A stretch of 56,641 bases of DNA from an uncultured beta proteobacterium (GTDB lineage: Bacteria; Pseudomonadota; Gammaproteobacteria; Burkholderiales; Burkholderiaceae_C): the NCBI GenBank assembly GCA_903930255.1, contig CAIYYA010000339.1:1-56641 (forward strand), given 5' to 3'. Positions 1 through 56,641 of this stretch are shown piece by piece (position 1 is the first letter of the stretch; every line of letters starts with the position of its first letter). Made by a program: the position numbers and the translations under genes. The notes below the pieces were generated by a model. The model had not been told where the DNA came from, did no database searches, and saw only the letters and a list, made by a program, of their open reading frames with translations.

Positions 1-1119
1 GGTGGTTTGGAAAGCGATGCCGTCGATCACGCTGATGATGTCGCTGATCTTGCGAGACGCATCGTTGATGCCGCGCATGGTGTCCACCACTTGCGCCACC
101 ACTTCGCCGCCTTGCACGGCCACGGTTGAGGCACTCATGGCAAGTTGGTTGGCCTGACGCGCGTTGTCGGCGTTGTGTTTGACCGTGGAGGAGAGCTCTT
201 CCATGCTGGCGGCAGTTTGCTCCAGCGCGCTGGCCTGGCTTTCGGTGCGGTCGCTCAGGTCTTGGTTGCCTTGGGCGATTTCGGCGCTGGCGGTGGCCAC
301 CGATTCTGATCCCTGGCGCACTTGTGATACGACCTTGACAAAGCTGGCGCGCAGTTCTTCAAGGTCGCGCATCAAGACCCCCATTTCGTCAGCCGGGCCC
401 ACATCAATCGGTTTGGCCAGATCTCCGGCTGCCATCTGCACCAAGGCAGCTTGCGCTTTTTTAATGGGACGTGTCACGGCACGCGCGGTCAGGTAGGCAA
501 CCAGCAAAACCAGACCTAGACCGATCACGCCCAGCACTTCACCAATCACAGACCAGCGTTGAATGGTCTCCAGGTTTTCAATATAGGCTTGCTCAGCACC
601 ATCGCGCGTCAGCGGAACCAGTGCCTGCAAATGTTTGATGACGTTTTTGTGCAGCACCGGCCAGTCATCTTCAAGCACGCTGGTCAACGCCGCTTTGTCG
701 TTGTCGTTGTAAGCCTTTTCAATTTTGCCTAATAGCGAATCAACGCTTGACCAGCTTGCTTCTACTGCTTTGAATTTTGTAGCGCTTTCGCTGCTGGTAA
801 AGAGTTTTGCAAAAATCGGCATAGCCAATTTGCTGTCTGTAGCCAATGACGTGCGCGCATCCTTGAGGTGGTTTAGCGAGCCTTGCACGGGCAATTGATC
901 GAGCAACACACCAGCGATGCGAAAACGCACTTCGAGCAGCGTGCTGTCGATTTTTTGGATGTACATAATCGACAGGGTGTGCTCTTCATACAAGGATTTG
1001 AGTGCGTTGGCACTGATGCGGTTGGCCATGAAGATGACGACCGCCAACACAGCCACGCCGGCGAGGGCAAACGCTGAGAGCATCCACAAACGGTTCTTGA
1101 TCGATAAATGTATGCCCAT
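1..1119 (-). CDS. Methyl-accepting chemotaxis protein, 3' end outside window
   Basis: Inner-membrane chemoreceptor that would signal to CheA/CheW. The visible 373 residues begin [13 protein letters not shown], with a first membrane segment at about residues 10-32. A periplasmic four-helix-bundle-like sensor follows, then a second membrane segment near 190-212, a HAMP region ([19 protein letters not shown]) and the start of the methylation/signalling helices ([20 protein letters not shown]). The frame stays open to base 1, where it reads VIDGIAFQT, the beginning of the signalling hairpin, so the rest lies to the left. The ATG is preceded by AGGAGA at good spacing, which fixes the start. The ligand cannot be inferred. 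Confidence 0.93.
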
Positions 1120-1158
1120 GGCGCTGTCTCCTCGCAGTTGGTGCTTTACGAATCTAAC

Positions 1159-1611
1159 TTACTGTGTTGGTAAACCAGCAGCCACCCATTCAGGCATCCC
1201 ACCGCGAAACCAATGTATTTTGGAGTAACCCGCCTTGATGGCCACAACCGATGCCTTGTAGCTCTTCCAGCAGCTGCCTGCATTGCAAAAGAACACCACT
1301 GGCGCTGCTTTGTCGGCTGTTAGTTTGCTCAGGTCAAAAGAATCCTGCGTGGCATCAAAAGTGACATCCTTGGCACTTTTTTCCTTGTAAGGCACGCTCT
1401 TGGCGCCTTTGATGGTTTTTTCAGCATATTCTGCCGCCACACGTGTGTCAACCACCAGTGCACCACTGTCCTGCATTTTTTTCACGTCAGCGGCGCTCAC
1501 TAGCTTGGCTCCGGCAAGTGTGGCGGGGGTATCTGCAGCAATGACAGGGGCAACCAGACCGAGCGTTAAAGCCAGGACTGAGGCAAATTTCAGACAACTT
1601 TTGATGTTCAT
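1159..1611 (-). CDS. Periplasmic rhodanese-like domain protein
   Basis: 150-residue single-domain rhodanese-fold protein. Residues 1-26 form a Sec signal peptide ending APVIAA, so it is exported. The domain contains the VVDTRVAAEY motif (about 53-62) and an active-site loop FFCNAGSCWKS with the candidate catalytic cysteine C109. The loop carries a second cysteine (C114) and lacks the arginine usual in thiosulfate sulfurtransferases. Transfer of sulfur from thiosulfate or persulfide is therefore possible but unproven, and redox or binding roles are alternatives. It lies downstream of the chemoreceptor on the same strand after a 39-base gap. Confidence 0.85.
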   Translation of the reverse strand: MNIKSCLKFASVLALTLGLVAPVIAADTPATLAGAKLVSAADVKKMQDSGALVVDTRVAAEYAEKTIKGAKSVPYKEKSAKDVTFDATQDSFDLSKLTADKAAPVVFFCNAGSCWKSYKASVVAIKAGYSKIHWFRGGMPEWVAAGLPTQ

Positions 1612-1949
1612 TCGAATCTCCGGTTAGTTAATAAAACATGGGCTCAACAAGTCACTGGAATCACTTTAACCGAAAACCCCCCCATATGGCTGGGGCGCTC
1701 GAGTTCGAAGAGGGTTGCTTTGCAAAAAAGCCCGCGCTGCGACGGCGCGTTGACGCACGCTTTTGATGGGCGCGGTATGGTTAGCGTAATAACAGTGCCA
1801 TGCCCCAGTGTGCTTGAAACGTGTTTTATCATTGACTCATCTCAAAGACCGATACCTTTAAAAATCACGCCAAGTCGAAGTACTGGATAAAAATAGTCAC
1901 GCGAAAATACACGTCGTGAAGTTTCAATTGACAACTAACCGAAAAATAT
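1612..1949. other. Gene-poor interval with a possible histidine kinase remnant
   Basis: This 338-base stretch separates the rhodanese gene from the M20 peptidase gene. On the minus strand at 1644-1832 a short frame reads MIKHVSSTLGHGTVITLTIP, which resembles the G2 box and last strand of a histidine kinase ATPase domain. A kinase-like GIGL lies just upstream but is followed by a stop codon. Nothing else recognisable is present. It may be the scrap of a deleted two-component gene, or chance. Confidence 0.3.
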
Positions 1950-3458
1950 ATGGCAAATTTGAACACCACCCAACTACTCCAGGATATCACCCAAGCTTGG
2001 GACAACGACCTTGTTGGGCAGCTTTCTGACTACATTGCCATTCCCGCCAAATCGCCCCTTTTTGACTCCGATTGGGTGCAACATGGCTATATTGAGACGG
2101 TGGTGCGCAACGCCGCAGACTGGGTGCTTGGGCAAAAACTGCAAGGGTTAACGCTTGAAATCGTTCGCTTGCCGGGCCGCACGCCGGTGCTTTTTTTCGA
2201 GGTTCCGGCCTTTTCTGGCGCTACTGAAAACAAAGCACCTCACGCAGAACTGGTAAGCGCTGAGGTCGAAAATGTCTTGATATATGGGCACCTCGACAAA
2301 CAGCCCGAATTCACCGGCTGGCGCAGCGACCTGGGGCCGTGGACGCCCAAATATGAAGACGGCAAACTCTATGGGCGCGGTGGCGCCGACGATGGGTATT
2401 CCATTTACGCAGCCATCACAGCCATCGCTGCTGTGCAAGCTCAGCAAGTGGCTCATCCGCGCATCGTGGGCCTGATCGAAACCTGCGAAGAAAGCGGCTC
2501 TTACGATTTGCCGCACTATGTCGACGCGTTACGCAACCGTTTGGGTGACATCGGTCTGGTGATTTGTCTGGACTCGGGTGCTGGAAATTACGACCAACTG
2601 TGGCTCACCAGCAGCCTGCGCGGCAACGCCAGTGGCGTGCTGAAGGTAGAGGTGCTGACCGAGGGTGTGCACTCTGGCGATGCCAGTGGACTGGTGCCTT
2701 CGAGCTTTCGCATCCTGCGCCAGCTGCTCGATCGCCTCGAAGACAGCAGCACCGGGCGCTTGCTTCCGGCCAGTTTTCATTGCCAGGTGCCTGCAGACCG
2801 GCTCAAGCAAGCGCAGGCTACCGCTGAAATTTTGGGTGACGAAATTTATAAGCGCTTTCCTTGGGCGCACTCCGATTGCGGCGGCTCCAGCCAGAGCATG
2901 CTGCCCAGCACAACCGACCCTTTGCAAGCGTTATTGAATCGAACCTGGTTACCCACACTCAGCGTGACGGGCGTTGACGGAATTCCTGATTTGAAAAATG
3001 CGGGCAATGTGTTGCGCCCCTATACCGCCTTCAAGCTCAGCTTGCGCTTGCCGCCGCTGGTCGAAGCGGCTGCCGCCGTGGTGGAACTGAAAAAACTGCT
3101 CGAAGACAATGCGCCTTACCAAGCCAAGGTAACTTTTGAACACGCCACCGGTTCCACCGGCTGGAATGCACTCAGCACAGCAGCGTGGTTTGAGCAGGCG
3201 TTGAACGCAGCCTCGCAAAGCTGTTTTGGTGCTTCCTGTGGTTACATCGGTCAGGGTGGCACGATTCCGCTGATGAACCTGCTCTCAGAAAGCTTTCCCA
3301 AAGCGCAGATGATGGTTTGCGGCGTGCTGGGGCCCAAGAGCAATGCCCACGGCCCCAATGAGTTTTTGCATGTGCCCTATGCCAAAAAACTTACTGCAGC
3401 GGTGGCGCAGGTGCTTGCGGCTGCAAGCGAGCACAACGCACACCCATCAGCCGCCTGA
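1950..3458 (+). CDS. M20-family metallopeptidase
   Basis: 502-residue cytosolic zinc hydrolase of the M20 (ArgE/DapE/carnosinase-like) family; the substrate, a dipeptide or acylated amino acid, is not predictable. Metal and catalytic motifs are in order: YGHLDKQ with H114 and D116, YGRGGADDGYS with the bridging aspartate near 147, ETCEESGS with the general-base and metal glutamates near 180, a later DSG motif, and the C-terminal NAHGPNEF histidine. The lid/dimerisation domain falls between about 215 and 400. There is no signal peptide. It ends tail-to-tail with the thioesterase gene, overlapping it by 12 bases. Confidence 0.9.
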   Translation: MANLNTTQLLQDITQAWDNDLVGQLSDYIAIPAKSPLFDSDWVQHGYIETVVRNAADWVLGQKLQGLTLEIVRLPGRTPVLFFEVPAFSGATENKAPHAELVSAEVENVLIYGHLDKQPEFTGWRSDLGPWTPKYEDGKLYGRGGADDGYSIYAAITAIAAVQAQQVAHPRIVGLIETCEESGSYDLPHYVDALRNRLGDIGLVICLDSGAGNYDQLWLTSSLRGNASGVLKVEVLTEGVHSGDASGLVPSSFRILRQLLDRLEDSSTGRLLPASFHCQVPADRLKQAQATAEILGDEIYKRFPWAHSDCGGSSQSMLPSTTDPLQALLNRTWLPTLSVTGVDGIPDLKNAGNVLRPYTAFKLSLRLPPLVEAAAAVVELKKLLEDNAPYQAKVTFEHATGSTGWNALSTAAWFEQALNAASQSCFGASCGYIGQGGTIPLMNLLSESFPKAQMMVCGVLGPKSNAHGPNEFLHVPYAKKLTAAVAQVLAAASEHNAHPSAA

Positions 3459-3893
3459 CGTCTGTGTTTTCACAGTAGGTGCCAACACGGCCATGGTGAT
3501 GCGCGAGACGCAGGTCATCTCGCCTGCGTCGTTCTTCATGTCGATTTGCCACACCTGTGTGGTGCGCCCTACATGCACAGCGCGTGCCGTGCCGGTTACC
3601 CAACCGCTTTTGACACCACGCAAGTGGTTGGCGTTGATGTCCAAACCCACCGCCTGGTGCCCGACCGGGCAGGCGTAGTTGGCAGCCACCGAACCTAACG
3701 TCTCGGCCAGCACCACGCTAACACCACCGTGCAACAGGCCAAACGGTTGGCGTGTGCGCGCATCCACGGGCACGCGCGCAGTCACAAAATCGTCACCAAC
3801 ATCCAAAAATTCAATGCCCAGATGACTGACAGCGGTATTGGCGCTGATGCGGGTGAGTGTTTCAACAGAGATAGCTTGTTGCCAAATGCGCAT
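3447..3893 (-). CDS. Hotdog-fold acyl-CoA thioesterase (YdiI/MenI-like)
   Basis: 148-residue hotdog-fold thioesterase that would hydrolyse acyl- or aryl-CoA in the cytoplasm. The family signature FGLLHGGVSVVLAETLGS is clear at about 51-68, giving the usual histidine H55 and catalytic glutamate E64. A conserved GLDINANHLR segment near 83-92 corresponds to the second strand that lines the active site. Length matches the PaaI/YdiI/EntH group. Its 3' end overlaps that of the convergent M20 peptidase gene by 12 bases. The natural CoA substrate is unknown, so no symbol is given. Confidence 0.87.
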   Translation of the reverse strand: MRIWQQAISVETLTRISANTAVSHLGIEFLDVGDDFVTARVPVDARTRQPFGLLHGGVSVVLAETLGSVAANYACPVGHQAVGLDINANHLRGVKSGWVTGTARAVHVGRTTQVWQIDMKNDAGEMTCVSRITMAVLAPTVKTQTSGG

Positions 3894-3978
3894 GGGATTC
3901 TCAATAAGTACGAAGGGCTACACTATATTTCATGGGTTTTCCCACATCCTCTTTTGCCTATTCACCCGCTCACTGACC

Positions 3979-4617
3979 ATGTTTCGTTATCTCACCATCC
4001 CCGTCACCGCATTTGATCAAAATTGTTCACTGGTCTGGTGCGACCAGACCCTGCAAGCTGCAGTGATCGACCCCGGAGGCGACCTGGACGAATTGCTGGC
4101 TGAGGTGGCCAGACTGGGTCTGAAACTGGAGCAAATCTGGCTGACCCATGCCCACATTGACCACGCAGGTGGTGCCGGTGAACTGGCTCAGCGCCTGAGT
4201 CTTCCCATCATTGGTCCGCATGAGGGCGACCAATTCTGGATCGACGGTTTGCCCAAACAAAGTCAGATGTTTGGTTTTCCGCCCGCCTTGTTGTTCAAGC
4301 CCACGCGCTGGCTGGTTGATGGCGACACAGTCAAGCTGGGCAACAGCACGGTGACGGTGCGGCATTGCCCAGGCCATACACCAGGGCATGTGGTGTTTTA
4401 CTCCGCCGAGGCCAAGCGCGCTTTTGTCGGTGACGTGTTGTTTGCCGGGTCGATTGGACGCACCGATTTTCCGCAGGGCGACCACGCCACCCTGATTGCC
4501 AGCATCAAAAATCGCCTGTGGCCGATGGGCGACGATACGGTGTTTATTCCCGGCCACGGTCCTGAGAGCACATTTGGCCGTGAGCGGCGCAGCAACCCCT
4601 ATGTGGCGGATCAATAG
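3979..4617 (+). CDS. Metallo-beta-lactamase-fold hydrolase (glyoxalase II-like, YcbL type)
   Basis: 212-residue MBL-fold hydrolase. The di-metal motif THAHIDHAGG sits at residues 56-65. Further ligands are supplied by HCPGHTPGH, GDVLFAGSIGRTDF and PGHGPES. Short glyoxalase-II-like proteins of this length (E. coli YcbL group) lack the C-terminal substrate domain of GloB, so hydrolysis of S-lactoylglutathione or another thioester is a family-based guess. The frame is open upstream, but MFRYLTIPVT matches the usual family start and was chosen. A palindromic repeat and a bidirectional terminator follow the stop codon. Confidence 0.88.
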   Translation: MFRYLTIPVTAFDQNCSLVWCDQTLQAAVIDPGGDLDELLAEVARLGLKLEQIWLTHAHIDHAGGAGELAQRLSLPIIGPHEGDQFWIDGLPKQSQMFGFPPALLFKPTRWLVDGDTVKLGNSTVTVRHCPGHTPGHVVFYSAEAKRAFVGDVLFAGSIGRTDFPQGDHATLIASIKNRLWPMGDDTVFIPGHGPESTFGRERRSNPYVADQ

Positions 4618-4618
4618 C

Positions 4619-4681
4619 GCTATTTTTTAGATAGCTGCTTGCGCTTTCTGCATAAGCGTTACAGGTCATTTTTATATAAGC
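4619..4681. repeat. Dispersed palindromic repeat, copy A
   Basis: Imperfect palindrome of about 63 bases. It begins GCTATTTTTT, has a core TAGCTGCTTGCGCTT...GCATAAGCGTTACAG, and ends in a T/A-rich arm ending AAGC. It starts one base after the stop codon of the MBL gene. About 22 bases of the core (GCGCTTTCTG.ATAAGCG) are shared almost exactly with copy E at 38688. Confidence 0.7.
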
Positions 4682-4690
4682 TTTGAGCAC

Positions 4691-4715
4691 AAAAAACCCG
4701 GCCGAGGCCGGGTTT
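4691..4715. terminator. Bidirectional rho-independent terminator
   Basis: GC-rich stem AAACCCGG...CCGGGTTT flanked by an A-run on the left and a T-run on the right. It lies between the convergent MBL gene (plus strand) and dctM (minus strand) and would serve both. Confidence 0.75.
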
Positions 4716-4741
4716 AATTGACTGTGCAGATGTTCTCTCGC

Positions 4742-6025
4742 CTACATCATGCCCAACCAGCGTGGGAACCAGGTTGACAAGCCTGGCCAATAGGTTACCA
4801 GCATCAAAAAGCCGAGCATCGACAGCAACCACGGCCACACCGCCACGGTCAACTCGGTAATACCCATCTTGGTAATACCCGAAGCCACATACAAGTTCAA
4901 ACCGACCGGTGGGTGACACATGCCGACTTCCATGTTGACCACCATGATGATGCCAAAGTGCACCGGGTCAATGCCCAGTTTCTTGGCCACCGGGAACAGA
5001 ATGGGGGCAAAAATCAGCACAATGCTCGACGGCTCCATGAAGTTGCCCGCCAGCAATAGCATCACGTTCACCGCCAGCAAGAAGGTGATCATGCCCAGGC
5101 CGTTGCCCAGCATCCAGTCGGCCAGCGCCTGTGGAATGTTTTCGTTGGCCATGATGAAGCTAAACAGCACTGCATTGGTAATGATGTACAGCAACATGGC
5201 TGACATGTTGGCCGAGCTCAACAGAACGCGTGGCACGTCTTTCAGGCCCATGTCTTTATAGACAAACACGGCCACAACAAACGCATACACCGCACTCATG
5301 GCAGCCGCTTCAGTGGGGGTGAACATGCCCGAGTAAATCCCGCCCATGACAATCACGATCAACAGCAAACCCCAGGCCGAGGCTTTGAAGGCTTTGAGTC
5401 GCTCCAGCCAGGTGGCTTTGGTTAAACGTGGGTAGTTGAACTTGCGAGCGCGGTACCAGGTGACACCGCCCAGCACGCAAGCCAGGGCAATGCCTGGCAC
5501 CACACCAGCCATGAACAAAGCACCGACCGAGGTGTTGGTAGCCCCCGAATCCCTCACCATCCCGCTCGAGGGCGGGATCAGGATACCTAAAGCGCCCGAT
5601 GTGGTGATGACGCCAGCACCAAAGCTTTTTGGGAAGCCGGCACGCACCATGGCGGGCAGCAAAATCGAACCAATCGCCACCACGGTAGCAGGGCTTGAAC
5701 CCGATACAGCCGCAAAGAGTGCGCAGGCCATCACACCCGCCAGCCCCAGACCGCCGTACCAATGCCCAACCATACTGGAGGCAAAATTGATCATGCGCCG
5801 AGCCACACCGCCGTGCGTCAGGAAGTTGCCCGCCAGAATAAAGAACGGGATCGCCATGATTTCGAACTTCTCGATGCCGGTAAACAGCTTGAGCGCTACC
5901 GATTCCAGCGGCACATTGGTAAAGCCAAACAAAAAGGTCAGCACGGTGAGGCCGAGCGAGATCGAGATCGGCATGCCGGTGAGCATCAACCCCAGCAACA
6001 ACACAAAAATAATGGTGGCGTTCAT
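4742..6025 (-). CDS. dctM: TRAP transporter large permease subunit, C4-dicarboxylate type
   Basis: 427-residue inner-membrane protein with about 12 hydrophobic segments, the ion-coupled channel subunit of a TRAP transporter. Family motifs include FFILAGNFLTHGG, GGLGLAGVMACALFAAVSGSSPATVVAIGS, FTPTEAAAM and PPVGLNLYV. It follows dctQ with a 4-base overlap (ATGA), so the two are translationally coupled. Succinate, malate or fumarate uptake is inferred from the adjacent dctS-dctR pair. The loop after GILIPPS reads SGMVRDSGAT where the family normally has a hydrophobic IVMVMYGVAT-like stretch; see findings. A bidirectional terminator lies just beyond the stop. Confidence 0.93.
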   Translation of the reverse strand: MNATIIFVLLLGLMLTGMPISISLGLTVLTFLFGFTNVPLESVALKLFTGIEKFEIMAIPFFILAGNFLTHGGVARRMINFASSMVGHWYGGLGLAGVMACALFAAVSGSSPATVVAIGSILLPAMVRAGFPKSFGAGVITTSGALGILIPPSSGMVRDSGATNTSVGALFMAGVVPGIALACVLGGVTWYRARKFNYPRLTKATWLERLKAFKASAWGLLLIVIVMGGIYSGMFTPTEAAAMSAVYAFVVAVFVYKDMGLKDVPRVLLSSANMSAMLLYIITNAVLFSFIMANENIPQALADWMLGNGLGMITFLLAVNVMLLLAGNFMEPSSIVLIFAPILFPVAKKLGIDPVHFGIIMVVNMEVGMCHPPVGLNLYVASGITKMGITELTVAVWPWLLSMLGFLMLVTYWPGLSTWFPRWLGMM

Positions 6026-6621
6026 TTGGCGGCCTCTTCTTCCAGACCATCAACGTGGCCATGGTCGTGGTGCGGCAACTCGCCGGTTTTGATAAAACTG
6101 ACCATCACTTGCAGAAATCGGAAGCACATCAGGCTCGAACCCAAGGGCACAGCGCTATAGACCACCCAGGTCGGCCACTCTAGGTCAGGTGTGGTTGGGC
6201 CTTCGGGAATACCTTCCACCGACATGCCCAGCACTTTGAACCAGGCGTAATGGGCACCGTTTTCCCAGACAAAACCAGCCGCCAGAGCCGCCACAATGCT
6301 GGTGAAGACCACACCAGCAAGCAGCCCAAAAATGACAAACTGGCCGCGCATTTTTTCGTCCATGCGGTTGATCAGCACATCCACCCCAACGTGAATGCCG
6401 GTGCGCACGCCATAGGCCGCACCAAACTTGCACATCCAGACAAACATGATGATGGTGAGCTCTTGTGCCCAGCTCATGCTGAGCGACAAAAGCCAGTCTT
6501 GCAGGCCAGGAATGGCTATGCCTGCCAGGTAGCGGTGCACCACCGCTACAAAGATGATCAGCGTGGCGCCGCCCATCAGGAAGGTGACCAGCCACTCTTC
6601 CAGGTGATCAAGAAATTTCAT
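6022..6621 (-). CDS. dctQ: TRAP transporter small permease subunit
   Basis: 199-residue four-helix membrane protein of the DctQ family, which partners DctM. Helices are visible at about residues 10-30, 50-70, 95-118 and 150-175. Family residues occur around SWAQELTIIMFVWMCKFGAAYGVRTGIHVGVD. It is longer than typical small subunits because of a loop between helices 3 and 4 and a charged, histidine-rich C-terminal tail (HHDHGHVDGLEEE). It lies between dctP, 53 bases upstream, and dctM, which it overlaps. Confidence 0.9.
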   Translation of the reverse strand: MKFLDHLEEWLVTFLMGGATLIIFVAVVHRYLAGIAIPGLQDWLLSLSMSWAQELTIIMFVWMCKFGAAYGVRTGIHVGVDVLINRMDEKMRGQFVIFGLLAGVVFTSIVAALAAGFVWENGAHYAWFKVLGMSVEGIPEGPTTPDLEWPTWVVYSAVPLGSSLMCFRFLQVMVSFIKTGELPHHDHGHVDGLEEEAAK

Positions 6622-6674
6622 GGTGTGAGCTCCGACGTTAAGTCATCAATGCTGCGCGATGGTGTTAGGTCAAC

Positions 6675-7670
6675 TCAGAGCTTGGCTGGGTCAAATCCGG
6701 TGGCTTTGTAAAACTCTTGCAGGGTTTCTTTGCCCACGCGATCAGCCATCTTGATGTGCACGGGTGCCATGGCCTTTTTCAGAGCCAAACGCTCTTCTTT
6801 AGTGGGTTCGTAAACGGTGGTTTTGCCGCTCTTCTTGACGCCCGCCAAAGACAGGTCGTTTTCTTCCTGTGCAATCTTGTTGGCGTAAACCGTGGCTTCT
6901 TTCATGGCTTGCTCAAGTTGACCACGCACATCGGCAGGCAATGCGTCCCAGAACTTCTTGTTGACGATCACGGCATAGCCAAGGTAACCATGGTTGGTGA
7001 TGGAAAGATGCTTTTGCACCTCATGCATTTTTTGCGTGTAGAAATTAGAGATCGGGTTTTCGGTGCCATCAACCACGCCGGTTTGCAGTGCCTGATACAC
7101 CTCAGAGAAAGCCATCACCTGGGCAATGCCGCCGATCGAGCGAATCTGTTCTTCAAGAACTTTGGAAGACTGGATGCGGAACTTCTTACCCTTGTAATCA
7201 GCCGGCATTTTCATAGGCGTGTTGGCCGAAAACGATTTGAAGCCGTTGTCCCAATAAGCCAACCCTTTGATACCCTTGGGTTCTAACTTGGCCAACATGG
7301 CAGCGCCGACCGGGCCTTGCGTAATTGTGTGCAACTCGGCTGTGTCATCAAACATGAACGGGAAGTCAAACGCCTCAAACTCCTTCACGCCCAGAGGACC
7401 AAACTTGGCCAGCGACGGGGCCAGCATTTGCACGGAGCCAATTTGCAGAGCTTCCATTTCCTCTTTGTCTTTGTACAAAGCACTGTTGGCATAGACCTCA
7501 ACCTTAACTTTGCCTTTGGTCAGCTCATTCGCTTTTTTGGCAAAAAACTCAGAAGCTTTGCCCTTAGGGGTATCGGCTGCCACGACGTGGCTGAACTTGA
7601 TAACGGTTTGTGCGCTGGCGCTTAAGCCGATCGCGAGCAAAGCGGCGGCAAGAATGGTCTTCAATTTCAT
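6675..7670 (-). CDS. dctP: TRAP transporter periplasmic binding protein, C4-dicarboxylate type
   Basis: 331-residue solute receptor that delivers ligand to DctQM. A Sec signal peptide MKLKTILAAALLAIGLSASA is followed by mature sequence QTVIKFSHVV. DctP-family hallmarks include GAVQ/GSVQML-type sequence, KFRIQSSKVLEEQ, the ligand-carboxylate arginine region, and the motif GVVDGTENPISNFYTQKMHEVQ. The frame extends 24 codons upstream, but the ATG at 7670 has GGAGA at ideal spacing and a canonical signal peptide, so it was chosen. It is first of the dctP-dctQ-dctM operon. Dicarboxylate specificity is inferred from similarity and context. Confidence 0.93.
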   Translation of the reverse strand: MKLKTILAAALLAIGLSASAQTVIKFSHVVAADTPKGKASEFFAKKANELTKGKVKVEVYANSALYKDKEEMEALQIGSVQMLAPSLAKFGPLGVKEFEAFDFPFMFDDTAELHTITQGPVGAAMLAKLEPKGIKGLAYWDNGFKSFSANTPMKMPADYKGKKFRIQSSKVLEEQIRSIGGIAQVMAFSEVYQALQTGVVDGTENPISNFYTQKMHEVQKHLSITNHGYLGYAVIVNKKFWDALPADVRGQLEQAMKEATVYANKIAQEENDLSLAGVKKSGKTTVYEPTKEERLALKKAMAPVHIKMADRVGKETLQEFYKATGFDPAKL

Positions 7671-7713
7671 GGGTGTCTCCTGAATAATAAGTTGGGGGAA
7701 AACTGACCGGCGA

Positions 7714-7742
7714 AGGTTAGCGCGCCCCTGAGCCCTAGGCAA
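7714..7742 (-). promoter_or_regulatory. Candidate promoter for dctPQM
   Basis: On the minus strand TTGCCT, a 17-base spacer and TAACCT lie in the 88-base gap between the second binding protein gene and dctP. The boxes are weak matches to sigma-70 consensus. A dedicated start here would separate dctPQM expression from that of the upstream gene. Confidence 0.3.
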
Positions 7743-7758
7743 CTGTGGTGTTCAACAG

Positions 7759-8799
7759 CTAGGGTTTACCCGGAATTGACCTGGCCAACGCATCTTGCAA
7801 GGCCTGCATCCATGACTCCCCGATGCGTTTTGTTAGCGCACTGTGCACCGGTTCAACGGCTTGGCGCAAGCGTGCGCGCTGGCTCGCGTTCAGGCTGTGC
7901 ACATGGGTTGTCCCGGCCGCACTCAATGCCAGCAAAGCATTGTCGTTTTGTGAGTCGGCAATCGTATTGCCATAGGCCAGTGCTTCCTGCAGTGCCTGAT
8001 CGAGCAGTGACCGATCGGCGACCGACAGGCTCAGCCAGAAGCGTTGATTGCTCACCACAGCGTAGCCCAGATACCCATGATCGGTCAGGCTCAGGTCACT
8101 CTGAACTTCATGCATGCGCTGTGTCCAAAAATTGGACACCGGGTTTTCAGTGCCATCCACTACGCCGGTTGCCAAAGCTCGGCGGGTTTCGCTAAATGGC
8201 AGGTTGACAGGTTGTGCGCCGAGCGCGCGCATTTGTGCAGCAATGACCTGCGAGGCTTGCACGCGCATGCGCAAGCCGGCAAAGTCAGCCGGTTGCAACA
8301 AGGGCCGGTTAGCACTCATCTGCTTGAAGCCATTGTCAAAATAGCCCAAACCCACCAAGCCCTGCCTGCGCAAGCCATTCAGCAAACGCTGCCCCAGCGG
8401 TCCCTGTGTGATGCGCCGGACGTCAGAGAGCTTGTTAAACAAAAATGGCAGGTCAAACAGTTCAAATTCTGGGAACCCAATGCGGCCAAATTTTGACAAC
8501 GAGGGCGCCACCATGTCGACAGCGCCCAACTGCAAAGCCTGTATTTCATTATGGTCACCATAGAGCTGTGCATTTGGAAAAAGCTGCACATCAATGCGCC
8601 CAGCAGAGCGCAATTCAACCAGTGTCTTGAAATGTTTGGCGGCCAAGCCTTTCGGTGTTTCTTCAGCGACCACATGTGAAAAACGCAGCGTAATATGGTC
8701 GGTAGCTGCACTTTTCGCAGTCAGCGGCAATAGGCTGGCAGCAGCCCCTTGCAGGCATTGCCGTCGAGTTATTCCAGGCGAAGCAGTTGGGCTGGTCAT
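7759..8799 (-). CDS. Second DctP-family binding protein with Tat-type signal
   Basis: 346-residue paralogue of the adjacent DctP, sharing MHEV..LS.T.HGYLGYAV.N..FW and GVVDGTENPVSNF. The N-terminus carries a twin-arginine signal (TRRQCLQGAAASLLPL, arginines 12-13) instead of a Sec signal, suggesting Tat export after folding. It lies 88 bases upstream of dctP on the same strand and its start is 53 bases from that of divergent dctS. It may be a second receptor for the DctQM permease or a periplasmic ligand sensor feeding DctS. The frame is open upstream, but MTSPTASPG starts a plausible Tat leader. Confidence 0.87.
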   Translation of the reverse strand: MTSPTASPGITRRQCLQGAAASLLPLTAKSAATDHITLRFSHVVAEETPKGLAAKHFKTLVELRSAGRIDVQLFPNAQLYGDHNEIQALQLGAVDMVAPSLSKFGRIGFPEFELFDLPFLFNKLSDVRRITQGPLGQRLLNGLRRQGLVGLGYFDNGFKQMSANRPLLQPADFAGLRMRVQASQVIAAQMRALGAQPVNLPFSETRRALATGVVDGTENPVSNFWTQRMHEVQSDLSLTDHGYLGYAVVSNQRFWLSLSVADRSLLDQALQEALAYGNTIADSQNDNALLALSAAGTTHVHSLNASQRARLRQAVEPVHSALTKRIGESWMQALQDALARSIPGKP

Positions 8800-8852
8800 G
8801 CTCGCTATTATGCGAGGACTTGCCCGTCCAACTCCAGCCGGTTTTCCCGCCA

Positions 8853-10889
8853 ATGAAAGACCATTCACTCGACTTCGCTTTGTTGCAGCAACCCTTGCCG
8901 CGACTTGCTGCACGCAACCGGCGTGCCCTGCTGTGGCTGCTCGGTTTGCTGGCGTTGCTACTCGGATCGGTGCTGTTGCTGGTGTTGTACCTGAATAATT
9001 TTGAAGCTGAAGAAGAGACACGCAAGCGCGCCGCCGATGCCCAATGGCTAGAGCAAAGTGTGCAATTCCATTTTCGTCGTCTCGAAGACGATTTGCTGGT
9101 GCTGGCGCGTCAGGCCTTGCTGCAAGTCAACGCTTCAGATCCTGCCAATTCAGCAACCGAACCAACTCCCGGCGCAGGCAATGTGCAGGGTGGCTTGTTG
9201 TGGCGCGAGCCGGGTGTATTGCTGTCTCAAGGCTGGTTGGTGGCAGGCCGTGTGGCTGATCTGCGTGTGGGCCCACCCCGTTGGCAGCTCGATTGGGCAG
9301 CCCATGGCGACAACGCAAGCGCGCTGGCTCAAATGCAAACCACCACCGTTGGTTTGCGCAGAGCAGCCTACGCCGGCTTGATGCGCCAGGCAGACGGCAG
9401 CTTTTCAGATGTGATCTGGCTTGCCGTGCCATTTTTTGACCGTGGCCAATTTGCTGGCAATTACCTCGCAGCGATTTCGATGGATCGCGCCATGACGGCC
9501 TTGCTGCCGGGCTGGTTTGCTCAAAATAATCAGGTGCAACTCAAGCGTGACGATGCGATAGCCAATGCTGCTGCGCTAGCCCAAGCTGGCAATTACTCTG
9601 TGGCGTTGAACTTGCCGGGTACTGAGCTGTTGTTGCACGTGAGTGTTATCCAGAATCAGCCCGCTACGGTTCCCCGCATATTTTTCATGGTTGCCTTGCT
9701 GTTTTTGCTGGGCATGCTGCTGAGCTTGTATGTATTGCGGCGTGACATTGACAAACGCCAGCAAATACAGGCGCATTTACAAGCCGAAGTTGCTTTGCGT
9801 ACGGCCATGGAGAACTCTGTCACCACGGGTTTACGCGCCTGGGATTTGCAAGGCCAAATTTTGTATGTCAACCAGGCATTTTGCCGTTTGGTCGGATTTT
9901 CTGCGACCGAGCTGGTCGGGTGCTCTTTTCCGTTGCCTTATTGGCCACCCGATCAGGCGGATGAACTGCGCGCCATTCACCGCGACATCATTGCCCAGGG
10001 CACGCAGGATGATGGCGTTGAGGTGCAGTTTCAGCACCGTGATGGTCGTTTGATTGATGTGCTGATTCATGAGGCACCGCTGCACACAGCCAATGGTACG
10101 CAAATTGGCTGGATGAGTTCGGTGCTGGACATCAGCGAGCGCAAACGCTCCCAGCGGCTCGCTACTGTGCAGCAAGAAAAGCTCGAAGCCTCGGGGCGAC
10201 TGGTGGTAGTGGGTGAAGTGGCTTCGACGCTGGCCCACGAACTGAACCAACCCTTGGGTGCACTCAGCAGCTTTGCTGCGGGTTTGCTCAACCGCTTGCG
10301 CAGCAACAGCATTCAGCTGGATGAGTTGTTGCCGGTGGTGGAGCGTATGGCGCGCTTGGCAGAGCGTGCCGGCAGCATCATTGCTCGTGTCAACGCCTTT
10401 GCACGCCAGCGTGAACTGTCGCGCCAGCAACTCGATTTGACGGCGCTTTTGCGCCGCGTTCAGTCAGCAGAAAATCTTCAGCCGGGGGTGCAATGGGTAC
10501 TGCCTGCGCAACCGGTTTGGATTGAGGCCGACGAATTGCTGCTTGAGCACTTGATCAACAATTTACTCAGTAACGCTCTGGAGTGGGCCAGCCGCGGCAC
10601 GAGTTTGCTGGCGCAGGTGCGTGTTGAAATGCGTCTGGACAACACCCAATCGATGGCCTTGATTGCTGTTGCAGATACTGGACCTGGCGTTCCTGAAGCA
10701 GCGCAGGAGTCCATTTTTAATGCTTTTTTCAGCACCAAAGAAGGTGGCATGGGAATGGGTCTGGCAATCTGCCGCTCGATCGTCGAGGCCCATCACGGCC
10801 GAATTCAGGTTGGGCGTGATGTCGTTCTGGGCGGAGGCTCTTTCACGGTTTATCTGCCCCTGTCGAACGCTCAGAGTCTTGCCATTTAG
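8853..10889 (+). CDS. dctS: Sensor histidine kinase of C4-dicarboxylate two-component system
   Basis: 678-residue membrane sensor kinase resembling DctS of Rhodobacter. A transmembrane segment at about 24-47 is followed by a periplasmic sensor domain of roughly 220 residues and a second membrane segment near 275-295. A PAS domain (ENSVTTGLRAWDLQGQILYVNQAFC) leads to a dimerisation domain with phospho-acceptor H462 in STLAHELNQPLGAL. The ATPase domain has N-box LINNLLSNALEW, DTGPGVP and GMGMGLAICRSIVEAHHG. The start MKDHSLDFALL was preferred over an in-frame codon 66 bases upstream that lies inside the divergent gene. It pairs with the regulator gene 29 bases downstream. Confidence 0.92.
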   Translation: MKDHSLDFALLQQPLPRLAARNRRALLWLLGLLALLLGSVLLLVLYLNNFEAEEETRKRAADAQWLEQSVQFHFRRLEDDLLVLARQALLQVNASDPANSATEPTPGAGNVQGGLLWREPGVLLSQGWLVAGRVADLRVGPPRWQLDWAAHGDNASALAQMQTTTVGLRRAAYAGLMRQADGSFSDVIWLAVPFFDRGQFAGNYLAAISMDRAMTALLPGWFAQNNQVQLKRDDAIANAAALAQAGNYSVALNLPGTELLLHVSVIQNQPATVPRIFFMVALLFLLGMLLSLYVLRRDIDKRQQIQAHLQAEVALRTAMENSVTTGLRAWDLQGQILYVNQAFCRLVGFSATELVGCSFPLPYWPPDQADELRAIHRDIIAQGTQDDGVEVQFQHRDGRLIDVLIHEAPLHTANGTQIGWMSSVLDISERKRSQRLATVQQEKLEASGRLVVVGEVASTLAHELNQPLGALSSFAAGLLNRLRSNSIQLDELLPVVERMARLAERAGSIIARVNAFARQRELSRQQLDLTALLRRVQSAENLQPGVQWVLPAQPVWIEADELLLEHLINNLLSNALEWASRGTSLLAQVRVEMRLDNTQSMALIAVADTGPGVPEAAQESIFNAFFSTKEGGMGMGLAICRSIVEAHHGRIQVGRDVVLGGGSFTVYLPLSNAQSLAI

Positions 10890-10918
10890 AATTTTCAGTC
10901 AATCTGCAAGGAACTTCA

Positions 10919-11542
10919 TTGAACCGCACTGCCATTCACATCGTTGACGATGATCCGGACATTCGTGATGGCTTAGCCTGGCTGTTTGATTCGCGTGGCT
11001 ACAAAGCGTTGACCTGGATCGGTGGCAGCCAGTTTCTGGACGCAGTGCGTGTGCAAGCGCCTCTCTGGGAGCCTGCCGTGGTGTTGCTTGACGTGCGCAT
11101 GTCGCCGATGTCTGGACTGGTCACGTTTGAACAGCTCAAGGCGCTCAACTGTCCTTGGCCTGTGCTTTTTTTGACCGGTCATGGCGATGTTGGAACTGCG
11201 GTGGCAGCTGTCAAAAATGGCGCCTGGGACTTTCTGGAAAAACCTTTTCAGGACAACGAACTGGTTGATCGGGTTGAACAGGCGCTTTCAGCGGCGAGCG
11301 CCGCAATTGACCAAAACCAGGAGTCAAACCGCTTGCGTCTTGCGTTGGAGAGTTTGAGTCCGCGCGAGCGCGAAGTTCTGGATGAGTTGCTGTGCGGGCA
11401 CTACAACAAAAATATCGCTGACCACTTGGGAATCACGCCACGAACCGTGGAATTTCATCGTGCCAATATTTTTGACAAAATGGGGGTCAGTTCGGCCGTT
11501 GAGCTGGCACACAAGCTCGGCCGATTTCAAGCTAGCCCATGA
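10919..11542 (+). CDS. dctR: FixJ/NarL-type response regulator of dicarboxylate system
   Basis: 207-residue response regulator. The receiver domain has acidic pocket D10-D12, phospho-acceptor D58 in VVLLDVRMSPMSG, the LTGHGDV threonine region and lysine of LEKPF. The C-terminal LuxR/FixJ helix-turn-helix reads LSPREREVLDELLCGHYNKNIADHLGITPRTVEFHRANIF. The start is TTG at 10919, supported by AAGGAA eight bases upstream and the receiver beginning immediately. It would activate the dct transporter genes when phosphorylated by DctS. A palindromic repeat follows the stop codon. Confidence 0.92.
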   Translation: MNRTAIHIVDDDPDIRDGLAWLFDSRGYKALTWIGGSQFLDAVRVQAPLWEPAVVLLDVRMSPMSGLVTFEQLKALNCPWPVLFLTGHGDVGTAVAAVKNGAWDFLEKPFQDNELVDRVEQALSAASAAIDQNQESNRLRLALESLSPREREVLDELLCGHYNKNIADHLGITPRTVEFHRANIFDKMGVSSAVELAHKLGRFQASP

Positions 11543-11600
11543 GCATAAAAACAAGCTATGATGCCCGCCAGATAAGCGTAGGCAGCTATTATTTTTGGAG
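11541..11600. repeat. Dispersed palindromic repeat, copy B
   Basis: Degenerate copy between dctR and the phosphofructokinase gene: GAGCATAAAAACAAGCTATG on the left, core CCAGATAAGCGTAGGCAGC, then TATTATTTTT. It shares the ATAAGCGT and CAGCTAT blocks with copies A, E and F. It overlaps the dctR stop codon and ends just before the start of the next gene. Confidence 0.55.
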
Positions 11601-11605
11601 TATTT

Positions 11606-12715
11606 ATGACTAAACCTATCAAACGCATTGCCATCAACACTGGTGGCGGCGATGCACCCGGACTCAACGCAGTGATTCAATCTGTGGTGATTGCTGCGGC
11701 CAACCGGGGCTGGGAAAGCTACGGCATCCGTGATGGTTTCAACGGCATCCTGTTCCCCGAGCGTTACGCCGAAGGCGGTGTAAACCGGCTCACACGCGAC
11801 AAGGTACGTGGCATTGGTCATTTGGGTGGCACCATTCTGGGCACAACAAATAAGGGCAACCCGTTGCATTTTCCGATCAAAATGCCCGATGGCAGCACGC
11901 GCGAAATTGATCGCTCCGACGAAATCCTCACCTACTTTGCAACCCATGAGATTGATGCGCTCGTGTCAATTGGCGGCGATGGCTCGCTCACCATTGCCGA
12001 GGCGCTGCACCGCAAGGGCTTGCGTGTTGTGGGTGTTCCAAAAACCATCGACAACGACCTGGATCAAACTTATACGACGTTCGGCTTTGATACGGCCGTG
12101 GGTTTCGCCACCGAATGCCTGGACCGCCTGCACAGCACCGCCGAGAGCCATCAGCGCGTGATGGTGGTTGAAGTCATGGGACGCTACGCCGGCTGGATTG
12201 CCCTGCATGCGGGCATTGCGGGCAATGCTCACGCTATTTTGATGCCTGAAATCCCGTTCAACCTGGAAGACGTTGCCGCCAAAATTCGTGCCCGAGATTC
12301 CGAAGGACGACTCTATTCCATCGTGTTGGTGGCCGAAGGTGCGCAAGCTTCAGATGGCCAACGCGAATTGCTGGCGCCTGCCGAGGTGGGGCATGCCGAG
12401 CGCTTGGGTGGCATTGGTGAGCGCATTGCCCGTGATCTGGCGGAGCGCACAGGCAAAGACACGCGGGTCGTGGTGCTGGGTCATTTGTTGCGCGGTGGCA
12501 GCCCGACCGCCTTTGACCGTTTGTCGGCTTTGCGCTTTGGTGCAGCCGCCGTGCGGGCGCTGGATGAAGGTCACAGCGGCATCATGGTGGCACTCGGCTT
12601 GACTGGGGTCAACCATGTTGCGCTTGCTGAAGTCGCTGGGCGCATGAAGGCGGTTCCTCTCGAATGCGATACGGTGCAAACCGGTCGCGATCTGGGGATT
12701 TGCTTTGGTGGGTGA
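11606..12715 (+). CDS. 6-phosphofructokinase, atypical donor-site pattern
   Basis: 369-residue cytosolic PFK that phosphorylates fructose 6-phosphate to the 1,6-bisphosphate. Motifs are NTGGGDAPGLNAVI, GGDGS at 123-127, PKTIDNDLD at 145-153 with the catalytic aspartate, and MGRYAGWIA. Glycine in GGDGS is the ATP-type residue, whereas lysine in PKTIDND is typical of pyrophosphate-dependent enzymes. This mixed pattern is known from group III PFKs, so the phosphoryl donor (ATP or PPi) is open. Length is slightly above the E. coli enzyme (320). It lies 9 bases upstream of a thioredoxin-like gene. Confidence 0.92.
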   Translation: MTKPIKRIAINTGGGDAPGLNAVIQSVVIAAANRGWESYGIRDGFNGILFPERYAEGGVNRLTRDKVRGIGHLGGTILGTTNKGNPLHFPIKMPDGSTREIDRSDEILTYFATHEIDALVSIGGDGSLTIAEALHRKGLRVVGVPKTIDNDLDQTYTTFGFDTAVGFATECLDRLHSTAESHQRVMVVEVMGRYAGWIALHAGIAGNAHAILMPEIPFNLEDVAAKIRARDSEGRLYSIVLVAEGAQASDGQRELLAPAEVGHAERLGGIGERIARDLAERTGKDTRVVVLGHLLRGGSPTAFDRLSALRFGAAAVRALDEGHSGIMVALGLTGVNHVALAEVAGRMKAVPLECDTVQTGRDLGICFGG

Positions 12716-12724
12716 TTCCGCTAT

Positions 12725-13126
12725 TTGGGCGATCTTTCTGTCGTGCAGGTGCTGAGTTCAACTGCGCCCAACCCCGTTTTGGTGGTTTGCCTGTGCGCGC
12801 AGTGGTGCCACGTCTGCTGTGACTATCGCAGCCGCTTTGCGCAAGTGGGCGCACAAATGCAAGCGACCGATCCGCAAGTGCAGTTTCTATGGGTTGATGT
12901 TGAAGATGAGGCAGATTTGCTCCATCCGCTGGACGTTGAAGATTTTCCAACCCTGCTGATTGCTGCTGGAAATGAGCCGCGATTTTTTGGCTCGATCACA
13001 CCGCAGGCAGAAACGCTGCTGCGCATGGTTCAAATCAAGGGACTTGAGCCGGGTGTCGCGGCTTTGGCTCAGCCCGATTTGATCGCGTTGGTCGCAAGGC
13101 TTCGTGCGAAAAGCCATTCTGCTTGA
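12725..13126 (+). CDS. Thioredoxin-like protein
   Basis: 133-residue thioredoxin-fold protein with an N-terminal redox site WCHVC (residues 27-31), a WVDVEDEADLL segment corresponding to the third strand, and the cis-proline region DFPTLLI. There is no signal peptide, so it is cytoplasmic. The site CHVC differs from thioredoxin CGPC, so substrate and redox direction are unknown. The only long frame begins with TTG at 12725; internal GTG codons are alternatives and the start is uncertain. It follows the PFK gene by 9 bases and is probably co-transcribed. Confidence 0.78.
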   Translation: MGDLSVVQVLSSTAPNPVLVVCLCAQWCHVCCDYRSRFAQVGAQMQATDPQVQFLWVDVEDEADLLHPLDVEDFPTLLIAAGNEPRFFGSITPQAETLLRMVQIKGLEPGVAALAQPDLIALVARLRAKSHSA

Positions 13127-13199
13127 GCTCGTTTGTGTGGGCACTTTGACTGGTAGCTTCAGGCTTTCAACACCCGAGAATTGGGTCTGTCCCGCAAGC

Positions 13200-14129
13200 T
13201 TATGGGGTGTTGCACAAATCAGCCATTGCCGCCATTGGAATGATGGCACCCCGGTGCTGTATCACGCGCGCTGCCAGTTGATTGCCAAACTGGGCACACA
13301 CGTGCGGCATTTGACCCTTTAATCGCTGGCTCAAGTAAGCTGCAGCAAAAGAATCGCCAGCAGCCGTGGTGTCCACGACACGCTCAACAGATTGCACCGC
13401 AATACTTTGCCAGGGCTGATCGCCCGAACGCACCAAAGTTGGCTTGGCGCCACGTTTGATCACCACTTCTTGAATCGGCAAATTTTGTACTGCCTGCACA
13501 GCGGCATCCAAATTTTGCAGGCCGAACAACAACTGATGGTCATCCGCCGTGATCAGGGCTATGTTGGCGACTGCGAAAGCCCGTTCAAAGCTCGCGCGTG
13601 CGTCATCGATGCTTGACCAAAGTTTGGCGCGAAAGTTGTTGTCAAAAACCACCGTTGCGCCGCGCTGGCGCAAATTCTGGGCAAAGGCAAACAGCCGATC
13701 ACGACCGGCTGGCGGCAATATGGCCAGGCTGATGCCTGAAAAATAAAACGCATCCCATTCACTGGCACGGGCTTCAAGGGGGGTGATGGGTGTATCAAAG
13801 TAGGCGCGGGCAGCGCTTTGATCGCGCCAGAAACTGAAGGTTCGCTCACCCTGTGCATCCACCGCAATCTGGTAGAGGCCGGGCAGTTTGTCGGCAATGG
13901 TGCGCACCAAATCCAGCTGCAAACCTTCGCGCTTCCAATGCTGTAGCAAGGCGGCGCTCAAGGCATCGTCACCCAGCGCGGTGGCGTAGCAGACATCCAG
14001 AGTCTTGTCGGAGCACCTGGCCAAGTACACCGCCGTGTTGAAAGTGTCGCCACCATAACTTTGTTGCATGGCGCCCAGCGCTATGCCATTGAGTTCAAGC
14101 ATGCACTCACCCAACAAGGCGATCTTCAT
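13200..14129 (-). CDS. kdgK: 2-keto-3-deoxygluconate kinase
   Basis: 309-residue PfkB/ribokinase-family sugar kinase. It begins MKIALLGECMLELNG, has the substrate-binding SYGGDTFNTAVYLARC segment near 24-39 and the anion-hole/catalytic signature DTTAAGDSF at 253-261 with D259 as base. KdgK converts 2-keto-3-deoxygluconate plus ATP to KDPG, the last step before KDPG aldolase. Assignment rests on similarity plus position: it overlaps kdgR by 4 bases and ends the kduI-kduD-kdgR-kdgK operon. No aldolase gene (eda) is in the window. Confidence 0.9.
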   Translation of the reverse strand: MKIALLGECMLELNGIALGAMQQSYGGDTFNTAVYLARCSDKTLDVCYATALGDDALSAALLQHWKREGLQLDLVRTIADKLPGLYQIAVDAQGERTFSFWRDQSAARAYFDTPITPLEARASEWDAFYFSGISLAILPPAGRDRLFAFAQNLRQRGATVVFDNNFRAKLWSSIDDARASFERAFAVANIALITADDHQLLFGLQNLDAAVQAVQNLPIQEVVIKRGAKPTLVRSGDQPWQSIAVQSVERVVDTTAAGDSFAAAYLSQRLKGQMPHVCAQFGNQLAARVIQHRGAIIPMAAMADLCNTP

Positions 14130-14941
14130 GGGTTTTGGGGGGCTTGATCCAACGGAAATTGGGTGCAGCCTAACTGGGCTGAGATGTCGCGGCTGGCGTT
14201 TCGCAGCATGGCGATCACCTCTTGCTCGCGCGCTGGGTCGTAGCGGAAGGTTGGAAACGACACACTCATGCCGGCTATCGGGCGGTTTAGCCGGTCAAAA
14301 ATGGGCACACCGCAGCAACGGATATGGTCTTCGAATTCTTCACGGTCTTCGCCGTAACCTTGTGCCAAAACCCGTGCAACCTCTTGCTCAAACTCAGCGG
14401 CATTGGCAATGGTGCTGTCACGATAACGCTTGAACTCGGCTCCCTGCAAAATGTTGGCGCGCCGATCGGGGTGCTCCCACGCCATCAGCACCTTGCCGAT
14501 AGCCGTGCAGTAAAGAGGGGCACGCCGCCCGATCTTGGAATACATACCCAAGGCATGGTTGGAGTCGACCTTGTGCAGGTAAATGATCTCGCTGTCAATG
14601 AGCGCGCCCAAATGCACGGTTTCACCGGTTTTGTCCGAGATCATTTGCATGTGGTGTTTGGCCAAGTCCACCAGTTCGGGGTATTGCAGGGCTTTGGTGC
14701 CCAGTTCAAACACCTTCATGGTCAGGCCGTAACGTTCGCTGTCGGCGCCCTGGCGCACGTAGCCCAAGGTCATCATGGTTTGCAAAAAACGGTAGACCGT
14801 GGCTTTGGGCATGGCCAAGCGCACCGAAAGGTCTGAAATGCCGGTTTCGCTGCGCTCAGCCAGCGCTTGCAACAGACCAAAGGTTTTAAGCACTGCCGCG
14901 ACCGACTCGGGTTGCTTGGCGCCTAGAGATTCATCATCCAT
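14126..14941 (-). CDS. kdgR: IclR-family regulator of uronate catabolism
   Basis: 271-residue IclR regulator: an N-terminal winged helix (AVLKTFGLLQALAERSETGISDL...KATVYRFLQTMMTLGYV) and a C-terminal effector domain (GETVHLGALIDSEIIYLHKVDS...CTAIGKVLMA...DHIRCCGVPIFD). KdgR homologues repress hexuronate genes and respond to 2-keto-3-deoxygluconate. An upstream in-frame ATG at 14965 would add eight residues, but 14941 has GGGAAG eight bases ahead while 14965 has no ribosome site. A TGAAA-N5-TTTCA palindrome lies at 14957-14971, covering the alternative start, and suggests autoregulation. Confidence 0.88.
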   Translation of the reverse strand: MDDESLGAKQPESVAAVLKTFGLLQALAERSETGISDLSVRLAMPKATVYRFLQTMMTLGYVRQGADSERYGLTMKVFELGTKALQYPELVDLAKHHMQMISDKTGETVHLGALIDSEIIYLHKVDSNHALGMYSKIGRRAPLYCTAIGKVLMAWEHPDRRANILQGAEFKRYRDSTIANAAEFEQEVARVLAQGYGEDREEFEDHIRCCGVPIFDRLNRPIAGMSVSFPTFRYDPAREQEVIAMLRNASRDISAQLGCTQFPLDQAPQNP

Positions 14942-14956
14942 TTGTTTTGCTTCCCT

Positions 14957-14971
14957 TGAAAACATGTTTCA
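14957..14971. promoter_or_regulatory. Candidate KdgR operator upstream of kdgR
   Basis: Inverted repeat TGAAAACATGTTTCA in the 70-base gap between kduD and kdgR. It matches the general form of known KdgR boxes (TGAAA, short spacer, TTTCA). Similar sites occur at 16686 and 21357. Confidence 0.5.
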
Positions 14972-15010
14972 AATGCCATTGTGAGCGATCGGGCGCCTGA
15001 TTTGAAGGCA

Positions 15011-15772
15011 TCAGCGCGCCAGCCAGCCACCATCGACCGCCAGGGTATGGCCATTGACGTAGTTCGACGCAGCGGATGCCAAAAACACCACCGGCCCAGC
15101 CAGATCGGCGGGCAGACCCCAGCGTTTGGCAGGAATACGCTCCAGAATGGCGGCGTTGCGAACAGGGTCGGCCTGCAGCGCTGCGGTGTTGTTGGTGGCC
15201 ATATAGCCCGGGGCGATAGCGTTGACATTGATGCCATGGGTAGCCCATTCATTGGCCATGGCTCGTGTCACACCCATCACGCCACTTTTGGATGCGGTGT
15301 AAGACGGCACCCGCACCCCACCCTGAAACGACAGCATCGAGGCCACATTGATGATTTTGCCGCCCGTGCCTTGAGCGATGAACTGTCGTGCGGCTGCCTG
15401 ACCCAGAAAAAACACGGTTTTCAGATTCAGATTGACCACATCGTCCCAATCTTGCTCGGTGAAGTTGATGGCATCGGCGCGGCGAATGATGCCAGCGTTG
15501 TTCACCAAAATATCCAGTTGACCGCTCAGGCTGAGAGATTGCTCGACCAGGCTGCCCAGGTTGGCGATATCCGATAGGTCAGCGTGCAAATCCAGAAAAC
15601 GTCGCCCCAAAGACTCTACCGAGAGCCGGGTCTCATCGGGAGCACTTTGGTTCACCCCCACAATATCGGCACCGGCTTGCGCCAGCGCCAGCGCCATGCC
15701 TTGCCCCAAACCGGTGTTGCAACCGGTCACCATGGCCACGCGGCCCTGCAGTTGAAAGTTGTCAAGCGTCAT
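15011..15772 (-). CDS. kduD: 2-dehydro-3-deoxy-D-gluconate 5-dehydrogenase (SDR family)
   Basis: 253-residue classical short-chain dehydrogenase. The cofactor site is VTGCNTGLGQGMA (15-27), NNAG at 91-94, and the catalytic residues are S145, Y158 and K162 (PSYTASKSG). Sequence features such as LNLKTVFFLGQAAARQF and APGYMATNNTAAL are characteristic of KduD. KduD reduces 2,5-diketo-3-deoxygluconate (DKII) to KDG with NAD(P)H, the step after KduI in degradation of unsaturated uronates from pectin or glycosaminoglycans. It lies 11 bases after kduI. Confidence 0.92.
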   Translation of the reverse strand: MTLDNFQLQGRVAMVTGCNTGLGQGMALALAQAGADIVGVNQSAPDETRLSVESLGRRFLDLHADLSDIANLGSLVEQSLSLSGQLDILVNNAGIIRRADAINFTEQDWDDVVNLNLKTVFFLGQAAARQFIAQGTGGKIINVASMLSFQGGVRVPSYTASKSGVMGVTRAMANEWATHGINVNAIAPGYMATNNTAALQADPVRNAAILERIPAKRWGLPADLAGPVVFLASAASNYVNGHTLAVDGGWLAR

Positions 15773-15783
15773 GCAGCCTCCGG

Positions 15784-16623
15784 TTAGCGCAAGGTGGTCA
15801 TGGCCACGTGGTCCATGTCTTTGAAAACCTGGTTTTCACCGACCATGCCCCAGATGAAGGTGTAAGCCTTGGTGCCAACCCCGCTGTGGATCGACCAACT
15901 GGGGTTGATCACCGCTTCTTCATTGCGCACCACCAGATGGCGCGTTTGTGTGGGCTCGCCCATCATGTGAAACACCACCGTATCGGGGGCCATGTCAAAG
16001 TAAAAATAAACCTCCATGCGCCGATCATGGGTGTGGCAGGGCATGGTGTTCCACAGGTTGCCAGGCTCCAGCTGGGTCATGCCCATCGACAGCTGGCAGG
16101 TGCTCAGCACATCGGGAGTCATGAACTTGTAAATAGTGCGCCGGTTGCCCGACTCGGCTGCGCCCAGGGTCTCGGGCGAGGCCTGCGCCAACGTGATGAC
16201 GCGGTGCGGGTAGGCGGTGTGCGCCGGGGCGCTGTTGAGGTAAAGCTTGGCCGGCTGGGCGGCATCGACACTGAAAAACTCCAGCGCTTGGGCGCCCTGG
16301 CCGATATACAGCGCCTCACGCGAGCCTAGTGCAAAGCTTGCGCCATCAATCACCACCCTGGCGGCACCGCCAATGTTGATCAGGCCCAACTCGCGGCGTT
16401 GCAGAAAAAAGTCAGTGCCGGTGTGGCGACCCAGATCAGCCGCAAACGACACACCACCACGCACTGGCATGATGCCACCCACAATGATGCGGTCAATCTG
16501 GCTGTAAGTCAGCGTGACCTGGTCGGCCACAAACAGGTCTTGCACCAGAAAGTGACGGCGCAGACCTTCGGTGTCGAGGCTGCGCATGTGCTCACTGTGG
16601 ACGGGCTGGCGAATTTGCATCAT
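15784..16623 (-). CDS. kduI: 5-dehydro-4-deoxy-D-glucuronate isomerase
   Basis: 279-residue cupin-fold isomerase converting 5-keto-4-deoxyuronate (DKI) to 2,5-diketo-3-deoxygluconate. Conserved segments include [36 protein letters not shown] and the zinc motif [17 protein letters not shown] with H197, H199 and E204, with a fourth ligand histidine in [10 protein letters not shown]. Length matches E. coli KduI (278). It is first of the leftward kduI-kduD-kdgR-kdgK operon and divergent from kdgF across 179 bases containing a candidate KdgR site. Confidence 0.95.
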
Positions 16624-16685
16624 GACTCCAAATGGTAAAGGTTGGCAAGCTGTTCAAGAGATTTGAAATGCCGCTGATTTGTTAT

Positions 16686-16700
16686 TGAACCGATGTTTCA
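16686..16700. promoter_or_regulatory. Candidate KdgR operator between kduI and kdgF
   Basis: TGAACCGATGTTTCA, an inverted repeat of TGAA and TTCA arms like the one upstream of kdgR. It overlaps the -35 region of the kdgF promoter candidate and could control both divergent units. Confidence 0.45.
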
Positions 16701-16723
16701 AAAAAATTGTTAAATGCTATAGT
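16696..16723 (+). promoter_or_regulatory. Candidate kdgF promoter
   Basis: TTTCAA, a 16-base spacer and TATAGT about 80 bases before kdgF. The -35 box shares its bases with the right arm of the candidate KdgR site, so bound repressor would block polymerase. Confidence 0.4.
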
Positions 16724-16802
16724 AGCACCAAAACTGGGGCTTGCTCGCAATCGGGGCAGATTTCCAGGCTCCTTCGGAATCCACCGCAATGCAAGGTGAT
16801 AC

Positions 16803-17138
16803 ATGAACTTTTTTGAAGATAGCGCGACCGCCTGGACTGATTTGGGCGCTGGCTTGCGGCGCAAGATCGTCGGCCATACGCCGCAACTGATGTCGGTGCT
16901 GATGCAGTTTGACAAAGGCGCTGTGGGCACGCCGCACGCACACGAGGTGCATGACCAGATTGCCTATGTGATCGCCGGCCGTTTTGAAGTGAATATCAAC
17001 GGCGAGCTGCGCATTCTGCAAACAGGCGATGCTTTCATTGCGCCTCACCATACGCTGCACGGTGTGGTTGCGCTGGAATCCAACAGCATGCTGTTGGACC
17101 AGTTTTCGCCAAGGCGCGACGATTTTCTGTCTGCATAA
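16803..17138 (+). CDS. kdgF: KdgF-type cupin, unsaturated uronate processing
   Basis: 111-residue single-domain cupin. The cluster H45, H47, Q52 (TPHAHEVHDQIAYVIAG) and the later H86 (APHHTLHGVV) match the metal ligands described for KdgF, which opens 4,5-unsaturated galacturonate or mannuronate to the linear DKI form used by KduI. The start MNFFEDSATAW and the DLGAGLRRKIVG segment also fit that family. The gene is alone on the plus strand, divergent from kduI and convergent with uxuA, from which it is separated by a palindromic repeat. Confidence 0.88.
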   Translation: MNFFEDSATAWTDLGAGLRRKIVGHTPQLMSVLMQFDKGAVGTPHAHEVHDQIAYVIAGRFEVNINGELRILQTGDAFIAPHHTLHGVVALESNSMLLDQFSPRRDDFLSA

Positions 17139-17170
17139 GCCAGTCAGGCGGCGGGCGTGAGGTGTCGATT

Positions 17171-17233
17171 TAAGCATCAAATTAGCCTGTAGTCCTTGCT
17201 AGTCATACGCAGACAGCTATATAAAAAATAGTA
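17171..17233. repeat. Dispersed palindromic repeat, copy C
   Basis: Diverged copy in the 127-base gap between the convergent kdgF and uxuA genes. AAGCATCAAATTAGCCTGTA on the left and CAGACAGCTATATAAAAAAT on the right flank a decayed core. It is recognised by the paired AGC...GCTAT arms and length rather than by core identity. Confidence 0.4.
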
Positions 17234-17265
17234 AAAATGGTAATCTGAGCGGTGTGAAGCGGTGC

Positions 17266-18327
17266 TCATTCGAATTTGTTGGGCTTTGGTGCGAACTTGC
17301 TTGTCGCCTCCCACAAGCCATTCAGGTACACGGCGCCGAGCGCCCGGTCATACAAGCCATAGCCGGGTTTGCCGGTTTCTCCCCAGATCATGCGGCCGTG
17401 GTCGGGTCGCACATAACCGGTAAAACCAATGTCGTGGTAAGCCCGGACGATGGCTGCCATGTCGAGCGAGCCATCGCATGAGTTGTGGGTGGACTCGTAA
17501 AACGTGCCGTCAGGCTCTACCTTCACATTGCGCAGGTGACCAAAGTGGATGCGCCCCTGGCTGCCAAACTCGCGCACCAAAGACGGGATGTTGTTGCAAA
17601 GGTCAGCGCCCAGTGAGCCAGAGCACAGTGTCAGCCCATTGGCGGTTGAATCCACGATGCCGATCAGACGAGCCAGATCATCCCGATTTTTGACGATACG
17701 CGGCAAGCCAAAAATGGGGCGTGGCGGGTCGTCCGGGTGCATGGCCATCTTGACGCCCACTTCTTCGGCCACCGGGATGACGGCTTTGAGGAAGTATTCC
17801 AGGTTCGACCACAGCGCTTCTTCGTCCACCGCCTTGTACTCGGCTAGCAGGCTTTTGAGTTGTTCGGGCTTGTAGCTGGCATCCCAGCCGGGCAGGGAAA
17901 TGCCTTTTTCCGGGTCGATTTCAGCCACTGCTGCGGCATCAAACGCCAGCGTGGTCGAGCCGTCGGGCAAAACCTTGGCCATCTCGGTGCGGGTCCAGTC
18001 AAACACCGGCATGAAGTTGTAGCAAATCACCTTGACGCCGACCGCAGCGCAGTGGCGGATGTTTTGCACAAAGTTGGCAATCAGCCGCTCGCGCGAGGGT
18101 TTGCCGAGTTTGATGTCTTCATGCACAGGCACGCTCTCGACTACTTCAAATCTCAGATTCACGCTTTCAATACGCGCGCGCAAGGTTTGCAGTTTGTCCA
18201 TCGGCCAGATTTCACCCACTGGCACATCGTAAATGGCCGAGACGATGCCATACAGGCCCGGAATCTGGCGAATGTATTCCAGCTTGACCGGGTCTGATTC
18301 GCCATACCAGCGGAAAGTCATTTTCAT
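17266..18327 (-). CDS. uxuA: D-mannonate dehydratase
   Basis: 353-residue enzyme dehydrating D-mannonate to KDG in the glucuronate branch. It starts [21 protein letters not shown], has the PVHEDIKLG segment, the [11 protein letters not shown] motif, and metal/active-site stretches [25 protein letters not shown] and RPDHGR. Shorter than E. coli UxuA (394) but in the range of many bacterial homologues. The ATG at 18327 follows AGGAG; a TTG three codons upstream is less likely. It is last of the uxaC-uxuB-uxuA operon. Confidence 0.95.
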
Positions 18328-18384
18328 GGGAGTCAACTCCTGGGATGTTGGGGTGAAGTCAAGATGCTCATGGCGTTTGCGTCA

Positions 18385-19848
18385 TCAGAGCGAAACTTGC
18401 GGCGCGGTGGCCACCTCGGGGTTTTGCGCCAATTGGCTGAAGGCGGCTAGCAGTTCAGCTGTGAACTCCTCATGCTGGGCCAGATCGGTGCCAAATATTT
18501 TCTGAATTGAGAGCAGTCCATGGACTATTTCCTTAGGCTCAAGGCTACTTTTTGCCTGCAAAAGAATCTCGCTTGAGAGGGGGTCGTTCAGCACACTGCC
18601 CGGCGTGTGGGCGGTTTTGACGGCAAAGTGCATCCAGCCTGCAATGGCCGTGGTCAACGCGGGGCTTGGCAGGCCGCGCGTCAGCCGCTCGCGCAAGGTG
18701 GCCAGCAGGCGCTGCGGCAGTTTTTGCGAACCATCCATGGCAATTTGCAAGGTGCGGTGTTTCAGTGCCGGATTGCGAAAGCGTTGTTTGAGCTGTTCCA
18801 CATAGTCCGCTGGGTCGACGCCAGTAGGGGCGTGCAGCACTTCCAGCACCTCAGCCCACAAGTCACTGAGCAGGTTGCTGATCAAGGGCAACTGCATGGC
18901 GTCGGCCACGGTTTCGCGCCCGGTGAGTTGACCCAGGTAGGCCAGGGTGGAGTGGGCGCCATTGAGGCAGCGCAGCTTCATGGCCTCCCAGGCTTCGATC
19001 TCGTTGGAAAACACCGCGCCACCCAGCGTCCAGTCGGGTCGATCCTGGTTAAAGTCGTCTTCAATAACCCATTGCACAAAACCTTCGGTGACGATCGGCC
19101 AGGCGTCCGTCATGCCGAGCTGGCTGTTGACATAGGCACGGTCAGCATCGGTGGTGGCGGGGGTGATGCGATCCACCATGGTGCAGGGAAAACGCACCTC
19201 CCGCATGATCCACGCGGCTAGTTCACTATCAATTTTGGCAGCAAAGGCGAGCACGGCGGTCTTGGCAGTTTTGCCGTTGTTGGGCAGGTTGTCGCAGCTC
19301 AGCACGGTAAACGGCGGCACACCTGCCGTGCGGCGCAGGCGTAGGGCCTGCACGATCAGGCCCAAAATGGTCTTGGGCTGGGTCGGGTTGGCCAAATCAG
19401 CGGCCACCATGGGGTTGTTTAGCAACAGTTGGCCGCTGGCAACGTCAAGGTAATAGCCCTTTTCTGTCACCGTCAGGCTGACGATGCGGGTGCTGGGCGC
19501 TGCCATGTGCGCCAGCACCTGTGCCAGATCAGCCGCGCCACCGAGCAGATCGATGATGGCGCCCACCACACGCAGTTGCTCTGATTCGGCAGAACGCTCA
19601 AGCAGTGTGTACAGGCCGTCTTGCGGCAGCAGCGCATCGCGGGTGCTGGCGGTCATCAACCCAGCACCGATGATGCCCCAGCGCAGGTCGCCACTGGCCA
19701 GCACGGCGTCGGTCATCACGGCCTGATGCGCGCGGTGAAACGCGCCCACGCCCAAGTGCACGATGCCGGGCTGCACCTGGCTGCGCTCGAAGTTGGGGCG
19801 CTGCACGCCAGTGGGCAACTGATTGAGGTTGGCATTGCAGAGTTGCAT
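18385..19848 (-). CDS. uxuB: Fructuronate reductase (mannitol dehydrogenase family)
   Basis: 487-residue NAD-dependent long-chain dehydrogenase of the MtlD/UxuB family, reducing D-fructuronate to D-mannonate. Motifs: HLGVGAFHRAHQAVMTD, GIIGAGL, LTVTEKGYY, the catalytic/conserved SCDNLPNNGKTAK, VDRITPAT and the LNGAHSTLAYLG segment. Length matches E. coli UxuB (486). The open frame extends 49 codons upstream into unrelated sequence; MQLCNANLNQL was chosen. No separate tagaturonate reductase (uxaB) is present, so this enzyme might also serve the galacturonate branch, or uxaB lies elsewhere. Confidence 0.92.
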   Translation of the reverse strand: MQLCNANLNQLPTGVQRPNFERSQVQPGIVHLGVGAFHRAHQAVMTDAVLASGDLRWGIIGAGLMTASTRDALLPQDGLYTLLERSAESEQLRVVGAIIDLLGGAADLAQVLAHMAAPSTRIVSLTVTEKGYYLDVASGQLLLNNPMVAADLANPTQPKTILGLIVQALRLRRTAGVPPFTVLSCDNLPNNGKTAKTAVLAFAAKIDSELAAWIMREVRFPCTMVDRITPATTDADRAYVNSQLGMTDAWPIVTEGFVQWVIEDDFNQDRPDWTLGGAVFSNEIEAWEAMKLRCLNGAHSTLAYLGQLTGRETVADAMQLPLISNLLSDLWAEVLEVLHAPTGVDPADYVEQLKQRFRNPALKHRTLQIAMDGSQKLPQRLLATLRERLTRGLPSPALTTAIAGWMHFAVKTAHTPGSVLNDPLSSEILLQAKSSLEPKEIVHGLLSIQKIFGTDLAQHEEFTAELLAAFSQLAQNPEVATAPQVSL

Positions 19849-19862
19849 AGGGGTCGTCCGGT

Positions 19863-21284
19863 TTAATCTACGACGCCGGGAATGGCGAAGTAATGTTTGG
19901 CATTGCGGTAGCTGATGTCTTGCACCATCGCACCAAAGGTGTCGAAGTCGGGGGGGATTTCGCCCGCTTGCATCCAGCCACCTACCAGGCCACACAACAC
20001 GCGACGGAAATATTCATGGCGCGGGAACGATAAAAAGCTGCGCGAATCGGTCAGCATGCCGACAAAACGCGAGAGTAGCCCCAGGTTGGCCAGGCTGACC
20101 ATCTGCCGGCGCATACCCTCAATGTGGTCGTTGAACCACCAAGCCGAACCCATTTGAATCTTGCCAGGACTGGAGCCGTCTTGAAAACACCCCATCAGCG
20201 TGCCCAACACCTCCAGATGATTCGGGTTGAGCGAATACAAAATGGTTTTTGGCAGTTGTCCTTCGCTTTGTAGCGCGCTCATGAAGGCGGCCAGTTTCTG
20301 CGCAATGGGCTCGTCACCGACGGCATCAAAGCCGGTGTCAGGCCCGAGTTTGGCAAACATGGCGCTGTTTTGGTTGCGCATGGCCGCTAAGTGCAACTGC
20401 ATCGCCCAGCCACGCTTGAAGTTCATGCGACCTACTTCCAACAGCACGGCGGTTTTGTAGATCGTTGCGTCTTCTTCGGTGGGTGCAAGACCCGCGCGCA
20501 TGCGGTCAAAGATGGCGTGGATCGCCGCCTTCGGTGCAAAACTGGCAAAGGGGCCGACCAACCCGTGGTCAGATGCGCGCGCACCCAACTCATGAAAGGC
20601 TTGATGGCGTTGGTCGAGTGCGCGGATCAAGGCCGGGTAGCTGTCGATCACCACATCGGCGGCGCTGCCCAAGCGTTCCAGGTAAGCGTTCCAAACCAGC
20701 AGGTCATCGGTGGCCAGTGCTCGGTCAGGTCTGAAGCTGGGCACCATCACCGGCTCACCGGGTTGGCGCTTGGCAGCGTAGGCTGTGTGGTGCTCCAGCG
20801 TGTCAGCTGGGTCATCGGTGGTGCCGACTGCGCGCACGTTCATGCGCATCAGCAGTGAGCGCGCACCAAACTCAGGCGTCGTGATCTGAGCGTTGCAGGC
20901 TTCCCAGATCATCGGGGCGCTGCGCTCATTCAATGGCTCATGAATGCCAAAGTAGCGTTGCAGCTCCAGGTGCGTCCAGTGGTAAAGCGGGTTTCCCACC
21001 AAGTGCGGCACCGTTCTGGCCCAGGCAAGAAAGGTCTGGTAATCGGGTTCGTGGCCGGTGATGTCGGCCTCGGGCACACCATTGGAGCGCATGGCACGCC
21101 ATTTGTAATGATCGCCCCCAAGCCAGGCATGCGCCATGTTCTTGAAACCAGCATTGCTCGCGATATCTGCCGGAGGCAAGTGGCAGTGGTAGTCGATGAT
21201 GGGCATGCTGGCGGCGTAGTCGTGGAACAACTGCTGGGCGCACGCATCCGGCAAAAGAAAGTCGGCATGCAAAAAAGGTTTCAT
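19863..21284 (-). CDS. uxaC: Glucuronate/galacturonate isomerase
   Basis: 473-residue uronate isomerase converting D-glucuronate to fructuronate and D-galacturonate to tagaturonate. The start MKPFLHADFLLP and metal site DYHCHLPP (H33, H35) are typical of UxaC. Further marks are VRAVGTTDDPADTLEHH, FRPDRAL and GMLTDSRSFLSFPRHEYFRR. Length matches E. coli UxaC (470). Upstream in-frame starts add up to 22 residues lacking family similarity. It heads the uxaC-uxuB-uxuA operon and is divergent from the uronate TRAP operon. Confidence 0.95.
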   Translation of the reverse strand: MKPFLHADFLLPDACAQQLFHDYAASMPIIDYHCHLPPADIASNAGFKNMAHAWLGGDHYKWRAMRSNGVPEADITGHEPDYQTFLAWARTVPHLVGNPLYHWTHLELQRYFGIHEPLNERSAPMIWEACNAQITTPEFGARSLLMRMNVRAVGTTDDPADTLEHHTAYAAKRQPGEPVMVPSFRPDRALATDDLLVWNAYLERLGSAADVVIDSYPALIRALDQRHQAFHELGARASDHGLVGPFASFAPKAAIHAIFDRMRAGLAPTEEDATIYKTAVLLEVGRMNFKRGWAMQLHLAAMRNQNSAMFAKLGPDTGFDAVGDEPIAQKLAAFMSALQSEGQLPKTILYSLNPNHLEVLGTLMGCFQDGSSPGKIQMGSAWWFNDHIEGMRRQMVSLANLGLLSRFVGMLTDSRSFLSFPRHEYFRRVLCGLVGGWMQAGEIPPDFDTFGAMVQDISYRNAKHYFAIPGVVD

Positions 21285-21356
21285 GTGGACATCCAAGGTG
21301 GGTAACATTGACGAATTGGCGACTCTACACCAAACAAAATTCAAATTCAATCAATT

Positions 21357-21371
21357 TGAAACGCTGTTTTA
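21357..21371. promoter_or_regulatory. Candidate KdgR operator between uxaC and uronate dctP
   Basis: TGAAACGCTGTTTTA has the arm pattern of the two other candidate sites with one arm mismatch. A half site (TTTCA within AAGTTTCAAAAAA) lies near 21431, just upstream of the TRAP promoter candidate. Confidence 0.4.
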
Positions 21372-21443
21372 AGTTTATTTTCAATAAACACTTTATCTTG
21401 TGCGGTGCAGCAAAAAATAAATGGAATTAAGTTTCAAAAAATA

Positions 21444-21472
21444 TTGAGTACTGTTTGATTTTGGCGTATATT
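21444..21472 (+). promoter_or_regulatory. Promoter for uronate TRAP operon
   Basis: TTGAGT, a 17-base spacer and TATATT, a good sigma-70 pair about 80 bases before the binding protein start. A TTTCA half site lies immediately upstream of the -35 box. Confidence 0.5.
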
Positions 21473-21552
21473 CGCCGAACTTGCAGTGGCGGCTGGCGTA
21501 TCCGGGCAAGTTTGTTTAGTGGTGTTTCCCTTTTATTCTCAGAAACGAGGCA

Positions 21553-22530
21553 ATGATGAACAGCAAAATGAAAAAACTTTTGGCAGTGGCCGCAGCTTGT
21601 TTGTACGTAACAGGCAGCGCCGTCGCTCGCGATTTCCGCTCGGCGGATGTGCACCCGCTGGATTACCCTACGGTGATGACGGTCAAAAAAATTGGCGAAA
21701 TCATCAGCCAGAAGACCGCTGGCAAATACAACATCAAGGTGTTTGGCAACAGCTCGCTGGGTTCTGAAAAAGACACGGTTGAGCAGGTGAAGATTGGTGC
21801 GCTGGACATGGTGCGCGTGAATACCGCTGCTTTCCACGGCATCGTGCCTGAATCGATGGTGCCATCTTTCCCATTCATCTTCCGTGACATCAATCACTTC
21901 CGTCATGCCATGAATGGCCCTGCTGGCGACGACATCCTGGCTGCATTTGACAAGGCTGGTTTTGTCGGTCTGGCTCTGTGGGAGTCTGGTGCTCGTTCAA
22001 TTTACGGCAAAAAGGCAGTCCGTAACCTAGCCGATGTCAAGGGCATGAAGATTCGTGTGCAGCAGTCTGACTTGTGGGTGAGCCTAGCGCAAGCCATGGG
22101 TGCCAACCCCACGCCCATTCCGATGGCCGAGGTGTACACCGCATTAAAGACCGGTCTGGTTGACGCGGCGGAAAACAACTACCCTTCGTATGAGACTGCC
22201 AAGCACTTTGAGGCAGCGCCGGTTTACAGCGAAACCCAGCACGTTATGGCCCCTGAAGTTCTGGTGTTCTCCAAAAAGGTTTGGGACACCCTGAGTGCAG
22301 AAGAGCGCAAAATTGTTCGTGATGCCGTCAAGGAAACTATTCCCTACTACATTGACCTGTGGAGCAAGAAAGAACTGGCTTCCAAAGATGCTGCCAAAAA
22401 GGCCGGAGCCACCTTTGTCAGCGATGTCAACAAGGCTGAGTTTGTGGGAGTCATGAAGCCGGTTTGGGACAAGTTCTCTCCAACACCTGAACTGAAAGCA
22501 CTGGTTCAAAAAGTCGTCAACACCAAGTAA
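21553..22530 (+). CDS. TRAP transporter periplasmic binding protein, probable hexuronate receptor
   Basis: 325-residue DctP-family receptor with signal peptide MMNSKMKKLLAVAAACLYVTGSAVA. Ligand-site segments are VRVNTAAFHGIVPE, MKIRVQQSDLWVSLAQAMGANPTPIPMAEVYTAL and VDAAENNYPSYET. Sequence and location between uxaC and uxaA support D-glucuronate/D-galacturonate binding; related Polaromonas receptors are known to bind these sugars. It differs clearly from the dicarboxylate DctP earlier in the window. The start has GAGGC upstream. A hairpin terminator separates it from the permease genes. Confidence 0.92.
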   Translation: MMNSKMKKLLAVAAACLYVTGSAVARDFRSADVHPLDYPTVMTVKKIGEIISQKTAGKYNIKVFGNSSLGSEKDTVEQVKIGALDMVRVNTAAFHGIVPESMVPSFPFIFRDINHFRHAMNGPAGDDILAAFDKAGFVGLALWESGARSIYGKKAVRNLADVKGMKIRVQQSDLWVSLAQAMGANPTPIPMAEVYTALKTGLVDAAENNYPSYETAKHFEAAPVYSETQHVMAPEVLVFSKKVWDTLSAEERKIVRDAVKETIPYYIDLWSKKELASKDAAKKAGATFVSDVNKAEFVGVMKPVWDKFSPTPELKALVQKVVNTK

Positions 22531-22563
22531 GTCGGAATACGACGTTAAGGTTTGACGATATCG

Positions 22564-22595
22564 CCCGAAAGTGTTTCGATGCTTTCGGGTTTTTA
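22564..22595 (+). terminator. Intra-operon hairpin after binding protein gene
   Basis: Perfect 8-base stem CCCGAAAG/CTTTCGGG with a 10-base loop followed by TTTTT. It lies between the binding protein and the small permease gene. It looks like a partial terminator that keeps receptor mRNA in excess over permease mRNA. Confidence 0.75.
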
Positions 22596-22608
22596 TTGGA
22601 GTGAAGTG

Positions 22609-23103
22609 ATGAAATGGCTAACCTGGCTGAATTCACGACTGTCGCGGTGGGCGCTGTACATCGCCGTGTCGTGTCTGATCGGCATTGTCGGCGTGGTGTT
22701 TGGGTCGGTGGTTTGGCGCTACTTGCTCAATGATGCGCCCTCGTGGTCTGAACAAGTGGCGCTCATTTTGGTGATCAACGTTGCCATGTTCGGTGCCGCA
22801 GCCGGTGTTCGTGACGAGGGGCACATCGGCATGGAGTCCCTTACGGGGCTGCTGCCGCCCAAGGCCCAGTTTTGGGTTGGCAATATTGTGGGTGTGATCA
22901 CGATTGTGTTTGGTGGCTTTCTCTGCTGGGGTTGCTGGAGCATGGCGCGTTCAGTCTGGGCAAATCAGATCCCGACGCTGGGGATTTCCGAAGCCTTCCG
23001 TTACTTGCCTTGCGTCGTCGCAGGCGCAATGATTATTCTGTTTTCTATTGAACATCTGATCGCGATGTCGTCGAACAAGAAGGTGATCCCATCATGGCAC
23101 TAA
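22609..23103 (+). CDS. TRAP transporter small permease subunit, uronate type
   Basis: 164-residue DctQ-family protein with four membrane helices (about residues 14-34, 47-65, 84-106, 127-146). The signature VVWRYLLNDAPSWSEQVALILVINVAMFGAAAGVRDEGHIGME is typical. The ATG at 22609 has TTGGAG upstream and lies after the hairpin; an earlier start at 22552 would translate through the terminator stem and was rejected. It overlaps the next gene by 10 bases. Confidence 0.92.
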   Translation: MKWLTWLNSRLSRWALYIAVSCLIGIVGVVFGSVVWRYLLNDAPSWSEQVALILVINVAMFGAAAGVRDEGHIGMESLTGLLPPKAQFWVGNIVGVITIVFGGFLCWGCWSMARSVWANQIPTLGISEAFRYLPCVVAGAMIILFSIEHLIAMSSNKKVIPSWH

Positions 23104-24452
23104 CCGTTCTCTGCATCAGCTTTTTGGTATTTCTGGTGCTCGGGGTGCCGGTGGCTTTCTCGATCGCGCTGAGCTGCATTGCCACCTATTGGGCGGAGGG
23201 GTTTCCGCTGGAGCTGGCTTTTCAGAACATGATCTCTGGCATGAACGTGTTTTCGTTTCTCGCCATTCCCTTTTTTATTTTTTCTGGCGAGTTGATGCTG
23301 CATGGTGGTATTGCCGACAAGATCGTCAGCTTTGCCCGCAACATGGTGGGGCATCGCCGGGGCGGCCTGGGCATGGCCAATGTGGTGGCTTGTACCTTGT
23401 TTGGCGGTGTCTCGGGCTCACCGGTGGCTGACGTTTCGGCCATGGGCGGCGTGATGATTCCCATGATGAAAAAAGAGGGTTACAGCGCGGATTACGCGGT
23501 GAATGTCACCACCCACGCCTCGCTGTGTGGCGCGCTGATGCCGACCTCCCACAACCTGATCATTTATGCTTTTGCCGCTTCCAGCAGCAGTGGCCTGCTC
23601 GCCGGCAAAGACATCATGGTGAAAGGCGTGTCGATTGGTGAGTTGATGTTTGCCGGTTTGTTGCCGGTGCTGGTGCTGATGGTATGCATGCTGTTTGCCG
23701 CCTATTGGGTGGCCAAAAAAGAGGGTTACCCGATTCGCCCTGATGGCAGCAGCACACTGGACAAGTTTGCCGGTTGGCACGCAGTCATTACCTCGGGTGT
23801 GGCAGCGTTGCCGGGCATGTTTGTCGTGGTCATCATTCTGGGCTGCATCATCATGGGCGTGACCACCGCTACCGAGGCGGCAGGCATCGCCGTGGTCTAT
23901 TCGCTGTTGCTGACCTTTATCGGCTATCGCACCATGACCTGGGACAAGCTCATGAAAGCCGGTGCCAAGGCTGCCAAAACCACCGGTGTGGTGCTGTTGC
24001 TGATTGGCGTTTCCACCATGTTCCAGTACATCATGACGATTCTGGAGATCCCCGACCAAACCGCCAAGCTGTTGCTCAGTGCCACCACCGACCCGCTGGT
24101 GATGTTCTTTTTGATTAACCTGATTTTGTTTCTGCTGGGCACCTTCATGGACATGGCTTCGACCATCCTGATCTGCACGCCACTGTTTTTACCGCTGGCG
24201 ATTCAAATGGGCATGGGGCCGGTGCAGTTTGGCATCGTCATGCTGCTCAACTGCGCACTCGGTTTAAATACGCCGCCAGTGGGCACCACCCAGTTTGTCG
24301 GGTGTGCCATTGGTGATGTGTCGGTGGAGCAGGTGATGAAGAGCATCTTGCCGTTTTATGGTGCCTTGTTCGTGGTGATGCTGGTGGTGACCTACTTCCC
24401 GGCGTTCTCCACCTGGATACCCAGCCTGATCAAAGGGTCACCGGTATTTTGA
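23094..24452 (+). CDS. TRAP transporter large permease subunit, uronate type
   Basis: 452-residue DctM-family permease with about 12 membrane segments. Motifs: IPFFIFSGELMLHGGIADKIV, GGLGMANVVACTLFGGVSGSPVADVSAMGG, TTATEAAGIAVVYS, FLLGTFMDMASTILICTPLFLP and LNTPPVGTTQFVG. It overlaps the small subunit gene by 10 bases and is followed by palindromic repeat D and uxaA. The equivalent of the region altered in the other DctM reads MPTSHNLIIYAFAAS here, the normal hydrophobic form. Confidence 0.93.
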   Translation: MALTVLCISFLVFLVLGVPVAFSIALSCIATYWAEGFPLELAFQNMISGMNVFSFLAIPFFIFSGELMLHGGIADKIVSFARNMVGHRRGGLGMANVVACTLFGGVSGSPVADVSAMGGVMIPMMKKEGYSADYAVNVTTHASLCGALMPTSHNLIIYAFAASSSSGLLAGKDIMVKGVSIGELMFAGLLPVLVLMVCMLFAAYWVAKKEGYPIRPDGSSTLDKFAGWHAVITSGVAALPGMFVVVIILGCIIMGVTTATEAAGIAVVYSLLLTFIGYRTMTWDKLMKAGAKAAKTTGVVLLLIGVSTMFQYIMTILEIPDQTAKLLLSATTDPLVMFFLINLILFLLGTFMDMASTILICTPLFLPLAIQMGMGPVQFGIVMLLNCALGLNTPPVGTTQFVGCAIGDVSVEQVMKSILPFYGALFVVMLVVTYFPAFSTWIPSLIKGSPVF

Positions 24453-24456
24453 ACCG

Positions 24457-24523
24457 AATGCCATCAAAACCATAGCTGCTTACGCTTGTCTGGCAAGGAC
24501 TTCGGGCATATTTTGCTAATAAA
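24457..24523. repeat. Dispersed palindromic repeat, copy D
   Basis: AATGCCATCAAAACCATAGC, then TGCTTACGCTTGTCTGGCAA and GGACTTCGGGCATATTTTGC, filling the whole gap between the uronate permease gene and uxaA and ending at the uxaA start codon. It shares TAGCTGCTT.CGCTT with copy A. It supplies the leader of uxaA and no clear ribosome binding site is visible in it. Confidence 0.6.
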
Positions 24524-26038
24524 ATGACGCAATCTTTACTGATCCGCTTGCACGCCAATGACGACGTGTTAATTGCCACCCAGCAACTGTTGCCTGGCAT
24601 GGCGCTTGAATCTGAAAACCTGGTGGTGGCCGACCTAGTGCCGCCCGGGCACAAGCTGGCAGCGCACGCCATTGCAGCCGGCCAGCCGGTGCGTCGCTAC
24701 AACCAGATCATTGGTTTTGCCACGGCAGACATTGCAGCGGGTGAACATGTTCACTCGCATAACCTGGCTATGGGTGACTTTGAGCGTGACTACGCCATCG
24801 GGCAAGGCATACATGCGCTTCCCAAGGTGACGCAGCCAGCTACGTTCATGGGTTTTCAGCGCGCTAACGGCAAAGTAGGCACGCGCAACAGCATTGCCAT
24901 CATGGCATCGGTCAACTGCTCGGCCACTGTGGTGCGCGCCATTGCCCGGCATTTCACTGCTGAGCGATTGGCCGATTACCCCAACATTGACAGCGTACTG
25001 GCGCTGCCACACCCGTTGGGCTGTGGCATGGGCGCAGCGGGGGAAGGCATGGACATTTTGCGCCGCACCCTGGTGGGTTATGCGATGCATCCCAATTTTG
25101 CGGGCGTGCTCCTGGTTGGGTTGGGGTGCGAGCAAAACCAGGTGTCCGCCCTGATTGAGCGTGTCAGTGGGCGCGAGAGCGGCATGTTGCAACACCTGGT
25201 GATGCAGGCCGAAGGTGGCACCACAGCGGCTATTCAGAAGGGCATTCGCTTGGTCGAGGGCATGCTGGCGCGTGCCAACGCCTTTGAGCGCGAAGCAGTG
25301 TCGGTGGCTAATTTGATCGTTGGCCTGAATTGTGGCGGCTCAGACGGCTATTCAGGCATCACCGCCAACCCGGCGTTGGGCGGCGCATCTGACTTGTTGG
25401 TGGCGCATGGCGGCACCAGCATCTTGTCAGAAACACCCGAAATTTATGGCGCTGAGCACTTGCTAACACGCCGTGCTGCCAGCCCGGAGATCGCGCAAAA
25501 GCTCATCGCTCGCATCGACTGGTGGAAAGCCTACACCACGCGCAACGGGGGCGAAATGAACAACAACCCCTCGGTGGGCAATAAGGCCGGGGGCTTGACC
25601 ACCATTCTCGAAAAATCACTGGGTGCCGTGGCCAAAGGCGGCACCAGCACGCTGCAAGGCGTGTACGAATACGCAGAACCAGTTGATGCCAAAGGGTTTG
25701 TCTACATGGACACACCGGGCTACGACCCGGTTTCTGCCACCGGTCAGGCCGCCGGAGGGGCGCAGGTCATCTGCTTTACCACCGGGCGTGGCTCGGCTTT
25801 TGGCTGCGCCGGGGTGCCCACGATCAAACTGGCCACCAACAACGCGCTGTTTGAGCGCATGCGTGACGACATGGATGTGAACTGCGGCGACCTGATCACC
25901 GGCACACCCATGGCCGAGATCAGCCAGCGCATTTTTGCTGCCATCATTCGCCACGCATCTGGCGAGCAGGTGCGCAGCGAGGTTTTAGGCTATGGCAACG
26001 ATGAGTTTTTGCCCTGGCAAGTAGGCGCTGTCATGTAG
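24524..26038 (+). CDS. uxaA: Altronate dehydratase
   Basis: 504-residue iron-dependent dehydratase converting D-altronate to KDG in the galacturonate branch. An N-terminal SAF-like domain (about 1-90, HANDDVLIATQQLLPG...AGQPVRRYNQIIGFA) is joined to the large catalytic domain, with GFQRANGKVGTRNSIAIM, the cysteines of ASVNCSATV and LPHPLGCGMG, VGLGCEQNQ, LNCGGSDGYSGITANPALG and FTTGRGSAFGCAGVPTIK. Length matches E. coli UxaA (495). It is the last gene of the uronate TRAP operon. Confidence 0.95.
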   Translation: MTQSLLIRLHANDDVLIATQQLLPGMALESENLVVADLVPPGHKLAAHAIAAGQPVRRYNQIIGFATADIAAGEHVHSHNLAMGDFERDYAIGQGIHALPKVTQPATFMGFQRANGKVGTRNSIAIMASVNCSATVVRAIARHFTAERLADYPNIDSVLALPHPLGCGMGAAGEGMDILRRTLVGYAMHPNFAGVLLVGLGCEQNQVSALIERVSGRESGMLQHLVMQAEGGTTAAIQKGIRLVEGMLARANAFEREAVSVANLIVGLNCGGSDGYSGITANPALGGASDLLVAHGGTSILSETPEIYGAEHLLTRRAASPEIAQKLIARIDWWKAYTTRNGGEMNNNPSVGNKAGGLTTILEKSLGAVAKGGTSTLQGVYEYAEPVDAKGFVYMDTPGYDPVSATGQAAGGAQVICFTTGRGSAFGCAGVPTIKLATNNALFERMRDDMDVNCGDLITGTPMAEISQRIFAAIIRHASGEQVRSEVLGYGNDEFLPWQVGAVM

Positions 26039-26043
26039 TGCTG

Positions 26044-26808
26044 TCACGCGAGCAGCATGTCGGTGATTAGCTTGGTCAGAAGGCTGAGGACCAGAATGAG
26101 AAAGAGCCTTCTGAGCCAGAGATTGCCGCCCTTCATAGCCAAGTGGCTACCCACGAATGAGCCAGCAACCATGGCCACCATCATCGCAATGGCCAGCTCA
26201 AGCAGCACAAACCCAGCAGGAATGAAATAGGTCAATGCGCCCAAATTAGTGGCCATATTGACGACTTTGGCGCAGGCGGTTGCGCGCATGAAATCAAAGT
26301 GGAAAACACGAACAAACAAAAAAATCAGAAAACTTCCGGCACCTGGTCCAAAAAAGCCTTCATAAAAACCAATCGCAGCGCCAATCGGCAAACCCCGGTA
26401 AAGGTCTTTTTTACTCACGGGCTTGGGGGTGTCCTGCTTGCCGAAGTCTGGGCGATACCAGGTATAGAAGAACATCACCACCAGCAGGAAAACGACGAAT
26501 GGTTTGATCCACGCATTCGGCAACAAAGCTATGGCGCGAGCGCCCAGGTGCGCACCGCAAAACGCAGTGCCTGCTATCAAAGCCAGCAATCTCCAGGGGA
26601 GCTGCATTTTGCGAGCATATTGAAGCGTCGCGGTTGCCATTCCGGCCACTGAAGCACATTTTTCGGTGGCGAATAAAGTGGCCGGCGCGGCTGTTGGAAA
26701 AAGCGTGAGCATGCCAGGAATCAAAACAAGACCACCGCCTCCAACTGATGCGTTGAGCATTGCAGCGACAAAGGTCAGCGGTAACAGGATGTAGAGTTCA
26801 GTTGTCAT
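26044..26808 (-). CDS. TSUP-family (TauE/SafE) membrane permease
   Basis: 254-residue inner-membrane protein with about eight helices arranged as two similar halves, each with a glycine-rich TSUP motif: ASVGGGGLVLIPGML near residue 20 and GFYEGFFGPGAGSFLIF near 150. The family exports or imports sulfite, sulfoacetate, organosulfonates or other anions; substrate cannot be told. The start at 26808 (MTTELYILLPL) begins directly with the first helix. The gene ends 5 bases from the uxaA stop codon in convergent orientation. Confidence 0.85.
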   Translation of the reverse strand: MTTELYILLPLTFVAAMLNASVGGGGLVLIPGMLTLFPTAAPATLFATEKCASVAGMATATLQYARKMQLPWRLLALIAGTAFCGAHLGARAIALLPNAWIKPFVVFLLVVMFFYTWYRPDFGKQDTPKPVSKKDLYRGLPIGAAIGFYEGFFGPGAGSFLIFLFVRVFHFDFMRATACAKVVNMATNLGALTYFIPAGFVLLELAIAMMVAMVAGSFVGSHLAMKGGNLWLRRLFLILVLSLLTKLITDMLLA

Positions 26809-26950
26809 GCCTAAGTTCTTGCCGGGTAGTGGCATTTTACGTAGGCAGGTGAATCGAATAGGGGGTCAATTTTTGTAAGGTGTTTGTCACGTCACTATGA
26901 TCAAGTTCGCTTGACTTCAATTTGAAGACGGATTTGTAAAAGGTGTTGTT

Positions 26951-29896
26951 ATGGGAATTGGTTCACTATTTTGGCGTCGTATGGGGTTGGGCGCTAAGCT
27001 TGCCGTTAGTAATTTTTTGTTGGTTGCGACGGTTCTCACGGTTTGTGTTGTGGCGATTGGGTATTCAATTTCGCAGACGATTGAAGGTCGTGCTATCGCC
27101 GAAGTGAGCGATAAAACCAAGATGCTGACCAATCTGATCGAGGGTACTGACCGCGACCTTCGGGTTCGCACGGCTGCGCTGGCAAAAGCATTTCAAGGTA
27201 ACTTGAAGGGCACTTTTGAGTTGTTTGCGGCCACGATTGACAGCAAAGCGCAAGCTACACCGACTTTGAAGCTTGATGGCAAAACTGTCAATTTGGACTT
27301 CACGGTGGTTGATCGGTTCACTGAGATGACAGGCGCTGTGGCGACCGTGTTTGCCAAATCGGGCGACGATTTTGTGCGCGTGACCACCTCACTGAAGAAT
27401 GACAAGGGTGAGCGCGCCGTTGGCACGCTGCTCGACCGGGCCCATCCAGGTTACAAGGCGACTTTGGCAGGCGGCAGTTTTACCGGCTTGGCAACGCTGT
27501 TTGGCCGGCAATACATGACGCAATATGACCCAATTCGCAACGCCCAGGGGCAAATCGTCGGTTTGAGTTTTATTGGGCTGGATTTCTCCGATTATTTGAA
27601 AGCGTTAAAAGCTTCGATCCGAGAGCTCAAAATTGGGAAAACGGGGTATTTTTATGTGCTCAATGCACGTCCTGGCGAGAAATTGGGCGAGTTGGTGATA
27701 CACCCGGCCATCGAAGGTAAAAACCTGCTGACGGTAAAAGACACCAATGGGCGTGAATTCATCAAGGATATGCTGGAACAGAAAAACGGCATGATCCGTT
27801 ACCCGTGGCTCAACAAAGAGCTGGGTGAAACCTCGCCACGCGACAAAGTGGTGTCTTTCTCTTATTTGAAAAATTGGGACTGGGTGGTCGCTGGCGGCAC
27901 TTATGTGGACGAGTACACCGCCGATATTGACAGTTTGCGCAATGTCTATGCCGCTGCCGGACTCGTGATTGTGCTGTTGATCTCGGGTATCTGGTTGCTG
28001 CTGATTCGCCGCATGGTGGTGCGACCCATGGGCATGGTCAGCGCGACGGCCGAGAAAATCGCCGCGGGTGATCTAAGCAGTGAGCTGGCGACCGAACGCG
28101 AAGACGAAATTGGTCATTTGATCGTTGCCATGGCCAGCATGGAATCCGTGTTGAGCCAGTTTCAGGCAGCGCAAAGCGATATGGCACGCCAGCACGAAGC
28201 CGGCAATATCGACCACGCCATGCCACATCAAAATCTGCCGGGCGCTTACGGTGCCATGGCACAAAGCATCAATAGCATTGTCAAAGCCCATATTGCCGAC
28301 ACCATGAAGGTGGTGGATGTCGTGGCAGGCTATGCCGATGGCAAGCTGGATGTGCCGATGGATCGGCTGCCGGGTCAAAAAGCACGCATCAGCACAGCAG
28401 TGGATAAAGTGCAGGAGACCTTGCAGCGAGCGAGTGAGGCCTCACGCTACAACGCCCGAGTGAAAACGGCGCTGGATAGCGTCAGCCTGCCGGTGCGCAT
28501 TGCCGATGTAGATGGAAAACTGATCTACATCAACCAGGCCCTGCAAAACACATTGCGCCAATCTGCTGAAGGTTTCCGCCAACAGATTCCCGGTTTTGAC
28601 CCCGAAAAAGTGGTGGGGGGCAGTATTGGTATGTTTTACGCTGACCCACCGGCCGCACTGGCACGCCTGCGCAACCTGAGTGCCATGGCGCAAACGCGCT
28701 TAAATCTGGGTGGGCGCATGTACGACCTGACTACCACGCCGGTGATGGCCGAGAATGGTGAGCGCCTGGGTACCGTGGGGCAATGGCTTGACGTGACCGA
28801 ACAACTCGCGGCGGAGCAAGAAATCGCCAAAACTGTCGCTGCTGCGGTGCAGGGTGACTTGACTCAGCGCCTGACCTTGCAAGGTAAAACCGGTTTCTTT
28901 GCCAACTTGTCAAATGGCATGAATCAGTTGCTTGACACCAGCGAAGAGGCCATCACCGATGTGTCTAACGCCTTGGGTGCCTTTGCGCAAGGTGACCTGA
29001 CGTATCGCATCACGCACAATTACGGAGGCTTGTTTGGCAAGGTCAAGGAAAGTGCCAATCTGACGGCACAAAATCTGACGCGTGTGATGGAAGAAGTGCG
29101 CGGCGCAGCCGATGCGCTGACCGGTGCCGCTAATCAGGTTAGTGCTACTGCCCAATCGCTATCGCAGGCCGCCAGCGAGCAGGCTGCCAGTGTGGATGAA
29201 ACCACCTCCAGCATTGGGCTGATGTCAACGTCGATCTCGCAAAACAGCAACAACGCCAAGATCACCAACGAAATGGCCACTAAAACCAGTCAAGAGGCGG
29301 TGCAGGGTGGTCGAGTGGTGAGCGAAACGGTGACCGCCATGAAACAAATAGCGGCAAAAATTGGCATCGTTGATGACATCGCCTACCAGACCAACCTGCT
29401 GGCGCTGAATGCAGCGATCGAAGCGGCACGCGCTGGCGAACATGGCAAGGGCTTTGCTGTGGTCGCCGCCGAGGTGCGCAAGCTCGCCGAACGCAGCCAG
29501 GAGGCCGCCAAAGAGATTGGCCAACTTGCCCAAAGCAGCGTGACAACCGCCGAGCATGCGGGGCATCTGCTCGATGCGATCGTGCCGAGCATCCAGAAAA
29601 CATCGGCGCTGGTGCAAGAAATTGATGCGGCTTCGAGTGAGCAAAGTGCCTCCATCTCGCAAATCGGTGGCGCCATGAACCAGCTCAGCCGGGCGACCCA
29701 GCAAAATGCCTCTGCTTCCGAAGAACTAGCAGCTACCAGCGAAGAGCTATCGGGACAGGCCGAGCAGTTGCAGCAATCAGTGGCATTTTTTAAAACTGCA
29801 GACTCAATGGTCATCACCAACAGCCACAACGCCAAGTTGGCCACCCATGAGCGCAGAGTGGTAAACACCAGAGCGCTGTCGATGGGGAGGCATTAG
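26951..29896 (+). CDS. Methyl-accepting chemotaxis protein with Cache, HAMP and PAS domains
   Basis: 981-residue chemoreceptor. Membrane segment at about 17-40, periplasmic double-Cache-type sensor about 45-330 ([20 protein letters not shown] and [14 protein letters not shown] are diagnostic), second membrane segment 336-356 and HAMP 357-410. A cytosolic PAS domain covers about 496-620 ([20 protein letters not shown]). A second HAMP-like linker precedes the methylation and signalling helices, with the hairpin near 809-850 ([20 protein letters not shown]). No CheR-binding pentapeptide is seen at the C-terminus. The stimulus is unknown; a small-molecule ligand outside and possibly redox or another cue inside are inferred. 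Confidence 0.93.
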
Positions 29897-29940
29897 GTCG
29901 ACCAAGCCAATTTGCCGAAGGTCGCTCAGATCAAAATTCA

Positions 29941-32900
29941 ATGCCCTCTGCTATCGCCCCAGCGCTGAGCCCTGGTTTTATGGTTTTGCACGGCAATCGG
30001 CTGGAGGATTTGCGCGATTTGTTGGTTAATTTCTTGCAATCACACCCGCTGCCGGTGTTGGTGCCCGAGGTGATTTTGTTGCAAAGCAACGGCATGAAGC
30101 ACTGGCTCGAGCAGGCCTTGGCTGACGATAATGCTTTGGGCATTTGCGCTGCGACTCGACTTGAGCTGCCCAGCGCTTATCTTTGGGAGGTGTACCGCAG
30201 CGTGTTAGGTGCGCGCGCAGTGCCCGTGCATATGCCCTTTGATAAAAGCGCATTGCTCTGGCGCTTGATACGGTTGCTGCCCGAATTGTTGGCGAGTAAT
30301 CCGGTTTATGCACCGCTGCAGCGCTACCTGAGCGACCGCACCGATGACCGCAAACTTTACCAGTTGGCCTTGCAAGTGGCCGATGTGCTGGATGGCTACC
30401 AAAGTTACCGAGCTGACTGGCTTGCCGACTGGGCTGTCGGTGCGCCAGGGCAAGACCTGCTGCGCCAGCATGACGGCAAAACACGCCCCATTGCCGACGC
30501 ACACGCCTGGCAAGCCCAGTTGTGGCGCGACATTGGCACTGATGTCGGTTTCGAGCTGGCGCATGCCTCCCGCGCCAGCGTGCACGAGCGATTTATGCTC
30601 GCCATGCGTGCGCAGGCGCTAACCTCAGAACTGCGCCCGAGCGGTTTACCACCGCGTCTGGTGGTTTTTGGTGTGTCGTCCTTGCCCCTGCAGACGGTGC
30701 AGGCGTTGGCGGCTTTGGGTCAGGTGAGTCAGGTGCTGATGTTGGTGCAAAACCCGTGTCAGCATTATTGGGGTGATATCGTGCAAGGTCATGAACTCTT
30801 GCGCGCCCAGTTGCGGCAGCGCCAAAACGTCAAACCGATTCGTGCATCATCCCTGTCGCCAGCTGGTTTGCACAGTGAGAGCCATCCACTGTTAGCGTCC
30901 TGGGGCAAGCAGGCGCGTGACTACCTGCATATGCTGGATGGCTTTGATCAGCTGAGCACCTATGCCCATCGATTCAGTCGGGTCGATGTGTTTGTTGACC
31001 CGTTGGATGATGCCGAGAGTCCGAGCATTCTGAGCCAATTGCAGTCCAGCATTTTTAATCTTCAAGGCATGCCAGATAAGCGTGAGGCGCTACAAAAAGA
31101 CGAGTCGATCACACTCATCACCTGCCACAGCGCGCAGCGCGAAGTCGAGGTGTTGCACGACCGTCTACTAGCCTGGTTTAACGCAGACCCAAAACTGCAG
31201 CCACGCGATGTGATGGTGATGGTGCCCGACATGCAGACTTTTGCAGCCCACATTGCGGCGGTGTTTGGCCGTTTTGCGAGCGGTGAACCCAGGCACATCC
31301 CGTATTCAATCGCTGACACCACACCCCGTCAGTCACCTATCGTGCAAGCGCTTGAACAATTGCTGAAACTGCCCACGGCGCGTTTGTCGCTGGCCGATTG
31401 GCTAAGTTTGTTTGAAGTGTCAGCAGTGCGTGCACGCTTTGGTCTCAGTGCAGCCGATGTAACGCAGCTGCACGATTGGCTGGCGCTGGCTGGGGTGCGC
31501 TGGGGGCTCGATGCCCAGTATCGCGTGGCCTGGGGCTTGCCTTGTGAGCTTGCCGGTCTTGATCAAAACACCTGGGCTTTTGGCTTGCGCAGACTTTTGC
31601 TGGGCTACGCCGTGGGTCACGCCGCACCTTGGGGGGGGACATTTGGGCAAGCTGCGCTGGGCTCGCTTGACGCGCCGCTGATGGGTGCGTTGCTTGAATG
31701 GTTGCAAGCCATTCAGACCACACAGGCTGAGCTTTCCTCGGCTCAGTCGCCCGCGCAGTGGGGGCTTACTTTGAGTGCCCTTGTGACGCGCTTCTTTCTA
31801 GCGCAGGATGAAGCCCAGGAGCGTTTATTGCAACGTTGTCTGGCTCCGCTTGAGCCGTGGCTGCAGGCCTGCGCTGATGCACGACTGGAGTCGCAGTTGT
31901 CGCTGGATGTGGTGCGTGATCACTGGCTGGCGCAAATCGAAGAAAGCAGCTTGCAGCAGCGTTTTTTTGGTGGGGGCGTACAGTTTGGCACGCTCATGCC
32001 CATGCGCAGCATTCCGTTTCAGGTGATTGGTTTATTGGGCATGAACGATGGTGACTATCCGCGCCAAAAGCCTGCCCGAGATTTTGACTTGATGGCACAG
32101 AGTTGGCGTGCGGGCGATCGCTCGCGCCGTGAAGATGATCGCTATCTGTTTCTCGAGGCGCTGCTGGCGGCGCGTCAAAAACTCTATATCAGCTGGCAAG
32201 GTCATAGTGCCACCGACAACTCAGAGCAGCCTCCATCGGTTCTTGTGGCGCAACTGATTGACTATGTGCAGATGCATTTGAGCCCATCGATCGTTGTGCA
32301 AAAGCAGCCACTACAGGCGTTTTCTCAGGCTTATTTTCTGCAAGATTCGCCCTTTGAAACCTATGCCGATGACTGGGCGCGTGTGCATGCAGCTGACACG
32401 GGCACGGCTGCCACTTGTGAAGTACTCGAATCCGGTGTGTCACCAACTGCATTGACACTGGCGCATTTGCGCCAGTTGCTGCGCCAGCCGGTGGAGGTGT
32501 TCTTCAAGGCCCGCTTGCAAGTGTGGCTGAATACCCTCGATGAAGAGCTCCCTGAAGAAGAGCCGTTTGCCTTGAACGCACTGGCGCAATTTCAGGCGAC
32601 ACAGAACTTGTTGGATGCCGCTGATCCAGAGCTGGCAGCCCAGCAACTCACACTTGGCGGCGTGCTGCCACTGGGCGCTTTTGGTGCGCGTGCCTCAGCC
32701 CTGTTGCAAGACAAAGCGCAAACTGTGCGCGAGCGCTGCCTGCCCTGGCTGCAGCGCTATCCAACTCAGCTCGGGGTGCAGTCGATTGATCTGGAGATTG
32801 ATGGCAAACGCCTCACAGGTGTGCTTGGCGGTTTGCGCATGGCGCACGATCACACCCTGTTGCTCTGTCGCCAACGTGCCGGTGCGCTGCTGGATGGCAA

Positions 32901-33387
32901 AAAGGGCGCGCAAAGTTTGCGCGTGCATGCCATGGTGGATTTGTGGGTGCAGCATTTGGCTGCCTGTGCCAGTGCGCTGGCGCTGACCAGTGTGCAATTG
33001 GGTGTGGATGCCCAGGTGCTGCTAAAACCGCTTGACGCAGAAGCGGCACGCAGCCGCTTGCAGCGCCTGCTGCAGGTGTATCAGCAGGCTTGGGTGCAGC
33101 CGCTGCCGGTGGCTTGTAAAACTGCCTCGGCCTATTTGCATGCGCAAATACAAGCCCTGCAGCAGGGCGACTCCGAAAAAGCACCGAAAGATCCGCACGA
33201 TGCAGCCCAGTTGATTTTCGAAGGTGGCTCGCAAGCCCCGGGTGAATGTGAGGAAAATGTTTATCTGGCGCGTGCTTTCGTGGGTTATGACGACATCAAA
33301 AGCACGTTACCCGAGCTGGCGCAAGCGCTTTATGGCGACTTAATAGCGCACGTGCAAATATCAGTTCACGAAGGGGGCTCGGCATGA
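29941..33387 (+). CDS. recC: Exodeoxyribonuclease V gamma subunit
   Basis: 1148-residue RecC, the Chi-recognition and strand-separation subunit of RecBCD. It contains an inactivated SF1 helicase fold. Segments include VPEVILLQSNGMKHWLEQALA, the LFVFGVSSLPLQTVQAL-like LVVFGVSSLPLQ, ITLITCHSAQREVEVLHDRLL, GLLGMNDGDYPRQ and RSRREDDRYLFLEALLAARQ. Size matches E. coli RecC (1122). It is first of the recC-recB-recD operon, and its stop overlaps the recB start by 4 bases. The ribosome binding site ahead of 29941 is weak. Confidence 0.95.
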   Translation: MPSAIAPALSPGFMVLHGNRLEDLRDLLVNFLQSHPLPVLVPEVILLQSNGMKHWLEQALADDNALGICAATRLELPSAYLWEVYRSVLGARAVPVHMPFDKSALLWRLIRLLPELLASNPVYAPLQRYLSDRTDDRKLYQLALQVADVLDGYQSYRADWLADWAVGAPGQDLLRQHDGKTRPIADAHAWQAQLWRDIGTDVGFELAHASRASVHERFMLAMRAQALTSELRPSGLPPRLVVFGVSSLPLQTVQALAALGQVSQVLMLVQNPCQHYWGDIVQGHELLRAQLRQRQNVKPIRASSLSPAGLHSESHPLLASWGKQARDYLHMLDGFDQLSTYAHRFSRVDVFVDPLDDAESPSILSQLQSSIFNLQGMPDKREALQKDESITLITCHSAQREVEVLHDRLLAWFNADPKLQPRDVMVMVPDMQTFAAHIAAVFGRFASGEPRHIPYSIADTTPRQSPIVQALEQLLKLPTARLSLADWLSLFEVSAVRARFGLSAADVTQLHDWLALAGVRWGLDAQYRVAWGLPCELAGLDQNTWAFGLRRLLLGYAVGHAAPWGGTFGQAALGSLDAPLMGALLEWLQAIQTTQAELSSAQSPAQWGLTLSALVTRFFLAQDEAQERLLQRCLAPLEPWLQACADARLESQLSLDVVRDHWLAQIEESSLQQRFFGGGVQFGTLMPMRSIPFQVIGLLGMNDGDYPRQKPARDFDLMAQSWRAGDRSRREDDRYLFLEALLAARQKLYISWQGHSATDNSEQPPSVLVAQLIDYVQMHLSPSIVVQKQPLQAFSQAYFLQDSPFETYADDWARVHAADTGTAATCEVLESGVSPTALTLAHLRQLLRQPVEVFFKARLQVWLNTLDEELPEEEPFALNALAQFQATQNLLDAADPELAAQQLTLGGVLPLGAFGARASALLQDKAQTVRERCLPWLQRYPTQLGVQSIDLEIDGKRLTGVLGGLRMAHDHTLLLCRQRAGALLDGKKGAQSLRVHAMVDLWVQHLAACASALALTSVQLGVDAQVLLKPLDAEAARSRLQRLLQVYQQAWVQPLPVACKTASAYLHAQIQALQQGDSEKAPKDPHDAAQLIFEGGSQAPGECEENVYLARAFVGYDDIKSTLPELAQALYGDLIAHVQISVHEGGSA

Positions 33388-36300
33388 ATCCGATGCTGCC
33401 AAAAAAACTCGATCCTTTGAGTCTGCGTCTTCAGGGGCAGCAAGTGATCGAGGCCTCGGCAGGCACGGGTAAAACATGGACACTCGCGGCTCTGTATGTG
33501 CGGCTGGTGTTGGGGCACGAGCCTGCGGGCGTCGATGGGTGTCGGGCTTTGTTGCCGCCACAAATATTGGTGATGACCTTCACCGACGCGGCCACTGCCG
33601 AATTGCGTGCTCGCATACGCAAGCGGCTGGCACAAGCCGCACTATTTTTTGCGCAAAACGAGCAAGCTGACGCCGATGCGTTTTTACACCAGTTACGCGC
33701 GGGAATTGCGCCGTGCGATTGGCCGCAATGCGCTGCCCGACTGGACATGGCGGCGCAATGGATGGACGACGCGGCGATCTACACCATTCATGGCTGGAGC
33801 AGCCGCATGCTGAAAAGTCACGCCTTCGACAGTGCCAGCTTGTTTGTGCAAAGCCGGGTCGAGGATGCTGAAAAGCTGCTGCTGCTGGCAGCGCAAGACT
33901 ATTGGCGCGAATGGTTTTATCCGCTGCGCCCAGAGCAGCTTGGGGCGTTGCAGGGGCTGGGGAACACACCGCTAGAGTTGCTCAAGCGCGTTGAAAAACG
34001 GCGCAAACAAACCAGTAAAAGCCCGCAGCTCGAGGCAACCCCAGACCAATCACCTGCGCAACTGCTGCATCAATGGACACTTTGGCAAAGTCGTTTTTTG
34101 CTGCTGGAGAGCGCCGCTGTCAGCGCTTGCACCGAGGCGCTAGTTGGTTTACTGGCAGACACCATTGGTGCCAAAAAACTCAAAGGCTATCGTGCCGATT
34201 GGCCTGGCAAATTGCGTGATTGGGCGCAGGCCGGGTCGATGCTGTCAATGAACAAAGCCGACAGAGAGGCCTGTCTGAAGACACTCGAGCGTTTTGGTTT
34301 GGCTGCTTTGCGTGCCAAAAATTGGGCTGATGCCGACTTGCACCCGGCTTTTGCTGCCTTCGATGCCTTGCTTTTGCAGCACGCCCAAGAGCCCCAGGTG
34401 AGCGAGCAGCTGATTCAGCACGCCGCCTTTGAAATCGACCGGGCTTACCAGCAAGCCAAGGCGCGTCTGGCGCAGTTTGACTTTTCAGACTTGTTGCAAA
34501 ACCTGTACCACGCCTTGCAAGCCAGTGATGGCCGTCTGGCCCAGGCGATTCGTGACGAGTTTCCGGTGGCCTTGGTCGATGAGTTTCAGGACACTGACCC
34601 TTGGCAATATGGTGCCTTGCGCAGCATTTATGGCCAGTCCGACGATCCATCAGCCGCTGCAAAAACGGCACTCATCATGATTGGCGACCCCAAACAGGCC
34701 ATTTACAGCTTTCGCGGCGCCGATCTGGCAACGTATCTGAGTGCGCGCCAGCAGGCGCAGGCCGTGCACACCCTGACGGGCAATTTTCGCTCGACCGCCG
34801 GTGTTGTGGCGGCTGTCAACCATGTGTTTGGCCAAGCCAAACTGCCTTTTGGAGACCTGCCTTTTGAAAAGGTTGACGCTTGCAACCCGAATATCCAGCC
34901 GCTGCAAGTGGCGGGGCAAGTGCAGCCTGCCATGACCGTGTGGCATCTGCCCAGGGGCGATAGCCTGAACAAAAACAGCATCAATGCCGACATGGCGCAG
35001 GTGTTTGCCACGCAAATGGTGGCCTTGCTCAACCAAAAGGTCGCCCAACCTGGCGACATGGCAGTGCTGGTGCGCAACTGGAGCGAGGCGCGTGCCATTC
35101 GTCTGGCGCTGGCACAGCGCGCGGTGCCCAGTGTGTATTTGTCGCAGCGTGACAGTGTTTTTGCCAGTCAACAGGCCAGCGATTTGTGGCATGTTCTGCG
35201 CGCTGTGGCCACGCCCAGTGCCGGCAAACTGCTGCGCGCTGCACTGGCAACCCGGCTCTGGGGCAAAAATTGGGCAGAGCTTGACGCCCTGTTTCAGGAC
35301 GAGGCTGCCTGGGATGCCATGACCGAGCGTGTGCACCATTGGCAAGCCGTCTGGCAACGCCAGGGTTTTTTGCCCATGTTGCACCATTGGTTGCACGAAC
35401 AGCAGATTGCACAACGCTTATTGCAGCAAAGCGAGGGTGAGCGTGCGCTGACCAATGTGCTGCATCTGGGCGATCTGTTGCAAAGCGCCAGCCAGAGTCT
35501 GCAAGGTGAAGCGGCGCTGATTCGTTATTTTGAAAACCAATTGCGTGACCCGTCTGCCGGAGCTGAGGCGGCTCAACTGCGCCTGGAAAGCGATGCGGCG
35601 CTGGTGCAGGTGGTCACCCTGCACAAATCCAAAGGCCTGCAATATCCGCTGGTGTTTTTGCCCTTTGTGTCGAATTACACAGAACAAGACGCGGCGCCAG
35701 ACGATGCGCTGCGTCTGGCTGAGGATGTTCGTCTGCTGTATGTGGGCATGACGCGCGCCGAGCAGGCACTTTGGCTGGGTGTGGCGCAAACCTTTGGGGA
35801 TGTGGATGGCAAAACGCCGGTTGTGAAAAGTGCCATTTCACAGTTGCTGGCGCGAAAAGATCCGACCGACTTGGCGCAGCGGCTGCAAACCTGGGCAGAC
35901 GGGGTAGACGGGGCAGCCAGCGGAGCCGGCGCGACCATCGTGGTGCAATCAGCGCCAATTCCTAATATGGCATGCTACTGCCCTCGTGTGCAGGTGCAAA
36001 ACGGCAAAGCAGCCAAGGTGCCGCAGCGCCAATTGCGCAGCCGTTGGTGGAGCGCCAGCTTTAGCGCCCTGACCCGTGCCGTGGAGCCGTCAGCTGCGCC
36101 CGCAAGCGAACTTCCGTCTTGGCTCGATGAACGCGTGTTGGATGCCCAAGTCGATGCCCGTGCTAACGATGTGAGCGTGACGGGCCAGTTCAATGCGTTT
36201 CCTGCTGGCAGTGTTTATGGCACGCTGCTGCACGATCTGCTGCAATGGCATGCCCAAAATGACTGGCCAGATGCGCAGCATGCAGGTTGGCAAAAACTGC

Positions 36301-36929
36301 TGCAGCGCCATGCACAACGGTTGCATTTGGATGAGGCACAGCAAGCCCTTCTGGTGTCTTGGTTTGAGTCTATCGTCAGCACTCGTTTGACCCTTTCAGT
36401 GCACTCGGTTACTATTAATTTAAGAGCGCTTCGTGCTTGTCAGTATTGGTCAGAGATGGCTTTTAGCTTGAAGGTTGAAAACCTGCAGTCAGCGCGTTTG
36501 GACGCGTTGATCCAGCACTACATTCACCCGGAGTGCTTGCGCCAGACGCTTGCAGAGCAAACACTGCAGGGCATGCTGACTGGATTTATTGATTTGGTGC
36601 TGGAAGTCGAGGGGCGTTATTACGTGCTTGACTACAAGTCGAACAAGCTCGCAAGCTATGCCCCTGCGGCGTTGCAGCAAGCCATTTTGGCGCACCGCTA
36701 CGATGTGCAATACACACTTTATCTGCTGGCCTTGCATCGTTTGCTGCGCTCGCGTTTGCCTGATTACGATTACGACCGGCATGTGGGTGGTGCGCTTTAT
36801 TGGTTTTTACGCGGCATTGATCAAAGGGATGCTGGCCTGTATGTGATGCAAGCCCCCAAGGCGCTGATTGAAGCGCTCGATGCGGCTTTTTCCGGTTGCA
36901 GCGCTCTGCCATGCGAGGCCTCGATATGA
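33384..36929 (+). CDS. recB: Exodeoxyribonuclease V beta subunit
   Basis: 1181-residue RecB, a 3'-5' helicase and nuclease. Walker A EASAGTGKTWT at 23-33, MTFTDAATAELRARI motif Ia, DEFQDTDPWQ near 398 (motif II), GDPKQAIYSFRGAD motif III, TLHKSKGLQYPLVFLP motif V and LLYVGMTRAEQAL motif VI are present. The C-terminal nuclease domain has the metal-binding D of GFIDLVLE near 1068 and DYKSNK near 1082. Length equals E. coli RecB (1180). ATGA overlaps join it to recC and recD. The stretch near 36411-36455 is A/T-rich relative to its surroundings. Confidence 0.96.
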   Translation: MNPMLPKKLDPLSLRLQGQQVIEASAGTGKTWTLAALYVRLVLGHEPAGVDGCRALLPPQILVMTFTDAATAELRARIRKRLAQAALFFAQNEQADADAFLHQLRAGIAPCDWPQCAARLDMAAQWMDDAAIYTIHGWSSRMLKSHAFDSASLFVQSRVEDAEKLLLLAAQDYWREWFYPLRPEQLGALQGLGNTPLELLKRVEKRRKQTSKSPQLEATPDQSPAQLLHQWTLWQSRFLLLESAAVSACTEALVGLLADTIGAKKLKGYRADWPGKLRDWAQAGSMLSMNKADREACLKTLERFGLAALRAKNWADADLHPAFAAFDALLLQHAQEPQVSEQLIQHAAFEIDRAYQQAKARLAQFDFSDLLQNLYHALQASDGRLAQAIRDEFPVALVDEFQDTDPWQYGALRSIYGQSDDPSAAAKTALIMIGDPKQAIYSFRGADLATYLSARQQAQAVHTLTGNFRSTAGVVAAVNHVFGQAKLPFGDLPFEKVDACNPNIQPLQVAGQVQPAMTVWHLPRGDSLNKNSINADMAQVFATQMVALLNQKVAQPGDMAVLVRNWSEARAIRLALAQRAVPSVYLSQRDSVFASQQASDLWHVLRAVATPSAGKLLRAALATRLWGKNWAELDALFQDEAAWDAMTERVHHWQAVWQRQGFLPMLHHWLHEQQIAQRLLQQSEGERALTNVLHLGDLLQSASQSLQGEAALIRYFENQLRDPSAGAEAAQLRLESDAALVQVVTLHKSKGLQYPLVFLPFVSNYTEQDAAPDDALRLAEDVRLLYVGMTRAEQALWLGVAQTFGDVDGKTPVVKSAISQLLARKDPTDLAQRLQTWADGVDGAASGAGATIVVQSAPIPNMACYCPRVQVQNGKAAKVPQRQLRSRWWSASFSALTRAVEPSAAPASELPSWLDERVLDAQVDARANDVSVTGQFNAFPAGSVYGTLLHDLLQWHAQNDWPDAQHAGWQKLLQRHAQRLHLDEAQQALLVSWFESIVSTRLTLSVHSVTINLRALRACQYWSEMAFSLKVENLQSARLDALIQHYIHPECLRQTLAEQTLQGMLTGFIDLVLEVEGRYYVLDYKSNKLASYAPAALQQAILAHRYDVQYTLYLLALHRLLRSRLPDYDYDRHVGGALYWFLRGIDQRDAGLYVMQAPKALIEALDAAFSGCSALPCEASI

Positions 36930-38680
36930 GTTTGGCCTCCATTGAGTTGTGCGCGCTCGATCTGGCTTTTGCTGGATTTTTGCAACAAGTCCAGCCCAGT
37001 GCAAATCCGCATCACACGGAATTGGCTGCTCTGGTTAGTGCGCATTTTGGGCGTGGACATGTTTGTTTGGCGCTGAATTTGTTGAGTGCTGATTTGCAAC
37101 AGGCTGCGCACAACCTGCCCTGGACGCAAAATCAGGGCGATGCGGTTAATAGCCCGCTGGTGCTCGACGGTGCGCGCCTGTATTTGCGGCGTAACTGGTC
37201 GGCGGAGCAACGCATTCGCAGCAGCATCACGCAACGCCTGACCCAGCCGATGCTGGCTTCTGAGCATCTGGCAGAACGATTGCAGCAACTGTTTGCTTCT
37301 AATGCAGAAGCGCTTGATTGGCAAAAAGTGGCTTGCGCAGTGGCCGCACGCCAACACTTTACACTCATCACTGGCGGTCCGGGCACAGGCAAAACCAGCA
37401 CCGTGGTGCGCTTGCTGGCGTTGCTGCAAGCCGACCCGGCGCGCGCTACAAACCCCCTGCGCATGGCACTGGCGGCGCCCACCGGCAAGGCCGCGGCTCG
37501 GTTGGCCGAATCAATCGGCTTGGCCATCGCCAAGTTGCCTGTTGAGTTGCAACAAAACCTGCCCAACCAGGCGTTCACGCTGCATAAGCTGTTGCAGGTG
37601 CGCAGCAGTGTGGCTCACGACCCGCTGCCTGAGCTGGCATTGGATGTGCTGGTGGTCGATGAAGCCTCGATGATTGACCTGGACATGATGGCTCGCTTGC
37701 TGAGCGCTGTGCCCTTGCATGCGCGGCTGATTTTGCTTGGCGACAAAGACCAACTGGAATCCGTTCAGGCCGGTGCCGTGTTGGGTCAGCTTTGCGCCAA
37801 CGCTGATCAACCCCACTATAGCCCCAGCACTTTGGCCTGGATCACACAAGTTACCGGGCAAGACCTGAGTGCCTGGGCTGGCGCTGGTTCTGCTTTGGCG
37901 CAACAAACCGTGCTGTTGCGGCAAAGCCACCGCTTTGCCGCCGACAGTGCCATCGGTCAATGGGCGCAAGCGGTGAATCAGGGTGATACAGCGCGTGTGA
38001 GCCAACTCTGGCAGCAAACGCCTGCCTGGCAGGCCGAGTCTGCCGCCCCGGTGAATCGTTTGTTGCTGACACAACTGTATGCTGTGGCGCTGCGCGCGCT
38101 GGTATCGCAAGGTTGGCGCGACTTTCTGCAAGGCTTGCAGGCGGCGCAAGCAAGCCCCTGCAGTGACGCACAAGCATTCACTGCACTGCAGGCCTTCAGC
38201 CGTTTTCAGGTTTTGTGTGCGGTGCGAGAAGGCCCCTGGGGCGTGCTGACATTCAACCAGCGCATTGCCAGCAGCTTGGGTTTTGCTGAGCGGGGTTGGT
38301 ATGCCGGGCGCCCCGTCATGCTGGTGCGCAACGACTACAGCCTGGGTTTGATGAACGGCGATATTGGTTTGTGTCTGCAACACACCTTGGGTTTGCGTGT
38401 GGCATTTGCCGATGTACAGGGTGGTGTGCGCTGGGTGCTTCCAGCGCGGTTGGATGCCGTCGAAAGCGCTTATGCCATGACTGTGCACAAATCACAAGGC
38501 AGCGAGTTTGAGCATGTGGCGCTGGTCTTGCCCGATGTGGCGGTGCTCGGGCGCGAGCTTGTTTACACCGGCATTACACGCGCCAAACACCAGCTCACGC
38601 TGCTAGTGCCACACCTTGCTGCGCTGAGCCATGCGGTAACCTGTCAAGAGCTGCGCCGTGGGGGTTTAACCGACTTTTAG
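36926..38680 (+). CDS. recD: Exodeoxyribonuclease V alpha subunit
   Basis: 584-residue RecD, the 5'-3' SF1B helicase of RecBCD. Walker A TLITGGPGTGKTSTVVRL near residue 150, DEASMIDLDMMARLL, ILLGDKDQLESVQAGAVLG, LLRQSHRFAADSAIG and the C-terminal YAMTVHKSQGSEFEHVALVLP with YTGITRAKHQL are clear. The start MSLASIELC overlaps the recB stop (ATGA) and was preferred over an upstream in-frame codon at 36896. Slightly shorter than E. coli RecD (608). Confidence 0.95.
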   Translation: MSLASIELCALDLAFAGFLQQVQPSANPHHTELAALVSAHFGRGHVCLALNLLSADLQQAAHNLPWTQNQGDAVNSPLVLDGARLYLRRNWSAEQRIRSSITQRLTQPMLASEHLAERLQQLFASNAEALDWQKVACAVAARQHFTLITGGPGTGKTSTVVRLLALLQADPARATNPLRMALAAPTGKAAARLAESIGLAIAKLPVELQQNLPNQAFTLHKLLQVRSSVAHDPLPELALDVLVVDEASMIDLDMMARLLSAVPLHARLILLGDKDQLESVQAGAVLGQLCANADQPHYSPSTLAWITQVTGQDLSAWAGAGSALAQQTVLLRQSHRFAADSAIGQWAQAVNQGDTARVSQLWQQTPAWQAESAAPVNRLLLTQLYAVALRALVSQGWRDFLQGLQAAQASPCSDAQAFTALQAFSRFQVLCAVREGPWGVLTFNQRIASSLGFAERGWYAGRPVMLVRNDYSLGLMNGDIGLCLQHTLGLRVAFADVQGGVRWVLPARLDAVESAYAMTVHKSQGSEFEHVALVLPDVAVLGRELVYTGITRAKHQLTLLVPHLAALSHAVTCQELRRGGLTDF

Positions 38681-38687
38681 GCAATGA

Positions 38688-38755
38688 TTGCTATAAAAAT
38701 CAGAGCTTTCAGCGCTTTCTGGATAAGCGTTACAGCTATATTATCTTGGGATAAA
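38688..38755. repeat. Dispersed palindromic repeat, copy E
   Basis: TTGCTATAAAAATCAGAGCT, core TTCAGCGCTTTCTGGATAAG, CGTTACAGCTATATTATC. It starts 8 bases after the recD stop codon. Its core GCGCTTTCTG.ATAAGCGTTACAG is nearly identical to copy A. Confidence 0.7.
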
Positions 38756-38815
38756 TAAAATTACGCCAGAATATGTTTCAATCTTGCCCTTCGTCTGAAC
38801 ACGCACCTGAACACT

Positions 38816-40171
38816 GTGAGCATCCCGTCCCTGAATGTTGATGTCAAAGCGCAACACCTGAAAACGGGGTTGCTTTTTCGCAATGCTGGCGTTGCTCTGC
38901 TGGTCAATCTTATCAATGGCGCTTTGCTCGCGTATGTGAACGCCACGCTGCATGCCTCTGCGAGCATGGTGCTGATCTGGCTGTTTTCGATCGTCGTGAT
39001 CGCACTGGGGCGCTATATGTTGGCCCGGCGTTTTTTGACCGTCAAACCAGATGCCCTGCAATCGCCACTTTGGCGCCAGCGCTATACCCTGGCCACGGCG
39101 CTATCGGCTGCGACTTGGGGTGCTGGAACCATTTTGTTTGTTTGGAATGCTCCCGACGGCGCGCGCTTGTTTACCGGGTTGGTGCTGTCAGGCATGGTGG
39201 CTGGCGCGGTGCCAATTTTGTCGCCAGTGCTGCGCACCTTCCGCATTTTTACGCTGCTCATCATCACCCCTTTGTCGGCGAGTATCTTGCTGCAGGCTGA
39301 TTCAGCTTTGGACTGGGCTTTTGGTGCGATGACCTTGGTTTTTTTTGCGGCGGTGATGGAAAGTGCCCGTTATGTGCATGAAACGCTCGACGCCTCGATT
39401 CATCTGGGGTTAGAAAAAGAAAGCCTGGTGGAGAACCTTGAGCTCGCACGCCAACAGGCCGAAGGTGCCAGCATTGCCAAGAGTCAGTTTTTAGCGAACA
39501 TGTCGCACGAGATTCGCACGCCCATGAACGGCGTGATTGGCATGACTGGCTTATTGCTGCAAACGCAGCTGGATGAAAAACAGCGGGGTTTTGCCGGCAC
39601 CGTCAAGAAAAGTGCCGACGCTTTGCTGGTGTTGATCAATGACATTCTGGATTTTTCAAAAATTGAGGCCGGCAAGCTCGATCTGGAAAACATCGCTTTT
39701 GACTTGCGCGACTTGCTTGATGAGTTAGCCGAGATCTTTGCATTGCGTGCGCAGGACAAGCAACTGAGCTTGCGCTGTGAGTTGGAGCCGAATATCAATG
39801 GGCATTTGGTGGGTGACCCTGGGCGTTTACGTCAGATTTTGATCAACCTGACCGGCAACGCCATCAAGTTCACAGCCGCAGGGCAAGTCACGATACGGGT
39901 TGTCGTGCTGGGGCAAGAGCAGGGCAGGCTGCACTTGCGCTTTGAAGTGCAAGACACGGGCATTGGCATTGCTGCTGAAAAAATAGATGCCCTTTTTAGC
40001 GCGTTCTCGCAGGTGGATGCTTCTATGACGCGCCAATATGGCGGTACCGGTTTGGGTCTTTCGATCAGCAAACGATTGGTGTCGAGAGCACGCCAGGTGT
40101 TGGCTCAGTGTTCTGGTTTGTGCTTGAGTTACCCAACCCGCCGGGTCCAGCCAAAGCCACTATGCACATGA
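38816..40171 (+). pseudogene. Hybrid histidine kinase, N-terminal part, frameshifted
   Basis: Starts with GTG; 451 residues in this frame. Six or so membrane helices (about 20-185) lead to a coiled linker, a HisKA domain with phospho-acceptor in [15 protein letters not shown], and a HATPase domain with N-box [18 protein letters not shown] and [14 protein letters not shown]. After KRLV the frame departs into unrelated residues, whereas the +1-related frame continues [14 protein letters not shown] and a receiver domain up to 40596. The G2-box residues between KRLV and VESTPG are missing, so a deletion rather than a simple indel broke the gene. Autophosphorylation is probably lost. Confidence 0.85.
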
Positions 40172-40596
40172 CACCCCAGCTCACAGCGTCTGAACCTGTG
40201 CTGCGCAGCCACATTCTGGTCGTCGAAGACAACCTGGTCAATCAGCAGGTGGTGATGCATATTTTGGAGGGTTTAGGCTACCGAGTTGACTTGGCGGGGA
40301 ATGGGTTGGAGGCGTTGCAGGCGCTAGCGACTACGCCATTCGACCTGGTGCTGATGGACTGCCAAATGCCCGAGATGGATGGGTTTGAGGCGACTCGAGC
40401 GATTCGAGACAACAGCTCAAAGGTGCTCGATCACGCAATTCCTATCATTGCGCTGACCGCAGGAGCCATGCAGGGTGATCGTGATCAGGTGCTGGCGGTT
40501 GGCATGGACGATTACCTCACCAAACCGATCAATTATGAAGCGTTAGCGCAGACCCTGGCACGCTGGCTTGCGCCCGGGCGACGCGTTAATCGGTGA
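40081..40596 (+). pseudogene. C-terminal receiver part of the broken hybrid kinase
   Basis: In-frame sequence from 40081 reads [18 protein letters not shown], the end of the HATPase domain, followed by a linker and a receiver domain: HILVVEDNLVNQQVV, phospho-acceptor in DLVLMDCQMPEMDGFEATR, IIALTAGAM and DYLTKPI. A GTG at 40108 or ATG codons near 40162 could start a free-standing receiver protein of about 140-162 residues. Without that, it is simply the severed tail of the kinase at 38816. Confidence 0.8.
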
Positions 40597-40660
40597 CATC
40601 ACGTTCAAACGAACCCTTCGGCAGACGCAGTCATAGGGAGTCGCTAAACTCGCGTTGATC

Positions 40661-42217
40661 ATGCTGAAATTTACCTGTTGCAATCCGCTACGTCAGTTTG
40701 ACGAACGCTCGCAGGCGCAATTGCTGCGCGGCATCACACGCGGCTTTGAACGTGAGTGTTTGCGAGTGACAGGCAGTGGCCAACTCGCCAAGAGCGCACA
40801 TCCGGCGGCACTGGGTGCCAAGCTGACGCATCCGTGGATCACCACCGATTATGCGGAGGCGCTGCTTGAGTTCATCACGCCACCATCGCAAGACCCGCTG
40901 TTTCCTCTGTCGTTTTTGAAAGAAATTCACGGTTTTAGCGCGCAACAGCTCGATGATGAGTTTTTATGGGCTGGCTCCATGCCTTGCAAAATCGGTGCAG
41001 ATGCTGGCATTGCCATCGCTGACTATGGCCGTTCGAACGAAGCACGTTTCAAAGGGGTTTATCGCGAAGGGCTGAGCTTGCGCTATGGGCGTGCCATGCA
41101 AACCATTGCCGGTGCCCACTACAACTGGTCATTGCCCGAAGCGTTTTGGCTGGCGCTGCGTGACAGTTGTTGCGGGGCTGCTGACTTGCAGGACTTTATC
41201 AACCAACGCTACTTTGGTTTGATTCGCAATTTTTTGCGTTATGGTTGGCTGATTCCCTATTTGTTTGGTGCATCACCCGCTTTGAGCCAGTCGTTTTTGC
41301 AAGGTCGGCCCTCAGATTTGCTTGAACTTAGCCCTGGTACGCTGCATGCGCCTTATGCCACCAGCTTGCGCATGAGCGATTTGGGTTATCAAAACCGTGC
41401 GCAAGACAAACTGGCGATTAGCTTTAATTCGCTGGAACAGTATTGCAATGCGCTGGAAACTGCGATTCGCAGCCCTGACCCCTATTACGCCGAACTCGGT
41501 GTGCGTCAGGGTGAACATTGGCAGCAGCTCAGCGCCAATGTGTTGCAGCTCGAGGCCGAGTTTTATGCACCGATTCGTCCGAAACGGGTCAGCAGTCTGC
41601 GGCCAGCCAAGGCCTTGAGAGAGCAGGGCGTGCAATATTTGGAAGTACGCCTGTTTGACCTGAACCCGTTTATTGACATTGGCATTGCACCAGAGCAAAG
41701 TCTGTTTGCTGACGTGCTGTTGCTGATGTGCCTGTTTCGTGACAGCCCGCCGATCAGTTGCCGGGAGCAAAGCGAAAACGACGAAAACAAACACCGTGTG
41801 GTTAAACGTGGGCGTGCCCCTGGGCTGCAACTGCTACTGCATAACCGTGAGCAGCCGCTGCGACCGCTGGCGCACACCTTGTTTGACGACATGGCGCCGT
41901 TTGCCGAGATGCTCGATAGCGCCTATGGTGGTTGCCAATATCAGCAGGCCACGCAAAGCTTGCGGCAACGGATCGACCAGCCCGAGTTAACGCCTTCAGC
42001 GCAAGTGCTGAGTGCGGTCAGCCAGCACGGCAGCTATTTTGACTTTGCCATGCACATGGCCAAAGAACACACCCAGTCTTTGCAGGCATTTGCCCTGGCT
42101 CCCGAGAGCCTAGCTCGATTCAACGCCAGCGTGGCCGAGTCGAACGCCAGCCTTCAGCGTATCGAGAGCGAGTTACAGCTGCCGTTTGACGAATTCGTTG
42201 CGCGGTACTACACATGA
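40661..42217 (+). CDS. gshA: Glutamate-cysteine ligase
   Basis: 518-residue enzyme of the proteobacterial GshA family, making gamma-glutamylcysteine as the first step of glutathione synthesis. Marks are GITRGFERECLRVT, THPWITTDYAEALLEFITPP, WAGSMPC, IAGAHYNWSLPE, RNFLRYGWLIPYLFGASPAL, LRMSDLGYQN and VQYLEVRLFDLNPF. Length matches E. coli GshA (518). The ATG at 40661 was preferred over the TTG two codons earlier. It is convergent with the M48 protease gene, with repeat copy F between. Confidence 0.95.
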   Translation: MLKFTCCNPLRQFDERSQAQLLRGITRGFERECLRVTGSGQLAKSAHPAALGAKLTHPWITTDYAEALLEFITPPSQDPLFPLSFLKEIHGFSAQQLDDEFLWAGSMPCKIGADAGIAIADYGRSNEARFKGVYREGLSLRYGRAMQTIAGAHYNWSLPEAFWLALRDSCCGAADLQDFINQRYFGLIRNFLRYGWLIPYLFGASPALSQSFLQGRPSDLLELSPGTLHAPYATSLRMSDLGYQNRAQDKLAISFNSLEQYCNALETAIRSPDPYYAELGVRQGEHWQQLSANVLQLEAEFYAPIRPKRVSSLRPAKALREQGVQYLEVRLFDLNPFIDIGIAPEQSLFADVLLLMCLFRDSPPISCREQSENDENKHRVVKRGRAPGLQLLLHNREQPLRPLAHTLFDDMAPFAEMLDSAYGGCQYQQATQSLRQRIDQPELTPSAQVLSAVSQHGSYFDFAMHMAKEHTQSLQAFALAPESLARFNASVAESNASLQRIESELQLPFDEFVARYYT

Positions 42218-42242
42218 AAATCGCCACAAGGCAAACTTTTTC

Positions 42243-42320
42243 TGCTATTTTCTTAAGTAATTTATTGCTCTAACGCTTGCTGCATAAGCGTGGGTAGCTC
42301 TGATAAAAAGAGCATAAAAA
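42243..42320. repeat. Dispersed palindromic repeat, copy F
   Basis: TGCTATTTTCTTAAGTAATT, core CTAACGCTTGCTGCATAAGC, then GTGGGTAGCTCTGATAAAAA and GAGCATAAAAA. It fills the gap between the convergent gshA and M48 protease genes. The GCTC...GAGC arms at its right end form a small extra hairpin. Confidence 0.6.
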
Positions 42321-43820
42321 TTAATCAACCACTTTGACTTTGCTGCCTACAGGCGGCATGCCGCCTTCATAAAACCCGTTGATCAGGCGCAGTTGCTGTT
42401 CGGCCTTGGGCAGGCTCGAACGCCGCGCTAGCTCGGCAAACCCGCCACTCGGGAATAACACCGTTTTGAGTTGCCAGGGTCGAGCAGCCAGACGCTCTGC
42501 ATCTTGCAGCGGCCGAAAGGATTCGATCGCCTGCTGCAATTGGGCTTGGTTGCGCTGCAATACAGCGGGGTCTTTAGCAGAGCTGCGCAGCAAATAAATG
42601 GTGCGGTTTGGCCCGGTGATCAGGTTTACATCAAGAAATTGTTCGGCTCCTTGTGCGTTGCGGGACTTGCCCGCAAAGTAGGTGGCTGGCATGCCGTTGA
42701 TGGTTTTGCGCTGTGCTTGTCCCTGTGTTGGGCGCAACAGGTTTCGAATGACTTCGTCGTGTGTTTGCCCGGCTTTGGCGGGAGCGGTTTGCAACAGCAG
42801 CGCAACGCTGCGTTCGGAATTCACGATGGCCAGGTGATCAGGGTTATTCTGCAGTGTCCAAGTCGTTGGAGCTGTTAGCGCAAAGCCAAGTTTGGGATGA
42901 TAAAAATGTTGACCACGCACCAATCCCTGCTCGGCACTATCGCCAAATGTCAGACCGCTGCTGATGGCCAGGAAGCGTTCGCGGCCTTCGTCCTGGTAAC
43001 TGCCCTGGTATTGCGACGACAGTTGCGTAATGAGCTGCAGGCGCTGGTCGTTGCTGGGGTGCGATGCCAGCCAGCTGTTTTGTGGGCTGACAGTTTGACC
43101 CTGCGCGCGTGCCTGGTCGGCGGCAAATCGCTCCTGGCTTTTTAGGGCACCAATCACGCGAATCATGGTGCGCGGATCAAATGCAGTGCGCGCCAAATAC
43201 TCTGCGCCCAGGCGATCGGCTTGCAACTCTTGCTCGCGCCCATAAGAAGCCACCCAGCCGCTGGCGACCGTTTGTGACACGTCGCTGGCCAAACGTCCGG
43301 CGCCTCCGATGCCCTGGCTCTCCAGCACTGCCCCCAACACCGTGGCAGCCAACACGCCCAGCCCGGCATCTTGTGCGCGGGTTGCCCGTTGTGCACCGTG
43401 GCGCGCCGTGACATGGCCAATCTCATGCCCCATAACCCCAGCCAGTTCAGCCTCTGTCTGCAAATAGGCCATGATCCCGCGCGTGACGTAGACGTAGCCG
43501 CCGGGGAGTGCAAAAGCATTGATTTCAGGACTGTCGAGCACCGTAAAGTGCCACTGCAATTGCTGCCGGTGCGACAGCTTGGCCAGGCGTTGCCCCAAAT
43601 CGTTGACATAGGCCTGCACTTTGGCATCTGGCAGAACGGCATATTCTTTGAGCACCTCGGCGTGTCCTTTGGCGCCTGCAGCGATTTCACTGCGCTCGTC
43701 CATCACCGAACGTTCTTGTGCGCCCGTGACCGGATTCAAAATGGCACTGCCACAGGCCGTAAGCAAGGCGCAGGCGAGTAGCAAGGGTGCGCAACGAAGG
43801 CGCTTCAAGTGGTTCAACAT
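42321..43820 (-). CDS. M48-family lipoprotein metalloprotease (BepA-like)
   Basis: 499-residue periplasmic zinc protease. The N-terminus MLNHLKRLRCAPLLLACALLTAC ends in a lipobox (LTAC), predicting a lipid-anchored protein. The zinc motif HEIGHVTARH is at 132-141, followed by the third-ligand helix QELQADRLGAEYLAR. The C-terminal half (about 280-500) is a repeat-containing, non-catalytic domain as in BepA/YfgC, which monitors outer-membrane protein assembly. Outer-membrane quality control is a family-based inference. The start at 43820 has GGAG nine bases upstream; an earlier ATG adds nine residues. Confidence 0.9.
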   Translation of the reverse strand: MLNHLKRLRCAPLLLACALLTACGSAILNPVTGAQERSVMDERSEIAAGAKGHAEVLKEYAVLPDAKVQAYVNDLGQRLAKLSHRQQLQWHFTVLDSPEINAFALPGGYVYVTRGIMAYLQTEAELAGVMGHEIGHVTARHGAQRATRAQDAGLGVLAATVLGAVLESQGIGGAGRLASDVSQTVASGWVASYGREQELQADRLGAEYLARTAFDPRTMIRVIGALKSQERFAADQARAQGQTVSPQNSWLASHPSNDQRLQLITQLSSQYQGSYQDEGRERFLAISSGLTFGDSAEQGLVRGQHFYHPKLGFALTAPTTWTLQNNPDHLAIVNSERSVALLLQTAPAKAGQTHDEVIRNLLRPTQGQAQRKTINGMPATYFAGKSRNAQGAEQFLDVNLITGPNRTIYLLRSSAKDPAVLQRNQAQLQQAIESFRPLQDAERLAARPWQLKTVLFPSGGFAELARRSSLPKAEQQLRLINGFYEGGMPPVGSKVKVVD

Positions 43821-43882
43821 CGTGCATAACTCCAGGGCTTTAGTCAACGGCGCTATTGTGCCTATGCCCGGATAATCGCACC

Positions 43883-45265
43883 ATGACTACCTCTTTAAAC
43901 TTTGACACGCTGCCACTCAACCCGCTCACGCGCAACAATTTGCAGCAACTCGGCTATGTGTCGATGACGCCGATTCAGGCTGCCAGCCTACCGCTGGCTT
44001 TGGCCGGCCAGGATCTGATTGCCCAGGCACAAACCGGTAGCGGTAAAACTGCCGCGTTTGGTCTGGCGCTGCTGGAGCGCATCAACGCGCGGCATTTTGG
44101 TGTGCAAGCCCTGGTTTTATGCCCCACACGCGAACTCGCCGATCAAGTGACGGCAGAGATTCGGCGTTTGGCGCGCGCGCTGGACAACATCAAGGTAGTT
44201 ACCTTGTGCGGCGGTGTGGCTTTGCGTGGTCAACGTGCCAGCCTGGAAAACGGTGCGCACATTGTGGTGGGCACGCCCGGGCGCGTGCTTGACCACTTGG
44301 GGCGTGGTTATTTGGCGCTGCAAGCGCTCAACATTCTGGTGCTTGATGAGGCCGATCGGATGCTCGACATGGGGTTTTCCGAAGAAATGGGTCAGATTGC
44401 GCGCCAATGTCCGCCCCAGCGGCAAACGCTGTTGTTTTCTGCCACTTATCCTGACAGCATTGAAAAATTGGCGCAGCAGTTTATGCGTTCGCCGATTCAG
44501 GTCAAAGTGGCTGCCGTGCAGGCCCAAGGCCGCATTGAGCAGCGCTTTTACGAAGTCACACGGGTCAACCGATTTGATACGGTGGCGCGTTTGCTCCAGC
44601 ACTTTCGTCCCATCAGCACGTTGGCTTTTTGTAACACCAAGCAGCAGTGCAACGATTTGGTTGCGTTTTTGCAACAAAAGGGTTTTGGCGCTTTGGCGCT
44701 GCATGGTGACTTGGAGCAGCGCGAGCGCGACCAGGTGCTGGCGCGCTTTGCCAACCGCAGTTTGTCTGTGCTGGTGGCCACCGATGTGGCTTCACGCGGG
44801 ATCGACATCAAAGAGCTTGAAGCGGTCATCAACGTCGATATCACGCCAGACCCTGAGGTGCATGTGCACCGCATCGGACGCACCGGGCGTGCCGGCGAGT
44901 CGGGTCTGGCACTTAGTCTGGCCAGTCTCAACGAGATGGGTTCGGTCGGGAAAATTGAGCAATATCAAAAACTTGAGTCCACTTGGCACAAACTTGATGA
45001 GCTTGTGGCTACAGGCAGCGGAGCTCTGCAAGCACCCATGGTGACACTGCAAATACTCGGTGGGCGCAAAGAAAAAATCCGCCCCGGCGATGTGCTCGGT
45101 GCCCTGACAGCCGATGCTGGCTACAGTCGTGAACAAATCGGCAAAATTGTGGTGACCGAGTTCACCACTTTTGTGGCACTGCAGCGTGATATTGCTCTGC
45201 AAGCCATGCAGAAGCTTAATGTCGGTAAAGTGAAGGGGAAAAACGTCAAAGTTCGGCTCTTGTGA
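43883..45265 (+). CDS. dbpA: ATP-dependent RNA helicase, DbpA type
   Basis: 460-residue DEAD-box helicase. Motifs: MTPIQAASLPLAL (Q), AQTGSGKTAA (I, 49-58), PTRELA (Ia), GTPGRVLDHL (Ib), LDEADRML (II), FSATYP (III), ATDVASRGIDI (V) and HRIGRTGRAG (VI). The C-terminal 75 residues (MVTLQILGGRKEKIRPGDVLGAL...GKNVKVRLL) form the DbpA RNA-binding domain that recognises hairpin 92 of 23S rRNA in E. coli. This points to a role in large ribosomal subunit assembly. The start MTTSLNFDTLPL matches the family; nine upstream codons are in frame but unlikely. Confidence 0.95.
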   Translation: MTTSLNFDTLPLNPLTRNNLQQLGYVSMTPIQAASLPLALAGQDLIAQAQTGSGKTAAFGLALLERINARHFGVQALVLCPTRELADQVTAEIRRLARALDNIKVVTLCGGVALRGQRASLENGAHIVVGTPGRVLDHLGRGYLALQALNILVLDEADRMLDMGFSEEMGQIARQCPPQRQTLLFSATYPDSIEKLAQQFMRSPIQVKVAAVQAQGRIEQRFYEVTRVNRFDTVARLLQHFRPISTLAFCNTKQQCNDLVAFLQQKGFGALALHGDLEQRERDQVLARFANRSLSVLVATDVASRGIDIKELEAVINVDITPDPEVHVHRIGRTGRAGESGLALSLASLNEMGSVGKIEQYQKLESTWHKLDELVATGSGALQAPMVTLQILGGRKEKIRPGDVLGALTADAGYSREQIGKIVVTEFTTFVALQRDIALQAMQKLNVGKVKGKNVKVRLL

Positions 45266-45397
45266 TGACAAGGTGTCAGGTTTTTTCTGACATCAAGTCG
45301 CGCCATATGCCGACTTTAGCTTTGAATAGCTTGGGGATACAGTTCATTTCATCGCTTTCAACCCTGTAAAGTGTGATTGACCCAGTAGGAGTTCACT

Positions 45398-45631
45398 ATG
45401 ACAACCGCCGCCCTTGCCCTGAATCCGTTTAGCTTGATGATGGAGCCCGAATTGGTTCTGCAAGCCATGCAGCGCTCGCAGCAACTGCGCAGCTTGCGTC
45501 GCCGCAGACTGCATCCGCTGGACAAACCGCTGATTCCATACACCAGCGCAGCTTTGGCCAGTCGGGCTGCTTTTGATGCGGAAATCGACGCACAGAGTCT
45601 GGATGACGATGCCGCTGACTATTTGAATTGA
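45398..45631 (+). CDS. Small protein of unknown function
   Basis: 77-residue protein with TAGGAG at ideal spacing before ATG. Residues 1-20 are moderately hydrophobic, followed by an arginine-rich stretch QQLRSLRRRRLHPLDKP (28-44) and an acidic tail ending DDDAADYLN. No signal peptide or known domain is recognised. Good ribosome site and biased composition favour a real gene. It sits between dbpA and another small gene on the same strand. Function unknown. Confidence 0.65.
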   Translation: MTTAALALNPFSLMMEPELVLQAMQRSQQLRSLRRRRLHPLDKPLIPYTSAALASRAAFDAEIDAQSLDDDAADYLN

Positions 45632-45637
45632 TGCGCA

Positions 45638-45666
45638 TTTTTGAAGTGGGTGAAGTGCGAGATAAT
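45638..45666 (+). promoter_or_regulatory. Candidate promoter for the small basic protein gene
   Basis: TTTTTG, a 17-base spacer and GATAAT about 35 bases before the start codon at 45700. The -10 box is strong, the -35 box weak. Confidence 0.35.
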
Positions 45667-45699
45667 CACGCCCTTTCACCAACTTGCAGGAACCTTTTC

Positions 45700-45867
45700 A
45701 TGGCTAAAGAATTTCGTACCGAAGCAGAGCGCAAAGCCACTCCGCGTCCCGTTGCCCCCAAGGGTGTCTGCTTTACCGCGCCACATGGCCAAAAGCGCAG
45801 TCTAGAGCGTGGCGTTGCCACCAACAACAAAAAGAACCCCGGCAAGCGTTGCAATAAAGGCGGTTGA
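45700..45867 (+). CDS. Small basic protein of unknown function
   Basis: 55-residue, very basic protein: MAKEFRTEAERKATPRPVAP, then KGVCFTAPHGQKRSL and a tail NNKKNPGKRCNKGG. The ATG at 45700 follows AGGAA. The frame is open for 24 codons upstream, but that part lacks a ribosome site and would cross the promoter. Two cysteines (C24 and C51) and the high lysine/arginine content suggest nucleic-acid binding, but that is a guess. A strong terminator follows 23 bases after the stop, so it forms its own transcription unit. Confidence 0.7.
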   Translation: MAKEFRTEAERKATPRPVAPKGVCFTAPHGQKRSLERGVATNNKKNPGKRCNKGG

Positions 45868-45890
45868 TTGCCGCGTGTGCATGATGAATA

Positions 45891-45913
45891 ACGGCCGCAT
45901 CAGGCCGTTTTTT
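45891..45913 (+). terminator. Rho-independent terminator
   Basis: ACGGCC, a six-base loop, GGCCGT, then six T residues, 23 bases after the small basic protein gene. It lies between that gene and the convergent repeat protein gene. Confidence 0.85.
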
Positions 45914-45923
45914 GTGATTCGAA

Positions 45924-46532
45924 TCAACGCACGGGTAGCAGTTGCCCAGAACTTGAGCGGACTTTTTCCTCAATAAACTTACCTTGCTCGTCGTAAACCT
46001 GTTCGCTGATCGGGGTGCCTGAGACGTCAAACTTCTTTTGTACGCCAATCGGATGCAAGCCACCGCGCGAACTCACCGAAAAGCGCTCTTCACTTGCCAA
46101 AACTCCCGAAGAAAAATAGTTTTGCACCAGCAGTTCGCGAGTTGATCCCATGCCGCTGTAGTCCTTGCGACTCACCAGCAAACCACTCACCAGATATTCC
46201 AGATCACTGATGGGCTCACCAGCTGCCCAGCGTTGCTCACGCAGCATAACCCCTGCAGGAGAAAACGTCACATCGCGTTCTTTTACGGGCGTGCTGCCAT
46301 TCATGGCCCAGATTTGTTCACGCTGCATGATTCCGCTTGGGTAAAAGCTGCGATCGGTGCGCCGGCTGCGGGTTTGTTCCACTTTTTGTTTGAGCATTCC
46401 GTTGGGGTAATAGCTCGAGCCCTGTGGGGTCTGGGTGTCAGAATCTGGCTGCGCCAGGGCAGGCTGTGTCATAAATAATGAAGCTGCCAGCAGCAGGCTT
46501 GCAGAAAAAAATGGGCGTGTGGAATGGTTCAT
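45924..46532 (-). CDS. Exported protein with YwqK/MORN-2-like repeats
   Basis: 202-residue protein with a signal peptide (1-27, ending PALAQ). The mature part is built of about five repeats of 22-28 residues with a turn motif: YYPNGMLKQK, FYPSGIMQRE, FSPAGVMLRE, YFSSGVLASE and FDVSGTPISE. This is the pattern of YwqK-type or MORN-2 repeats, beta-hairpin modules often found in secreted or antitoxin-like proteins. No toxin gene is next to it. A periplasmic or surface structural role is possible; the function is unknown. Confidence 0.75.
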   Translation of the reverse strand: MNHSTRPFFSASLLLAASLFMTQPALAQPDSDTQTPQGSSYYPNGMLKQKVEQTRSRRTDRSFYPSGIMQREQIWAMNGSTPVKERDVTFSPAGVMLREQRWAAGEPISDLEYLVSGLLVSRKDYSGMGSTRELLVQNYFSSGVLASEERFSVSSRGGLHPIGVQKKFDVSGTPISEQVYDEQGKFIEEKVRSSSGQLLPVR

Positions 46533-46558
46533 GTGCCGATGTTACGCCGAACAAGGGC

Positions 46559-47416
46559 TTATTTTCGGGACAAGTAAACGCCCCAAATGGCAAGCGCCAT
46601 GCCGAAAATGGCGATCCCCGAAAATGACTCGCCAAAGAGCAACCATGCAATCAGCGCTGTGCTGGGTGGCACCAGATAAAACAGACTGGCCACGTTGACG
46701 GCGTCGCCCTGACGAATCAACCAATTTAGCAAACTGATGGCGCCTACCGATAAAACTAACACCAACCAACTCAGGGCAAAGAAGAACTCGCCTGTCCAGC
46801 TCACCTGGAAGTGTTCGGTTAGAGCGACGCACACCCCAGTTGCCAGCGCCGTTGGAAGAAATTGCGCCACTGAACCGGTGCGCCAGTCAAAAGACGGGCA
46901 GAAGCGTTTTTGATACAGCGTTCCAGCTGTGATGCCGAGCAAAGCGATGATGGCAGGCACCAGTGCATCGACACCAAAACTGCTGCCCAGTTTGTCAAAA
47001 ACCACAAATCCAACGCCCAAAAATCCCAGAAAAAGCCCCATCCATTGGCGCCAGATCACGGTTTCACCGAGTAACCAGCCCGCACCAAGCGCCGTTAGCA
47101 AGGGTTGCACGCCCACGACCAGGCTTGCCACACCGGCCGGCAAACCCTTGGAAATGGCGGTGAATACACCACCCAGATAGACACCATGCACACATAAACC
47201 GGCGACACCAATGTGAAACCAAGCGCTGGCTGAGGTGGGCCACGGGGCGCCCGACGCAATCGACACGGCTGTCATGAAGACGATCACCGCGAGGTAGCGA
47301 ATCAGCAAAAAACTCAAGGGTTCGGCATGCGGCAGTCCCAGTCGAGCGCCAATAAATCCAGTTGACCAGAGCAGCACGAACAACCAAGGTAGGACTCGAA
47401 AATGAGGAAGGTTCAT
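46559..47416 (-). CDS. EamA-family (drug/metabolite) transporter
   Basis: 285-residue inner-membrane protein with ten predicted helices in two EamA halves: WLFVLLWSTGFIGARLGL at the start and the repeat beginning near residue 150. Characteristic sequences are LPAGVASLVVGVQPLLTALGAGWLLGE and LFYLVPPSTALIAWLLFGES. Such proteins export amino acids or other metabolites; substrate unknown. The start MNLPHFRVLPW lies 23 bases after the hydrolase gene; an in-frame upstream ATG would overlap that gene. The genes are probably co-transcribed. Confidence 0.87.
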   Translation of the reverse strand: MNLPHFRVLPWLFVLLWSTGFIGARLGLPHAEPLSFLLIRYLAVIVFMTAVSIASGAPWPTSASAWFHIGVAGLCVHGVYLGGVFTAISKGLPAGVASLVVGVQPLLTALGAGWLLGETVIWRQWMGLFLGFLGVGFVVFDKLGSSFGVDALVPAIIALLGITAGTLYQKRFCPSFDWRTGSVAQFLPTALATGVCVALTEHFQVSWTGEFFFALSWLVLVLSVGAISLLNWLIRQGDAVNVASLFYLVPPSTALIAWLLFGESFSGIAIFGMALAIWGVYLSRK

Positions 47417-47438
47417 CAGTTGATTGCAGGCAAAGTGG

Positions 47439-48320
47439 TCAAGTCGGGTTGGTGAATACCAGAAACTGCTCCAGTGCAGCGGCAACTTGTTCTGGCTGGT
47501 CGTGTTGCAGGTTGTGGCCGGAGTCGGTAATGGTCACAATCTGGCGGTTTTTAAAACAACGCAGGCGTTGCTGTAATTCTTCGGGTTCGGTGGCAAAGCG
47601 CTGTTGCACAAAACCTTGATCTGCCATCAGCATCAAGACCGGTGCGGTGATTTGTTGCCAGCTCGCCATCGCATCTTCCACCCGGTATAAGTTGGGTGAT
47701 GGAATTTTGTGCCACGGATCACACGCCATGGTGACCCTACCATCGGTTTGGGTACAACTGACTGATTGAGACAGGAAAGTGGCGCGCTCCAGGGTTAGTC
47801 GGGCGTTCACAGTCAACAGTCGTCGCGCCAATGATGCGTGGTCTTTATAAGCCCGCATGGCAGGCTCTTCGAGTACCCCGCCAAGCCAGCGCTGCAGTTG
47901 TTTGGATGCATCGGCGTCAAGCGGGCGAGCCAGCCCCAGAAAATCCATCATCACCAGTTGTGCTACGCGTTCGGGTTGGAGTCCGGCGTAAATGCTGGCA
48001 ATATTCGCCCCCATGCTGTGGCCAACCAGTCGCACCGGTCTTGCCGAAAAATGCGCCAGGATGCAATGCAGATCGGCATAGTAGTCAGGAAACCAATAAG
48101 GGCGCGACAACCACTGCGATTGGCCATAGCCGCGCCAATCGGGAGCAATCACATGCCACGATTTTTGTAGTGATTCGACAACAAACTGGAAGGTAGGGGA
48201 AGAGTCCATCCAGCCATGCAGAAAAAACACGATCGGTGCAGCGCTGTCGCCCCAATGGCGGATGCCATAGCGCAAGCCTCGCACAGTAATTTGCTCAGTG
48301 GTCGAGTGGCAATGCTGCAT
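47439..48320 (-). CDS. Alpha/beta-fold hydrolase
   Basis: 293-residue hydrolase. Strand-turn sequences VFFLHGWMDSS (oxyanion hole region, HGW) and APDWRGYGQS lead to the nucleophile elbow LVGHSMGANIASIYAG. A later DQGFV segment probably carries the acid, and the catalytic histidine is in TDSGHNLQHDQPEQVA. The substrate could be an ester, epoxide or lactone and cannot be told. The start MQHCHSTTEQ was chosen over an upstream ATG whose extra 55 residues overlap the flavin enzyme gene and look non-coding. It sits 10 bases after that gene. Confidence 0.87.
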   Translation of the reverse strand: MQHCHSTTEQITVRGLRYGIRHWGDSAAPIVFFLHGWMDSSPTFQFVVESLQKSWHVIAPDWRGYGQSQWLSRPYWFPDYYADLHCILAHFSARPVRLVGHSMGANIASIYAGLQPERVAQLVMMDFLGLARPLDADASKQLQRWLGGVLEEPAMRAYKDHASLARRLLTVNARLTLERATFLSQSVSCTQTDGRVTMACDPWHKIPSPNLYRVEDAMASWQQITAPVLMLMADQGFVQQRFATEPEELQQRLRCFKNRQIVTITDSGHNLQHDQPEQVAAALEQFLVFTNPT

Positions 48321-48330
48321 CTTGATAGGC

Positions 48331-49461
48331 CTAGCGTTGCGCCACCACGACCTTGCCAAATACCGTTTGCGCCTCACGCGGCAGGCAGCGCCAATAGCAT
48401 GGGTTGGCTTGGACCGTGCCCCCCAGTTCGGCTGCAGCTTGCCAGCCCCAGCGCGGTTGGTATAAAAAGCTCCGCGCCAGCGCAATCAGGTCAGCATCGC
48501 CAGCTTGCAAGATAGCCTCGGCTTGCGCGGCCTGGGTAATCAGGCCGACTGTGGTTGTTGTCAGGCCACTGGCAGCTCGGATGGTTTTGGCAAACGACAC
48601 CTGGTAACCTGCGCCCAAGGGAATTTTTTGATGGGGGGAGACGCCGCCAGACGATACATGGATAAAGTCACAACCGGCTACTTTCAGGCGCTGCGCAAGT
48701 TCAGTGCTTTGCGCTAAATCCCAGCCGCCATCGACCCAATCAGTAGCCGATAGACGTAAGCCCAGTACCCCGTCATAAACCTGGCGCACTGCAGCAAAAA
48801 TTTCGAGCGGAAAGCGCACACGATTGGCAAAACTGCCGCCATAAGTGTCGTTACGCTGATTCGCCAGCGGCGACAAAAACTCATGCAGCAAGTAGCCGTG
48901 GGCACAGTGCAGTTCAATCGCATCCACCCCCATGCGATCTGCGCGCCGCGCTGCGGCCACAAAGGCCTCGCGGATCTGGCGCAAACCCTCTGTCGAGAGT
49001 TCGCTCGGTGCTGTCTCGTTTGGCAAATGCGCCAAGGCCGACGGAGCAACTGTTTGCCAGCCACCTTGCGCAGGCGATAACAATTGACCACCCTGCCAAG
49101 GCACGGCGCTGGAGGCCTTGCGCCCGGCGTGGGCCAGCTGGATACACACTGCAGTTTGAGGCGCCAGTGCGCGGGCACGTTGCAGATGTTCGGTCATAGC
49201 GGCTGCTGTTGGATCGCTCCACAGCCCCAAGCAAGCGGGCGTGATGCGACCTTCTGGCAGCACGGCCGTGGCTTCGATGGTGAACAGACCGGCACCGCTG
49301 TTGAGCAGATTGCTCCAGTGCGACAAGTGCCAGTCGTTGGCGCATCCTTGCTCTGCGGCGTATTGGCACATCGGGGCTACCACCATGCGGTTGGGCAGAG
49401 TCAGTCCACCGCGCGGCGCAGACAGGGTCAAGGGCGAAAAAAGCAAGGTCATGGTGGTCAT
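48331..49461 (-). CDS. NADH:flavin oxidoreductase, old yellow enzyme family (YqjM-like)
   Basis: 376-residue FMN-dependent ene-reductase. LPNRMVVAPMCQYAAEQG carries the redox-tuning C32 and Y34 of the YqjM-like (thermophilic-type) class. QLAHAGRK binds substrate or flavin, HCAHGYLLHEFLSPLANQRNDTYGGSFANR contains the paired histidines and FMN-binding residues, and VGLITQAAQAEAIL with DLIALARSFLYQPRW close the barrel. It reduces activated double bonds with NAD(P)H; the physiological substrate is unknown. It leads a three-gene leftward run with the hydrolase and EamA transporter. Confidence 0.92.
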   Translation of the reverse strand: MTTMTLLFSPLTLSAPRGGLTLPNRMVVAPMCQYAAEQGCANDWHLSHWSNLLNSGAGLFTIEATAVLPEGRITPACLGLWSDPTAAAMTEHLQRARALAPQTAVCIQLAHAGRKASSAVPWQGGQLLSPAQGGWQTVAPSALAHLPNETAPSELSTEGLRQIREAFVAAARRADRMGVDAIELHCAHGYLLHEFLSPLANQRNDTYGGSFANRVRFPLEIFAAVRQVYDGVLGLRLSATDWVDGGWDLAQSTELAQRLKVAGCDFIHVSSGGVSPHQKIPLGAGYQVSFAKTIRAASGLTTTTVGLITQAAQAEAILQAGDADLIALARSFLYQPRWGWQAAAELGGTVQANPCYWRCLPREAQTVFGKVVVAQR

Positions 49462-49473
49462 TCAGTAACAGGA

Positions 49474-49562
49474 TTAACGCAAAACTGTCCCAGCGTCGTT
49501 GTTCCGACTGGGCGTACTTTTGTACTGTCTGCGTCGGAATGCCTCGCTGGGGTTTTGCGTAA
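49474..49562. repeat. Large imperfect inverted repeat
   Basis: Arms of 30-35 bases: left 49474-49508 begins TTAACGCAAAACTGTCCCAG and ends TTCCGAC; right 49533-49562 is GTCGGAA followed by TGCCTCGCTGGGG and TTTTGCGTAA. The loop holds a small GTACTTTTGTAC palindrome. It lies in the gap between the FliB-like gene and the flavin enzyme gene on the minus strand and is unrelated to the other repeats. Confidence 0.7.
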
Positions 49563-49643
49563 GTCCACAGTCAATGTGGTTCTGCGCAGCTTAAACAAGT
49601 TTTGCCAAGTTTACCGGGCTGCTGAACATTGCGTTGAGGGGGG

Positions 49644-50885
49644 TTATTTCAGCATCCACATGATGTCTGCAAAAGAGTCCTGATTGTGCACATGCAGGGC
49701 TTGAGCCAGATTCTCCAGATGGCTGCGGTTGTGATCGGTCATGCGAGCAAACGACTGAAAGACCTGAATTACCATTGCTTCAGTGAGCCCCTGGTTTTTG
49801 CCTGCCACGCCAATCAGCAGCAACTGCACGATCGACAGGTTGAATACCAGTTCACGATACAGTTCCAGATAGGTGCCACGCGTAAAAGGAAACAGGCGGA
49901 GGATCACCATGTTGACAAGATAGTTCTCGAAAATGTAGGCGCGCTCTTGAAAGTAGGGCTGGTAGTGTTGCTCGAAACTGTGCTTGAATTTTTGCAACAA
50001 TTGATGGTCTGAGTCGCCAGCGTCAGCCGCCAGGCCTTCGGCAGCAGCCAAAAGGCACTCACTTAGGCGTAGCGAAGAGCCGGCACTGAGCACCTGGCCG
50101 ATCAGTTGGTTAAGCGTCTCAAGCTTGCGCGGCAAATCGGGCTGAATTTGTGCAAACTGTTTTTCTAGTTCAACGGGATGTCTGAGCATGTCAGCAATGG
50201 CACCGAGCGCTGGCAGCAGTTCTGATGCATGCTTAAACGTTTCAGAAGAAATCACTTGGTTGGTGTCTTCGAGTAACCAGCCGAGCAGCATCATGCGTGC
50301 GCCCACACTGATTTGGCGAAACTGCAAAATGCCAATGATGAGCGCTCGAAAGTCGTTCAAAATGCTCATCTGTGCTGGGTCACCCTGATCTTGCGAGGGA
50401 AATCGGCACGATATGAACGACCGCAAGGTGCTCGTTTCCAGATTCAGCGTGTCAAATTGCATAGACTTTGGATTCAGCAAAACAAGGCGAGCCGCTTCGG
50501 GGCAAGAAATGCTCAGCGCATGCTCACGCTGCGCGCCAAACTGGTTAAAGCTACGTGGATATATTTGACAGGTGTCACACAGTGCTTGTTCACCCAGGTG
50601 GCTGTGAATGGCACAAAGCTTGTCTGTCTGCTGAAAAAAGCAGCTTTGATCGGATTTCATTTTCATCACGCCAAAGTGCGCATCGGTATTGGCATTGGGC
50701 GATGTATTCTGGCTCACGGCCAGCCTGAAAAGCGGTGCCAGAATCGGATGATCGGTCTGCCTGTAGAGTTGGTAGCTTGGCCGATCGATGGCCACTGTCC
50801 AGCCACTGCAGCAGGTGTCTTCGCAGCGTGCACCGATGCAACTGAATCGGCTGTAGTAGTCGGGTACGAAAATACTTTGTTTCAT
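49644..50885 (-). CDS. fliB: FliB-like lysine N-methylase
   Basis: 413-residue protein of the FliB family, which methylates flagellin lysines in Salmonella. Cysteine motifs are clear: FSCIGARCEDTCCSGW (C16, C21, C25, C26), SCFFQ, LCAIHSHLGEQALCDTCQIYPR and ISCPEAARLVL. They are similar to YkgJ/FliB metal- or Fe-S-binding clusters. The C-terminal half (about 200-413) is helical. No flagellin or other flagellar gene is in the window, so the target may be flagellin encoded elsewhere or another protein. The start follows a 12-base gap from the EAL gene. Confidence 0.85.
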   Translation of the reverse strand: MKQSIFVPDYYSRFSCIGARCEDTCCSGWTVAIDRPSYQLYRQTDHPILAPLFRLAVSQNTSPNANTDAHFGVMKMKSDQSCFFQQTDKLCAIHSHLGEQALCDTCQIYPRSFNQFGAQREHALSISCPEAARLVLLNPKSMQFDTLNLETSTLRSFISCRFPSQDQGDPAQMSILNDFRALIIGILQFRQISVGARMMLLGWLLEDTNQVISSETFKHASELLPALGAIADMLRHPVELEKQFAQIQPDLPRKLETLNQLIGQVLSAGSSLRLSECLLAAAEGLAADAGDSDHQLLQKFKHSFEQHYQPYFQERAYIFENYLVNMVILRLFPFTRGTYLELYRELVFNLSIVQLLLIGVAGKNQGLTEAMVIQVFQSFARMTDHNRSHLENLAQALHVHNQDSFADIMWMLK

Positions 50886-50897
50886 GCCAAGCCTTGT

Positions 50898-53039
50898 TCA
50901 AACCAATGTGTTCAGCCAGGCTTGCAATGCAGCACCATGCAGCGGGCGGCTGCCCAGGTAGCCCTGCATCACGTCGCAGCCGAGATTTTTAAGAGTATCG
51001 CGCTCGGCTTCGGTCTCAATGCCTTCTGCCGTAACCAGTAGATTCATACCATGACCCATCTCGATCATGGTTTTGACCAGACGCTGGGTGCCCGGCAAGT
51101 CTTCAATATGGGTGACAAAGCTGCGATCGATTTTGAGCTCGCTCACCGGCAGTTGCTGCAGGTATGCCATTGAAGAATACCCAGTGCCAAAGTCATCTAT
51201 CGAGAGCTGAATGCCCATGTCTCGCAAGCGGTGCAGCAAAGCAATGCTGCTGTGGGCATCTTGCATCAGACCACTTTCCACAATTTCCAGCCGCAGATGT
51301 TCGGGGCTGATGCCGTGTTGCAGCATGAGTTGTTGAACCCGCTGCCCAAAGCTGGCATCCTGCAGATCTCGCGTGCTGACGTTGATGCTCAGGCTCAAGT
51401 TGGGGTGACTGTGTTGCCAGCGCGCCAGGGTTTGCATACCCTGCTCAAGCATCCAGTTGGTAACGAGCGGTATGGCACCGGTTTGTTCGGCAAACGGCAC
51501 GAACTCGGCAGGCGAGATAAAACCCCGTTGCGGGTGCTGCCAGCGCACCAGCGCTTCTGCTCCAACGGGCAGACCTGTTTGCAAAGAGAATTTTGGCTGA
51601 AGCCACATTTGCAGCTGTGACTCAGCCACCGCTAGGCGCAAGTCAGACAATAGACCTAGGTGTGTAAGACGTGCGGCTTCTTGAGCCGGGTTGTACCAAG
51701 CAAAGACTTGAGCCGCTTGTTTGGCAACGTTCAAAGCAACTTCGGCGTTGCGCAACAGGGTGATGACCGGCACATGTTCGCCAGCAGGCGAGTCGGCCAG
51801 TCCAAAAGCCAAGCTCAAGTCAACACTATGGCCACCGCACAGCACCGGCAGGGCGGTCGCCTGCATCAACTGCTGGCGCAGGGATTCAACCGGCGCGCGT
51901 GTGGCGCTACTCATGGCAATGGCAAACAAGCCACCCGAGAGATGGTTCAGTATGGCACTGGCGTAGTCATTTTGAACAAGCAAAACTGCTTTGGCTCGCT
52001 CGGCCAGTATTTTTATCAGCGTATCGCCTGTGGCAAAACCCAAGGTTTCGTTGACTGTTTTCAGACGCGCCAGATCCAGTAGCATCAGCACATTGACCTT
52101 CAAGATTCCATCACCACCTTCGCACTCTTTGAGTAAATACGTGCGGTTGGGCAAATCGGTCAGCGGGTCACGAAACGCCAGGCGCTCGATTTCTTGTTCG
52201 CGCTGGGAGATGGCGCCTGTCATGCTGATCAAGGCTTGAGCCACACGGTTCACTTCTTCGGTGCTGCCGACCACTAACGGACTGATGTAATCGCCTGCTG
52301 CGATGCGCTTGGCAGCTGCTTCAAGCTGTTGCATGGGTTCCACCACGCTGCGTGTGGTGCGCAGTGATAACACCACTGCCAGCGCAACAGCCAGCAGTGA
52401 CAAGGCAGCGCCCCAAAGGGTCAGGTGTTCCAGGCGTTGCTGTGCAGCCCGCACCTGCTCTTCGATGCGCTCGCGCTCACGGTTGACCAAAGCGTTGGAG
52501 AGCTTGAGCAGAGCCGCCAATGCTGGTTGTACCTGATCGGCGAAAGCATGCATCGCTGCGGTGGCATCATCGGCCTCAATTTGATCCACTGTCGCCAAAA
52601 AAGCGCTGAAATAGCTGGCACGAGCAGCTGCGAGCTGTAGCAGGGTCTGCTCTTGTTGTGCGTCACCCAATTGCCCTTGCAAAGAGGCCACGATGCCGTC
52701 AATGCGCCGGTTGCGCTCGTCCACATCGGCATACACCGGCACGCGTTGCTCGCGCGGTGCATTCATCAGGTGCAGCAAGGCCGTGCCTGCGCCCTCGATC
52801 GTGAGTGACATGGATTGCACGCGCAGAAGGCGTTGCATGTCGTGCGTGGCAAAACGCTCGGTCAGGTCGTTCATGGCACGAATATGCCAACTGGCCAGGG
52901 TAAGCGTCAGCAACATCAGGCTGACCAACAAGCCAAAACCCAGTGCTAAACGCATTGACAAACGTCGTGGCCACAGCGCAAACTGGCGCACTGCTTGCAC
53001 GCTGGGGCGGTGGGGAAGGCTGGGCAGGTGGGGTGTCAT
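50898..53039 (-). CDS. Membrane EAL phosphodiesterase with degenerate GGDEF domain
   Basis: 713 residues from ATG 53039; an in-frame TTG at 53078 would add 13. Two membrane segments (about 30-50 and 205-225) enclose a helical periplasmic sensor, followed by HAMP (VVEPMQQLEAAAKRIAAGDY) and a GGDEF domain whose signature is HLSGGLFAI instead of a GGDEF-type site. The EAL domain keeps its catalytic set: EALVRW, SINVS, LEIVESG, IDDFGTGYSS, LKIDRSFV, TAEGIE and QGYLGSRP. Predicted to hydrolyse cyclic di-GMP, with the degenerate GGDEF as a possible GTP sensor. Confidence 0.9.
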   Translation of the reverse strand: MTPHLPSLPHRPSVQAVRQFALWPRRLSMRLALGFGLLVSLMLLTLTLASWHIRAMNDLTERFATHDMQRLLRVQSMSLTIEGAGTALLHLMNAPREQRVPVYADVDERNRRIDGIVASLQGQLGDAQQEQTLLQLAAARASYFSAFLATVDQIEADDATAAMHAFADQVQPALAALLKLSNALVNRERERIEEQVRAAQQRLEHLTLWGAALSLLAVALAVVLSLRTTRSVVEPMQQLEAAAKRIAAGDYISPLVVGSTEEVNRVAQALISMTGAISQREQEIERLAFRDPLTDLPNRTYLLKECEGGDGILKVNVLMLLDLARLKTVNETLGFATGDTLIKILAERAKAVLLVQNDYASAILNHLSGGLFAIAMSSATRAPVESLRQQLMQATALPVLCGGHSVDLSLAFGLADSPAGEHVPVITLLRNAEVALNVAKQAAQVFAWYNPAQEAARLTHLGLLSDLRLAVAESQLQMWLQPKFSLQTGLPVGAEALVRWQHPQRGFISPAEFVPFAEQTGAIPLVTNWMLEQGMQTLARWQHSHPNLSLSINVSTRDLQDASFGQRVQQLMLQHGISPEHLRLEIVESGLMQDAHSSIALLHRLRDMGIQLSIDDFGTGYSSMAYLQQLPVSELKIDRSFVTHIEDLPGTQRLVKTMIEMGHGMNLLVTAEGIETEAERDTLKNLGCDVMQGYLGSRPLHGAALQAWLNTLV

Positions 53040-53147
53040 GGTTGGCGTAGCGATGCTAGGAGCCGCATGGTGTGACAAGACTGGGTGCTGGGATGTGTAG
53101 CCGGTTGGGTCATGGCGCTGGTAGCTCCTGGGTTGTGCTTGGACTGG

Positions 53148-53954
53148 TTATCGAATCAATCGCTGCACGCCGAGCAACAAGCCACTTTGCACCGCCTGTG
53201 TCAGCCAATTGGTGATGTCCCACTCAGTGCCCTCGTCAGCTGGGGTGGCTGACAAAGGCAGTGCGTCTAGTGCGGCACCCAGTGTGTTGTTTGTCAGCAA
53301 AGCGTTGAGCAGGGCATGTTCTAGGGCGCTCGTTTGACGAACACTGGGGATCAGGCCAGTGCGCCAGACCACAGCGCACTCATGTGTACCTGCCTGCAAA
53401 CGCGCACGAGCAGTGTCAAACGACCCATCGTGAGTGGAATGGGCTGCATAAATGCTGGCGACTGGCCAGCAACTCAACAGGGTCTTGCAGCCCGGAGCCA
53501 ACTGCAGCAGCAAATCTGCCGGGTCATGTGTGGCAAGCAGCGCAAAACTGGGTGCATCAACGGTTGCATCAGGTGCAGTCGTTGCGCTGTGCAAGGCCCA
53601 TTCCAAAGCTGCTACATCGCCTAGGTAAGGATGATCCTGCAATTGGCTGCTGCTGCGCACCCAATCGGCGAGTCCATCACCCCATTGCCCCACATCGCCC
53701 CGAATGGGCGGTTGAGCGTGCCAAAGTGCACGCGCTAGCGAAGCAAAACTCTCTTCACCGAGCAATTGCGCGAGCACTGGGTAGGCTGCGTTGAGCGCAC
53801 GAATCGCCAGTTCGTGACCGTTTGTTTGATAGGCTTTTATGCCTCTGGCGCTTGCTGTATATGCATATGCAGCTAGATTATTTATAGCATCGTCTGGTGG
53901 CCAGTCAAACAGAGCGGCGAGCAGTGCTTGCTGTTGGGTGGCTAGATGGCTCAT
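53148..53954 (-). CDS. bufC: Bufferin maturation partner, DUF2063 (HvfC/BufC-like)
   Basis: 268-residue protein of the DUF2063 family, the partner of DUF692/MNIO enzymes in bufferin synthesis. An N-terminal helical domain ([48 protein letters not shown]) matches the family, and the C-terminal part (about 170-268) would be the RiPP-recognition-like domain. Residues 21-42, [20 protein letters not shown] and neighbours, are encoded by a copy of the dispersed palindromic repeat. It overlaps bufB by 4 bases. The partner is thought to bind the precursor and present it to the MNIO; this is family knowledge. Confidence 0.88.
53831..53893. repeat. Dispersed palindromic repeat, copy G, inside a coding sequence
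   Basis: On the minus strand it reads TGCTATAAATAATCTAGCTG, then CATATGCATATACAGCAAGC and GCCAGAGGCATAAAAGCCT. The TGCTATAAA, TAGCTGC, CAGCAAGCGC and GAGGC blocks match the intergenic copies. It lies in frame, without stops, in the 5' part of bufC. Confidence 0.55.
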
Positions 53955-54868
53955 GTGCTGACTTTGCTTGATTCGGCGTGTTGTGCCGCTATGATCTCAT
54001 CGGCCTGAGCCGCTTCGTCCAATAGCACCTGAAGTGCCGGAATGTCGGTGTCCCATTCGATCAGTGTTGGCACTGCACCAAAGCGCTCGATGGCGTGTTG
54101 AAAAACCTGCCAAACCTCGGGGCAGACGCGACTGCCATGGTCATCAATCACAATCTCATCAACTGGGTCTTGGTTGCTGCTAGGGAGCACGTGACAATGT
54201 CCGGCCAGATGAATTTCACCCACATCCCGTGGGTTAATGGCATTCAGCCAAGCCTTGCAATAGAGCACCGGGTCACTGATCGATCCGCTGATTTGCGCGT
54301 TGCGCGCGTTCACGAAAATGTTGTTCACATCCACCAACAAAGCACAGCCGGTGCGCTGAGCCAGTGCGGATAAAAATGCAGTTTCGGACAAAGCAAACGG
54401 ATCGTCCGGGGCTAGCCACTGGATATAGGCTGAGAGATTTTCAACCAGGAAACGGCGTTGCAATCGGTCTTGCACGTGCTGCACATTGGCACACAGCACA
54501 TGCAACGCCTCTTGGCTGAACGGGATGGGCAGCAAATCAGCGGCATGGATGATGTTGCGACTGGTTTTGCTGTGCCAGGAGCCTCGGGCAAAACTGGCGT
54601 GATCGCTCACGCGCACTGGGTCAATGCGCTGCACCAAAGCTGCCAATTGGTCGAGGTGCCAGTCATCCAGACCCACAGCAGATCCGAGTGATAAGCCCAC
54701 ACCATGCAAGCTGATGTCATAGTGGGCTCGTCCCTGTTCCAGCACCGACAGCGCCGCACCACCCTGGGCAAAAAAATTTTCGGAATGAACTTCCAGAAAA
54801 CCCAGTGCGGGTTTGCGTTCAAGCACATCCGCGTAGTGAGGCTGACGCCAGCCAATGCCGCTTTTCAT
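53951..54868 (-). CDS. bufB: Multinuclear non-heme iron oxygenase, DUF692 (BufB/HvfB-like)
   Basis: 305-residue TIM-barrel enzyme of the MNIO family, which oxidatively modifies cysteines in RiPP precursors (thiooxazoles in bufferins). Candidate iron ligands are in order: LEVHSENFF (H28, E30, N31), [53 protein letters not shown] and LIEWDTDIP. Length is typical. Its start is 1 base after the bufA1 stop and it overlaps bufC by 4 bases, a tight precursor-enzyme-partner operon. Confidence 0.93.
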
Positions 54869-54869
54869 G

Positions 54870-55148
54870 TCAGCTCTTTTTGGGCATCATGGCCTTGGCT
54901 TCGTCCATGCTCATGCCTTTCATCTCCTTGCAAGTGCCTTTGGCAACATATTTCCACTCGCCTTTGTCCATATCCACTTTGGACTGACCCGCGCATGAGT
55001 GCACACCGGAAATACTGGCGCAGTCGTTTTGACCGGCTTTGGCAATGCCAAAGCATTTTTCTTTTTCGGCGGCTACGACTGGGGCTGCTAACAAGGCCAG
55101 CGACATCAAGGTAGCGGCGGTGGATGCGATCATGGTACGTTGGTTCAT
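54870..55148 (-). CDS. bufA1: Bufferin precursor, DUF2282 family
   Basis: 92-residue exported small protein. Signal peptide 1-27 (ending APVVAA), then a mature part with four cysteines in the family spacing: [23 protein letters not shown] and KGTCKEM (C32, C43, C52, C73). In the bufferin family MNIO enzymes convert two of these cysteines to 5-thiooxazoles and the peptide chelates copper in the periplasm. The C-terminal tail [13 protein letters not shown] fits DUF2282. First gene of the bufA1-bufB-bufC operon, with GGAGA ahead of the ATG. Confidence 0.93.
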
Positions 55149-55246
55149 TTAAAAATCTCCAAAAAGTAGTGAATGGTAAAAAACAATTTGACCAGTAAAG
55201 CCAATAACCTCGGCTGTCTGATGATTCAGTGTGGCCTCTGGTTATG

Positions 55247-55278
55247 ATTTAGTCAGAGTAGGCTGAACTTTCTTACAA
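55247..55278 (-). promoter_or_regulatory. Candidate ECF promoter of the bufferin operon
   Basis: On the minus strand TGTAAG, a 17-base spacer and GACTAA lie about 100 bases before bufA1. Such spaced elements resemble ECF sigma promoters and could be read by the divergent sigma factor. The assignment is tentative. Confidence 0.25.
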
Positions 55279-55313
55279 GCTTCGGCAAAATTATTTTCCC
55301 CATCAGGTCAGAC

Positions 55314-55895
55314 ATGATAAACAGCGCAACACCAACCTATGCGGAACAACTTGTTGCGCACCGCGACTATCTGCTGCGTTTTGCTCGCCTGCAACTGCGC
55401 AATGATGCGTGGGCGCAAGACGCGGTGTCAGAGACCGTGCTAGCCGCTTTGAGTAAACCGTTGGCATTTGAAAGCCGATCCCAGCTTAAAACTTGGCTAA
55501 TTGGCATTCTCAAGCACAAGGTGATCGACATGTTGCGCTTGCATGGGCGTGAGATCAGCACAACCCCTGACGGCGCTGAGGAGGATGATCTTCTGGGTTT
55601 GATTGGTTTCGAAGCCGATGGCCATTTTTCCCAAGCACCATCCGACTGGGGTAACCCCGAGCAAGATCTGAGTGGTCGCCAGTTTTTGATGATCATGGAA
55701 GCTTGTACCAATAAATTGCCTGCGATTCAGGGGCGTCTTTTTTTGATGCGCGAATGGTTGGAGCTCTCCAGTGACGATATTTGTAAGGAACTCGGACTGA
55801 CTCCGACCAATCTGTATGTTCAATTGCACCGTGCTCGTTTGCGCTTGCGTGAATGTCTTGAAATCAACTGGTTTGCCAAGCCTGCTACATCATGA
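55314..55895 (+). CDS. ECF-type RNA polymerase sigma factor
   Basis: 193-residue sigma-70 family factor of the extracytoplasmic function type. Region 2 is LVAHRDYLLRFARLQLRNDAWAQDAVSETVLAALSKP with the -10 contacting segment SQLKTWLIGILKHKVIDMLR. Region 4 is LPAIQGRLFLMREWLELSSDDICKELGLTPTNLYVQLHRARLRLRECL, the -35 recognition helix. The linker between them (about 85-125) is long and acidic. It overlaps the anti-sigma gene by 4 bases and is divergent from bufA1, suggesting that it activates the bufferin operon. In related loci such factors respond to copper or other metals. Confidence 0.92.
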   Translation: MINSATPTYAEQLVAHRDYLLRFARLQLRNDAWAQDAVSETVLAALSKPLAFESRSQLKTWLIGILKHKVIDMLRLHGREISTTPDGAEEDDLLGLIGFEADGHFSQAPSDWGNPEQDLSGRQFLMIMEACTNKLPAIQGRLFLMREWLELSSDDICKELGLTPTNLYVQLHRARLRLRECLEINWFAKPATS

Positions 55896-56119
55896 TGCCA
55901 TTTAATCGAACCTGCAAAGAAGTCACGGCTTTGGTTATCGCTCGGGAAGACCGAACACTGCATTGGCCAGACCGACTGGCGCTGCAATTTCATATGGCCA
56001 TCTGCAGCAGTTGCCCAACCTTTGAACGCCAGGTGTTGACTATGCGTAATGCCATGCAGCAGTGGCGCAAATACCAGCAGACTGAAGGCTCTGAGCCAAG
56101 CAAGCAAGACCCAATTTGA
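55892..56119 (+). CDS. Short zinc-finger anti-sigma factor
   Basis: 75-residue cytosolic protein with a zinc-binding anti-sigma motif HMAICSSC (H-x3-C-x2-C) in LALQFHMAICSSCPTFERQV and an upstream cysteine (C8). No membrane helix is present, so it is a soluble ZAS-type anti-sigma factor that could sense metal or oxidants directly through the zinc site. The gene overlaps the sigma factor stop by 4 bases (ATGATG), typical of sigma/anti-sigma pairs. The tail after residue 55 is polar and probably disordered. Confidence 0.88.
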   Translation: MMPFNRTCKEVTALVIAREDRTLHWPDRLALQFHMAICSSCPTFERQVLTMRNAMQQWRKYQQTEGSEPSKQDPI

Positions 56120-56335
56120 TGCAGTTTCATGCATGAACCAACGATTTTTGTGGTTGACAGGAAATAATTGCATGAAATTGCAAAACTTGTCGTATCATGC
56201 GCGCCGTATTGTCTTTTTATAGCAATACGGAGTTTGCGGTGTATGTCAGTCTCGCGTCTGCTTGAATTCTTCAGTGGTTTGGTTGTTGCGGTTATGGACT
56301 CCATCGCGTTTTGAGTTATTTTGAGGAGTCCCTTC
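56120..56335. other. Leader region of the RRM protein gene
   Basis: This 216-base stretch between the anti-sigma and RRM genes holds a perfect 12-base palindrome TTCATGCATGAA at 56126-56137 and a TTGACA box at 56154-56159 with no convincing -10 at standard spacing. A long untranslated leader (about 130-160 bases) is likely if the promoter is near 56154. Long leaders are common in cold-shock-type genes. Confidence 0.35.
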
Positions 56336-56641
56336 ATGGGCAACAAACTTTACGTGGGCAACCTGCCTTATTCTTTCCGTGATGATGATCTGCAACAAGC
56401 ATTTTCAGCTCACGGTACCGTCTCTAGCGCCAAAGTCATGATGGAACGTGACACCGGCCGCTCCAAGGGTTTCGGTTTCGTTGAAATGGGTAGTGATGCT
56501 GAAGCACAAACAGCTATCAACGCCATGAACGGCCAGCAAATCGGTGGTCGCGGTCTGGTCGTCAACGAAGCACGTCCGATGGAGCCACGTCCTCCCCGCT
56601 CAGGTGGCGGTGGATTTGGCGGCGGCGGCGGTGGCGGCTAC
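56336..56641 (+). CDS. RNA-binding protein with RRM domain, 3' end outside window
   Basis: 102 residues visible. A single RRM occupies residues 3-80: RNP2 LYVGNL near 5-10 and RNP1 KGFGFVEM near 45-52, the typical fold for bacterial glycine-rich RNA-binding proteins. The sequence after RPMEPRPPRSGG turns into a glycine-rich tail (GGGGFGGGGGGGY) that runs past the window. GAGGAG lies before the ATG. Such proteins are often cold-induced RNA chaperones; that role is inferred. Confidence 0.92.
   Translation, partial: MGNKLYVGNLPYSFRDDDLQQAFSAHGTVSSAKVMMERDTGRSKGFGFVEMGSDAEAQTAINAMNGQQIGGRGLVVNEARPMEPRPPRSGGGGFGGGGGGGY

Follow-up and report, generated by a model that had tools for sequence, protein, structure and literature searches.

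A Buf1-type bufferin operon beside a divergent ECF sigma factor and soluble zinc anti-sigma factor resembling sigma-E/MseR and RpoE2/HrsE

The described systems closest to the locus considered here are the sigma-E (NMB2144)/MseR (NMB2145) pair of Neisseria, which lies in operon NMB2140-2145, and the gonophorin cluster of N. gonorrhoeae; the gonococcal sigma factor, encoded beside an MNIO gene, is homologous to that of our locus (39% identity). In N. meningitidis, sigma-E has been described as unresponsive to H2O2, diamide and singlet oxygen (PMC2893595). The RpoE2/HrsE module of Haemophilus influenzae is comparable in its 67-residue cytoplasmic anti-sigma factor, in having msrAB and a DoxX-like gene as targets, and in a sigma promoter that is reported not to be self-activated; deletion of rpoE2 is described as leaving sensitivity to HOCl, H2O2 and paraquat no higher than before (PMC7907618). 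Caulobacter sigma-F/CC3252 and S. meliloti RpoE7 also involve MNIO-DUF2063 operons under an ECF sigma factor (PMC3511200, PMC6180224), and the reported Caulobacter sigma-F regulon includes two DUF2282-MNIO operons together with YedY, of the MsrP family (PMC3511200). Finally, the gigPABT/rpoQ-rsqA region of Cupriavidus metallidurans is described as encoding a small exported precursor with four cysteines, the DUF2063 protein GigB and, divergently, an ECF sigma factor (PMC10304878).

The present locus was found in a stretch of 56,641 nucleotides from an uncultured beta proteobacterium (the window; Table 1), and the evidence supports its identification as a bufferin operon of the Buf1 type, accompanied by a divergently transcribed ECF sigma factor gene and a gene for a soluble anti-sigma factor. 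In the reading that we favor, with a probability of roughly 0.7, the operon is controlled by an ECF sigma/cytosolic zinc anti-sigma switch of the sigma-E/MseR and RpoE2/HrsE kind, which would respond to thiol stress. Computation established the families of the genes, their synteny, the class of the promoter and its spacing, the arrangement of the zinc site and, in relatives, a link between the sigma gene and the motif at msrP, whereas the signal, the peptide chemistry and copper binding are inferred.

Table 1. Features of the bufferin locus in the window
Feature	Positions	Strand	Remarks
HAMP-GGDEF-EAL protein gene	50898-53078	-	neighbor, 69 bases beyond bufC; not assigned to the operon
bufC	53148-53954	-	268-aa DUF2063 partner protein; PF09836 51.8 bits, 1e-13
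bufB	53951-54868	-	305-aa MNIO enzyme; PF05114 296.9 bits
bufA	54870-55148	-	92-aa DUF2282 (Buf1) precursor; PF10048 87.8 bits, 4.7e-25
Predicted bufA mRNA leader	55149-55245	-	weak candidate arms ATAACC (55240-55245) and GGTTAT (55204-55209), positioned like the hairpin arms of the family
Predicted ECF promoter of bufA	55249-55277	-	TGTAAGAA...TGACTAA; conserved in relatives
ECF sigma factor gene	55314-55895	+	Sigma70_r4_2 46.4 bits, r2 38.7 bits; NF009173 278.7 (cut-off 255); TIGR02943 209.7 (cut-off 162.2)
ZAS-type anti-sigma factor gene	55892-56119	+	75 aa, soluble; C8, H34, C38, C41; zf-HC2 28.2 bits; NF052368 60.1 (cut-off 50)

A preliminary description had read the minus-strand genes as a DUF2282 precursor, an MNIO enzyme and a DUF2063 partner; the open reading frames lie as it had placed them, and searches with the DUF2282, DUF692 and DUF2063 families returned PF10048, PF05114 and PF09836, all Pfam matches of the five locus proteins exceeding the Pfam cut-offs. 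The single base between bufA and bufB, the 4-base overlap of bufB and bufC, and the precursor cysteines at 32, 43, 52 and 73 had likewise been given correctly. Both the order precursor-MNIO-DUF2063 and a DUF2282 precursor with four conserved cysteines, a pattern present in 91 of 91 bufA sequences (window included), are those of Buf1 bufferin clusters. BufA has a Sec-type signal peptide, predicted by eye, and reaches 25 bits against NCBIfam BufA2 (NF050166), for which the equivalog cut-off is 60; the best-scoring family for BufB is NCBIfam MNIO_BufB, its 301.5 bits still being below the cut-off of 310. In PDB searches BufB aligned to 3BWW (residues 4-285), BufC had no match, and BufA no meaningful one. 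By analogy with published relatives, thiooxazole formation and copper binding by BufA are putative functions. The GigA protein of C. metallidurans is presumably DUF692-like. The genome of origin (4.5 Mb in 377 contigs, 93.7% complete) contains one MNIO match and one DUF2282 match, and all 351 MNIO matches and 66 sigma matches in a plasmid collection were below 60% identity, so that this collection holds no close plasmid-borne relative.

The same description had called the gene set minimal and noted the lack of DoxX. The lack itself is real, as the gene following bufC, at a distance of 69 bases, comes with no doxX in between; the label is better replaced by loss of DoxX, since doxX is present in 41 and absent in 11 of the 52 sigma plus anti-sigma loci with enough downstream sequence. 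DoxX is counted in the core of bufferin clusters, though described as absent from some (PMC12452194). The same genome has one DoxX-family gene, on another contig; its product shares 33% identity with a DoxX of the bufferin type, and the bufA promoter motif is absent from its vicinity. In the related locus L003, the 'fam19' ORF had no Pfam match and was rejected, as a profile search put DoxX there in another frame.

On the opposite strand, the sigma and anti-sigma genes overlap by 4 bases. The anti-sigma factor has a best 19-residue mean hydropathy of 0.49, and thus no membrane helix, in agreement with the earlier view of a 75-residue soluble zinc-finger protein. Its C8, H34, C38 and C41 are invariant in ten sequences, and C-x25-H-x3-C-x2-C occurs in 64 of 64 distinct anti-sigma factors, the window's among them; an overlapping soluble anti-sigma factor with this arrangement places the pair with the sigma-E/MseR and RpoE2/HrsE modules. 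An HxxxCxxC ORF adjoins the sigma gene in 29 of 30 loci of the same order, the window's included, and a PDB search with the anti-sigma profile gave no meaningful match. The protein is not a multi-helix membrane anti-sigma factor of the ECF16 sigma-F type; CC3252 of Caulobacter, we assume, is NrsF. The C-x25-H-x3-C-x2-C spacing is the one given for MseR and RsrA (PMC2893595).

Conservation of the locus was followed in 91 bufA loci, namely those fetched that had a bufA profile score of at least 110 and a findable start and were distinct in their last 100 bases; the set leans to close relatives, bufA matches being present in 201 of 349 family genomes, part of which were fetched. In alignment A3, row L278 is in the wrong frame and was disregarded. 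The comparison of locus order that the preliminary description had proposed shows a divergent sigma and anti-sigma pair in 64 of these loci, sigma alone in 1 and neither in 22, with 4 too short to tell. Upstream of bufA, GTAAG-N16-18-GAC is found in 77 of the 91 (reversed control, 0 of 91), and the offset from GTAAG to CTAA equals the gonococcal offset from GTCAG to CTAA, a spacing within the consensus published for Neisseria sigma-E (PMC2893595). A GTMAG-type promoter of matching spacing is thus present on the MNIO operon, while GTAACC-N16-CGAA, of the ECF16 sigma-F type, is not found at bufA. Six of the 64 loci with both regulators lack the strict motif, five through a changed -10 element and one through GTAAT. 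That the pair is a mere neighbor without function for the operon would fit the persistence of the motif in 15 of the 22 loci without a nearby sigma, as well as the occurrence of the pair away from bufA, but is highly improbable given the retention of the divergent pair in most loci and the way in which the msrP motif tracks the sigma gene (below). Judging from the conservation of both promoter and pair, the sigma factor probably drives bufA, whose promoter it would recognize.

The operon had also been described as self-regulated, a claim left without support, because none of the 64 sigma upstream regions carries the bufA-type motif; autoregulation as in Neisseria left no trace here. A plus-strand look-alike, GTAAA...GTCTGA, was rejected as a candidate for such control, since among 24 listed loci the window's own was the one to carry it. 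Across the same genome, TGTAAGA-N12-16-GACYAA has the bufA promoter as its sole match (reversed control, 2), a looser pattern yields 2 matches against 5 reversed, the second one inside the sigma coding sequence, and the longest pattern yields 1 against 0. The first two counts do not rise above the reversed control, and on such numbers no further regulon member can be named there.

Family genomes suggest a wider set of targets. The pattern TGTAAGAA-N14-16-GACYAA has 60 matches in 42 of 299 genomes (reversed control, 8), and the 30 loci listed, with target assignments checked in part, comprise 12 bufA, 4 MsrP-like, 3 DUF1223-like, 1 DoxX and 1 thioredoxin-like gene, 2 ABC binding proteins, and 7 other or none. 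A TlpA-like ORF is present in 18 of 21 loci (in L189 and L190 the longest ORF is in another frame, and L195 has a tandem bufA). The motif lies upstream of msrP, the gene of a methionine-sulfoxide reductase, in 12 of the 14 sigma-bearing genomes and in 1 of the 17 that lack the sigma (p=7.6e-6, uncorrected for shared descent), the exceptions including G141, with the sigma but no msrP motif, and G106, with the motif but no sigma; the 30 msrP loci are the top-scoring hits of a query that bears the motif itself. In relatives, the same stress switch thus seems also to control the MsrP repair enzyme, so that bufferin could be part of a combined response to copper and oxidative damage. In the window's own genome msrP has GTAAC in place of GTAAG; this gene may be a target of the sigma as well, or its element could belong to another ECF sigma factor.

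These targets bear on the nature of the signal. The preliminary description favored a copper buffering system with metal sensed in the cytosol; in such a copper-specific circuit, Cu(I) would displace the anti-sigma zinc there and the operon would serve as a dedicated copper buffer. Bufferins are reported to improve growth under copper stress (PMC12452194), gigPABT, beside rpoQ-rsqA, is described as induced by copper and gold (PMC10304878), and Cu(I) could conceivably attack a Cys-rich zinc site. Against this, the motif in relatives is common to Msr, thiol-redox and DUF1223 genes; rpoE2 expression in Haemophilus is reported to be raised by hypochlorite and peroxide (PMC7907618); and the Cupriavidus anti-sigma factor is predicted to be membrane bound, the signal there being inferred as periplasmic (PMC10304878). 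We therefore consider a copper-specific circuit unlikely, at perhaps one chance in a few; the anti-sigma factor has the redox-type ZAS arrangement, although copper may still act as a cytosolic signal.

A second layer of control may reside in the bufA leader. An inverted repeat lies 5-9 bases downstream of the -10 GAC. An anchor was present in 81 leaders, all but one of which had the length needed for a stem scan; a stem score of at least 7 was obtained in 26 of these 80, the spacers ranging from 11 to 33 bases, and none of 200 shuffles had more than 7 such leaders. The arms covary in relatives, both in alignment A1 (32 of 38 leaders, with an ACC-like 5' arm; L189, L178, L155, L144, L142 and L132 excluded by eye) and, somewhat less, in alignment A4 (all 38), the paired columns having been picked by hand. 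RNAalifold predicts 4 pairs on A1 and none on A4. Two of five measures do not stand out from chance: pairs changed on both sides, reached in 112/500 and 193/500 shuffles, and, on A1, further pair types, reached in 82/500 as against 18/500 on A4. With E values up to 1 admitted, Rfam returned nothing across 54800-55400. The repeat could alternatively be fortuitous, or act at the DNA level as the operator of a second regulator, its position close to the predicted mRNA start being one where a repressor could act and the full set of 38 leaders folding into no predicted pair; the excess of stems over shuffles across variable spacers, and arms that vary in concert where an operator would have fixed half-sites, make this improbable, at some one chance in five. 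A covarying hairpin opening the bufA leader is thus supported by the alignments of relatives, with strong forms of the L012 and L186 types, and is weak in the window (z -0.81).

The favored switch would operate as follows. At rest, the small anti-sigma factor would bind the sigma factor through its Cys3His zinc site; cytosolic thiol stress, whether from oxidants, reactive chlorine, or Cu(I) acting on zinc thiolates, would break the site and free the sigma factor for GTAAG-N17-GACYAA promoters, those of bufABC here and also of msrP, TlpA-like and DoxX genes in related genomes. BufB and BufC would then convert the two central BufA cysteines to 5-thiooxazoles, and the exported peptide would bind periplasmic copper, with oxidized methionines being repaired by MsrP. 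More tentatively, and at somewhat less than even odds, Comamonadaceae bufferins may form the metal arm of a combined regulon for redox and copper repair in the envelope (bufferin, MsrP, TlpA-like thiol reductase, DoxX) under a cytosolic redox-zinc ECF switch, with a conserved 5' hairpin adding RNA-level control of precursor supply; elsewhere the bufferin and MsrP pair would stand under an unrelated switch of the sigma-F type, so that the effector pair would outlive its regulator. If one sigma factor runs both bufferins and MsrP, the cell deals jointly with copper and oxidant damage in its envelope; sigma-E of Neisseria, RpoE2 of Haemophilus and sigma-F of Caulobacter would then be instances of a single thiooxazole-peptide/methionine-repair pairing. 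The locus offers a testable promoter, zinc switch and leader RNA in environmental bacteria.

Among the known systems, Caulobacter differs in its six-helix DUF1109 protein CC3252, in the promoter GTAACC-N16-CGAA, and in a sigF promoter of that same class (PMC3511200); Cupriavidus differs, beyond its anti-sigma factor, in the presence of the DoxX-like GigT and in the putative status of RpoQ control over gig (PMC10304878). For Haemophilus, 'DUF2282' goes unmentioned in the text of PMC7907618. Neisseria shares with the window a short cytoplasmic zinc anti-sigma factor, the same Cys/His and promoter spacing and an adjoining MNIO gene, and has methionine-sulfoxide reductase in the sigma-E regulon, as the msrP motif suggests for relatives here; it differs in its single, sigma-E-autoregulated operon and in employing MsrA/MsrB rather than MsrP (PMC2893595). 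No Pfam family matches the gonococcal precursor ORF, unlike the DUF2282 BufA, and gonophorin is assigned to the EGKCG group (PMC13097082), unlike BufA. Taken together, the bufA motif, its gonococcal-type spacing, the ZAS arrangement and the msrP coupling suggest that the locus is the bufferin counterpart of the sigma-E/MseR module of Neisseria and the RpoE2/HrsE module of Haemophilus.

The best reading of the locus is that of a bufferin operon placed under a redox-type ECF sigma factor/zinc anti-sigma switch. The five genes and spacings of the preliminary description were recovered by an ORF check in the window, and HMM searches bore out its family assignments, all five proteins scoring over Pfam cut-offs. 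The sigma factor also lies over the NCBIfam cut-offs of NF009173 and TIGR02943, and the anti-sigma over that of NF052368; the MNIO falls 8.5 bits under the BufB cut-off and the DUF2063 protein far under that of HvfC. Residues 4-285 of BufB align with PDB 3BWW and retain the HG, SDH, EN, DVNN, H-x-AGH, DxHG and E-x-D stretches, which we take to contain the iron ligands. The window's own genome yields one MNIO match and one DUF2282 match.

Features of the locus and its neighbourhood in the window
Feature	Position	Strand	Remark
HAMP-GGDEF-EAL protein	50898-53078	-	lies 69 bases beyond bufC; several relatives have a member of this family close to the operon
bufC (DUF2063 partner)	53148-53954	-	
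bufB (MNIO)	53951-54868	-	
bufA (DUF2282 precursor)	54870-55148	-	
Predicted bufA promoter, TGTAAGAAAGTTCAGCCTACTCTGACTAA	55249-55277	-	pattern match in window
ECF sigma factor	55314-55895	+	
Zinc-finger anti-sigma factor	55892-56119	+	
RRM-like RNA-binding protein (by eye)	56321-56641	+	comes after anti-sigma

Comparisons employed 91 distinct bufA upstream regions, built from genome-contig loci, 60 relatives, 349 family genomes and further stretches, a set that leans towards close relatives. The four precursor cysteines noted earlier are present in all 91 bufA sequences. In Buf1 peptides modification falls on the central two cysteines, and a disulphide joins the outer two (PMC12452194; this and the other papers are cited from the accessible parts of their text), and by this scheme C43/C52 would be the modified pair and C32/C73 the disulphide pair. 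Between the window and L003, a related locus, identity is 92% for the precursor, 72% for the MNIO and 56% for the DUF2063 partner, figures by which the peptide appears to be the most constrained part of the locus.

The divergent sigma/anti-sigma pair accompanies bufA in 64/91 loci; the sigma stands alone in one, neither is found within ~2 kb in 22, and four are not judgeable. Among the 52 sigma+anti-sigma loci that have bufB and more than 3 kb downstream, doxX is present in 41 (five also with a GGDEF-EAL gene) and absent from 11 (four with a GGDEF-EAL gene). Since the relatives L003, L195 and L197 carry doxX followed by a GGDEF-EAL gene, and the window the latter only, a loss of doxX in the window's lineage is suggested; a link to c-di-GMP through this neighbour is possible. 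An RRM gene occupies the equivalent place in L003, its family occurring in 6/25 loci sorted, and L195 and L197 hold two tandem bufA copies, each with its own GTAAG...GAC promoter.

Residues C8, H34, C38 and C41 of the anti-sigma show no variation among ten sequences, and C-x25-H-x3-C-x2-C is present in all 64 distinct anti-sigmas, the window's among them, with Cys/His spacing identical to that of MseR (C4/H30/C34/C37) and RsrA (C11/H37/C41/C44) in the accessible text of PMC2893595. In 29/30 same-order loci, the window's included, the sigma homologue has an HxxxCxxC ORF as its neighbour. The window's anti-sigma lacks a membrane helix, as first described, and 19-residue hydropathy peaks at 1.32 across the 64-sequence set.

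Upstream of bufA, GTAAG-N16-18-GAC occurs in 77/91 loci and the reversed pattern in none; of the six sigma+anti-sigma loci that lack it, five have GTAAG with an altered -10 and one GTAAT. The GTAAG-to-CTAA offset in the window equals the GTCAG-to-CTAA offset at the gonococcal locus, and is compatible with the consensus in the accessible part of PMC2893595 (-35 GTMAGBWTT, 12-13 bases, -10 CGTCTAAH). The description of the system as self-regulated is not supported: the bufA-type motif is found in 0/64 regions upstream of sigma, which argues against self-regulation through it.

In a wider scan, TGTAAGAA-N14-16-GACYAA gave 60 matches in 42/299 family genomes, as against 8 for the reversed pattern over all 299. 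Target genes were read at 30 listed loci of the 60: bufA at 12, MsrP-like (methionine-sulfoxide reductase) genes at four (three scanned, all MsrP), DUF1223-like genes at three (two scanned, both confirmed), ABC binding proteins at two (one scanned), DoxX at one, a thioredoxin-like gene under its NCBIfam cut-off at one, and other or no clear genes at seven. DUF1223 genes immediately follow the motif at L229 and L240 (Pfam) and L216 (by eye). Where sigma lies more than 1.1 kb from bufA, a TlpA-like ORF stands between them in 18/21 loci (two scanned: AhpC-TSA/Redoxin), and GTAAG-N15-19-GAC at the start of the gap, directed towards it, occurs in 14/20 (tandem-bufA L195 left out; a figure without a control pattern). 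Such thiol reductases, many with their own motif, are seen at L009, L014, L019, L117, L135, L138, L184, L186 and others.

For msrP, 31 genomes were read, namely the best 30 loci of 93 matched among 100 genomes (one per genus, by tally), with a query taken from a motif-bearing locus, plus the window's own genome; sigma was sought in the same 31. The strict motif precedes msrP in 12/14 genomes with sigma vs 1/17 without (p=7.6e-6, kinship ignored). Allowing GTAAC gives 13/14 vs 1/17 (p=9.0e-7, kinship ignored; reversed control 0/31), and adds the own genome, whose TGTAAC...CGACTAA ends ~20 bases ahead of the msrP start. The Caulobacter sigma-F type pattern GTAAC-N17-CGWA is found at msrP in 4/17 genomes without sigma and 0/14 with it, and at bufA in 3/22 loci without a nearby sigma. 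At L137, L143 and L181, bufA has a sigma-F type match and no sigma of the window's family lies within ~2 kb; a change of regulator is possible there. In the accessible texts, Caulobacter sigma-F controls two DUF2282-MNIO operons and YedY (PMC3511200), and oxidored_molyb and ferric reductase genes sit in a few EGKCG-type clusters (PMC12452194). By these matches, regulon and clusters, more than one ECF system brings together bufferin-like clusters and MsrP-family genes.

The bufA leaders contain an inverted repeat 5 to 9 bases beyond the GAC of the -10. Stems scoring at least 7 occur in 26/80 leaders, with spacers of 11 to 33 bases (200 shuffles: mean 2.2, maximum 7), and control arms anchored further downstream gave 1, 0 and 1 stems. 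When every leader that has the 5' arm is aligned (38 in total), 78.8% of cells pair, against no more than 41.7% after sliding, both sides are changed in 23 cells vs 7.8 in shuffles, and the covariation score is 0.197 vs 0.091, none of these values being reached in 500 shuffles; the first selection of 32 gave 87.5% vs 46.6%, 23 vs 6.7, and 0.246 vs 0.092. The count of pairs with change on both sides was not above shuffles (reached by 193/500 on 38 leaders and 112/500 on 32). RNAalifold found four pairs with little covariation energy on 32 leaders and no pairs on 38; MAFFT places some leader arms wrongly. That the repeat is instead an operator, or chance, is considered unlikely, though slightly less so in view of the RNAalifold null on 38 leaders. 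Folded alone, the window leader leaves the arms unused (z -0.81), vs z of -4.45, -1.90, -3.08 and -1.27 for four relatives, all picked for clear stems. A leader element thus probably exists in the family, but its presence in the own genome is questionable. Rfam gave no match in the window's leader region.

A search of mostly open-access main texts found no paper linking DUF2282 bufferins with a soluble zinc anti-sigma. The gonococcal locus has a sigma that shares 39% identity with that of the window; next to it are a zf-HC2 ORF and an MNIO with 33% identity to BufB. GigP of the Cupriavidus gig system is presumably a DUF2282 protein. As far as the accessible texts go, the soluble anti-sigma type belongs to the Neisseria and Haemophilus literature (PMC2893595, PMC3240639, PMC7907618), NrsF anti-sigmas are named for DUF2282 operons (PMC12452194), and gig has a predicted membrane anti-sigma (PMC10304878). 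Regarding the inducer, the same sources describe a meningococcal sigma-E that does not respond to peroxide, diamide or singlet oxygen (PMC2893595), a Haemophilus rpoE2 whose expression rises with hypochlorite and peroxide and whose deletion brings no sensitivity in vitro (PMC7907618), and a gig system that responds to copper and gold (PMC10304878).
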